IMG/VR virus record: IMGVR_UViG_3300048924_000213
Location: 1 to 33,488 of that record
Length of the DNA: 33,488 nucleotides
Source of the DNA: a virus
Direction: 5' to 3' (one strand)
Part shown: piece by piece, positions 1 to 33,488 of the stretch
Position numbering within the stretch: the first letter of the stretch is position 1
Layout: the number at the start of each line of letters is the position of its first letter
Program-made: the position numbers and the translations under genes
Notes under the pieces: model-generated
Databases searched by the model: none
Seen by the model: the letters and a program-made list of their open reading frames with translations, nothing else
Told to the model about the DNA's origin: nothing

Positions 1-2
1 TC

Positions 3-47
3 GCAAACAGCGCGGTCCAGGCCGCTGTGCGTTTCAAGGCTGATTGA
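3..47 (+). CDS. C-terminal end of an unidentified host gene (partial)
   Basis: The frame starting at base 3 reads 14 codons and ends at TGA 45-47; the last residues are AVRFKAD. It lies outside the prophage, beyond the rplS terminator, so it belongs to the host neighbour that converges on rplS. The other two frames also hit stops within the first 60 bases, so this frame is chosen only because its residues look like an ordinary protein tail. The remote possibility of a chemotaxis-receptor tail (Ala/Val-rich, then RF) cannot be tested on 14 residues. Confidence 0.35.
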   Translation, partial: ANSAVQAAVRFKAD

Positions 48-136
48 TGCAGTGCGTTATTCACTTACCCTCCGCTAGAGAGCGGCTATTGTAAATGATT
101 TATGAAACGAAGGTTAACAAGCGGCGGGGATTTACA

Positions 137-169
137 TAAAAAAGGGCCGGCCTTGCGGCCAGCCCTTTT
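137..169 (-). terminator. Native rplS terminator, now separated from rplS by the prophage
   Basis: Read on the minus strand, an AAAAGGGC-T-GGCC arm pairs with GGCC-G-GCCCTTTT around a GCAA loop (12-13 bp with one T-G wobble), followed by a run of T. It lies about 25 bases downstream of the rplS stop copy left in attL, so before integration it would have ended the rplS operon. It now probably terminates transcription leaving the prophage leftward from the cI-int-membrane gene operon. Confidence 0.85.
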
Positions 170-184
170 AACAGGATGTTGCTT

Positions 185-207
185 AAGCGAGTCTTAGTTC
201 AGACGCT
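185..207. repeat. attL: attL core, direct repeat of attR, containing the rplS stop codon
   Basis: These 23 bases are identical to 33363-33385. The copy contains the complement of the last rplS codons (RLN then TAA; stop complement at 194-196). Identity ends at 208 (T here, C at 33386) and before 185. The crossover therefore lies within this block, and the complete rplS is preserved at the other junction. Confidence 0.93.
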
Positions 208-321
208 TTTAACCCATCACATTGATAAATATATATTTTTTATTATAAACAGTTAGTTATATGTATCTCTGGTGCAGCCAAATGCGGTCAAAAACATGCT
301 CTGTGGGCAGGATGTGGACAT
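208..321. promoter_or_regulatory. attL arm region with paired candidate integrase arm sites (302-309, 313-320)
   Basis: This gene-free stretch starts very AT-rich (217-260), suitable for bending by IHF, although no clean IHF consensus was found. It then carries two direct repeats, TGTGGGCA (302-309) and TGTGGACA (313-320), 11 bp apart, one helical turn. The same pair, CGTGGGCA and CATGGACA, again 11 bp apart and on the same strand, lies beside attR at 33275-33293. Flanking the core on both sides is what arm-type Int sites of P2-like phages do. The assignment is inferred from position and repetition. Confidence 0.55.
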
Positions 322-1167
322 TTATGTCTTAGGTCTGAGCGCCTCTATTGCTTTAACGAGAACTTCCAGTTCACCTTTCTCCAATTTTTTTGACTCCAAG
401 ATGTCTAAAGTTTGTCCATCGATTAGCTTTTCAGCATTTGATTTTAATGCAAACTTTTCAACAAAACCTAAGACTTCTTCAGGCTTGGCTTTTTCTATTA
501 TTAACTTCAATATTAATAAGTTTTCCTCTCTTGATCTCTTTAGGGACTCATAATATCTAAATTCATCCATTGTAGATCTATACTGCTTAAGAAAATAAAA
601 TGAAATAAATTCAATAAAAAACAATATCCCAAATTTTGGAGCGTAATGTAATAACTCTGATTTAAAATCCGATTGAATATTATCAATTGTTACTTGCGCA
701 TAAAAAAACAGCAAACCAGCAACAGCGAAGGTGACCCCCATCATCAAATAAACTACACCTCGATTAAATATTGATTTTGATAAATCCTCCGACGACTTAC
801 AAAGATGTGCCATGTAGGCTATCGGACTATCCTTCACCCCTTTAGGGGGTAAAAATTTAGAAATATCAATAGGTTTAAAACGAAAAATAGTTAGAAATGC
901 ATCCTGAAATGGTGATGTTTTACTAATTATTGTATATGCCAATGGCACTAGCATTACCGCAACAGACGAAAAGAGAATGCTCAAATAAGATATATCCATT
1001 GTGCCGTATTTACTTTTCGAAGTAAAAATATCAACCAACGATGTATATCTAAAGATTATAAAGGAAATAAGAAACCACATGAAAAGTTCAAAAACATTAA
1101 CCTTCCCCATGATATACTTTTCATAATAGGTATATTCAGTTATCTCATCACTCACTTTCATCACCAT
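322..1167 (-). CDS. Four-TM membrane protein of unknown function, cargo in the lysogeny operon
   Basis: A 281-residue protein I do not recognise. Hydrophobic segments at about residues 26-42, 59-81, 137-158 and 177-194 predict four membrane spans. They are followed by a soluble, charged, probably helical C-terminal domain (about 198-281) rich in Lys, Glu and Leu. The gene is AT-rich compared with the phage core. Its start overlaps the end of int by 20 bases (second possible ATG six bases later, at 1161), so translation is probably coupled and the gene should be expressed in the lysogen with cI and int. P2 has no gene here. Position and expression suggest an exclusion, immunity or abortive-infection role, but this is inference; no enzymatic motif is visible. 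Confidence 0.8.
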   Translation of the reverse strand: MVMKVSDEITEYTYYEKYIMGKVNVFELFMWFLISFIIFRYTSLVDIFTSKSKYGTMDISYLSILFSSVAVMLVPLAYTIISKTSPFQDAFLTIFRFKPIDISKFLPPKGVKDSPIAYMAHLCKSSEDLSKSIFNRGVVYLMMGVTFAVAGLLFFYAQVTIDNIQSDFKSELLHYAPKFGILFFIEFISFYFLKQYRSTMDEFRYYESLKRSREENLLILKLIIEKAKPEEVLGFVEKFALKSNAEKLIDGQTLDILESKKLEKGELEVLVKAIEALRPKT

Positions 1168-2185
1168 TAATATTTGAAATTGGATTATATAATACAGCTT
1201 CTTCTAAATGTTCGGGTGCAAAATGTGCGTACCGCATCGTTTCTCTGATATTTGCATGGCCTAAAATTCGCTGGAGTACAATAATATTGCCACCATTCAT
1301 CATAAAATGACTCGCGAACGTGTGGCGTAATACGTGTGTCTTCTGCCCTTCAGCCAACTGTATATCGGTAAGAGCAAGCATTTTCTTGAACTCCTGATAG
1401 CATGGATGAAACATTCTCCCCTGCAGAGGAGACAACTCGTCATAGAGCCACCGAGGGATCGGAACCGTGCGGTTCTTCTTTCCCTTCGTTTTTGTAAAAG
1501 TCAGCTTGTGGGGTGAAAGTTGCGAATGCGTAAGACGTTCGGCTTCACTCCATCGGGCACCGGTTGCAAGGCATACCTTGACGATGCGTGTTAAGTAAAT
1601 CTTGCCGTAAGACTCACATGCATCGAGCAATTCGCGAATTTGCGCCTGAGTTAGCCATGACATTTCTTTTTCAGCTTCTTTGAAAACCCTAACGCCTTCA
1701 AGAGGGTTCGGCAGCTCCCACTCACCTAATCTTTTAAGCTCATTGAATACAGCTACAAGGTATTGCTGTTCCCTATTAACGGTAATAGGTTTGGCGATCC
1801 ACTTTTCTGGGTTCGCGTGGTAGCCATTGTCTATTTCGCCTTTCAGTCGCTTATCACGATAGTGAGCAAAATCTTTGGCAGTGAGTTGGGCCGCAATGGG
1901 ATCCCCTAAACCACGGCAAACAATATGTAGTTTGGCTAACCTAGATTTACTGGCCTCTAGCGACTGGCCATGTAGATTATGCCAAAGCTCAATAAGTTCA
2001 CTCAGACGTCGACGGTCTTCCTTCTCCCCCATCCACGGTTTTTTTTGAGCCTCTTCGCGATAATATTGCTCGTAAGCTACCGCCTCACCTTTGGTCGAGA
2101 ACTTCTTCCGTACGCGACGGCTTTCGGCACCGTCAACACGGAAATCACAAAGCCACTCACCCGAAGCCATTTTTTTTACAGACAT
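1148..2185 (-). CDS. int: P2-type site-specific tyrosine integrase
   Basis: This 345-residue recombinase catalyses integration at, and with the Cox/Apl protein excision from, the rplS 3' end. The tyrosine-recombinase residues are visible: Arg211 (ATGARWSEA), a Lys in the beta-hairpin near 232-237, His284 and Arg287 (HVLRHTF), His310 (LGHAN) and nucleophile Tyr319 (MRYAHF). The N-terminal 60 residues (DFRVDG, then KKFSTKGEA) form the arm-binding domain and residues 60-170 the core-binding SAM-like domain. The gene begins two bases after the cI stop and overlaps the membrane-protein gene downstream, so cI, int and that gene form one leftward operon. Length matches P2 Int (about 337 aa). Confidence 0.97.
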   Translation of the reverse strand: MSVKKMASGEWLCDFRVDGAESRRVRKKFSTKGEAVAYEQYYREEAQKKPWMGEKEDRRRLSELIELWHNLHGQSLEASKSRLAKLHIVCRGLGDPIAAQLTAKDFAHYRDKRLKGEIDNGYHANPEKWIAKPITVNREQQYLVAVFNELKRLGEWELPNPLEGVRVFKEAEKEMSWLTQAQIRELLDACESYGKIYLTRIVKVCLATGARWSEAERLTHSQLSPHKLTFTKTKGKKNRTVPIPRWLYDELSPLQGRMFHPCYQEFKKMLALTDIQLAEGQKTHVLRHTFASHFMMNGGNIIVLQRILGHANIRETMRYAHFAPEHLEEAVLYNPISNINGDESE

Positions 2186-2187
2186 GT

Positions 2188-3039
2188 TTAGAGACCAGAA
2201 GTCAAAGTGACAATTACACGCCCCTCAGAGCGGACTTCATTTTGATGGCATGTAAATTCAATACCACCATCGACATTACATGCTTTGATTTGATTTCCTG
2301 GCAGGCGGGAAACGTTATAAACATCAATGTCTTTGTCGATATTGAGCAGCAGCACCCCAGATGACAACTCAAGGCGGTCCATATCTACAATCCACGAATG
2401 CTTCCCTCGGGAAACATACGCAGGGGTTTTGATTTGTTCAGTCACAAGCGACTTATCGGCGACCCACATACCTTTCTTTTTCAATTGACCGGCAAAAAGC
2501 TCGAGATGCTCCATTTCACGAAGATGCCCATGAAGGATCGCTTCATTGAATATTTCGCCCTCACCTGTAGCCAACCATTTCAGGTTAACGCCAGTATCAA
2601 GAGCGCAGGTTACAACGACATCGCCAGGGAAATAATCTCTTCGAATCCATGTACTGATGGTTCCAGACGACAATCCAAAAAGATCCCCCAACTGCTTCTG
2701 CATTGTGAAGCCATAAGCGGCAAGCATTCGCTGTAAAACGGCCTTTCCACCAGAACTAAGAACTCGTTCGTACAGCTCTAAGCCATGGGGACTAAAATCA
2801 GATCCCACCCCGGAATTTGCATTTGCAAGTTTCCCCGTCACTAACCAAGATAGGTTTGCTCCGGTTTCAAGGGTGCACTGAATTACATAATTCCCAGGAA
2901 CACTACCTCTTGTAACCCAATTATTGATAGTCGATAGCGGCACAGACAAGAGTTCTGCCAGTTCGCCTCGATTTTTAGCACCATAGGAAACCACTATTCT
3001 TTCAAGCACTTCCTTAGCATCATCAAAATTGAGAGCCAT
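2188..3039 (-). CDS. cI: 186 CI-like lysogeny repressor with two tandem HTH domains
   Basis: This 283-residue repressor should hold the early rightward promoter shut and bind at 3042-3082. Residues about 7-70 form a CI-type helix-turn-helix domain (GELAELLSVPLSTINNWV, then WLVTGK). Residues about 96-160 repeat it (KQLGDLFGLSSGTISTWI, then WLATGE) with roughly 40% identity. The rest (about 170-283) resembles the oligomerisation domain of 186 CI. No LexA-type Ala-Gly cleavage site or obvious Ser/Lys dyad is seen, so induction probably needs an antirepressor. 186 CI is 192 aa with one HTH; the extra length here is the duplicated domain. The start sits just left of the operator repeats and int follows after two bases. 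Confidence 0.93.
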   Translation of the reverse strand: MALNFDDAKEVLERIVVSYGAKNRGELAELLSVPLSTINNWVTRGSVPGNYVIQCTLETGANLSWLVTGKLANANSGVGSDFSPHGLELYERVLSSGGKAVLQRMLAAYGFTMQKQLGDLFGLSSGTISTWIRRDYFPGDVVVTCALDTGVNLKWLATGEGEIFNEAILHGHLREMEHLELFAGQLKKKGMWVADKSLVTEQIKTPAYVSRGKHSWIVDMDRLELSSGVLLLNIDKDIDVYNVSRLPGNQIKACNVDGGIEFTCHQNEVRSEGRVIVTLTSGL

Positions 3040-3041
3040 AA

Positions 3042-3082
3042 AATCCCCTAAAGAGCTTTACATAATCCCATAAAGAGATTTA
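3042..3082. promoter_or_regulatory. Candidate CI operator: two 19-bp direct repeats 22 bp apart
   Basis: Bases 3042-3060 and 3064-3082 share 17 of 19 positions, pattern AATCCCmTAAAGAGmTTTA, with starts 22 bp apart (two helical turns). Each core has dyad character (TAAAG/CTTTA in the first copy, TAAA/TTTA in the second). They lie directly upstream of the cI start and before the early operon, where 186 and P2 repressors bind. Binding by this protein is inferred. Confidence 0.65.
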
Positions 3083-3101
3083 GTATCGCTTTCACATTAA
3101 A

Positions 3102-3118
3102 AATGCACGCCAATGCAC
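3102..3118. promoter_or_regulatory. Candidate Cox/Apl sites: AATGCAC repeated at 10-bp spacing
   Basis: The heptamer AATGCAC occurs at 3102-3108 and again at 3112-3118, one helical turn apart, between the putative operators and the Cox/Apl gene. 186 Apl is known to bind repeats spaced 10-11 bp between the divergent lytic and lysogenic promoters. Only two copies are seen here and none was recognised at attL or attR. Confidence 0.35.
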
Positions 3119-3149
3119 TGAAATAACACTTAACCGAGGATGATCACTT

Positions 3150-3374
3150 ATGACTCCACAAATTGCAATCCCGTCCGGCGCAGATCTTATGACTTATGAC
3201 GAATTCGCTGAACGCTACGGCTACAGCATTCGCACTGTAAAACAGATGGTTACTGATGGTGACCTTCTGCTGATGCCACGCAAAAAAGACGGTGGAGCCG
3301 CTCGCATCAACATGGTTGCCTTCCGTGCACGACTTCTCGCTCAAGGCCTAAATTGCCGCTACGTAGCCGCCTGA
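3150..3374 (+). CDS. Cox/Apl-like excisionase and early-switch regulator
   Basis: This 74-residue small DNA-binding protein is the first gene of the rightward early operon. Residues about 15-65 fit a MerR/excisionase-like winged helix: YDEFAERYGYSIRTVKQMV, then a basic wing (PRKKDGG) and an RINMVAF segment. In P2 and 186 the equivalent protein (Cox, Apl) represses the lysogenic promoter and directs Int towards excision. A GAGG element lies upstream of the ATG. Cox (91 aa) and Apl (87 aa) are slightly longer, and identity to either is not obvious, so I give no symbol. Confidence 0.85.
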   Translation: MTPQIAIPSGADLMTYDEFAERYGYSIRTVKQMVTDGDLLLMPRKKDGGAARINMVAFRARLLAQGLNCRYVAA

Positions 3375-3409
3375 ACAACTCGATTATTTAAGCTAACGAG
3401 GAAAAGCGC

Positions 3410-3919
3410 ATGTTTGATTTTCAAGTTTCCAAACATCCCCACTACGACGAAGCGTGCCGGGCTTTCGCGCAGCGTCACAACATGGCGAAGCTGTCAGAGC
3501 GCGCGGGGATGAATGTTCAAACGTTACGTAACAAGCTCAACCCGGAGCAGCCTCACCAGTTCACACCACCAGAGTTATGGCTAGTGACTGACCTGACCGA
3601 AGACTCAACACTCGTCGATGGTTTTCTGGCTCAGATCCATTGTCTACCATGCGTGCCGGTTAACGAACTGGCGAAAGACAAATTGCAGTCCTACGTCATG
3701 CGCGCCATGAGTGAACTCGGCGAACTGGCAAGCGGCGCAGTTTCAACTGAACGCCTGACCTCAGCTCGTAAGAGCACCATGATTGAAAGTGTTAATGCCG
3801 GTATTCGTATGCTCTCGCTTTCGGCCCTCGCTTTACAGGCTCGCCTTCAGGCTAATCCCGCAATGGCAAGTGCGGTTGATACCGTTAGTGGTATTGGCGC
3901 GTCCTTCGGTCTTATGTGA
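3410..3919 (+). CDS. cII: CII-like lysogeny establishment protein
   Basis: 169 residues, the same length as 186 CII. Near the N-terminus is a helix-turn-helix pattern (AKLSERAGMNVQTLRNKL, about 26-43) followed by PEQPHQFTPPELWLVTDLT, typical of the phage regulatory CII family. In 186, CII activates the promoter that drives initial cI-int transcription. A long helical C-terminal half (about 90-169, Ala/Leu/Met-rich) probably oligomerises. It is preceded by a GAGGAAAAG ribosome binding site. Position directly after the Cox/Apl gene is conserved in 186-type phages. Confidence 0.9.
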   Translation: MFDFQVSKHPHYDEACRAFAQRHNMAKLSERAGMNVQTLRNKLNPEQPHQFTPPELWLVTDLTEDSTLVDGFLAQIHCLPCVPVNELAKDKLQSYVMRAMSELGELASGAVSTERLTSARKSTMIESVNAGIRMLSLSALALQARLQANPAMASAVDTVSGIGASFGLM

Positions 3920-3926
3920 GGTGGCT

Positions 3927-4127
3927 ATGTTGAAAAACGAACCCTCATTCGCCTCTCTTCTCGTTAAGCAAAGCCCGGCCATGCACTGCGGTCACGGCTG
4001 GATCATAGGGAAAGATGGCAAGCGCTGGCACCCGAGCCGCTCGCAGGCCGATTTACTGGCTGGTTTATCTTCCCGTTATGAGGAGAATTCATGGCTATCG
4101 AAGCTGTGCCACAAGCTGCGCCTTTAA
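3927..4127 (+). CDS. fil: Fil-like filamentation protein
   Basis: 66 residues starting at ATG 3927, seven bases after the CII-like stop and behind a GAGG site; longer upstream readings would overlap cII and are rejected. The N-terminal half carries the phrase ASLLVKQSPAMHCGHGW, then GKDGKRWHPSRSQADLL, which matches my memory of the 186 Fil family. Fil expression causes filamentation of host cells. The last 12 codons overlap the next gene. The C-terminal part is less characteristic. Confidence 0.78.
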   Translation: MLKNEPSFASLLVKQSPAMHCGHGWIIGKDGKRWHPSRSQADLLAGLSSRYEENSWLSKLCHKLRL

Positions 4128-4429
4128 TGGCCGGTGAGCGCCTGGCCGGTCTCAACTACGTTGCAGAGCTGCGAGCGAAACACTGGGGTGATAGCGGTAA
4201 AGAGCTTGAGCGCTTTGTTGCTGATATGCGTGATAAGCGCGATCCGTTCTTTGAAGAAAATAGCCGTGCTTTGTCCGCAATTTTCTATCTGGCGAAAATC
4301 CCAAATGCTCGCCATGAACTCAAATTAAGTGATCTGACTACTGAGGAGAAAAAAGCGCTTATTACAGCAATGAATCATTTTCGCGCAGTAGTGAGCTTAT
4401 TCCCAAAACGGCTAACCATGCCGAATTAA
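4091..4429 (+). CDS. DUF5347 family early phage protein
   Basis: A 112-residue protein that overlaps fil by 37 bases and is read from ATG 4091 behind GAGGAGA. Central features are AGERLAGLNYVAELRAKHWG, then RDKRDPFFEENSRALSAIF and FPKRLTMP, which I associate with DUF5347, a family found in P2-like replication regions. It occupies roughly the place of P2 gene B (helicase loader), but no ATPase motif or clear similarity to B is visible, so that role is only a possibility. Confidence 0.72.
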   Translation: MAIEAVPQAAPLMAGERLAGLNYVAELRAKHWGDSGKELERFVADMRDKRDPFFEENSRALSAIFYLAKIPNARHELKLSDLTTEEKKALITAMNHFRAVVSLFPKRLTMPN

Positions 4430-4497
4430 TCCAGACAGAAAAATTAATGGCGTAAACCCGCCGGGCATTTTATTGCCCGAAATCAGGAGAGTTACTT

Positions 4498-4725
4498 ATG
4501 CGAAATACCCAATCCCGTAGTTTTAAAACTGACAGCGATACGCTGGCCGTATTGCTGACAGATGCCAGAAAAGAAGAACGCAAAGACCGCGCCCTCGCTG
4601 TTTCAATCCGCCTTGAGGCACTGGCGATCCACATCACCAAAGAGGGCATGAACGGCACAGAAGCCGCTGAATTGCTGCGCCGCGAAGCCTGCCGCTTTGA
4701 GAACGAATCACAGGAGTTGCACTAA
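4498..4725 (+). CDS. DUF2732 family small early protein
   Basis: 75 residues, predicted almost wholly helical and charged. The segments LAVLLTDARKEERKDRA, RLEALAIHI and GTEAAELLRREACRFENES match the DUF2732 family of P2-like prophages. A CAGGAGAG ribosome binding site precedes it. Its stop TAA overlaps the next start (TAATG at 4723-4727), indicating coupling. Function is unknown; it lies in the replication operon. Confidence 0.8.
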   Translation: MRNTQSRSFKTDSDTLAVLLTDARKEERKDRALAVSIRLEALAIHITKEGMNGTEAAELLRREACRFENESQELH

Positions 4726-4946
4726 TGGCCGACGCAATGGATTTAGCACAACAGCGCGAGCAGGAAGACCGCGAGCGCCACATCAGCAATGCTCGCAGCC
4801 GTAACTCTGCACCGTCTCGCCTGCTGTGCGAAGAATGTGATGCACCCATTCCGGAGGCTCGACGTGTATCGATACCGGGTGTGATCTTTTGCGTTACCTG
4901 CCAGCAAATCACAGAGCTTAAATTAAAGCACTATCGGGGGGTATGA
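4725..4946 (+). CDS. DksA/TraR-type C4 zinc-finger protein
   Basis: 73 residues with an N-terminal helical stretch (DLAQQREQEDRERHI), then a four-cysteine zinc site: CEEC at about 35-38 and CVTC at about 56-59, with PIPEARR between. This matches the DksA/TraR family protein encoded by P2 (Orf82) and relatives. Such proteins can bind RNA polymerase in its secondary channel, but whether this one does is unknown. It is translationally coupled to the preceding gene and followed after one base by A. Confidence 0.88.
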   Translation: MADAMDLAQQREQEDRERHISNARSRNSAPSRLLCEECDAPIPEARRVSIPGVIFCVTCQQITELKLKHYRGV

Positions 4947-4947
4947 A

Positions 4948-7158
4948 TTGGCTATTCAGTTTGCTTACCCGTGGAATACTCCGGGGTCTGCATTAGCCAG
5001 CCCATATCTCACCTATGAGCAACAGCACCGCCGCGACAGAATGTTCGCGGCTTTGCTGCATGCGCGTAAGGCGCTTGCCCATCAGCCAGAGTGTGTGCGA
5101 TTTGAGGTTAACCGCACGGCTACCGTACTGGAGCAAACGCAGGGCAGTGAACGAGCCAATGCCTTTTTAATCAGCTTTTGCAAAAAGGCATTGCCGCGTC
5201 TCGAACTGGTCGCCAAAAAATATGAATCAACCGGCATCAGAAGCGACGTATCTGCCGCTGTTTTCGGCGGGCATTTTGATACTCAGCTAATGCAATATCT
5301 GGCATCACGCATTATGAATATGATTGCCAGATTTAACCGACTCCCGGATATGTCGCGCGCCGATATCGATCTGCTGGCCGGTGACATTGCGAATTTCATC
5401 CGCTCGGAGCTGGCACATATCGACGACGCCGGGTCTGGTGAACTCAAAACGCTTTATACCTGGTACATGCACGCCAGTTTTATCTCGCAACAATTCAATG
5501 TCACCCCTCCTCACTGGGATCGAGTAACAAAGAAATTCTTCGACAAAAATGACATTGCTCCCGCTGTGATCCGGATGTTTACCGAAACATGGTGGCGAGG
5601 CCGTCTGCGTCGTGTCGCGTCTGCGTGGCGCGAACATCTGCAAATTGCTGTCGGTAATGTCAGTAAGAAAAAACATGTCTATGCGAGTAAGAACTGCGTA
5701 ACTGACTGGCGCGAGCAAAAGCGTCGAACGCGTGAGTTTCTCAAGGGGCTTGAGCTTGAGGATGAAGAAGGCAACCGGATTAGCCTGATTGAAAAATACG
5801 ACGGCTCGATCGCCAATCCTGCGATCCGCCGTTGTGAGCTCATGACGCGCATTCGAGGCTTCGAAAATATCTGCAATGACCTCGGCTATGTCGGCGAATT
5901 TTACACACTCACTGCACCATCCAAATATCACGCCACAACCAAAGCGGGATACCGTAACAGCAAATGGAAAGGAGCAAACCCGTCAGATACGCAGGGTTAT
6001 CTCACCAGTCTCTGGGCGCGCATCAGGGCGAAACTGCATCGGGAAGACATCCGCATTTTCGGCATACGTGTCGCCGAACCGCATCATGACGCAACCCCTC
6101 ACTGGCACATGCTCATGTTTATGTTGCCAGAAGATGTGGAGCGGGTTCGCCGCGTCATTCGTGATTACGCGTGGCAGGAAGATAGCCACGAGCTGAAAAG
6201 CGACAAAGCCAAAAAAGCGCGCTTTCACGCCGAAGCGATTGACCCGGAGAAAGGCAGTGCGACCGGCTATGTTGCTAAATACATCTCGAAAAATATCGAC
6301 GGTTACGCTCTTGATGACGAGACCGATGACGAGAGCGGTGAGTTACTCAAAGAGACTGCACCCGCTGTTTCTGCGTGGGCGGCTCGCTGGCATATTCGTC
6401 AGTTTCAATTTATCGGCGGTGCGCCGGTAACGGTTTACCGTGAGTTGCGTCGTCTTGCTGATACAGAAATAGCGCACGGCCTGAGCGTTGAATTTGCTGC
6501 TGTGCATGATGCCGCTGATGCTGGCGATTGGGCCGGTTACGTTAATGCTCAAGGTGGCCCATTTGTTCGCCGTGACGATCTGCAGGTGCGCACGCTGTAC
6601 GAACCGCGTGATGAGTTCAACCAGTATGGAGAGGAAATGGTTTGCATCCGTGGTGTATACGATTCTGAGGTCGGAGCTGGCACCCCAATTTTGACTCGCC
6701 TGACGCAGTGGAAGATTGTTCCCAAGCGTGCCGTTGATTTGGCCGTTGACGTTAAGGGCGCGACCGCGCCCTCTCGGAGTTCTGTCAATAACTGTACGGA
6801 GGAGGAAAATGCCCTACCCAAACTTGATCTAACCAAACCACTAAGTCGGCATGAAAGGCGGCAGCTTACAAACCGACTCAGGGTGAAAAAGCCAGTTCAG
6901 CATCGAAAATTTACTCACGGTAGAGCTGAAAAGAGTGAAGCAATAGAGAGGATAGCCGAAGAGGTACATCTAACCACCGGCATAACCATAAGCCGAGGCG
7001 AAGCTCTGCACCTAATGGCCGGAGGAACAAGCGTCATTGACGGTCATTGGCGAAGAGGAACGGCTAAAGGCGAACTCTTCTCTGCAAGCCCATCTTATGG
7101 TGTAAAAGCCGAAAGAATTCTTAGGCGCGTCTACGCTCTCGCCGAAAAATCGAGGTAA
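4948..7158 (+). CDS. A: Replication initiation endonuclease A (rolling circle)
   Basis: 736 residues (P2 A is 761), Phage_GPA family. It nicks one strand at the phage origin, stays bound to the 5' end through tyrosine and starts rolling-circle replication with host Rep helicase. Visible signatures are the HUH-type metal motif ATPHWHM (His385, His387) and the catalytic pair Tyr441 and Tyr445 in GYVAKYISKNID, matching P2 Tyr450/Tyr454. The reading frame begins with TTG at 4948 behind GGGGGG; an ATG five bases earlier is out of frame. The C-terminal 100 residues, after a basic stretch (LSRHERRQLTNRLRVKK), are less conserved and more AT-rich. The P2 ori lies inside A; I could not place it here. 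Confidence 0.96.
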   Translation: MAIQFAYPWNTPGSALASPYLTYEQQHRRDRMFAALLHARKALAHQPECVRFEVNRTATVLEQTQGSERANAFLISFCKKALPRLELVAKKYESTGIRSDVSAAVFGGHFDTQLMQYLASRIMNMIARFNRLPDMSRADIDLLAGDIANFIRSELAHIDDAGSGELKTLYTWYMHASFISQQFNVTPPHWDRVTKKFFDKNDIAPAVIRMFTETWWRGRLRRVASAWREHLQIAVGNVSKKKHVYASKNCVTDWREQKRRTREFLKGLELEDEEGNRISLIEKYDGSIANPAIRRCELMTRIRGFENICNDLGYVGEFYTLTAPSKYHATTKAGYRNSKWKGANPSDTQGYLTSLWARIRAKLHREDIRIFGIRVAEPHHDATPHWHMLMFMLPEDVERVRRVIRDYAWQEDSHELKSDKAKKARFHAEAIDPEKGSATGYVAKYISKNIDGYALDDETDDESGELLKETAPAVSAWAARWHIRQFQFIGGAPVTVYRELRRLADTEIAHGLSVEFAAVHDAADAGDWAGYVNAQGGPFVRRDDLQVRTLYEPRDEFNQYGEEMVCIRGVYDSEVGAGTPILTRLTQWKIVPKRAVDLAVDVKGATAPSRSSVNNCTEEENALPKLDLTKPLSRHERRQLTNRLRVKKPVQHRKFTHGRAEKSEAIERIAEEVHLTTGITISRGEALHLMAGGTSVIDGHWRRGTAKGELFSASPSYGVKAERILRRVYALAEKSR

Positions 7159-7243
7159 AAATAAACACTAATTTTCATCGATATCATGTACATACATAAC
7201 ATTAAACACGATCTTTTACTTCACATTTTCAATATAAACATGA

Positions 7244-7263
7244 TACTGTACAAACATACAGTA
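7244..7263 (+). promoter_or_regulatory. LexA box upstream of a 60-aa ORF
   Basis: TACTGTACAAACATACAGTA keeps both CTG and CAG half-sites with exactly 10 bases between and flanking TA on both sides, very close to the LexA consensus. It ends 22 bases before the ATG at 7286. In phage 186 a LexA-controlled promoter at the same map position drives the antirepressor gene tum, which makes that phage inducible by DNA damage. Confidence 0.85.
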
Positions 7264-7285
7264 AAAATCCTTTGGGAGGGAATTC

Positions 7286-7468
7286 ATGGTTGGCGAGCAA
7301 CTCAGCCGAACGCAGCAAAAATGGGCATGTGTGCAATTCATCGCGGAGGTCTCGTTGATCGCGAACTGCAAACCATCGGATCTCAAGCTTGCGCTCACCC
7401 TCATTGCTGACCTTGCGCACAGTGAGAACAATGAACCAGAGGAAAACGTCTTTTATAAGGTCGAGTAA
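7286..7468 (+). CDS. Small SOS-controlled protein of unknown function, candidate antirepressor
   Basis: 60 residues, read from ATG 7286 behind a strong GGGAGGG site, just downstream of the LexA box. The sequence has an N-terminal helix (RTQQKWACVQFIAEV), a conserved-looking NCKPSDLKLALTLIADLAH helix and an acidic tail. I do not recognise it. It is shorter than 186 Tum and I see no DinI-like region. Map position after A, LexA control and a repressor without visible self-cleavage together suggest it may inactivate the CI-like repressor. That role is inference; it could also be a conserved SOS-regulated protein with another task. Confidence 0.7.
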   Translation: MVGEQLSRTQQKWACVQFIAEVSLIANCKPSDLKLALTLIADLAHSENNEPEENVFYKVE

Positions 7469-7508
7469 CATCTAAAGGATGTGATATTCAGCACCACTTA
7501 ACCCTGCA

Positions 7509-7551
7509 AACCTCGTTGGCACGAAGACTCGCTGTTTGTGCCAACGAGGTT
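7509..7551. other. Perfect 14-bp inverted repeat with 15-nt loop
   Basis: Arm AACCTCGTTGGCAC (7509-7522) pairs perfectly with GTGCCAACGAGGTT (7538-7551). No T run follows on either strand, so a classical terminator is unlikely. It lies between the SOS-controlled ORF and cos. It could be a protein-binding site of the packaging region, a processed RNA end, or an mRNA-stabilising stem. Confidence 0.75.
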
Positions 7552-7742
7552 GAACAACTCGCTCCGCGAGGCGTTAGAAAATCCCACTCAGATTACGAAT
7601 ATTCAATTAATTTAGCCACGCATCTATAAGGTGCATGGATCTGCATGTTCTTTTGATCTCCTCAGGATCGCCTCACCGGCCCGCTAGGGACAAGGTTAGA
7701 GGTTTGTTGCAGTTGCATTAAAAACGCCCCATAAAGCGGGCA

Positions 7743-7761
7743 GGCGTGGCGGGGAAAGCAT
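7743..7761. other. cos: Phage cohesive-end site (cos), P2/186 type
   Basis: GGCGTGGCGGGGAAAGCAT lies where the P2/186 cohesive ends belong, after the replication module and before gene Q. It agrees with my memory of the 19-base P2/186 ends, differing from P2 at about two bases and looking like the 186 version. The flank continues TGCGCGC as in those phages. The exact nick positions are taken from the family, not visible here. Terminase M/P would cut here for packaging. Confidence 0.8.
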
Positions 7762-7850
7762 TGCGCGCTCGATAAAAAACAAATATTATTTTTATGTTTA
7801 GGAAATATCCTGTTGGAAGTGAAAATTTTGGTTAAAGGACTAAATTAATC

Positions 7851-9404
7851 ATGATGAAAGGTATAGGGTTGCAAAGCTTTAGAAGTTTTGTCGACAAAAC
7901 GTATGTAGAGCTGAAACCAATCACAGTTTTCGTTGGAAAAAACAGCAGTGGAAAAAGCTCACTTCTTCGAACGTTCCCACTGCTTCGTCAGTCAGTAGAA
8001 GAGAATACCACGGGCCCAATACTGTGGTTTGGGCGCCTTGTTGATTTTGGAGATTTTACAGATGTCCTTTCAAGAAGCTCTGAAAACAATGAAATCACAT
8101 TTAGTTTTTCTCTTTTGCTGGCGCCTGAGTCAATACAAAGATATTCATACTATAGATATAACAGTCTCTCAAAATCTCAAATAGCTATTGACACTGAACT
8201 TACTGTATATTCCAAAGACAAAAAAACGAAAACAAAAACCATAAAAATAATAACTGAAGACACAACTATAATCATTAATCTTGATGATAACGCCAATGTA
8301 AAACTGCAAATAAAATCTAAAGATCGGATTATTGATCGTGAAGGTTTAATAGCACGCAACTTAGGTCAATTTATACCTAACATTCAACTCAAACGTAAAG
8401 ATGAAAGTTCGCCAGCTATTCCAGCATTTTATTACCAGTCAAGAAATGACCGCCCCCTAGAACTATCATTCATCGAATCAGCAACAAAATCTATAAAACC
8501 ATATTTCCATGTTAAAACTGTTATATCCCAAGTTTCAGATACTTTTAAAAAAATAGGATTCGTACCTAAAGATGATGCGCAAACAATTATAAAATTCCTG
8601 TTCAGAGAGCAAAAAACATTTAGTAAAAATTTCGAACATCACAGCACGGAAATAATGGATGATCTTTACCCATCTTTAATTGGTTGGAACATAAACAATT
8701 TAATAGATACAGTGAACTCATCTTTGTCAGAATTTTATAAGAATGTTAAATATATAGCGCCTTTACGAGCCACCTCAGAGAGATTTTATCGATTCCAAGA
8801 TCTTCAAGTAAATGAAATAGATCATACTGGTTCGAACTTGGCAATGCTTCTGAATTCACTAAGGCAAGTAGAAAAAACACGCTTTGAAGAATGGACAAAA
8901 TCAAACTTTGACTTTGTGATTAAAGTTGAACAAACAGGTGCTCATTTTGCTATCCTCATCAACACTGGTGAAGGTAAAGAAAACTATAATATCAGTGACA
9001 TGGGATTTGGTTATTCACAAGTATTGCCAATTGTCACAGCTATTTGGTTGGAAACTGAAAGACGAGTTTTAAATTCTAAAAAACCAATTACATTTATAAT
9101 TGAACAACCCGAATTGCACCTCCATCCATCTTATCAATATAATTTAGCAAAAATATTTGCAAAAGTAATAACTCAAGCAAAAGAGAATAATATTGATTTA
9201 AAGATCATTTTTGAGACCCATAGCCAAACAATGATTGAAGCTTTGGGTGAGTGTATCGAAAACAACATGGGCCTAACCGAAGATGATGTATCTATATTAG
9301 TTTTTGAAAAAAATGAATGTCAGCAGACAGAAGTAAGAAACTCATACTTTGATGATGAAGGATTTCTTCAAAATTGGCCTATTGGATTTTTCTCAGGGAA
9401 TTGA
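7851..9404 (+). CDS. DUF3696/OLD-like ABC-type ATPase, first gene of a putative defence pair
   Basis: 517 residues. Walker A is GKNSSGKSS (about 29-37) inside an SMC/OLD-like N-terminus (LQSFRSFVDKT, then ITVFVGKN). A YIAPLRATSERFYRF segment and an ABC signature-like DMGFGYSQVLP (about 384-394) precede Walker B IIEQPELHLHP (Glu418, Glu421) and an H-loop FETHSQTM. A C-terminal FDDEGFLQNWPIGFF ending is typical of DUF3696 ATPases. The middle (about 90-270) is an insertion domain without recognisable motifs. The next gene starts one base after the stop, so the two proteins are made together. The gene is strongly AT-rich between GC-rich phage genes. OLD, Gabija, PARIS and related systems pair such an ATPase with a TOPRIM nuclease; which one this belongs to is not decided. 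ATG 7854 is an alternative start. Confidence 0.9.
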   Translation: MMKGIGLQSFRSFVDKTYVELKPITVFVGKNSSGKSSLLRTFPLLRQSVEENTTGPILWFGRLVDFGDFTDVLSRSSENNEITFSFSLLLAPESIQRYSYYRYNSLSKSQIAIDTELTVYSKDKKTKTKTIKIITEDTTIIINLDDNANVKLQIKSKDRIIDREGLIARNLGQFIPNIQLKRKDESSPAIPAFYYQSRNDRPLELSFIESATKSIKPYFHVKTVISQVSDTFKKIGFVPKDDAQTIIKFLFREQKTFSKNFEHHSTEIMDDLYPSLIGWNINNLIDTVNSSLSEFYKNVKYIAPLRATSERFYRFQDLQVNEIDHTGSNLAMLLNSLRQVEKTRFEEWTKSNFDFVIKVEQTGAHFAILINTGEGKENYNISDMGFGYSQVLPIVTAIWLETERRVLNSKKPITFIIEQPELHLHPSYQYNLAKIFAKVITQAKENNIDLKIIFETHSQTMIEALGECIENNMGLTEDDVSILVFEKNECQQTEVRNSYFDDEGFLQNWPIGFFSGN

Positions 9405-9405
9405 T

Positions 9406-10518
9406 ATGCTAATTAATATTGAGTCTGTGACACGAGATGATGTTTTGAATGAAAAATTCTCTACTGCTATTGAGAATATACTTCGTTCGTTTGCGGAAAA
9501 TAAGCATTTATTAATAGCTCATAAGGATTTCTTTCACTCAATAATATCTGAAGATAAAGGGATTTTTAGCGCGGCCACAAAAAGTACTGCGAGTGAGGCA
9601 TTAAAGGGGCTTCGTGAGTATAAAGCTGTGCTTGGCTTAGTGTCATTTTACGTTTCAGTTAACTTTAAAATACTTGATAATTCCTTTAAGTGGCTAAGCG
9701 TGGGCGATAACGACAAATTCGAGTGTGGCCCTTTATTTTTCAATGATTCTTCTCAACTACAGAAAACAAAAATTGTCTGTGAAAACCCACTGGACTCTGA
9801 TTTCTTTAACATAATAGCCAAACACTATGCTCAAAATTCTGATCTTTCTCGTTGCGCCATTAATTTCAATCCACTAAATGGCGGTGGCGGGAGCACAAAA
9901 GACATTTTTGACCGAACAGTGAAAAACAACGAAATAACATTTTGTATAGTCGATAATGATAAAATGCATCCTCGAGCACCTTTTGGTGGAACAAGTACGC
10001 ATTTTTTAGGAAGCAAGACTAATAAATCAGGGATGATTAAGATTCTTGATGTCCACGAAATTGAATCATTAGTACCGATTGATACAATTGAGTGCGTTCT
10101 TCAGGAACTAAACCTAATGGGAAGAAAAAAGGCTTCTTTAGATTTCTTCAAAAGATTATGCGAGATTGATGAATCTGCAAAGTTTTACTTTGATCATAAA
10201 AAAGGATTTGATCTTAAAACTGCCTGGGAGCTTGATAATACGCATGGTAATTATTGGCGAAACATTATAAAAAGATTAAAGGTCACTGATGCTTGCGAGT
10301 GCATCAATCTCAAAGAGTGCAAATGCAAACCATCGTGCTTGACTTACGAAGGTTTTGGTGACGGATTGCTTACAAACACCTTAAAATATATACATAAAGG
10401 TAATTTAAGGCAATACAAACCAACGTTGCCCCCACAGCTAAATGACAAATGGCATGATCTAGGAAGAAGTTTTTTTAGCTGGAGCTGTGGACCATACAAA
10501 AGAACAAGAGTTAGCTAA
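9406..10518 (+). CDS. TOPRIM-like protein, second gene of the putative defence pair
   Basis: 370 residues from ATG 9406, one base after the ATPase stop; the in-frame upstream ATG at 9349 is rejected because it lies inside the ATPase gene. Residues about 120-225 follow TOPRIM order: Glu126 in VCENPLDSDFF, a glycine-rich turn (NGGGGS, 158-163), the acidic pair Asp183/Asp185 in FCIVDNDK, and a later acidic helix LDVHEIESLVP (Glu218, Glu220) as in OLD/DUF4435-type nucleases. An N-terminal 110 residues of unknown fold precede it. Near the C-terminus five cysteines fall within 15 residues (297, 299, 305, 307, 311), a probable metal site. Function as the effector nuclease of an ATPase-gated antiphage system is inference; the fold assignment is fairly good but not certain. 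Confidence 0.82.
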   Translation: MLINIESVTRDDVLNEKFSTAIENILRSFAENKHLLIAHKDFFHSIISEDKGIFSAATKSTASEALKGLREYKAVLGLVSFYVSVNFKILDNSFKWLSVGDNDKFECGPLFFNDSSQLQKTKIVCENPLDSDFFNIIAKHYAQNSDLSRCAINFNPLNGGGGSTKDIFDRTVKNNEITFCIVDNDKMHPRAPFGGTSTHFLGSKTNKSGMIKILDVHEIESLVPIDTIECVLQELNLMGRKKASLDFFKRLCEIDESAKFYFDHKKGFDLKTAWELDNTHGNYWRNIIKRLKVTDACECINLKECKCKPSCLTYEGFGDGLLTNTLKYIHKGNLRQYKPTLPPQLNDKWHDLGRSFFSWSCGPYKRTRVS

Positions 10519-10524
10519 AAATAT

Positions 10525-10550
10525 AAGGGGGATTCCCCCCTTTTATTTTT
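10525..10550. terminator. Terminator closing the ATPase/TOPRIM operon
   Basis: AAGGGGG (10525-10531) pairs with CCCCCTT (10536-10542) around a four-base loop, followed by TTTATTTTT. It lies between the rightward ATPase/TOPRIM operon and the leftward Q gene and has A/T runs on both sides, so it may work in both directions. Confidence 0.8.
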
Positions 10551-10565
10551 TAAGTCCAGACTTGG

Positions 10566-11591
10566 CTACAACTTATATACCGAAAATTTGACCACATCAT
10601 CCTGCAACCAATAATTAATCTCTTTAAGCCTCTCTTGCAGAGATGCCAATTCATTCCTCACAAACACCTCCGCAGCCTTCACTACATCACCAAACCCACC
10701 CGTGCTATTGGGCATCATCCCCATCATCTGAGGCGGTACACGATGAGCGCTCATCAAGTCTTCCGCACTCACCTTCTTGATATTAAAAAAATCATCCTTC
10801 GTCGCGACTTCGCTCAGCGGCACGATTTTAATGCCGTCAGCCTTGCCGTTCGGCGCGTAGAAAAAAAGATTCTTAAAATTCCCTAGCCCCTTCGAATCAC
10901 GCATAGCCTTGCGTAGTGCTTCGACGTCGGTACTGCTTTGCGCGGCGTCGGTCACATACATGATGTACCCCGCGTGCGCCCCATTCTGATAATACTTACG
11001 GCGGAACAGCGTCGCTGATTCATTTAGCCAGGCTGAATTGAGTGCACTCAGGTATTCTGGCAGGCCGTACACTTCTTGATTGATATCTGGTTCGAGCAAA
11101 TGAAATACCGAGCCCGGAGCAAACTGATGCGGCTGAGAATCCGATTGCATATACCAGTAGGTGTCATCCTCTACCCCGCGCCGGGTGTATTTTGCCGGTG
11201 ACGTCTCCAGCTTGATCGGCTTGCCTGACAGGCTGACTCGCTTCTCGATAAACGCATTACCGAAGACCAGAAAATCGAGCACGAACCGGCTAAAGTCCTG
11301 CTGTGACAGTAATGGGTGCGGTATGTAGGTCGATGCCAGAATATTACGCTTAACGTAAATCGGTGAGCTGTGGTGTACGGCGGCACGCAGGCTTTTCGCC
11401 AGCCCCGAGAAACTCACCGGTGGCTCGTACCATCGCCCGTTATCGACGCACTCCACGTAATCCAAAATATCGCGCCGGTCGAGCACCGCCGTCGGCTCGC
11501 CGAAGGTGAACGCCTCCATGCTCTGAGCTGGCGCGGCTGGCTGATGTGGTTTTGCGGTATATTGGGCTTTCTTGTTGTGACGTTTGCTCAT
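10566..11591 (-). CDS. Q: Portal protein (gpQ)
   Basis: 341 residues (P2 Q is 344), phage_portal_2 family. It forms the dodecameric ring at the head vertex through which DNA is packaged and to which the tail joins. Characteristic segments are FTFGEPTAVLDRRDILDY, the ILASTYIPHPLLSQQDF region, FLVFGNAFIEK and SAHRVPPQMMGMMP, followed by a C-terminal helix. The start is taken at ATG 11591 (MSKRHNKK) because it overlaps the terminase stop by one base (TGATG) and gives the P2 length; a 28-codon upstream extension is rejected. It is co-transcribed leftward with P. Confidence 0.96.
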   Translation of the reverse strand: MSKRHNKKAQYTAKPHQPAAPAQSMEAFTFGEPTAVLDRRDILDYVECVDNGRWYEPPVSFSGLAKSLRAAVHHSSPIYVKRNILASTYIPHPLLSQQDFSRFVLDFLVFGNAFIEKRVSLSGKPIKLETSPAKYTRRGVEDDTYWYMQSDSQPHQFAPGSVFHLLEPDINQEVYGLPEYLSALNSAWLNESATLFRRKYYQNGAHAGYIMYVTDAAQSSTDVEALRKAMRDSKGLGNFKNLFFYAPNGKADGIKIVPLSEVATKDDFFNIKKVSAEDLMSAHRVPPQMMGMMPNSTGGFGDVVKAAEVFVRNELASLQERLKEINYWLQDDVVKFSVYKL

Positions 11592-13360
11592 CAGTTCCAT
11601 TCCATGATTGAGGATGACGGCTGGCCGCTGGCAGCGGTCAGGGGTTCGTTGATTAAGACGTGCATGGTTGCCCATGCCAAATCGGCGTGACTCGCTTCCT
11701 CGGTGCGACTGGCCTCATAGGTGGCGCTGCGCCCGCTGCTCGTCATAGTTTTACGGATAGACATAAACGACTGCGTGAGATCGGTTGCGCCGACGTCGTA
11801 CTCCAGACAGCCACGTGTGATGGTATCTTTCGCTTTAAGCACCATCGCGGTCTTCATTTCCGGCGTGTAGCGGATTTCACGCGCTGCCGGGTAGAACGAG
11901 CGCACGAGCTGGTAAACGCCCTGACCGAGCCCAGTCGCATCGATTCCGATGTATTCAACGGTGTATTTCAGTGTCAGCTCGCGGATGGATTCGGCCTGCT
12001 GTGCGAAGTCCATCCCTTTCCACTGGTGACGTTCGAGGATGCGGAACTTACCACCGGCAACCACCGGAGGTGCTATAACCACGCACCCTGCGCTGTCGCC
12101 GCGCAGTGATGGGTCGTAGCCAATCCATACCGTGCGGTAACCGAATGGACGGTCGGCAAATGGCGCGACATCCTCCCATTTCTCCAGACTGTCAACCATA
12201 CAGCGCTGTAATTCCTCGAACGGGAAGACCGATGCTTTATCGTCGACGAACTCGCACATAAACAAATTACGGAAGTCATCCGTGCTGTTTTCTTGTTTGA
12301 GTGTGTCGATGTTAAACAGCGTGCATCCCCCGGTGAGCGCATCTTCTATGGTGACAATCTGCCTCCACTGGCCGTCCGGGCAGGCAACACCTTTCGCCAG
12401 TGCCGCGTGTGTGATGTCGATGTCAACACGGTCGCCAGCATTGGCCCGACCACGATTGAACAGTTCACCTGACCAGAACGCATAAGCGCCATGCCCCAGA
12501 GATGAGGGGGTCGAAAAATAGGTCGTGCGCAGATGCTTCTGTGAGGCCATGCCCGAGGCGACTTTTCGCAGTCGCTGGAAGTTGGGGATCCAGAAAATCT
12601 CATCGACGTACAAATCGCCGTTATGACTCTGCGCAGTGTTGGAGTTGGTGCCGAGAAAAATCAGCTTCGCACCGTTGTTACCGATGATGATCGGATCGCC
12701 AGTGAGCTCCACCTCGGCGAGCTTTGCAAATTGGATGATGTACTCGCGGAAGACATAGGCCTGCGTTTTACTGGCCGACAGGAAAATCTGATTGTTGCCG
12801 GTCTTCAGCGCCCTCATTAGCGCCTCACGTGCAAAGTAGAACGTCGCGCCAATCTGGCGGGATTTCAGGATATGGCGGATACGATGTGCCAACCCGGCGC
12901 GATACCAGTCGAGCTGGTAGTCGAATGACTGGTCGAGGAAAACCTCGTCGAGTTTCTCGATGGCTTCGTCGCTGAAGAAATTCTTCTTAGGCTTCTTCTT
13001 CTCACCCTTGTTGCGGTTGGCAACGTTGGGGTTTAAATCCACCTCGTTGCCGGTCTGACCGTAGCGATTGACCCGTGCAAGCCGCTCCATCTGCCGCGCC
13101 AGAAAATCAGCGACCTTGAAATCGTGTGCCGTCAGGTCGGGTTTTGCATAGAGCTGGATCAGCCTCGCTTCGAGCGTAGTTTCGACTCGCGTCAGAGGCG
13201 CTGTCGCTTCCCATTTGTCTCGCTGTTTCCAGCTCTGCACCGTGGGGCGTTTGGTTTGCAACATATCCGAGATTTGTGGCACAGAAAATCCTTGCCAGAA
13301 CAGCAGCGCCGCCTGTCGTCGCGGATCGCTCAGAAGTGTGGTGTCAGTGGTGATGGTCAT
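11591..13360 (-). CDS. P: Terminase large subunit, ATPase (gpP)
   Basis: 589 residues from ATG 13360 (P2 P is 590); an ATG ten codons upstream (13390) is less likely because a GGCGAGG site precedes 13360. It pumps DNA into proheads and cuts cos with M. A phage-type HTH (VPQISDMLQTKRPTVQSW, about 27-44) opens the protein. Walker A-like KSRQIGATFYF lies near 166-176 and Walker B LYVDE near 250-254. An RNase H-like nuclease begins at IGYDPSLRGD (Asp416). The motif set is that of P2 terminase. Confidence 0.96.
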   Translation of the reverse strand: MTITTDTTLLSDPRRQAALLFWQGFSVPQISDMLQTKRPTVQSWKQRDKWEATAPLTRVETTLEARLIQLYAKPDLTAHDFKVADFLARQMERLARVNRYGQTGNEVDLNPNVANRNKGEKKKPKKNFFSDEAIEKLDEVFLDQSFDYQLDWYRAGLAHRIRHILKSRQIGATFYFAREALMRALKTGNNQIFLSASKTQAYVFREYIIQFAKLAEVELTGDPIIIGNNGAKLIFLGTNSNTAQSHNGDLYVDEIFWIPNFQRLRKVASGMASQKHLRTTYFSTPSSLGHGAYAFWSGELFNRGRANAGDRVDIDITHAALAKGVACPDGQWRQIVTIEDALTGGCTLFNIDTLKQENSTDDFRNLFMCEFVDDKASVFPFEELQRCMVDSLEKWEDVAPFADRPFGYRTVWIGYDPSLRGDSAGCVVIAPPVVAGGKFRILERHQWKGMDFAQQAESIRELTLKYTVEYIGIDATGLGQGVYQLVRSFYPAAREIRYTPEMKTAMVLKAKDTITRGCLEYDVGATDLTQSFMSIRKTMTSSGRSATYEASRTEEASHADLAWATMHVLINEPLTAASGQPSSSIMEWN

Positions 13361-13426
13361 TTTTGCCTCGCCGTGATTGATACGGGACAAGGCTAAAGAA
13401 ACAGGAGCAACGAATCGCTAACACCA

Positions 13427-13434
13427 TGTTGTGT
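13427..13434 (+). promoter_or_regulatory. Late-promoter motif TGTTGTGT upstream of O
   Basis: This octamer lies in the 166-bp divergent region between P and O, where P2 has the Ogr-dependent promoters PP and PO. The same octamer recurs upstream of V (20756) and FI (25613), the other late operon starts. The P2 activator site is usually given as TGT-N12-ACA; the ACA half is imperfect here (ACG after 12 bases). Confidence 0.5.
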
Positions 13435-13526
13435 CAGGGATACGCCATCCGCAATCGATGGCGGCTGTAGGGAGGAGTCGGGAAACTAAGCCTGACCCGA
13501 AAACCCAACCTCAGGACACCTGACTC

Positions 13527-14393
13527 ATGGCAAAAAAAGCCTCAAAAATCTCGAAATGGTTTCGCATCGGCGTCGAAGGTGACACCTGCGACGGTCGTGT
13601 CATCAGCGCTGATGATATTCAGGATATGGCCGACACCTTTGACCCGCGTGTCTATGGTTGCCGCATCAATCTGGAGCACATACGCAGTATTTATCCAGAT
13701 GGCCCGTATGCACGCTATGGCGATGTGACCGAAGTAAAAGCTGAGGTCATCGACGATGATTCCTCTCTGAAAGGCAAGCTGGCGCTATTTGGCAAAGTCG
13801 CTCCGCTCGACAACCTCATCGACATGGTGGCGAAAGGTCAGAAAGTTTACACCTCAATGGAAATTCGCCCGAATTTCGCTAACTCCGGCAAGTGCTACCT
13901 CACTGGTCTGGCTGTCACTGATGACCCGGCCAGCCTTGGCACCGAGTATCTCGAATTCTGCAGCCGAGCAACATCGAACCCACTAAACGGCAAGAAAGAG
14001 CAGCCGGGCGACTTGTTTTCTGTGGCAACCCTCGCCGAACTGGAGTTTGAAGAACAGCCCGAAACGCTGCTCAACAAACTGACCGACACCGTGAAAACCA
14101 TTTTCAGCCGCAAGCAACAGAGCGATGACGCACGTTTCGCGGATGTGCATGAAGCGGTGACATCTATTGCCGAACGTGTACAGACCGGTGATGAAGCAGC
14201 CTTAACCCGCTTTGCCGCATTGGAAAACGCGTTCGAAACACTGGAACAAAAACTCGCCGCGCAAGGGGATGAAGCGGCGCAGCAGTTCAGCACGATTAAA
14301 ACCACCCTGGACAAAACCGAAAGCATCAAACAACCGCGTCGCCTGCTGAGCACTGGCGGTGATGTTGCGAATGTGACGCTGACCGACTGCTGA
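13527..14393 (+). CDS. O: Capsid scaffolding protein and prohead protease (gpO)
   Basis: 288 residues (P2 O is 284). The N-terminal serine protease part (FRIGVEGDTCDGRVI, then INLEHIRSIYPDGPYARYGDV) shows Asp19, His51 and Ser110 (VYTSMEIRP) at positions equivalent to the P2 triad Asp19/His48/Ser107. The C-terminal helical part (about 190-275) is the scaffold that assembles gpN into T=7 shells; O cleaves itself, N and L during maturation. It starts the O-N-M-L operon. Confidence 0.96.
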   Translation: MAKKASKISKWFRIGVEGDTCDGRVISADDIQDMADTFDPRVYGCRINLEHIRSIYPDGPYARYGDVTEVKAEVIDDDSSLKGKLALFGKVAPLDNLIDMVAKGQKVYTSMEIRPNFANSGKCYLTGLAVTDDPASLGTEYLEFCSRATSNPLNGKKEQPGDLFSVATLAELEFEEQPETLLNKLTDTVKTIFSRKQQSDDARFADVHEAVTSIAERVQTGDEAALTRFAALENAFETLEQKLAAQGDEAAQQFSTIKTTLDKTESIKQPRRLLSTGGDVANVTLTDC

Positions 14394-14421
14394 TCCAACC
14401 ATTTCAAACAGGATAAAAATA

Positions 14422-15603
14422 ATGCGTAAAGAGACTCGTTTTAAATTCAATAAATACCTGAGCCGTCTTGCCGAACTGAACGGTATTGAAGTACCTGACC
14501 TCGATAAAAAATTCAACGTCGAGCCTTCAGTCACACAGAAACTTTTCGACAAAATCCAGCAATCATCCTCCTTCCTGCAACTCATCAACATGGTGACCGT
14601 GGGCGAACTGACCGAGGAAAAAGTCGGCATCGATGTCACTGGCACCATCGCCAGCACCACCGACACCGACGGTGGTACCGAGCGCAAAACGGCAGACTTC
14701 TCGAAACTGGATGCCTTCCGTTACTTCTGCAAACCGGTCAACTTCGATTACAACCTGAAGTACAACAAGCTCGACCTGTGGGCGCGATTTGAAGATTTCC
14801 AGATCCGTATCCGTAACGCCATCATCAAGCGTCAGGCGCTGGACTACATCACCATCGGTTTCAACGGCACGAGTCGGGCACCAACCTCCGACCGCGCGAA
14901 AAATCCTTTGCTTCAGGACGTCGCTGTTGGCTGGCTGCAAAAGTATCGCAACGACGCGCCAGAGCGCGTTATGTCTCATATCGTGGATGATGACGGTACG
15001 GTCATTTCCGATACCATCAAAATTGGCAAAGGCGGACATTACGCCAACCTCGACGCGCTGGTGATGGATGCGCATGAATCCCTGATTGAAGAGATTCACC
15101 GTGAAAATCCCGAAATGGTGGTTATCTGCGGTCGTCGCATCCTGACCGACAAATATTTCCCGATGATTAACAAGTTCCAGGCGAACAGTGAACAACTCGC
15201 TGCAGAGCTCATTGTCAGCCAGAAAACCATCGGCCAGCTTCAGGCAGTGCGTGCGCCCTTCTTCCCGGCTAACAGCATCTTTATCACCACTCTGGATAAC
15301 ATTTCCATCTATCTGTATGAAGACGGCCACCGCCGCCACATCGTCGAAAACCCGAAACTCGACCAGGTGGAAAACTACGAGCAGGTGAAAGTCGATTTCG
15401 TCATCGAGGATTACGAGGCCGGTTGTCTGCTTGAAAACATCGAAATCCTTGAGCAGGACGAAGATGCCACCCCGGAAGCGGAAAGCGCGAAAGTGTTCGC
15501 TGCTGAGATGGTGAAAGCCATGCAGGCACTGACTGCCGATGCCGCCCCTCAAAGCGCGGAAGCCCCAAAGGCTGACACTCACACCGACGGTGAGGAGGCG
15601 TAA
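14422..15603 (+). CDS. N: Major capsid protein precursor (gpN), with C-terminal extension
   Basis: 393 residues against 357 in P2. The N-terminal propeptide region (KETRFKFNKYLSRLAELNGI) is expected to be cleaved by O. The HK97-type capsid core follows (FSKLDAFRYFCKPVNFDYNLKYNKLDLWARF, written in part; MVVICGRRILTDKYFP; VEDYEAG-like end). After the usual end (about residue 350) comes an extra 40-residue Ala/Glu/Pro-rich tail (from about PEAESAKVF to DGEEA). This tail looks disordered and may be surface-exposed or simply a lineage variant. Confidence 0.95.
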   Translation: MRKETRFKFNKYLSRLAELNGIEVPDLDKKFNVEPSVTQKLFDKIQQSSSFLQLINMVTVGELTEEKVGIDVTGTIASTTDTDGGTERKTADFSKLDAFRYFCKPVNFDYNLKYNKLDLWARFEDFQIRIRNAIIKRQALDYITIGFNGTSRAPTSDRAKNPLLQDVAVGWLQKYRNDAPERVMSHIVDDDGTVISDTIKIGKGGHYANLDALVMDAHESLIEEIHRENPEMVVICGRRILTDKYFPMINKFQANSEQLAAELIVSQKTIGQLQAVRAPFFPANSIFITTLDNISIYLYEDGHRRHIVENPKLDQVENYEQVKVDFVIEDYEAGCLLENIEILEQDEDATPEAESAKVFAAEMVKAMQALTADAAPQSAEAPKADTHTDGEEA

Positions 15604-15606
15604 CCG

Positions 15607-16368
15607 ATGACGAGCCCCGCACGGCGTCATGCTATGCGGGTCTCGGCCGAAAAGGCATCGCAGCGGGAACAGTACCCGCTGCGTCACGCCACGGCTTATG
15701 AGCAAATGCTCGTTAAGCTGGCCGTAGACCGCAGAACGCTTTCACAAATTCATTCCAAAGAACGCAAGGCGGATAAAAAGCGCGAACTACTACCGTTTTA
15801 CCTGCCGTGGGTGGCAGGTGTGCTGGAGACCGGCACTGGTGCGCAGGATGACATCCTGATGACCGTGCTGCTTTGGCGACTTGATGCCGGGGATATCACC
15901 GGCGCGATAGATATTGCCCGTTATGCGCTGCGCTACGGCCTGTCAATGCCAGATGGTCACTCGCGCACCGCGCCGTACATGCTCTCCGAAGAGGTTGCAC
16001 TTGCTGCACTTCGCGCCCGAGCTGCCTGTCAGCCGGTTGATGTACAGCAGCTCCTGACCGTTATCGAAATGACCCGCACCGCTGATATGCCTGACGAGGT
16101 TCGTGCCCGCCTGCACAAGGTCGCCGGTCTTATCCTGCGCGACGCCGGTCAACTTGCCGAGGCGATGAGTCACCTGCAACGCGCTATTCAGTTGGATGGT
16201 AGTTGCGGAGTGAAGAAAGACATTGAGCGCCTTGGCCGTGAACTGAGGCCGAAGACTGTCATACCGGTAAAGCAACCGTCGCTTAAGTCTGCGCAAAAGA
16301 TCACTAAAAAAACAACCGACTCACCGGCTAAACGAGGGCCTGGTCGCCCGAGGAAAGCCGCAGGTTAA
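15607..16368 (+). CDS. M: Terminase small subunit, endonuclease (gpM)
   Basis: 253 residues (P2 M is 247) and clearly the same protein: MTSPARRHAMRVSA at the start, HATAYEQMLVKLA, KKRELLPFYLPWV, GAQDDILMTVLLWRLD and TADMPDEVRARLHKV. It recognises and cuts cos together with P. The C-terminal tail is basic (TKKTTDSPAKRGPGRPRKA), an AT-hook-like GRPRK end suited to DNA contact. It begins four bases after the N stop behind GAGGAGG. Confidence 0.96.
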   Translation: MTSPARRHAMRVSAEKASQREQYPLRHATAYEQMLVKLAVDRRTLSQIHSKERKADKKRELLPFYLPWVAGVLETGTGAQDDILMTVLLWRLDAGDITGAIDIARYALRYGLSMPDGHSRTAPYMLSEEVALAALRARAACQPVDVQQLLTVIEMTRTADMPDEVRARLHKVAGLILRDAGQLAEAMSHLQRAIQLDGSCGVKKDIERLGRELRPKTVIPVKQPSLKSAQKITKKTTDSPAKRGPGRPRKAAG

Positions 16369-16467
16369 CCGAACGCTCCCCGAGCCGGGCGGCACGTCGG
16401 TCAATGCAGGTATCACTTGCCCTGACTGCGACCGGCGTCCACCGCCCACCTATTTTCCGAGGTTGTC

Positions 16468-16974
16468 ATGACGACACTGATTATTGAGCCCAGAACAACG
16501 CCGCAGGACGTGCCGGGCGTGGTGATACCGCCACCGGGCGAGAATGAGCCGGTGATTAAAAATACCGGTTTTTTTCCTGATGTAGACCCGCAGCGCGTGC
16601 GCGAAGAAATGCGCCTTGAGCAGACCGTTTCCCCTGTGCGCCTGCGCTGGGCAATCAAGACCGCCATCGCCGAAACCAATGCGGAACTGCGCGACTGGCG
16701 CGACCGCCAGCTCGACGCCGGTCACGCCACGCTCGCGGATGTCCCGACCGACGAACTCGATGGCGAGAGCGTGCGCTGCTTCCACTACTTTAACGCCGTG
16801 TGCTCGATGACGACCGCCACGCTGTACGAGCGTTATCGCGGCGTGGATGCGACCAACAAGGGTGACAAAAAGGCCGACAGCATCGACAGCACCATCGATG
16901 AGATGTGGCGTGATATGCGCTGGTCAGTGGCGCGTATTCAGGACAAAGCGCGCTGCATCGTGGGTCAAATCTGA
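16468..16974 (+). CDS. L: Head completion/stabilization protein (gpL)
   Basis: 168 residues (P2 L is 169). Closes the filled head and forms part of the connector to the tail. Signature segments are IKNTGFFPDVDPQRVREEMRLEQTVSP, given here in part as GFFPDVDPQRVREEMRL, then VRLRWAIKTAIAETNAELRDW and FNAVCSMTTATLYERYR. A 99-bp gap after M contains no ORF or hairpin that I trust. The stop overlaps the X start (TGATG). Confidence 0.95.
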   Translation: MTTLIIEPRTTPQDVPGVVIPPPGENEPVIKNTGFFPDVDPQRVREEMRLEQTVSPVRLRWAIKTAIAETNAELRDWRDRQLDAGHATLADVPTDELDGESVRCFHYFNAVCSMTTATLYERYRGVDATNKGDKKADSIDSTIDEMWRDMRWSVARIQDKARCIVGQI

Positions 16975-17177
16975 TGAAGGTCTATGCGATGCAGGGCGAC
17001 ACCCTCGACGCGATATGTGCGCGCTATTACGGGCGCACTGAGGGCGTGGTCGAGACGGTGCTGCAGGCAAATCCGGGGCTGTCTGAGCTGGGCGTCATTC
17101 TGCCGCACGGTACGGTGATAGAGCTGCCCGAAACCGACAGCGCACCGAAAACCAAAACGGTGAATCTATGGGACTGA
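16974..17177 (+). CDS. X: Tail protein X (gpX), LysM-like
   Basis: 67 residues, exactly the P2 X length. It has the LysM-like pattern of tail protein X (MQGDTLDAICARYYGRTEG, then VLQANPGLSELG, then LPHGTVIELPE). It is needed for tail assembly. It is coupled to L by a one-base overlap and overlaps the holin start. Confidence 0.94.
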   Translation: MKVYAMQGDTLDAICARYYGRTEGVVETVLQANPGLSELGVILPHGTVIELPETDSAPKTKTVNLWD

Positions 17178-17389
17178 GCATGGAAAAAATCACGACGTTT
17201 ATCGCCTACTGGCTGGCCGTGGGGCTGGCCTATTTCGGGGCGATGTCGCCCGAGAAAATGGCGCTCTATGTGGGCGGCGGTTGTGCCATCTTTACCGCGC
17301 TGACGAATTACTGGTTTAAGCGCAAAACTTTTCGCTATCTGCAATCCCTCGGAATCGATAAGGGGGCGATGCGTGAGCTCAATCATTAA
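17168..17389 (+). CDS. Holin
   Basis: 73 residues with two predicted membrane spans (FIAYWLAVGLAYFGAM about 10-25 and ALYVGGGCAIFTALTNYWF about 32-50) and a charged C-terminus (KRKTFRYLQSLGIDKGAM). It sits where P2 gene Y encodes the holin (93 aa), but looks more like the small HP1-type holins. It would form inner-membrane lesions at lysis time. Two starts are possible, 17168 (MGLSMEK) and 17180 (MEKITT), reminiscent of dual-start holins in which the longer product delays lysis; this is not shown here. Confidence 0.87.
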   Translation: MGLSMEKITTFIAYWLAVGLAYFGAMSPEKMALYVGGGCAIFTALTNYWFKRKTFRYLQSLGIDKGAMRELNH

Positions 17390-17882
17390 ACGCTGCAGTG
17401 TGGCCGCCGTGCTGGCGCTGGCCGCACTGATGCCTGACTTTCGTCTGCTTAACACCTCGCCCGAGGGGCTGGCTTTACTCGCTGACCTCGAAGGATGTCG
17501 CCTGACGCCTTACCAGTGCAGCGCGGGAGTGTGGACGTCAGGCATCGGCCACACTGCCGGTGTCACCCCGAAAGGGGAAATTACCGGGCGACAGGCGGCG
17601 GCGAACCTTATCGCGGATGTGCTAAACGTCGAGAGGCGTCTCGCGGTCTGCGTGCCGGTGGAAATGCCGCCGCGCGTGTATGACGCGCTGGTGAGCTTCT
17701 CATTCAACGTGGGAACCGGTGCAGCCTGTCGTTCGACGCTGGTCTCGTTTATCAAACGTCATCAGTGGTGGCAGGCGTGCGACCAGCTCACCCGCTGGGT
17801 GTTTGTGAATGGCGACAGAAACAAAGGGCTGGAAAACCGACGTGCGCGGGAATGGGCTTACTGTGTGAAGGGGATGCAATGA
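17373..17882 (+). CDS. SAR endolysin of the P1 Lyz type (GH24 lysozyme)
   Basis: 169 residues, unrelated in visible sequence to P2 K. An N-terminal weakly hydrophobic helix (KRCSVAAVLALAALMP) is a signal-anchor-release segment that exports the enzyme tethered to the inner membrane. The catalytic region reads LEGCRLTPYQCSAGVWTSGIGHT in part, with Glu40, Cys49 and Thr55 in the spacing of P1 Lyz Glu42-Cys51-Thr57, plus Cys42 (P1 Cys44) and a SAR cysteine, Cys8. In P1 the active-site Cys is locked by a disulfide and freed by the SAR Cys when the helix leaves the membrane. The same regulation is likely here. Overlaps the holin end by 17 bases and lysB by four. Confidence 0.93.
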   Translation: MSSIIKRCSVAAVLALAALMPDFRLLNTSPEGLALLADLEGCRLTPYQCSAGVWTSGIGHTAGVTPKGEITGRQAAANLIADVLNVERRLAVCVPVEMPPRVYDALVSFSFNVGTGAACRSTLVSFIKRHQWWQACDQLTRWVFVNGDRNKGLENRRAREWAYCVKGMQ

Positions 17883-18304
17883 AAGTGCTGATGATGCTGT
17901 TGGCCGGGCTGCTCGCCGGGGTGCTGTGGCTGCGCCACGATAACGCGAATCTGACCCGCTCGTTTGAGCGAGCGAACCGGGTCGCCACCGAACAAAAGAC
18001 GACGATCTGGATGCTGAAAAATCAGCTTTCCGTGTCGCAACGTATCGCCAGTACGAATGAGGCAGGTCAGGTCAGGCTCGCGGATGAACTGACCGCTGCC
18101 GGTGAACTGGCGGCAAGACGTGAAGAAACGATAACGAGGCTGATGAATGAAAACGAAGAGCTGCGCCGCTGGTATCGCGCTGATTTGCCTGATGCTGTGC
18201 GCCGGTTGCATACCCGCACCGCCTGCGCCTCCGCCGGTCATTGTTTACAACGCCTGCCCGAAGGTGAGCCTCTGCCCGATGCCGGGAAGCGACCCCGTTA
18301 CTAA
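17879..18304 (+). CDS. lysB: Inner-membrane spanin LysB
   Basis: 141 residues, as in P2 LysB. One N-terminal membrane helix (VLMMLLAGLLAGVLWL), then a periplasmic coiled coil (LTRSFERANRVATEQKTT to MNENEELRRWY), then a Pro/Arg-rich end that is shared in another frame with lysC. The start at ATG 17879 overlaps the endolysin stop (ATGA); longer readings upstream are rejected. With LysC it spans the periplasm and fuses the membranes at the last step of lysis. Confidence 0.93.
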   Translation: MKVLMMLLAGLLAGVLWLRHDNANLTRSFERANRVATEQKTTIWMLKNQLSVSQRIASTNEAGQVRLADELTAAGELAARREETITRLMNENEELRRWYRADLPDAVRRLHTRTACASAGHCLQRLPEGEPLPDAGKRPRY

Positions 18305-18437
18305 CGGCGATCTGAGCGCCGATATTCGCAGGCTTGAGGGCGCGCTGACTGCCTGCGCGCTCAAAGTTGAAACCGTCAAAGACTGTCAGGACAAACTCGA
18401 TGAAGAAAGCACACAGCCTGCGCCAGGCGTTAACTGA
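18147..18437 (+). CDS. lysC: Outer-membrane lipoprotein spanin LysC, nested out of frame in lysB
   Basis: 96 residues in the +1 frame relative to lysB, the first 158 bases inside it, the same nested arrangement as P2. A lipoprotein signal (KSCAAGIALICLMLCAGC) ends in a lipobox with the acylated Cys at about residue 21, followed by a proline-rich linker (IPAPPAPPPVIVY). Further cysteines (NACPKVSLCP, LTACALK, KDC) may form disulfides. Extends into the start of R. Confidence 0.92.
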   Translation: MKTKSCAAGIALICLMLCAGCIPAPPAPPPVIVYNACPKVSLCPMPGSDPVTNGDLSADIRRLEGALTACALKVETVKDCQDKLDEESTQPAPGVN

Positions 18438-18867
18438 TGCCGTACCGCAGTTAAAAACGAATCCCGAAATGATGCGCATCTTTGCCGATGAGGGGAATAT
18501 CGATGCGCGCCTCGCGGCCTCGCTGTCGCACGAAAAGATTTACACCCTGAATGTGATCGTCTGCGATTTTGTCGGCGACCCCGATTTGATTTTCGTGCCG
18601 GTGGCTGTGTGGCTGCGTGAGCATCAGCCGGACATTTGCACCACGGATGAGGGACGCAAAAAGGGCTACCGCTTCCAGATGGATTTGAACGACGGTGACA
18701 GTGTTGATATCAGTATCAGCCTGCAGCTCACCGAGCGCACCCTCGTCAGGGATGAAAACGGCGCGCTTCACGTCAGCTATGCGCCTGAGCCGCCATTGCC
18801 TGAGCCGGTCACTCGTCCGACCGAACTTTATATCAATGGTGAGCTGGTGAGTCAGTGGGATGAGTAA
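18400..18867 (+). CDS. R: Tail completion protein R
   Basis: 155 residues, exactly the P2 R length, when started at ATG 18400 (MKKAHSLRQALTDAVPQL), which overlaps lysC by 38 bases; an upstream in-frame ATG (18367) lies deeper in lysC and is rejected. Signature segments are HEKIYTLNVIVCDFVGDPD, PVAVWLREHQPD and the ending TELYINGELVSQW. P2 R acts with S in finishing the tail so that it can join the head. Confidence 0.95.
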   Translation: MKKAHSLRQALTDAVPQLKTNPEMMRIFADEGNIDARLAASLSHEKIYTLNVIVCDFVGDPDLIFVPVAVWLREHQPDICTTDEGRKKGYRFQMDLNDGDSVDISISLQLTERTLVRDENGALHVSYAPEPPLPEPVTRPTELYINGELVSQWDE

Positions 18868-19318
18868 GTTAAAGCCTTTTGAAGATAAGCTTGCCGGGCT
18901 AATTGGCGCGCTGTCACCGGCGGGACGGCGAAAGCTTGCCGCAGAGATTGCGAAAGAGCTGCGCAAATCACAACAGCAACGGATTAAACTGCAAAAAGCG
19001 CCCGATGGCACGCCGTATCAGGCCAGGAAGCGCCAGCCGCTCAGGGCAAAGTCGGGGCGAATCAAGCGTGCAATGTTTCAGAAGTTACGAACGAGTCGCT
19101 ACATGAGAGCCAGTGGCCGCAATGATGCTGCTGTGGTCGAATTTACCGGCAAGGTGCAGCGCATCGCCCGAGTCCATCAGCTCGGCCTTAAAGACCGGCC
19201 GAACCCGCACAGCCGCGACGTGCAATATTCAGAGCGTCAGTTATTAGGGCTGAATCATGACGATGTTAAGATGATTGAAAGTGTTATTTTTGAAACGCTT
19301 AGGAAAGTTAGAGGTTAA
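18860..19318 (+). CDS. S: Tail completion protein S (virion morphogenesis family)
   Basis: 152 residues (P2 S is 150), phage virion morphogenesis family. Recognisable parts are SPAGRRKLAAEIAKELRKSQQQRI, shown here in part, APDGTPYQARKRQPL, VQRIARVHQLGLKDRP and a C-terminal QLLGLNHDDVKMIES. It overlaps R by eight bases. Base composition becomes AT-rich in its last 40 bases, marking the border of the inserted gene that follows. Confidence 0.95.
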   Translation: MSKLKPFEDKLAGLIGALSPAGRRKLAAEIAKELRKSQQQRIKLQKAPDGTPYQARKRQPLRAKSGRIKRAMFQKLRTSRYMRASGRNDAAVVEFTGKVQRIARVHQLGLKDRPNPHSRDVQYSERQLLGLNHDDVKMIESVIFETLRKVRG

Positions 19319-19375
19319 TCATAGACTAACCGACTGTTTTCAAGGTATTTTTAGCGAAAAAGTCGGGAGGTATCT

Positions 19376-20740
19376 ATGGAAGAGAAAAAGTATCAAGTTT
19401 TTGTAAGCTCAACTTACGAAGATTTGTTTCATGCGCGTAAAAAAATTATAGAAACAGTGTTGAGTTTATATCATTTTCCAGTTGGCATGGAAATGTTTAG
19501 TGCAGATGATTCAGAACAGTGGGAAATAATTAAAGAGACGATTGAAGGTAGTGATTACTACGTAATAATCATTGGCCAAAAATATGGTTCGATTGCAGCG
19601 TCAGGATTGAGTTATACAGAAATGGAGTATGATTATGCTAAGTCTCTTGGGATACCGGTGTTGGCATTTATTCGTAACCGTGAAGTAGATACGAAACCTC
19701 ATGAGAGAGAGCGAGATGTTAATAAAATTGAACAGCTTGAGCTTTTTATAGAAAAAGCTAAGGCTAATAAGATGTGCGATTTTTGGGATTCAATGGACGA
19801 TTTAGCCACTAAAGTAGCAATCGCATTACCTAAGATAATGAGGAGAACACCCAGGATTGGATGGGTCAGGGGGGATCAAGCTACATCAAAAGAAATATCC
19901 ACTGAGCTTGCTGAGCTATCAACAGAAAACAGATTATTGAGAGAGAAAGTTAGGGCTTATGAAAGTCGACTGCATACAGATGCTCCTATTCTAAATTTGT
20001 CAATGATAGATGATGATTTGGAGTTGACTCTTGCCAGGAATGTTACTGTTCAACCTTATATGAATGTATTGGCTATGGATGATATTCCGGACTCTTATCG
20101 AGGGGCGGTTTCGGAGGAAAAACTTCGGAAATATAATGAAGCTATACCGACTAAAGAAAAAGTAGATTCGTATAATAAGAAATTCTTTTTGCATTTATGT
20201 TATCAAGAGCACAGTGTTACTTTTAATCCTGTTCTTGAAAATGTCGGGAAAAAATTAGCGACAGATGTCTATATTCACATCGAACTTCCGAGTTTTTTGG
20301 TTGCGCTTAGTGACGATAACAAAAAGATTTTTACAGAATTACCAGTAATAAATATCCCAGAAACTCCAATGGCAGAGATTGATAGGCTAAATGCTGCTAG
20401 GAATAGTTTGGATTCGTTCAGACAGAGGTTGATTCTTGGGAAGTTTGGAGGTGCTGAGGATGGCTATGTGTTAAGTGGGCATAGGGCGTCAAATATGCTT
20501 GATAGTTCAGTAATGGACTATGTCAACAAAATTAGGCCGCTTAACGCAACGGATTGGGTCGATTATGATAAAGGCCGAATAGTATTAAGAGCAAAAAAAT
20601 TATTACAGAGTTTAACGGTAGAATTCGATAGTGTCACATTAGTTCCAATTGCTGAGGGGCAAGGGACAATAAATTTCAAAGTGGTTTGTGAGGAGCTAAA
20701 AGAACCAATCACCTTCAGCCGTAATGTAATAGTCTCATAA
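19376..20740 (+). CDS. DUF4062 (TIR-like fold) protein, cargo between S and V
   Basis: 454 residues, AT-rich, behind a clear GGGAGG site. The first 150 residues are a DUF4062 domain: YQVFVSSTYEDLF at the start, SDYYVIIIGQKYGSI (59-73), SYTEMEYDYAKSLGIPV (79-95, acidic Glu82/Glu84) and AFIR. DUF4062 shares the TIR/nucleoside-deoxyribosyltransferase-like fold and occurs in proteins linked to antiphage defence. A coiled coil (about 174-199, ELAELSTENRLLREKV) links to a 250-residue C-terminal region of beta-rich appearance that I do not recognise. The position is that of P2 orf30, a known variable place among the late genes. It points with the late operon, so late read-through is possible, but it may have its own promoter. 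Whether it cuts NAD or a nucleotide is unknown. Confidence 0.9.
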   Translation: MEEKKYQVFVSSTYEDLFHARKKIIETVLSLYHFPVGMEMFSADDSEQWEIIKETIEGSDYYVIIIGQKYGSIAASGLSYTEMEYDYAKSLGIPVLAFIRNREVDTKPHERERDVNKIEQLELFIEKAKANKMCDFWDSMDDLATKVAIALPKIMRRTPRIGWVRGDQATSKEISTELAELSTENRLLREKVRAYESRLHTDAPILNLSMIDDDLELTLARNVTVQPYMNVLAMDDIPDSYRGAVSEEKLRKYNEAIPTKEKVDSYNKKFFLHLCYQEHSVTFNPVLENVGKKLATDVYIHIELPSFLVALSDDNKKIFTELPVINIPETPMAEIDRLNAARNSLDSFRQRLILGKFGGAEDGYVLSGHRASNMLDSSVMDYVNKIRPLNATDWVDYDKGRIVLRAKKLLQSLTVEFDSVTLVPIAEGQGTINFKVVCEELKEPITFSRNVIVS

Positions 20741-20755
20741 TCTTCTTATCCGCAA

Positions 20756-20763
20756 TGTTGTGT
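20756..20763 (+). promoter_or_regulatory. Late-promoter motif TGTTGTGT upstream of V
   Basis: Second copy of the octamer found before O and FI, 60 bases before the V start and just after the DUF4062 gene, where P2 has Ogr-dependent promoter PV. A GC-rich 8-bp stem (20790-20797 with 20804-20811, one G-T pair) follows in the V leader and has no T run, so it is not a typical terminator. Confidence 0.5.
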
Positions 20764-20822
20764 AGTTTCTCCTAGAGCATCGTTTCATTGCCGCTGGCCC
20801 TGCCCGGCGGCATCCTTTCGGT

Positions 20823-21464
20823 ATGAATAATATAAATTCTCTGCAGGATATCGCCCGGGCGATCCGCAACCTTATCCGTACCGGCATTGTGACCGACGTC
20901 GACCCCGTCGAGGGGCTTTGTCGTGTCCAGACCGGCGGGATGCAAACCACCTGGCTTAACTGGCTGACCTCCCGCGCCGGTCGCTCGCGGGTGTGGTGGG
21001 CTCCCTCGGTCGGTGAGCAGGTGCTGATTCTTTCTATTGGTGGTGAGCTCGACACGGCTTTTGTGTTGCCCGGCATTTTCTCTGATGACCATCCTGCGCC
21101 TTCTGCCTCGCCTGATGCGTTTCACATTGCCTTTCCTGACGGGGCGATTATCGAATACGACCCCAACAGCGGAGCGCTGACTGTTTCCGGTATCAAGACC
21201 GCCGATGTCACCGCGTCGGAATCTATTACCGCCACCGTGCCGGTGGTGGTGGTCAAAGCAGATATCAGCATCACCCTCGATACCCCCGAGGTGGTGTGTA
21301 CTAACAAGCTCATCACCGGCTCACTCGAAGTGCAGAAGGGCGGGACGATGAAAGGCGATATCACACACACCGACGGGAAATTTAACTCTAACGGCGTGCA
21401 GGCGGATGACCACGATCACGGCGGCGTGAAGCGCGGCGATGACAGAACGGTGGACACGCAATGA
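20823..21464 (+). CDS. V: Baseplate spike protein V
   Basis: 213 residues (P2 V is 211). Trimeric membrane-piercing spike at the tail tip. It has an N-terminal OB-like part (IRNLIRTGIVTDVDPVEGLCRV, in part, then TTWLNWLTSRAGRSRVWW and PSVGEQVLILS), a beta-helix (ADVTASESITATVPVVVV), and an apex with HDHGGVKRGDD, the His-x-His iron-binding motif known at the P2 spike tip. First gene of the V-W-J-I-H-G operon. Confidence 0.96.
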   Translation: MNNINSLQDIARAIRNLIRTGIVTDVDPVEGLCRVQTGGMQTTWLNWLTSRAGRSRVWWAPSVGEQVLILSIGGELDTAFVLPGIFSDDHPAPSASPDAFHIAFPDGAIIEYDPNSGALTVSGIKTADVTASESITATVPVVVVKADISITLDTPEVVCTNKLITGSLEVQKGGTMKGDITHTDGKFNSNGVQADDHDHGGVKRGDDRTVDTQ

Positions 21465-21811
21465 CGGTGCGTTATCTGGGTATGAACAGCCAGACCGGGC
21501 TCAGTATTTCTGAGGCCGACCATATCAGGCAAAGCGTGCGCGACATTCTGGTCACGCCGGTTGGCTCGCGGGTGATGCGCCGTGAATACGGATCGCTGCT
21601 GTCAGCGCTGATTGACCAGCCGCAGACCCCGGCGCTACGCCTGCAGATTATGGCTGCGTGCTACTCGGCGATCCAGAAGTGGGAGCCGCGCGTCAGCCTG
21701 TCGACCATCACCTTTGAACGCGGCGAGGCTGACGGCGAGCTGTATGTCGATATCACCGGGACGCGCTCGATGTCTGCGCAGCCCTTTTCACTGACTATTC
21801 CACTGAGTTAA
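21461..21811 (+). CDS. W: Baseplate wedge protein W (gp25-like)
   Basis: 116 residues (P2 W is 115), T4 gp25-like lysozyme-fold family. The marker EADHIRQSVRDILVTPVGSR and REYGSLLSALIDQP are visible. It anchors the sheath to the baseplate. Overlaps V by four bases (ATGA). Confidence 0.96.
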   Translation: MTVRYLGMNSQTGLSISEADHIRQSVRDILVTPVGSRVMRREYGSLLSALIDQPQTPALRLQIMAACYSAIQKWEPRVSLSTITFERGEADGELYVDITGTRSMSAQPFSLTIPLS

Positions 21812-21816
21812 ACGCT

Positions 21817-22728
21817 ATGGCGACCATTGTTGACCTGAGCCAGCTCGCCGCGCCCGATGTCGTGGAGGTGCTGGATTATGAAACCATCCTGAGTGAACGC
21901 AAGGCAACGCTCGTTTCGCTTTACCCTGCAGACCAGCAGGAGGCGGTCGCGCGCACCCTGACGCTCGAATCCGAGCCGGTCGTGAAGCTGCTGCAGGAGA
22001 ACGCGTATCGTGAAGTGATATGGCGTCAGCGCGTCAATGAAGCGGCGCGCGCGGTCATGCTGGCTTACGCTGCCGGTGCTGACCTCGACCAGCTCGGGGC
22101 TAATTCCAGCGTTGAGCGCCTCGTTATCACACCTGCAGACGAGACCACAATGCCGCCGACGCCTGCCGTGATGGAATCGGACACCGACTATCGCCTGCGC
22201 ATTCAGCAAGCCCCCGAGGGACTGAGTACCGCAGGTTCAACCGGCGCATATCAGTTTCATGGCCGCAGCGCCGACGGGCGGGTCGCAGATATTTCCGTTA
22301 TCAGCCCGGAACCAGCCTGCGTCACCGTGTCGGTATTGTCGCGCGAGAATAACGGCGCGGCATCCGACGAGCTGCTCGCCGTGGTGCGTGCTGCGCTGAA
22401 TGACGAGGACGTGCGGCCGGTCGCTGACCGTGTGACCGTCCAGTCAGCGACGATTGTTGACTACATCATCGATGCGGCGCTTTACCTTTACCCCGGTCCC
22501 GAGAGTGAGCCGGTGCTCAGTGCCGCAAAAGCGAAGCTGCAGACCTATATCAGCGCGCAGCACCGGCTCGGGCGGGATATCCGCAAATCAGCTATTTATG
22601 CCGCGCTCCATGTAGAAGGTGTGCAGCGTGTCGAGCTGACCGCGCCGGTTGCTGACATCGTGCTCGATGATACGCAGGCCTCTTTCTGCACCGCGTACAG
22701 CGTGACGGTCGGGGGAAACGATGAGTGA
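21817..22728 (+). CDS. J: Baseplate wedge protein J (gp6-like)
   Basis: 303 residues (P2 J is 302). Contains LSQLAAPDVVEVLDYE at the start, AVMLAYAAGADLDQLG, then SDTDYRLRIQQAPEGLSTAG and GAYQFHGRSADGRVADISV, all typical of the baseplate J family. Together with W and I it builds the baseplate wedge. Overlaps I by eight bases. Confidence 0.96.
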   Translation: MATIVDLSQLAAPDVVEVLDYETILSERKATLVSLYPADQQEAVARTLTLESEPVVKLLQENAYREVIWRQRVNEAARAVMLAYAAGADLDQLGANSSVERLVITPADETTMPPTPAVMESDTDYRLRIQQAPEGLSTAGSTGAYQFHGRSADGRVADISVISPEPACVTVSVLSRENNGAASDELLAVVRAALNDEDVRPVADRVTVQSATIVDYIIDAALYLYPGPESEPVLSAAKAKLQTYISAQHRLGRDIRKSAIYAALHVEGVQRVELTAPVADIVLDDTQASFCTAYSVTVGGNDE

Positions 22729-23251
22729 GACCCGACTGCTGCCGGTCGGCTCCTCGCCGCTTGAGGTGGCGGCGGCGCGCGCCTGCGCGGATATCGAAAA
22801 GACGCCTGTCCCGCTGCGCCGTCTGTGGAACGCCGATACCTGCCCCGCAAATCTGCTGCCGTGGCTGGCGTGGGCGTTTTCGGTCGATCGCTGGGATGAG
22901 AGCTGGCCGGAAGAGACCAAACGCGAGGTTATACGCGCGGCGTGGTTTATTCATGCGCACAAAGGGACGATAGGGGCGGTGCGCCGGGTGGTCGAGCCGC
23001 TCGGGTATCTGATTAACGTCACTGAATGGTGGGAAACCAACGACCCGCCCGGCACATTCCGCCTCGATATCGGGGTGTTAGAAACCGGCATCACCGAGGA
23101 AATGTATTACGAAATGGAGCGGCTGATTGCTGATGCCAAACCCGCGAGCCGACATCTTATCGGCCTGAATATTATTCAGGATATTCCGGGGCATCTGTAT
23201 TACGGCGCGCTGACCTATGACGGCGATATCACCACCGTTTACCCCGGATAA
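22721..23251 (+). CDS. I: Tail baseplate protein I
   Basis: 176 residues, the same as P2 I. Key parts are LLPVGSSPLEVAAARACADI, PANLLPWLAWAFSVDRWDE and RAAWFIHAHKGTIGAVRR. It connects the wedge to the tail fibre. No sign of disruption. Confidence 0.96.
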   Translation: MSETRLLPVGSSPLEVAAARACADIEKTPVPLRRLWNADTCPANLLPWLAWAFSVDRWDESWPEETKREVIRAAWFIHAHKGTIGAVRRVVEPLGYLINVTEWWETNDPPGTFRLDIGVLETGITEEMYYEMERLIADAKPASRHLIGLNIIQDIPGHLYYGALTYDGDITTVYPG

Positions 23252-23262
23252 GTGAGAGCACA

Positions 23263-25149
23263 ATGACAGTAAAATATAAAACCGTTATCACCAAAGCCGG
23301 TGCGGAAAAGCTGGCGGCGGCGACCGTCCCGAACGGCAAGAAAGTCAATTTCGCGGCGATGGCCGTCGGGGATGGCGGCGGCAAACTGCCCGAGCCGAAC
23401 GCCAGCCAGACAAAGCTGGTCAATGAGGTCTGGCGTTATGCGCTGAATAAAATCAGCCAGGACAAAAAGCACAAAAACTATGTCGTTGCGGAGCTGGTTA
23501 TTCCCCCCGAGCGCGGCGGTTTCTGGCTGCGTGAAATGGGACTTTACGACGACACCGGCACGCTGATTGCGGTCGGTAACATGGCGGAGAGCTACAAGCC
23601 CGAGCTGGCGGAAGGGTCAGGGCGCGCGCAGACGCTACGTATGGTTATCATGGTGAGCGATATCGACACGGTCGAGCTGTCCATCGATACCACGCTGGTG
23701 ATGGCGACGCAGGATTATGTCGACGACAGGCTCGCGGAGCATGAGCAGTCACGCCGACATCCTGATGCCACGCTGAAAGAAAAAGGTTTCACGCAGTTAA
23801 GCAATGCGACCGACAGCACGTCTGAGACGCTCGCAGCGACGCCGAGCGCGGTCAAGGCGGCGTATGACCTCGCTAAGGGGAAATATACCGCTCAGGACGC
23901 CACCACAAAGCAAAAGGGCATCGTCCAGCTCAGTAGCGCGACTGACAGCACGTCTGAGACACTCGCCGCCACGCCGAACGCGGTTAAGGCGGCGTATGAC
24001 CTCGCTAAGGGAAAATATACGGCTCAGGACGCTACCACAAAGCAGAAAGGAATTGTCCAGCTCAGTAGCGTGACCGACAGTGAATCTGAAACTCTGGCGG
24101 CAACGCCGAAAGCGGTGAAAGCGGCCAATGATAACGCTAATGGGCGCGTACCGTCTGGACGCAAAGTGAATGGCAGGCCGCTGACGGCTGACATCAGTGT
24201 CACCGCGCAGGATATTTTCAGCGGTCAGGCGGTGGGGATCGGCAATGCGCTCGACCTGAACAGCTTCACGACGCCGGGGCTTTATTACCAGCCAGCGAAT
24301 GCGCAGGCCGTATCCGGGATCAATTACCCGGAGGCAAATGCCGGTTCGCTGGAGGTGTATAAACATGCTGGTGTGACTCAGATTTACCGTGTTTATAACA
24401 GCTCGCGCAGTTATATCCGCACCCTGTATGGCGGCGTGTGGACCGCCTGGACAAAGCAGTATGATGCGGCGAACAGACCGACCGCTGCAGAAGTCGGTGC
24501 GCTGGCCTCAGCCGGTGGAAGGGTGACGGGGACGCTTGAGATTTTTAGCGGCGCGCCCATCATCCAGCTTTCCGAGAGCGATACCGGTAAGAAATTTTTT
24601 ATCGTGGTGGACGGGAATGGTTTTCGCATTAACGAAGATACCACTGCCGGTAACGCGCTGCTTTCGTATGCCGGAGCCAGCAAACAGCTCAGAACGGTCG
24701 GGCAACTGGTTCCGGGAGACTGGGCGAATATTGATGCACGCTACTACACCAAAGCGCAGTCCGATGCGGGATATATGCCGCGCACCGGCGCGTACACCAA
24801 AGCCGAAAGCGACGGACGTTTTCAGCCAAAAGGCTCTTTTGGTGCGCCCAACTCGGCATCAAAGGCGGCGAATGGTTGGTGGCAGTGCGGGAGCACCGGC
24901 ATCATTGAGCAGTGGGTGCAGGGCGCGACCACGAACGGCACGACAAATCTGACGGTGACCTTTCCGAAAGCATTCCCGAATGCCTGCCTGTTTGTCGCGG
25001 TGTCGACTCTTAACGTGAACAATAACGACAGTGCGGAGCAGATTTTTAACGTGGTGTCGCGCACGAATGCAAGCTGCGTGGTGAAGCCGAATATTTCTTA
25101 CGGGAGTAAGGGTAACGTTGCCGCGCTGGTGCGCGCTGTGGGGTATTGA
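23263..25149 (+). CDS. H: Tail fibre protein H (host recognition)
   Basis: 628 residues (P2 H is 669). The N-terminal 150 residues (VITKAGAEKLAAATVPNGKK, then AAMAVGDGGGKLPEP and LREMGLYDDTGTLIAVG) are the conserved baseplate-attachment part. Residues 172-295 carry three collar repeats. The distal part differs from P2 and ends in a gp53-like fibre tip (WWQCGSTGIIEQWVQG, then VTFPKAFPNACLFVAVS) with TKAESDGRFQPKG before it. The tip decides receptor choice and is the fastest-changing part of such phages. No second tip or invertase is seen, so it is a single fixed fibre. Confidence 0.94.
   Translation: MTVKYKTVITKAGAEKLAAATVPNGKKVNFAAMAVGDGGGKLPEPNASQTKLVNEVWRYALNKISQDKKHKNYVVAELVIPPERGGFWLREMGLYDDTGTLIAVGNMAESYKPELAEGSGRAQTLRMVIMVSDIDTVELSIDTTLVMATQDYVDDRLAEHEQSRRHPDATLKEKGFTQLSNATDSTSETLAATPSAVKAAYDLAKGKYTAQDATTKQKGIVQLSSATDSTSETLAATPNAVKAAYDLAKGKYTAQDATTKQKGIVQLSSVTDSESETLAATPKAVKAANDNANGRVPSGRKVNGRPLTADISVTAQDIFSGQAVGIGNALDLNSFTTPGLYYQPANAQAVSGINYPEANAGSLEVYKHAGVTQIYRVYNSSRSYIRTLYGGVWTAWTKQYDAANRPTAAEVGALASAGGRVTGTLEIFSGAPIIQLSESDTGKKFFIVVDGNGFRINEDTTAGNALLSYAGASKQLRTVGQLVPGDWANIDARYYTKAQSDAGYMPRTGAYTKAESDGRFQPKGSFGAPNSASKAANGWWQCGSTGIIEQWVQGATTNGTTNLTVTFPKAFPNACLFVAVSTLNVNNNDSAEQIFNVVSRTNASCVVKPNISYGSKGNVAALVRAVGY
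23776..24147 (+). repeat. Three 132-bp tandem repeats in H (44-aa collar repeats)
   Basis: Repeat units begin at residues 172, 216 and 260 (about bases 23776, 23908, 24040), each reading K-x-KG-x-x-QLS-x-x-TDS-x-SETLAATP-x-AVKAA. Units one and two are nearly identical through AYDLAKGKYTAQDATT, and the third is truncated and diverged. This is the phage fibre collar repeat. The high DNA identity makes copy-number change by recombination likely. Confidence 0.9.
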
Positions 25150-25578
25150 ATGGACGAGAAAATTTATTTCAGTGCCGCGCTGACGGGCTTTCTATACGAA
25201 AGTGATCGCGCGGAATTTGAAAACGGTATCGGCTGGCCTGCTGACGCGGTTGAAATCTCTGCGCGGTGGTATGAATACCTGATGGCCGGACAGACATCCG
25301 GTAAGCAGATTGCGGCGAACGAGTACGGCCAGCCGGTGCTCACTAATTTGCCCTTGCCGACGACGAGCGAGTTAATTGCTGGGGCTGAAAGTCAAAAATA
25401 CGCGCTGATGCAAACGGCCAATGAGCGGATAGCCCCGCTGCAGGATGCGGTCGAGCTGGAGATTGCCACCGGGGATGAGGAAACGCTGCTGCTCAGTCTG
25501 AGGCGCTATCGTGTTTTACTGAGTCGCGTCGATACGTCTGCCGTACCAGATCCAGACTGGCCGGAAATGCCAGCCTGA
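25150..25578 (+). CDS. G: Tail fibre assembly protein G
   Basis: 142 residues (P2 G is 175), Caudo_TAP family of fibre chaperones. The start follows the H stop with no gap. Signature elements are [37 protein letters not shown] and a C-terminal helix ending DPDWPEMPA. It is needed for fibre folding or attachment and normally matches its fibre tip. Confidence 0.92.
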
Positions 25579-25587
25579 TATCAGAGC

Positions 25588-25609
25588 CCTCCGCCCGGAG
25601 GTTTTTTTT
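25588..25609 (+). terminator. Terminator of the V-G operon
   Basis: CCTCC (25588-25592) pairs with GGAGG (25597-25601) around a four-base loop, followed by eight T. It stands directly after G and before the FI promoter region. P2 carries the Z/fun gene between G and FI; here that place is empty. Confidence 0.9.
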
Positions 25610-25612
25610 GTT

Positions 25613-25620
25613 TGTTGTGT
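25613..25620 (+). promoter_or_regulatory. Late-promoter motif TGTTGTGT upstream of FI
   Basis: Third copy of the octamer, right after the G terminator and 85 bases before the FI start. P2 promoter PF, an Ogr-activated promoter, lies in the corresponding gap. Sequence downstream of the octamer differs between the three copies apart from a GC-rich tract. Confidence 0.5.
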
Positions 25621-25704
25621 CGCCGGTGGCCGAAGCGCTATCCGGTGCGCTTAAGGAGGACACATCAGAAAATAGTTGCTCCACTTCACCACGGAGTTTA
25701 ACGG

Positions 25705-26898
25705 ATGAGCGACTATCATCACGGCGTGCAGGTCATCGAGATTAACGACGGCGTGCGCACAATTTCCACCGTCTCAACGGCCATCATCGGCATGGTCTGC
25801 ACGGCCAGCGATGCTGACGAAGAGGCATTCCCGCTCAATGAGCCGGTGCTGATTACCAGCGTGCAAACCGCCATCGGTAAAGCCGGTAAAAAAGGCACGC
25901 TTTCACAATCCCTACAGGCCATCGCCGACCAGTGCAAACCGGTCATTGTCGTCGTGCGCGTGGCCGAAGGTGTCGACGACCCCGAAGACCCGGAAGCGGC
26001 GCAGAAACAAACCATTTCCAACATCATCGGCACCACGGACGAAAACGGGAAATATACCGGGCTGAAAGCGCTGCTGACGGCGCAGACCGTCACCGGCGTT
26101 AAGCCGCGCATTCTCGGCGTGCCGGGGCTGGATTCGCAGGAAGTGGCGACCGCGCTCGCGTCGACCTGTCAGAGCCTGCGCGCCTTTGGCTATATCAGTG
26201 CGTGGAACTGCAAAACCATTTCCGAGGCCATCGATTATCGCGAGAATTTTAGCCAGCGCGAGCTGATGGTCATCTTCCCTGATTTTCTGGCGTGGGACAC
26301 CACGGCGAACGCGACGGACACCGCATGGGCGACGGCGCGCGCGCTGGGTCTGCGTGCCAAAATCGACCAGACGACCGGCTGGCACAAAACCCTGTCAAAC
26401 GTCGGTGTGAATGGCGTCACCGGCGTCAGTGCCTCGGTCTCATGGGATTTGCAGGAGCCAGCGACCGACGCCAACCTGCTTAATCAGGCCGGTGTCACCA
26501 CGCTGATTCGCAACGACGGCTTTAAGTTCTGGGGAAACCGCACCTGCTCGGATGATCCGCTTTTCCTGTTTGAGAACTACACCCGCACCGCGCAGGTGCT
26601 GGCCGACACCATGGCGGAGGCCCACGCGTGGGCGATGGATAAGCCCATCACCCCGACGCTTATCCGCGACCTCGTCGCCGGTATCAATGCCAAATTCCGC
26701 GAGCTGAAAAACAACGGCTATATCGTCGATGGTTCCTGCTGGTACGACCCGGAGTCGAACGACACCGCGACCCTGAAAGTGGGGAAACTGTATATCGATT
26801 ACGATTACACCCCCGTCCCGCCGCTGGAAAACCTGACCCTGCGCCAGCGCATCACCGATACCTATCTGGCGAACCTGTCGGACTCGGTCAACAGCTAA
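25705..26898 (+). CDS. FI: Tail sheath protein FI
   Basis: 397 residues (P2 FI is 396). Contractile sheath subunit. The start MSDYHHGVQVIEINDGVR, IIGMVCTASDADEEAFP and the C-terminal DYTPVPPLENLTLRQRITD are characteristic. First gene of the FI-D operon. The preceding region contains an AAGGAGGA sequence about 40 bases from the start that is too far to act as its ribosome site; the nearer CGGAG is the likely site. Confidence 0.96.
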   Translation: MSDYHHGVQVIEINDGVRTISTVSTAIIGMVCTASDADEEAFPLNEPVLITSVQTAIGKAGKKGTLSQSLQAIADQCKPVIVVVRVAEGVDDPEDPEAAQKQTISNIIGTTDENGKYTGLKALLTAQTVTGVKPRILGVPGLDSQEVATALASTCQSLRAFGYISAWNCKTISEAIDYRENFSQRELMVIFPDFLAWDTTANATDTAWATARALGLRAKIDQTTGWHKTLSNVGVNGVTGVSASVSWDLQEPATDANLLNQAGVTTLIRNDGFKFWGNRTCSDDPLFLFENYTRTAQVLADTMAEAHAWAMDKPITPTLIRDLVAGINAKFRELKNNGYIVDGSCWYDPESNDTATLKVGKLYIDYDYTPVPPLENLTLRQRITDTYLANLSDSVNS

Positions 26899-26910
26899 GG
26901 AGCTGCAAGC

Positions 26911-27429
26911 ATGGCATTACCGCGCAAGCTTAAATATCTGAACATGTTCAACGATGGCCTGAGCTACATGGGCGTCGTGGAATCCGTCACCCTGCCAAAG
27001 CTGACCCGCAAATTTGAGAAGTATCGCGGCGGCGGGATGCCGGGCTCGGTATCAATTGACCTCGGTCTCGATGACGATGCGCTGTCGCTTGAGTGGACGC
27101 TCGGCGGTCTGCCCGACGTCGACCTGTGGGCACAGTACGCCTCGCCGGGTGCTGACAGCGTGCCGCTGCGTTTCACCGGCTCTTACCAGCGTGATGACAC
27201 CGGTGCGATTTCTGCCGTTGAGGTGGTGATGCGTGGCCGTCACAAAGAATACGACGGCGGCGAGAACAAGCAGGGCGAAAGCGGGACGACCAAAATGTCG
27301 ACCGAGTGCGCCTATTACCAGCTCACGATCGATGGCCGCGAAGTCATCGAGATTGACGTCATCAACATGGTGCTGAAAGTCGACGGCGTCGACCGTCTGG
27401 CGGAGCACCGCAAGGCGATTGGCCTGTAA
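26911..27429 (+). CDS. FII: Tail tube protein FII
   Basis: 172 residues, exactly the P2 FII length. Inner tube subunit: ALPRKLKYLNMFNDGLSYMG at the N-terminus, then LTRKFEKYRGGGMPGSV and VMRGRHKEYDGGENKQGE. It is preceded by AAGGAG. Confidence 0.96.
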   Translation: MALPRKLKYLNMFNDGLSYMGVVESVTLPKLTRKFEKYRGGGMPGSVSIDLGLDDDALSLEWTLGGLPDVDLWAQYASPGADSVPLRFTGSYQRDDTGAISAVEVVMRGRHKEYDGGENKQGESGTTKMSTECAYYQLTIDGREVIEIDVINMVLKVDGVDRLAEHRKAIGL

Positions 27430-27484
27430 CCCCTGAACCGGTCAGCGGGGCTGACCGGTCACCCCTTTATTCAGAGAGAAAATC

Positions 27485-27778
27485 ATGAAAAACACCAACG
27501 AAACCGAAAACCCGAACGTCGTTACCCTCGATACCCCGCTGATGCGCGGCGAGCAGAAAATCGAGAAAGTTACCCTGACCAAACCGAACGCGGGAACCCT
27601 GCGCGGTGTGTCGCTGGCATCACTGGCAAACTCTGACGTCGATGCGCTGATTAAGGTGCTGCCGCGCATGACCTTTCCGGCGCTCACTGAGCATGAGGTC
27701 GCGCGTCTGGATGTGTCCGACCTGATTTCGCTCGCCGGTAAGGTGGTCGGTTTTTTGTCGCCTGCTTCGGAACGTTAA
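27485..27778 (+). CDS. E: Tail assembly chaperone E (zero-frame product)
   Basis: 97 residues (P2 E is 91). Made in excess; it coats the tape measure before tube assembly. The sequence begins MKNTNETENPNVVTLD and contains EKVTLTKPNAGTLRGVSLA and DVSDLISLAGKVVGF. Near the end it crosses a T TTT TTG slip site, which also yields the E-E' fusion. Confidence 0.95.
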   Translation: MKNTNETENPNVVTLDTPLMRGEQKIEKVTLTKPNAGTLRGVSLASLANSDVDALIKVLPRMTFPALTEHEVARLDVSDLISLAGKVVGFLSPASER

Positions 27779-27933
27779 ATTTCCCAAAAGACCTGTCGGT
27801 CGATGATCTGATGGCGGATATCGCAGTGATTTTTCACTGGCCGCCGTCAGAGCTGAATTCCCTGAGCGTGACCGAGCTCTTCACGTGGCGCGACAAGGCG
27901 CTGCAACGTAGCGGAAACCATCATGAGCAATAA
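27485..27933 (+). CDS. E': E-E' tail assembly chaperone fusion through -1 frameshift at 27751-27757
   Basis: The slip heptamer T TTT TTG at 27751-27757 is in the zero-frame phase needed for -1 slippage (codons GGT TTT TTG). Shifting at TTG continues VACFGTLNFPKDL, then DIAVIFHWPPSELNSLSVTEL and TWRDKALQRSGN, to a stop at 27931-27933. The E' part of about 58 residues resembles P2 E', and the total is about 149 (P2 142). The fusion overlaps the T start, as in P2. Shorter frame-zero E is the main product; the fusion is the rarer partner. Confidence 0.93.
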
Positions 27934-30364
27934 CGTCAGACTTGAGGTGCTGCTGAACGCGGTCGACCGGGCAAGCCGACCTCTTAAGGCAATCCAGAAC
28001 GCCAGCAAATCCCTGTCTGGTGATATCCGCAATTCACAGAAAAGCCTGCGCGAGCTGAATGCGCAGGCGTCCCGTATTGAGGGATTCAGAAAAGCCAGCG
28101 CGCAGCTCGCCGTCACCGGCCAGTCACTCAGCAAGGCGAAACAGGAAGCGGCCGCGCTGGCCGTCCAGTTTAAAAACACCCAGAACCCGACGCTCGCACA
28201 GGCGCACGCACTGGAAGCGGCAAAGAAATCCGCCGCCGAACTGCAGCTCAAATATAACGGCCTGCGCCAGTCCGTACAGCGCCAGCGCACCGAGCTCACG
28301 CAGGCGGGGATTAACACCCGCAAGCTGTCGTATGATGAGCGGGGGCTTAAGTCGCGCATCAGCGAGACCACCGCACATCTCAATCGCCAGCGCGAGGCAC
28401 TGGCGAAAGTCAGCGCACAGCAGGCAAAGCTTAACCAGGTAAAAGCGCGATATCAGGCTGGTAAATCGATGGCCGGAAGTATGGCGGCCGCAGGCGCTGC
28501 CGGGGTCGGTATTGCCACGACGGGAACGCTTGCCGGGGTGAAACTGATGAAGCCCGGTTTTGACTTTGCGCAGAAAAACTCTGAGCTGCAGGCGGTTCTC
28601 GGCGTTGAAAAACAGTCGCCCGAAATGCAGGCGCTGCGCAAACAGGCGCGACAGCTCGGCGACAATACCGCTGCCTCTGCAGATGATGCGGCCAGTGCGC
28701 AAATCATCATTGCCAAAAGCGGCGGCGATGCGGCGGCCATTCAGGCGGCGACACCGGTCACACTGAATATGGCGCTGTCCAATAAGCGAACAATGGAAGA
28801 GAACGCCGCGCTGCTGACCGGGATGAAATCCGCGTTTCAGCTTTCCAACGACAAAGTCGCGCACATTGGTGATGTGCTCTCGATGACGATGAACAAAACC
28901 GCCGCTGACTTTGACGGGATGAGCGACGCGCTGACCTATGCCGCGCCGGTGGCGAAAAATGCCGGGGTGAGTATCGAGGAAACTGCCGCGATGGTGGGCG
29001 CGCTGCATGACTCTAAAATCACCGGCTCGATGGCGGGAACGGGGAGCCGTGCCGTGCTGAGTCGCCTGCAGGCACCGACCGGTAAAGCGTATGACGCCAT
29101 CAAAGAGCTCGGGGTGAAAACCTCCGACAGCAAGGGAAACACGCGTCCGATATTTTCCATCCTGAAAGAAATGCAGCGCAGTTTTGAGAAAAACAATCTC
29201 GGCACCGGCCAGAAAGCCGAATACATGAAAACCATTTTCGGTGAAGAGGCCAGCTCGTCGGCGGCGGTGCTGATGGCCGCTGCATCAAGTGGAAAGCTCG
29301 ACCAGCTCACCGCTGCGTTTAAAGCCTCGGACGGTAAGACCGAGGAACTGGTGAAGGTCATGCAGGATAACCTCGGCGGCGACTTTAAAGAGTTTCAGTC
29401 GGCGTATGAGGCGGTCGGGACTGACCTGTTTGACCAGCAGGAGGGCTCGCTGCGCAGGCTGACGCAGACGGCCACGCAGTATGCGCTCAGACTCGACGGC
29501 TGGATAACTAAAAACAAGGGACTGGCGACCACTATCGGTGTGGTGGTGGGCGGTGCGCTGGCGCTCATTGGGGTGATGGGCGGGATTGGCCTCGTCGCGT
29601 GGCCGGTGGTGATGGGGATTAACGCCATTGTCGCTGCCGCTGGCGTGATGGGCGTGGTATTCAGCACGGTCGGTGGTGCGATCGTCACGGCCATTGGTGC
29701 AATCAGCCTGCCGGTTGTGGCTGTGGTCGCGGCTGTCGTGGCGGGTACGCTGCTGATTCGCAAATACTGGGAGCCAATTAGTGCCTTTTTCTCAGGCGTG
29801 GTGGAAGGGCTCAAAGCAGCCTTTGCGCCGGTTGGTGAAATGTTTGCCCCGCTCGCGCCGGTGTTTGACGCCATCGCGGAAAAGCTCGGTGTCGTCTGGA
29901 AGTGGTTTAAAGACCTGCTTGCGCCGGTGAAAGCTACGCAGGAGACGCTCGACAGTTGCAAAAATGTCGGGGTGATGTTTGGTAAAGCGCTGGCCGATGC
30001 GCTGATGCTGCCGCTCAATATTTTTAACAGCATTAGCGGCAAAGTCGGCTGGCTGCTGGAAAAGCTCGGCGTCATCAAAAAGGAATCCAGCGACCTCGAC
30101 CAGACCGCCGCGAAAGCGGATAAGAGCGCCACCGGTGGCGGGTATATTCCGGCGACTGCAGGCTATGGCGGGTATCAGGCCTATCAGCCGGTGACGGCTC
30201 CCGCAGGGCGTTCATACATCGACCAGAGCAAAAGCGAGTACAACATCACCCTGCAGGGTGGCGTCGGGTCGGGCAGTGACCTCGACCGCCAGCTGCGCGA
30301 CGCCGTAGAAAAGGTCGACCGTGAGAAACGTGCGCGCCAGCGATCCAGTATGAGAAACGATTAA
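27923..30364 (+). CDS. T: Tail tape measure protein T
   Basis: 813 residues (P2 T is 815), which sets tail length. An N-terminal helical coiled-coil part (LLNAVDRASRPLKAIQNAS, in part, to about residue 170), then a central TP901-type core (AAAGAAGVGIATTGTLAGVK, then IAKSGGDAAAIQAATPVTL) and hydrophobic segments (about 525-620) that may enter the membrane during injection. C-terminal part short and Gly/Ser-rich. Overlaps E' by 11 bases. Confidence 0.96.
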   Translation: MSNNVRLEVLLNAVDRASRPLKAIQNASKSLSGDIRNSQKSLRELNAQASRIEGFRKASAQLAVTGQSLSKAKQEAAALAVQFKNTQNPTLAQAHALEAAKKSAAELQLKYNGLRQSVQRQRTELTQAGINTRKLSYDERGLKSRISETTAHLNRQREALAKVSAQQAKLNQVKARYQAGKSMAGSMAAAGAAGVGIATTGTLAGVKLMKPGFDFAQKNSELQAVLGVEKQSPEMQALRKQARQLGDNTAASADDAASAQIIIAKSGGDAAAIQAATPVTLNMALSNKRTMEENAALLTGMKSAFQLSNDKVAHIGDVLSMTMNKTAADFDGMSDALTYAAPVAKNAGVSIEETAAMVGALHDSKITGSMAGTGSRAVLSRLQAPTGKAYDAIKELGVKTSDSKGNTRPIFSILKEMQRSFEKNNLGTGQKAEYMKTIFGEEASSSAAVLMAAASSGKLDQLTAAFKASDGKTEELVKVMQDNLGGDFKEFQSAYEAVGTDLFDQQEGSLRRLTQTATQYALRLDGWITKNKGLATTIGVVVGGALALIGVMGGIGLVAWPVVMGINAIVAAAGVMGVVFSTVGGAIVTAIGAISLPVVAVVAAVVAGTLLIRKYWEPISAFFSGVVEGLKAAFAPVGEMFAPLAPVFDAIAEKLGVVWKWFKDLLAPVKATQETLDSCKNVGVMFGKALADALMLPLNIFNSISGKVGWLLEKLGVIKKESSDLDQTAAKADKSATGGGYIPATAGYGGYQAYQPVTAPAGRSYIDQSKSEYNITLQGGVGSGSDLDRQLRDAVEKVDREKRARQRSSMRND

Positions 30365-30377
30365 GGGAGGGGGAAGC

Positions 30378-30842
30378 ATGTTAATGGTGCTGGGCTTTTT
30401 TGTGTTTGAACGGCGCACCCTGCCGTATCAGTCGATGCAGTATTCAAAAGATTACCGCTGGGCGTCAAACGACCGCATCGGCAAGCCACCGGCGTATCAG
30501 TTTCTCGGGGAGGGGGAAACCTCGCGCACCCTGTCGGGTACGCTTTACCCTGAAATCACCGGCGGTCGACTGTCGCTGACGGCCATCGAACTGATGGCGA
30601 ATGAGGGGCGCGCGTGGCCGTTGATTGACGGCACCGGCATGATCCACGGGATGTATGTCATCGAGAAAGTGACCCATACCCACACCGAGCTTTTCAGCGA
30701 TGGCCAGGCGCGCAAAATCGACTTTAGCCTGTCGCTGAAACGCATCGATGATTCGCTCGCCGCCATCTATGGCGATCTGCAAACGCAGGCTGACAATCTG
30801 GTCACGTCTGCCGGTAACTGGCTGGGAGGGCTGGCGAGATGA
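30378..30842 (+). CDS. U: Tail protein U
   Basis: 154 residues (P2 U is 159). The start MLMVLGFFVFERRTLPYQSM and the segments DYRWASNDRIGKPPAYQFLG and EGRAWPLIDGTGMIHGMYVI are clearly P2 U. Needed for tail assembly. Ribosome site GGGAGGGGG upstream; four-base overlap (ATGA) with D. Confidence 0.96.
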   Translation: MLMVLGFFVFERRTLPYQSMQYSKDYRWASNDRIGKPPAYQFLGEGETSRTLSGTLYPEITGGRLSLTAIELMANEGRAWPLIDGTGMIHGMYVIEKVTHTHTELFSDGQARKIDFSLSLKRIDDSLAAIYGDLQTQADNLVTSAGNWLGGLAR

Positions 30843-32002
30843 TAACGGGAATGAACGTGCAGGCCGGGGCGCGCATTGCGCCTGCGTATATGCTCACGCT
30901 CGATGGCACTGACATCACGCAGAATTTCAGCGACCGGCTCATCGGCCTGACCATGACGGACAATCGGGGATTTGAGGCTGACCAGCTCGATATCGAGCTC
31001 GATGATACCGACGGGCTGGTCGAACTGCCGCCGCGCGGCGCATCGCTCACGTTGTGGTTAGGCTGGGAGGGCTCTGCGCTGCTGAACAAGGGGAGCTTTA
31101 CGGTCGATGAAATCGAGCACCGGGGCGCGCCTGATACGCTGACCATCCGGGGGCGCAGTGCGGATTTTCGCGGGACGCTGAACTCTCGCCGCGAGCAGTC
31201 ATGGCATGACACCACGCTCGGGGTGATTCTGGAGACCATCGCGCAGCGCAACAAACTGACGGCCTGCGTGGCTGACACCCTGAAAGCGATCGCCGTGCCG
31301 CATATCGACCAGTCGCAAGAGTCCGACGCGGCATTTCTGGCACGGCTCGCGGAGCGTAACGGTGCATCTGTCTCAGTGAAATACGGGAAACTGTTATTCC
31401 TGAAAGCCGGTAGCGCGATGACGGCCAGCGGAAAACCCATCCCGCAAATGACTGTCGAGCGCGGCGATGGCGATCGGCATCAGTTCGCTATTGCTGACCG
31501 CGAGGCGTACACGGGCGTCACGGCAAAATGGCTGCACACGAAAGACCCGAAACCGCAAAAGCAAAAGGTGAAGCTAAAACGCAAGCCGAAAGAGCAGCAC
31601 CTGCGCGCGCTGCAGCACCCGAAAGCCGTTAAAGCACCGGCAAAGCGCCAGGCGAAAAAGGAGCAGGAAGCGCGAGAGGGGGAGTATATGGCCGGTGAAT
31701 CTGACAACGTTCTGGAGCTCACGACAATCTTTGCCACAAAGGCGCAAGCGATGCGCGCGGCTCAGGCAAAATGGGACAAGCTACAGCGCGGGGTGGCGGA
31801 GTTTTCGATTACGCTCGCCACTGGACGGGCAGATTTATTTCCTGAAACACCGGTTGCGGTGAAAGGCTTTAAGCGCGTAATAGACGAGCAGGCGTGGATC
31901 ATCAGCCGGGTGGTGCACAATCTCAACGGGAGCGGCTACACGACGGGCCTGGAGCTTGAGGTTAAGATTTCAGATGTTGAGTATGAAGTCGATGATAGTT
32001 AA
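30839..32002 (+). CDS. D: Baseplate hub protein D
   Basis: 387 residues, exactly the P2 D length. Phage late control D family, the hub at the tail centre that joins tube and spike. Recognisable parts are DGTDITQNFSDRLIGLTMTD, then LWLGWEGSALLNKGSFTVD and the lysine-rich loop around residues 240-260 before TTIFATKAQAMRAAQAKW. Last gene of the FI operon. Confidence 0.96.
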   Translation: MITGMNVQAGARIAPAYMLTLDGTDITQNFSDRLIGLTMTDNRGFEADQLDIELDDTDGLVELPPRGASLTLWLGWEGSALLNKGSFTVDEIEHRGAPDTLTIRGRSADFRGTLNSRREQSWHDTTLGVILETIAQRNKLTACVADTLKAIAVPHIDQSQESDAAFLARLAERNGASVSVKYGKLLFLKAGSAMTASGKPIPQMTVERGDGDRHQFAIADREAYTGVTAKWLHTKDPKPQKQKVKLKRKPKEQHLRALQHPKAVKAPAKRQAKKEQEAREGEYMAGESDNVLELTTIFATKAQAMRAAQAKWDKLQRGVAEFSITLATGRADLFPETPVAVKGFKRVIDEQAWIISRVVHNLNGSGYTTGLELEVKISDVEYEVDDS

Positions 32003-32019
32003 AAAAAACAAACAATAAC

Positions 32020-32047
32020 TTGCAAATGTAAGATGAAGATTTATCAT
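32020..32047 (+). promoter_or_regulatory. Candidate promoter for ogr
   Basis: TTGCAA (32020-32025) and TATCAT (32042-32047) stand 16 bases apart upstream of ogr, similar to sigma-70 elements. P2 ogr is transcribed early from its own weak promoter and also through D. Evidence is two hexamers only. Confidence 0.35.
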
Positions 32048-32077
32048 CCCCTAAGGTTACAAATGAGGGATAACACT

Positions 32078-32296
32078 ATGATGCACTGTCCATTATGTCA
32101 GGATGCCTCACATGCAAGGTCAAGCCGATACCTGAGCACTGAAACGAAAGAGAGGTATCACCAATGTCAGAACATCAATTGCGGGTGCACGTTCGTAACA
32201 CATGAAACCCTCGCTAGATTCATCGTTAAGCCTGGCGAGATAGTGCCAGCCCCGCCCCACCCTTCAAGACATCATCAACATCAACTTTGGCTTTAA
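32078..32296 (+). CDS. ogr: Late-gene activator Ogr (zinc-binding)
   Basis: 72 residues from ATG 32078, exactly the P2 Ogr length; an upstream in-frame ATG at 32033 would add 15 non-family residues and lacks a good ribosome site, whereas GAGGG precedes 32078. The zinc site is CPLC (3-6 region) plus CQNINC further on, with ARSSRYLSTETKERYHQC between. The C-terminal VKPGEIVPAPPHP is also as in P2. It activates late promoters through the RNA polymerase alpha subunit. Confidence 0.95.
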   Translation: MMHCPLCQDASHARSSRYLSTETKERYHQCQNINCGCTFVTHETLARFIVKPGEIVPAPPHPSRHHQHQLWL

Positions 32297-32327
32297 CATA
32301 AAACCTGCGAAAGCAGGTTTTATGTTA
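32294..32327. terminator. Perfect 15-bp stem with GAAA loop, bidirectional terminator after ogr and the TIR-like gene
   Basis: TAACATAAAACCTGC (32294-32308) pairs with GCAGGTTTTATGTTA (32313-32327) without mismatch. The stop of ogr lies inside the left arm. Both strands have a short T run, so it fits both the rightward ogr transcript and the leftward gene at 32344. Confidence 0.85.
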
Positions 32328-32343
32328 TCTAGTTCAAGGGAAT

Positions 32344-33189
32344 TCAGAATGGTATATCATCTGAAAAATCAATAGGAGCACCTTGTAACTCATGCTTTAA
32401 CCTGGGCTTTGACAAAATCGCTTCATTTTCAAGTAGTTTATCAATTCCAGCGTCGGTAATCGCATATGCGTAAAACTCATCGCCATTATTGTTATCAATT
32501 TGCAATGAACGCTCAATGAGAGACATACGTTCCAATTTAATTAATTGAACTGTAACGATTTGCTCTTCCATCTCTTTTAAAGACCAGATAATTGAGGATG
32601 AAGATATTCCACCTGGGTACTTTGTATGGGTTTCTAAGCAAGCAGCAAGAACCTTAATTGCCGCCTCATTAAGCTGATATTCATATGGATTTACAATTAC
32701 TTTCTCATTTATGCCAAGAGATATACGGTTTAACGTCCCTTGTGATTTCATCGCTGTGCGCATTTTATGGCACGCAGGGAATAATGCGGCATCGAAATTA
32801 TCATCTGACCTTTGTGAGTCATACTCAGCCAATGTTATACCTAAAAGATCACTTGGCAATTTTAACTCTTCATCTCGGGGTTTTACGATGAAACATCGTT
32901 TAACCCCAATGGCACCAATAAATAAACCCAGTTCAAACAAAACATTATCTCGCACGACATGTTCTTGTTTGCCTCTAGATTCGGTAAGATCATCAGGTTG
33001 AAAAACAAACACAGCAAAATCAGTAGTTGCCGATCTCATTACAAGATCACTTATTGTTGTACTTGATAACCTAAAGTTCCCACTACTCCACGGGGTCACT
33101 TCATAATCATGTTCAAAGTCTGTACTTATAGCTCGTACTACTGACAAACTCTCACTTGATGAAGCTATAAAAATCTTCGGCTTGACCAT
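32344..33189 (-). CDS. TIR-like nucleotide-hydrolase-type protein with C-terminal winged helix, cargo at the old locus
   Basis: 281 residues. The first 130 residues match the TIR-like nucleotide-binding family (PF10137, as in Pycsar/CBASS TIR effectors): KIFIASSSESLSVVRAIS at the start, DFAVFVFQPDD (57-67) and the hallmark VVRDNVLFELGLFIG (78-92), with Glu86 at the NADase glutamate position. Residues about 170-258 look like a winged helix (NEAAIKVLAACLETHTKYP, then QLIKLERMSLIERSL, then YAITDAGIDKLLE), a place for sensing or DNA/partner binding. The gene is AT-rich, leftward, with AGGAG before its ATG, and sits between ogr and attR, the location of P2 old. A standalone NAD-depleting defence protein is the leading idea; activity and trigger are inferred. 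No cyclase or partner gene is nearby. Confidence 0.88.
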   Translation of the reverse strand: MVKPKIFIASSSESLSVVRAISTDFEHDYEVTPWSSGNFRLSSTTISDLVMRSATTDFAVFVFQPDDLTESRGKQEHVVRDNVLFELGLFIGAIGVKRCFIVKPRDEELKLPSDLLGITLAEYDSQRSDDNFDAALFPACHKMRTAMKSQGTLNRISLGINEKVIVNPYEYQLNEAAIKVLAACLETHTKYPGGISSSSIIWSLKEMEEQIVTVQLIKLERMSLIERSLQIDNNNGDEFYAYAITDAGIDKLLENEAILSKPRLKHELQGAPIDFSDDIPF

Positions 33190-33302
33190 TTTATCTCCTG
33201 CGTTTTGGATAAGTTACCAGCCCAGCGCCTAAAACCAAATAAACTCTCATCTTTAGTCGGATTTTTTTGACCCACGTGGGCATTTCATGGACACCAATAC
33301 AG
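33190..33302. promoter_or_regulatory. attR arm region with paired candidate integrase arm sites (33275-33282, 33286-33293)
   Basis: CGTGGGCA at 33275 and CATGGACA at 33286 lie 11 bp apart, mirroring the pair near attL in order, spacing and strand. The first is part of the palindrome CCCACGTGGG (33271-33280). The rest should contain the leftward promoter of the TIR-like gene, but I could not identify a convincing one. Confidence 0.55.
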
Positions 33303-33332
33303 AAAAAGGGGCTAGCCTTAAGCTAACCCCTT
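33303..33332 (-). terminator. Phage-supplied substitute terminator for rplS
   Basis: On the minus strand, AAGGGGTTAGC pairs with GCTAGCCCCTT (one T-G wobble), five-base loop, then five T. It lies 39-40 bases downstream of the rplS stop. Its build closely resembles the native terminator at 137-169, which integration moved about 33 kb away. Confidence 0.85.
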
Positions 33333-33362
33333 GTTTATTAACACGCTTTGGATGTCGCGTGA

Positions 33363-33488
<126 letters not shown>

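Follow-up and report, generated by a model that had tools for sequence, protein, structure and literature searches.

Within the 33,488-nt stretch of DNA analyzed here (the window), which belongs to a PSP3-like bacteriophage of the P2/186 type, a short open reading frame, tumA, is located after the replication initiator gene gpA and before cos and the portal gene Q, which is the position held by p95-tum in phage 186 (Table 1). A LexA box lies 22 bases ahead of its start codon. Both half-sites, TACTGT and ACAGTA, are perfect, and the three mismatches to the 20-base consensus are all central. With up to three mismatches allowed, this box was the sole match in 33.5 kb, and 100 shuffled sequences gave none. 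When only the core CTGTN8ACAG was required and one mismatch was tolerated, 8 matches occurred in the window versus 9.45 expected; as this is no excess over chance, the evidence rests on the full box. The LexA operator overlaps a putative promoter of layout TTCACA-N18-TACTGT, in which either TACTGT (7244-7249), as the arrangement in 186 would suggest, or GATACT (7242-7247) is the candidate −10 hexamer. In 186, p95 is annotated with an 18-base spacer and a −10 hexamer inside the LexA site. A −35-like motif, TT[CT][CA][CA]A, is kept at the same spacing in relatives. A promoter scan also matched the p95-like element, but its score alone is not above chance.

The ORF itself appears to be a genuine gene. 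Homologues are found at the same place in relatives, and a dN/dS of ~0.036 over the core points to strong constraint at the protein level. An overlapping antisense gene was considered and rejected, as the antisense frames are not kept open in relatives. The initial annotation of this DNA had described a near-consensus LexA box 22 bases upstream of a 60-residue ORF with a strong ribosome site, at the location of the SOS-controlled antirepressor of 186 and in a phage whose CI repressor bears two helix-turn-helix (HTH) domains. Each of these observations was confirmed.

Table 1. Features of the SOS-controlled region and other loci discussed in the text (window coordinates).
Feature	Position	Strand	Remarks
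281-aa ORF	322-1167	-	Beside int; no match in Pfam or NCBIfam
CI repressor, 283 aa	2188-3039	-	Predicted TumA target; HTH1 ~9-70, HTH2 ~99-160 (Phage_CI_repr type), Phage_CI_C
gpA replication initiator	4948-7158	+	PF05840; left neighbor of the SOS operon
p95-like promoter (putative)	7220-7249	+	−35 TTCACA, 7220-7225; −10 overlaps LexA box
LexA operator TACTGTACAAACATACAGTA	7244-7263	+	Unique in window; core box kept in relatives
Shine-Dalgarno GGGAGGG	7274-7280	+	From sequence; kept in relatives
tumA, 60 codons	7286-7468	+	Two-helix hairpin predicted; putative antirepressor, N-terminal half of the 186 Tum family
17-bp stem-loop	7509-7551	+	Between tumA and cos; kept, with pair-preserving changes; no T-run
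cos core GGCGTGGCGGGGAAAGCAT	7743-7761 (approximate)	+	P2-type by similarity; invariant in close relatives
AAA_15 ATPase, 517 aa, and 370-aa protein	7851-10518	+	ATPase PDC-M55A/NsnB-like (PADLOC)
TIR domain protein, CAP12/Pycsar-type	32344-33189	-	PF10137; near right end

By homology, the ORF is an already known protein, TumA, the stand-alone half of a split Tum and a standard part. It is 85% identical to PSP3 TumA (NCBI: AAN08399.1) over 60/60 residues, with residues 7-44 identical, and a tblastn search of phage records returned ten matches at 85%, PSP3 TumA included. The PSP3 record refers to UV induction of the prophage in its annotation of TumA, which it likens to the 5′ end of 186 tum. 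The relationship to 186 Tum itself is visible only through PHROG and profile comparison. The family phrog_1993 matches the window ORF at 6e-30 and also residues 1-61 of 186 Tum (E 1e-22), while profile-profile comparison of the TumA and 186 Tum groups with hhalign aligned 32 columns (E 2e-5). The ORF and the N-terminal region of 186 Tum are 29% identical by alignment. Plain BLASTP with the ORF retrieved PSP3 TumA but not 186 Tum, and Pfam, NCBIfam, and PADLOC gave no match for it. Given the PHROG and profile matches, the ORF is related to Tum, contrary to the initial annotation, which had seen a different protein unlike either Tum or DinI. With its 60 codons, the ORF lacks the DinI-like C-terminal half of a full-length 186-type Tum, and the DinI family (PF06183) has no match in the ORF or elsewhere in the window. 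Of the Tum-like switch with a novel antirepressor that had been proposed, our results thus support the SOS-controlled antirepressor paired with CI but not its novelty. AlphaFold predicts TumA to form two helices (residues 2-25 and 30-46) followed by a disordered tail, with a pLDDT of 76. A fold search with this model gave no informative match (nothing below E 0.8), the two-helix fold being too simple, and a search by sequence found no solved structure for TumA.

Published work on the two reference phages suggests how the locus would operate. Tum, which is under LexA control, counteracts CI and relieves the repression of pR after UV (PMC7708051), and the 186 record annotates tum, at the same place and with its p95/LexA site, as a protein that "inhibits CI DNA binding". 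For PSP3, a personal communication cited in PMC3121763 attributes the antirepressor activity to the upstream half, TumA. In a lysogen, LexA would hold tumA off; following DNA damage, RecA-driven cleavage of LexA would turn it on. The small helical TumA would then bind the phage's own CI without cleavage, and CI bound in this manner would no longer hold the early promoter, resulting in prophage induction. We consider it highly probable (roughly 90%) that the ORF is tumA, the LexA-repressed antirepressor half of a 186/PSP3-type Tum, and that it induces the prophage by disabling CI. Its antirepressor activity is proposed by analogy with that reported for PSP3 and 186.

To place the window among its relatives, we collected 160 loci from viral contigs, using TumA and the 186 Tum N-terminal region as queries, and 23 further loci from genomes, all but one of which were labelled Enterobacterales. 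The exception (L166) comes from an assembly labelled Chryseobacterium and is a P2-like prophage whose TumA is 93% identical; with all other genome matches in Enterobacterales, contamination is the likely source of this label. The LexA box was kept in all 165 copies examined. Its core is perfect in 80 of 84 loci with TumA (PSP3-type), the other 4 having one mismatch, and in 81/81 loci of the 186 type.

The same loci tie Tum to CI. The window encodes a 186-family CI in the same phage, and the type of Tum equals the type of CI in 143/145 loci. Compared across the two types, identities rise to 97-100% (medians 63-90%) for CII, orf79, orf80, gpA, Q, and P, whereas the maxima for CI and Tum are 36% and 34%. 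For each gene tree, we determined the smallest number of CI-type changes and compared it with the shuffled mean, leaving out the two mismatched loci (L058 and L120). In map order, the values (shuffled means in parentheses) were P 31 (36), Q 27 (36), Tum 1 (40), gpA 24 (47), orf80 30 (44), orf79 32 (41), CII 17 (35), CI 1 (47), and int 1 (41). The trees of Tum, CI, and int therefore each require a single change of CI type, versus 17-32 changes for those of the remaining six genes. Linkage of int is expected because it adjoins cI, whereas tum is ~4 kb from cI, beyond the shuffled genes. On the gpA tree, 17/17 supported independent contrasts agree (p 1.5e-5, L058 and L120 omitted), and 16/17 agree when both are kept.

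Statistically, then, TumA and CI behave as a cognate pair: their persistent pairing amid shuffled genes is the pattern expected of a repressor and its antirepressor, and linkage maintained despite exchange of the surrounding genes constitutes comparative evidence for such a relationship. Distance does not explain the linkage, because the genes between CI and Tum are shuffled, as are Q and P beyond tum. Gene conversion confined to gpA was rejected as a cause, since CII, orf79, orf80, Q, and P are shuffled too; repeated short exchanges are a conceivable but unlikely explanation. The only loci with mismatched Tum and CI types are the contigs L058 and L120. L058 matches L131 at 100% identity on its int/CI/CII side and L057 at 99.9-100% on its gpA/tum/Q side. 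These two contigs are either misassemblies or true natural recombinants, and in the latter case they would test the specificity of TumA.

An alternative reading is that TumB, the DinI-like partner, is needed for full activity, which would make the window's switch crippled and weakly inducible. In 186, a DinI-like half forms part of the single Tum protein, which lends this some weight, as does PSP3, where TumB follows TumA; TumB is missing from the window. We nevertheless regard it as unlikely: of 53 distinct TumAs, 35 lack TumB yet still have the LexA box and an ORF under constraint, and the communication on PSP3 assigns activity to the upstream half. With TumB absent after 35 of the 53, the DinI-like half looks dispensable in the TumA lineage. 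The stand-alone form of TumA is a common one, and the idea of an unknown antirepressor is corrected.

A second alternative concerns the genes downstream. The cos core starts ~280 bases past the tumA stop codon, an interval (~280 bp) that is conserved in close relatives, and the stem-loop in between possibly marks the end of the tumA transcript. Beyond cos lies the AAA_15 ATPase with a 370-aa protein that has no Pfam match, followed by Q (PF04860). LexA could in principle also drive this pair, giving an SOS-armed defense operon led by tumA. The pair is on the same strand as tumA, and no T-tailed terminator was found on the + strand from tumA to the pair. However, the conserved stem-loop and cos intervene, and the two genes travel together elsewhere, in P2-like phages whose gpA differs and in which Tum is not detectable; on contigs that include Q, they lie next to it. 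This places them outside the switch. Moreover, close TumA relatives carry other cargo at this site, including a retron RT-Toprim (L007), an LmuB-like ATPase (L010), and an NsnA-like protein (L011), together with genes that are unassigned in other relatives. We thus find joint control by LexA very unlikely, and TumA was rejected as a member of an AAA_15 operon. The site corresponds to the cos-proximal gpA-gpQ defense hotspot (PMC9122126), and the AAA_15 and 370-aa genes are a candidate two-gene defense system within it. Near the right end of the window, the TIR domain protein is probably a second defense-related cargo gene.

The degree of conservation of TumA counts against an antirepressor. 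Its core is 94% conserved compared with 49-81% for the individual CI domains, which is unusual for the partner of a fast-changing repressor. One might thus suppose that TumA is an SOS-induced protein of other function, such as a modulator of RecA or LexA, with induction proceeding by another route; near-invariance while CI diverges would fit binding to a conserved host protein, but a host target would not demand that TumA segregate with CI type across shuffled genomes, and with antirepressor activity reported for 186 and, by personal communication, for PSP3, we judge this highly improbable.

The domains of CI suggest where TumA may act. The tandem HTH copies of the window CI are 40% identical to each other. 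Among PSP3-type phages, median pairwise identity is 49% for HTH1, 81% for HTH2, and 60% for the C-terminal domain. In L063 and in five of the closest relatives by TumA (93-97% identical), CI lacks HTH1, and its single HTH shares 81-85% identity with the window's HTH2. Being conserved and the sole HTH in close relatives, HTH2 is the part of CI most common to the partners of TumA, which suggests that TumA may bind CI and act through this domain. Conserved DNA recognition by HTH2 would result in the same pattern. Extending this idea, PSP3-type TumA might be an antirepressor of broad range that targets the conserved HTH2 and serves many heteroimmune phages, a proposal that we regard as tentative and somewhat doubtful. 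Were it true, phages with different HTH1 and C-terminal domains would all be served by one nearly invariant TumA, a prophage of this kind undergoing SOS induction would cross-induce others residing in its host cell, and HTH1 would be an add-on that alters immunity while inducibility is retained. Divergence or absence of HTH1 may be the way in which immunity changes in PSP3-type phages. The proposal makes testable predictions regarding the CI domain bound by TumA and cross-induction between heteroimmune P2/186-type prophages.

Among known systems, the window most resembles PSP3, whose TumA is also 60 aa in length, lies after gpA, and has the same type of LexA box and ribosome site. The two differ in tumB, which lies 3 bases downstream of PSP3 tumA and has no counterpart in the window. 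Divergence between the window CI and most PSP3-type CIs is considerable (~43-47% identity overall). With 186, the window shares a LexA-controlled promoter, the position of the gene, a homologous N-terminal region, and the same PHROG; 186 Tum, however, is a fusion of 146 aa whose C-terminal half is DinI-like, and 186 CI has a single HTH rather than two. Other parallels are GfoA/GftA of the Gifsy/Fels-1 prophages and AntC of N15, which are small LexA-controlled antirepressors (PMC3121763). Compared by description only, they are likewise small and LexA-controlled, but involve other proteins and other repressors.

Follow-up and report, generated by a model that had tools for sequence, protein, structure and literature searches.

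An OLD-type ATPase and a divergent TOPRIM-type protein as a probable phage-exclusion module in the cos-proximal slot of a P2-like prophage

In a P2-like prophage, the replication gene A (4948-7158) is separated from the portal gene Q (10566-11675, minus strand) by two genes, encoding an OLD-type ABC ATPase (gene 1) and a divergent TOPRIM-type protein (gene 2), which most probably constitute a two-gene phage-exclusion (abortive-infection) defence module of ATPase and TOPRIM nuclease design, carried as prophage cargo. The prophage comes from an IMG/VR record, which is 33,488 bases long and is referred to here in its entirety as the window, and its closest named phages are 77-81% identical to it over part of its length. 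This reading is favoured because of the family and fold of the ATPase, the profile homology of its partner to TOPRIM proteins and catalytic residues that stay invariant at ~23% identity; because the genes are paired in 25 of 25 loci, decay jointly in three copies, occupy a known defence hotspot between A and Q and are carried by mobile elements; and also because a CAP12/Pycsar-type TIR effector is encoded elsewhere in the prophage. An antiphage role for the pair is therefore likely, and the pair is a distinct branch within an already known type of immune system, not an altogether new one.

In the mechanism that we propose, the ATPase would sense infection, having until then held the metal-dependent TOPRIM nuclease inactive; on triggering, it would release or activate its partner, which would cut either tRNA, as PARIS does, or DNA, as OLD and Gabija do, with the consequence that growth and phage production stop. 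More tentatively, the pair may represent a separate class of split OLD systems, in which a large insertion in the ATPase would serve as sensor and a TOPRIM effector with a zinc-binding element would choose the substrate, without DUF262 or helicase and with spread mainly by temperate phages, although we hold this extension to be somewhat doubtful.

The locus and its borders

The left limit of the cargo slot is the cos core (GGCGTGGCGGGGAAAGCA, 7743-7760, plus strand; 0 expected by chance), and 26 of 26 bases from 7743 equal the annotated cos end of Erwinia phage EtG. Homology to EtG and to Klebsiella phage RCIP0057 (92%) reaches 7768 and ends there, and on the right side of the cassette backbone similarity resumes only inside Q, from 10720, from which it follows that the cassette forms a discrete insert immediately beyond cos. 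The corresponding cos-to-Q gap of EtG measures only ~180 bases and holds no gene. The earlier note, made from the letters of this DNA, had described an AT-rich two-gene operon between cos and Q with a single base between its genes and a terminator of its own, and each element of that description holds: gene 1 occupies 7851-9404 and gene 2 9406-10518, both on the plus strand, with GC contents of 32-37% against 51-60% for the phage backbone, and a G+C-rich terminator-like hairpin with T-tracts on both strands (10523-10546) lies between gene 2 and Q and closes the cassette. Terminator-like sites in the region number 7 against 2.4 expected; a promoter scan was at chance level (11 found, 10.9 expected) and no promoter is claimed. 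A retron or guide RNA reading was dropped, as positions 7000-10800 gave no Rfam match, and tRNA genes were absent from the window.

Comparison of the window with the E. coli form of the pair gave pN/pS values of ~0.16/0.78 for gene 1 and ~0.24/0.84 for gene 2, with synonymous sites near saturation and non-synonymous change much lower in both. With pN so far below pS, both genes encode real proteins under selection, which, together with the invariant motifs described below, rules out the reading of the cassette as a decayed passenger.

The ATPase

The product of gene 1 (517 residues) is an ABC ATPase of the OLD/Rad50 type whose C-terminal domain is DUF3696; it is presumed to be the sensor and controller of the pair. 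The earlier assignment of an OLD-like ABC ATPase with DUF3696 agrees with Pfam (AAA_15 6.6e-28, AAA_21 3e-19 and DUF3696 8.8e-6, the last at 26.3 bits, above the Pfam cut-off of 22), with the motifs and with the fold, the AlphaFold model (pLDDT 77.8) resembling Rad50, SMC heads, retron ATPases and GajA, with E-values of 1e-12 to 1e-8 for Rad50, retron ATPases and GajA. The Walker A motif (GKNSSGKS, G29-x4-GKS, residues 29-36; 7935-7958, plus strand) is at least 90% conserved across 13 relatives, its columns being nearly invariant rather than invariant only since one aligned relative is truncated there. In the ABC signature-like motif (SDMGFGYSQ, residues 382-390; 8994-9020, plus strand), S382, D383, M384, G385, G387, S389 and Q390 are invariant in the relatives' alignment, as are F415 and I417-E421 of the Walker B region (FIIEQPE, residues 415-421, with IIEQPE at 416-421; 9093-9113, plus strand); an ETHS sequence stands at residues 455-458. 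Gene 1 thus has the AAA_15/AAA_21 domains, Walker A, signature, Walker B and H-loop of an OLD-type ABC ATPase, and its nucleotide-binding motifs are all retained across the 13 relatives.

The best PADLOC models for gene 1 are NsnB of Menshen (174 bits) and PDC-M55A (153 bits), both of which are matched by 13 of 13 relatives. A match to the PADLOC model of AriA, the PARIS ATPase (109 bits), was discounted, as the AriA profile has the length and behaviour of a generic AAA_15 domain.

The TOPRIM-type partner

Gene 2 encodes 370 residues from an ATG at 9406, one base past the stop of gene 1, and would be the nuclease effector of the module. It has no convincing sequence match in Pfam, NCBIfam, PHROGs or PDB; searches of PDB sequences with the profiles of gene 2 and of PDC-M55B, the TOPRIM-like member of the PADLOC phage defence candidate PDC-M55, returned chance matches only. 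Profile comparison with hhalign joins gene 2 to PDC-M55B (probability 96.9, E 1.6e-10, 190 columns), and joins both to a set of single-chain ATPase-TOPRIM proteins (E 8.6e-6 for gene 2, 2e-8 for PDC-M55B), which themselves match GajA profiles over a stretch that extends from the ATPase into the TOPRIM part, and match the Pfam OLD-like TOPRIM family weakly, below its cut-off. The proteins compared with gene 2 came from two genomes. Single-chain proteins of ~550-600 residues (L040, 1390-3120, minus strand; L041, 244-1887, plus strand; L060, 1270-3060, minus strand) combine an OLD-type ATPase with a gene-2-like TOPRIM part and are a possible link between single-chain and split forms.

The AlphaFold model of gene 2 is confident (pLDDT 90.4, pTM 0.89) and has the strand-helix order expected of TOPRIM at residues 121-220. 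Foldseek returned nothing at E < 0.001; the best E-value was that of GajA (4.7e-3, TM 0.17), the highest probabilities those of the C-terminal region of XccOLD (0.75, E 0.083) and of retron Eco2 (0.54), and a BFVD fold search gave nothing useful. Residues were compared by aligning 20 members of the branch with 11 PDC-M55B proteins. Glu126 (9781-9783, plus strand), at the end of the first TOPRIM strand, is a predicted metal ligand found in 20 of 20 branch members and 11 of 11 PDC-M55B proteins. D183-x-D185 (9952-9960, plus strand) would supply further ligands, Asp183 being present in 31 of 31 sequences and Asp185 in 30, with Glu in one PDC-M55B protein; the predicted second metal site is H217-E218-I-E220 (10054-10065, plus strand), in which E220 is kept in 31 of 31 and E218 in 20 of 20 of the branch. 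Residues E126, D130, G160, G161, D183, E220 and P224 are invariant across all 31, and E126, D183, D185 and E220 persist in relatives down to ~23% identity. In Thermus OLD the metal A residues are E377, D431 and D433 (PMC7049728), which E126, D183 and D185 parallel in a Glu ... D-x-D ... E-x-E pattern. Every motif that the earlier note had named in the two genes is accordingly present and conserved.

With a Glu after the first strand, a later D-x-D, an acidic second metal site and alternating strand-helix order, gene 2 is best described as a divergent TOPRIM-type protein, an assignment of fold that draws on profiles, motif order and a confident model and that upholds the initial description of it as TOPRIM-like. 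The same note had considered that gene 2 might form a separate branch, distinguished from a plain DUF4435 protein by a long N-terminal part and a cysteine cluster. The separate branch stands, by virtue of its own ATPase clade, its cysteine motif and its lack of DUF262; the N-terminal part as an addition to DUF4435 does not, since the nearest relatives are PDC-M55B proteins rather than DUF4435, and PDC-M55B proteins likewise have ~100 residues ahead of the catalytic Glu. The cysteines, C305-x-C307-x3-C311 (10318-10338, plus strand) with C361 (10486-10488), form a candidate zinc site. The C-x-C-x3-C motif is whole in 16 of 20 branch members, wholly absent from four divergent ones (L004, L006, L098 and L100) and absent from PDC-M55B, and C361 is kept in 18 of 20; an initial impression that the four cysteines come and go as a unit was given up, since L098 and L100 keep C361 without the motif.

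Linkage and distribution

The two genes were tested for linkage from both sides. A search with gene 2 recovered 13 viral loci with gene 1 directly upstream in each, and a search with gene 1 recovered 17 viral loci with gene 2 directly downstream in each; in total the genes adjoin in 25 of 25 loci, comprising the viral loci together with the window, the E. coli form, phage 62-2, two plasmids, Pectobacterium, Morganella and one further genome. The earlier interpretation would have been undermined had homologues of the two genes never occurred together, and the opposite is the case. In three decaying integrated copies (L001, L002 and L038, namely those of Pectobacterium and Morganella and L038 itself) both genes are broken together.

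In at least 11 loci the pair occupies the A-Q interval of a P2-like phage, with a Q 42-85% identical to that of the window. In L034 and L038, the latter with both genes broken, the pair stands in this slot of distant P2-like phages but is inverted relative to A and Q, and the occurrence of both orientations implies that the pair entered the slot more than once or was flipped there. This cos-proximal slot is a published defence hotspot of E. coli P2-like phages, where P2 itself has old and tin and where other systems have been shown to defend (PMC9122126). The present pair shows that the slot also accommodates counterparts of P2's own Old divided over two genes, and does so in P2-like phages whose portal proteins are down to ~45% identical.

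Beyond this slot, the pair also occurs on a filamentous Pseudomonas phage, other temperate phages, two plasmids and chromosomal islands; as read by eye from the sequence, the Morganella copy lies near a P4-like primase gene and the Pectobacterium copy near an integrase. In the filamentous phage (Pseudomonas phage 62-2, 12.6 kb) the pair sits beside the repressor and next to a cytosine methyltransferase gene, is annotated as a rad50 ATPase and an OLD family nuclease, and has a gene 2 without any of the four cysteines. Amongst 5,426 complete E. coli genomes the intact pair is present in 39, and as 35 of these 39 copies are mutually at least 99% identical, few independent events are indicated. 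The E. coli form, for which NZ_AP021944.1 (1813802-1816473) is an example, is ~70% identical to the present cassette at the DNA level. Elsewhere the pair is rare, with 2 cases in 392 family-level genomes and a single clear one, identified by profile, among 369 class-level genomes. The annotation sets tried miss or misname the branch: the E. coli form is a 'hypothetical protein', and the effector has no Pfam or NCBIfam match.

Placement among known systems

A maximum-likelihood tree of 39 ATPases separates the present branch (16 sequences, support 100/99), PDC-M55A (11, 97/96) and NsnB (12, 100/99) by supported branches; its root is not fixed and its branches are long, and the order of divergence is not read from it. 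Partner genes track these clades, NsnB occurring with NsnC, PDC-M55A with PDC-M55B and DUF262, and the present branch with gene 2. DUF3696-type ATPases would on this evidence be a set of clades each keeping its own partner (NsnC; TOPRIM and DUF262; TOPRIM alone), a view that joins candidates hitherto loosely described.

By sequence, the pair belongs with split OLD-type systems as a branch of its own, to which the computational candidate PDC-M55 stands closest, and is not PARIS by membership. PDC-M55 (A, ATPase; B, TOPRIM-like; C, DUF262) has the same succession of a homologous ATPase and a homologous gene 2, and the B protein shares with gene 2 the Glu, Asp, GG, D-x-D, Glu and Pro residues. 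The present branch differs in lacking a DUF262 gene, in its longer ATPase (~490-575 against ~380-500 residues, by open frame) and in a gene 2 that has E218 beside E220 and usually C-x-C-x3-C and that scores only 16 bits with the PDC-M55B model, far below the usual detection score. Menshen (NsnA/NsnB/NsnC) resembles the pair in its DUF3696-type ATPase, but NsnB falls in a separate clade, the pair here has no DUF262 gene, and comparison of NsnC with the gene 2 and PDC-M55B profiles gave no match; identity with Menshen was rejected for want of an NsnC partner. P2 Old (Class 1 OLD) and Gabija GajA likewise unite an ATPase with TOPRIM, and P2 old lies in the same A-Q slot (PMC9122126), but both are single-chain whereas here there are two genes and no GajB helicase gene. 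Gabija was rejected on this architecture, the ATPase and TOPRIM being split and the next gene being phage Q rather than a UvrD-like GajB. PARIS (AriA/AriB, Class 4 OLD) is similar in having an OLD-type ABC ATPase and a TOPRIM nuclease as separate genes and in being carried in mobile-element hotspots; there, the TOPRIM nuclease AriB is held by the ABC ATPase AriA until AriA senses a phage protein, whereupon AriB is set free and cuts host tRNA (PMC11455837, PMC12409363). It is likely that the present pair follows the same control logic. A literature search found no experiment on members of the branch. The supplement of Rousset 2022 reportedly lists 169 P2-hotspot systems, and the E. coli version may be among them.

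Alternative explanations

Carriage on mobile elements that include plasmids and phages would also suit an addiction (toxin-antitoxin) module that keeps the prophage or plasmid in place, with gene 2 as toxin, gene 1 as its restraint and defence secondary or absent, and PARIS, where AriA sequesters AriB, has itself been called a toxin-antitoxin system (PMC11455837). We nonetheless consider this unlikely, given a slot known for exclusion genes and three integrated copies that have decayed in both genes. Addiction antitoxins are usually small and labile, unlike the large ATPase of gene 1 with its conserved catalytic motifs. Still harder to accept is an accessory for recombination, repair or replication of the phage's own DNA, built from a Rad50/RecF-like ATPase and a nuclease: whilst the model of gene 1 is most like Rad50 and SMC heads, the pair is missing from related 186-like phages (EtG, for instance, has a cos-to-Q gap free of genes), is present in unrelated elements with different replication, and is rare (2 of 392 family-level genomes), all of which renders such a role very improbable.

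The two remaining alternatives concern which defence system is present. That the pair is a PDC-M55 system minus its DUF262 gene, working by the same route as the three-gene form, draws on the homology of genes 1 and 2 to PDC-M55A and PDC-M55B; DUF262 is, however, directly downstream in every PDC-M55B locus examined (12 of 12), whereas none was found near any branch locus tested, with flanks that are short for some loci and for L025 above all. As the branch ATPases and PDC-M55A also form separate, supported clades, an old separate form is indicated rather than a recent loss, and we give a shared route only a slim chance, whilst noting that it is compatible with the main explanation of the pair as a defence module. 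A true PARIS system, comprising AriA and a DUF4435 AriB, has the same two-gene logic and the gene 1 match to the AriA model in its favour, a model itself close to generic AAA_15, but it founders on the defining effector domain: AriB is DUF4435 and gene 2 is not, having no Pfam match to that family and reaching only 4.4% in profile comparison with the DUF4435 set made here. Gene 2 as DUF4435/AriB was ruled out on these grounds, and true PARIS is the least probable of the explanations weighed.

Other possible cargo of the prophage

Three further stretches of the window may represent cargo. Next to the integrase (1148-2185), in a stretch of 35% GC, a gene at 322-1167 (minus strand) encodes a membrane-type protein of 281 residues that has no Pfam or PADLOC match and is perhaps another cargo gene. 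Between the tail genes S and V, which are only 69 bases apart in phage EtG, a gene of ~38% GC at 19376-20740 (plus strand) encodes a DUF4062 protein of 454 residues (PF13271, 1.7e-27) with no PADLOC match, and the tail operon may here contain another cargo slot. In the low-GC end, immediately to the right of ogr, a gene at 32344-33189 (minus strand) encodes a 281-residue protein with a CAP12/Pycsar-type TIR domain (PF10137, 1.5e-31; PADLOC CBASS TIR effector, 166 bits); no cyclase gene for it was recognised within the window, and it is probably a second defence cargo of this prophage.
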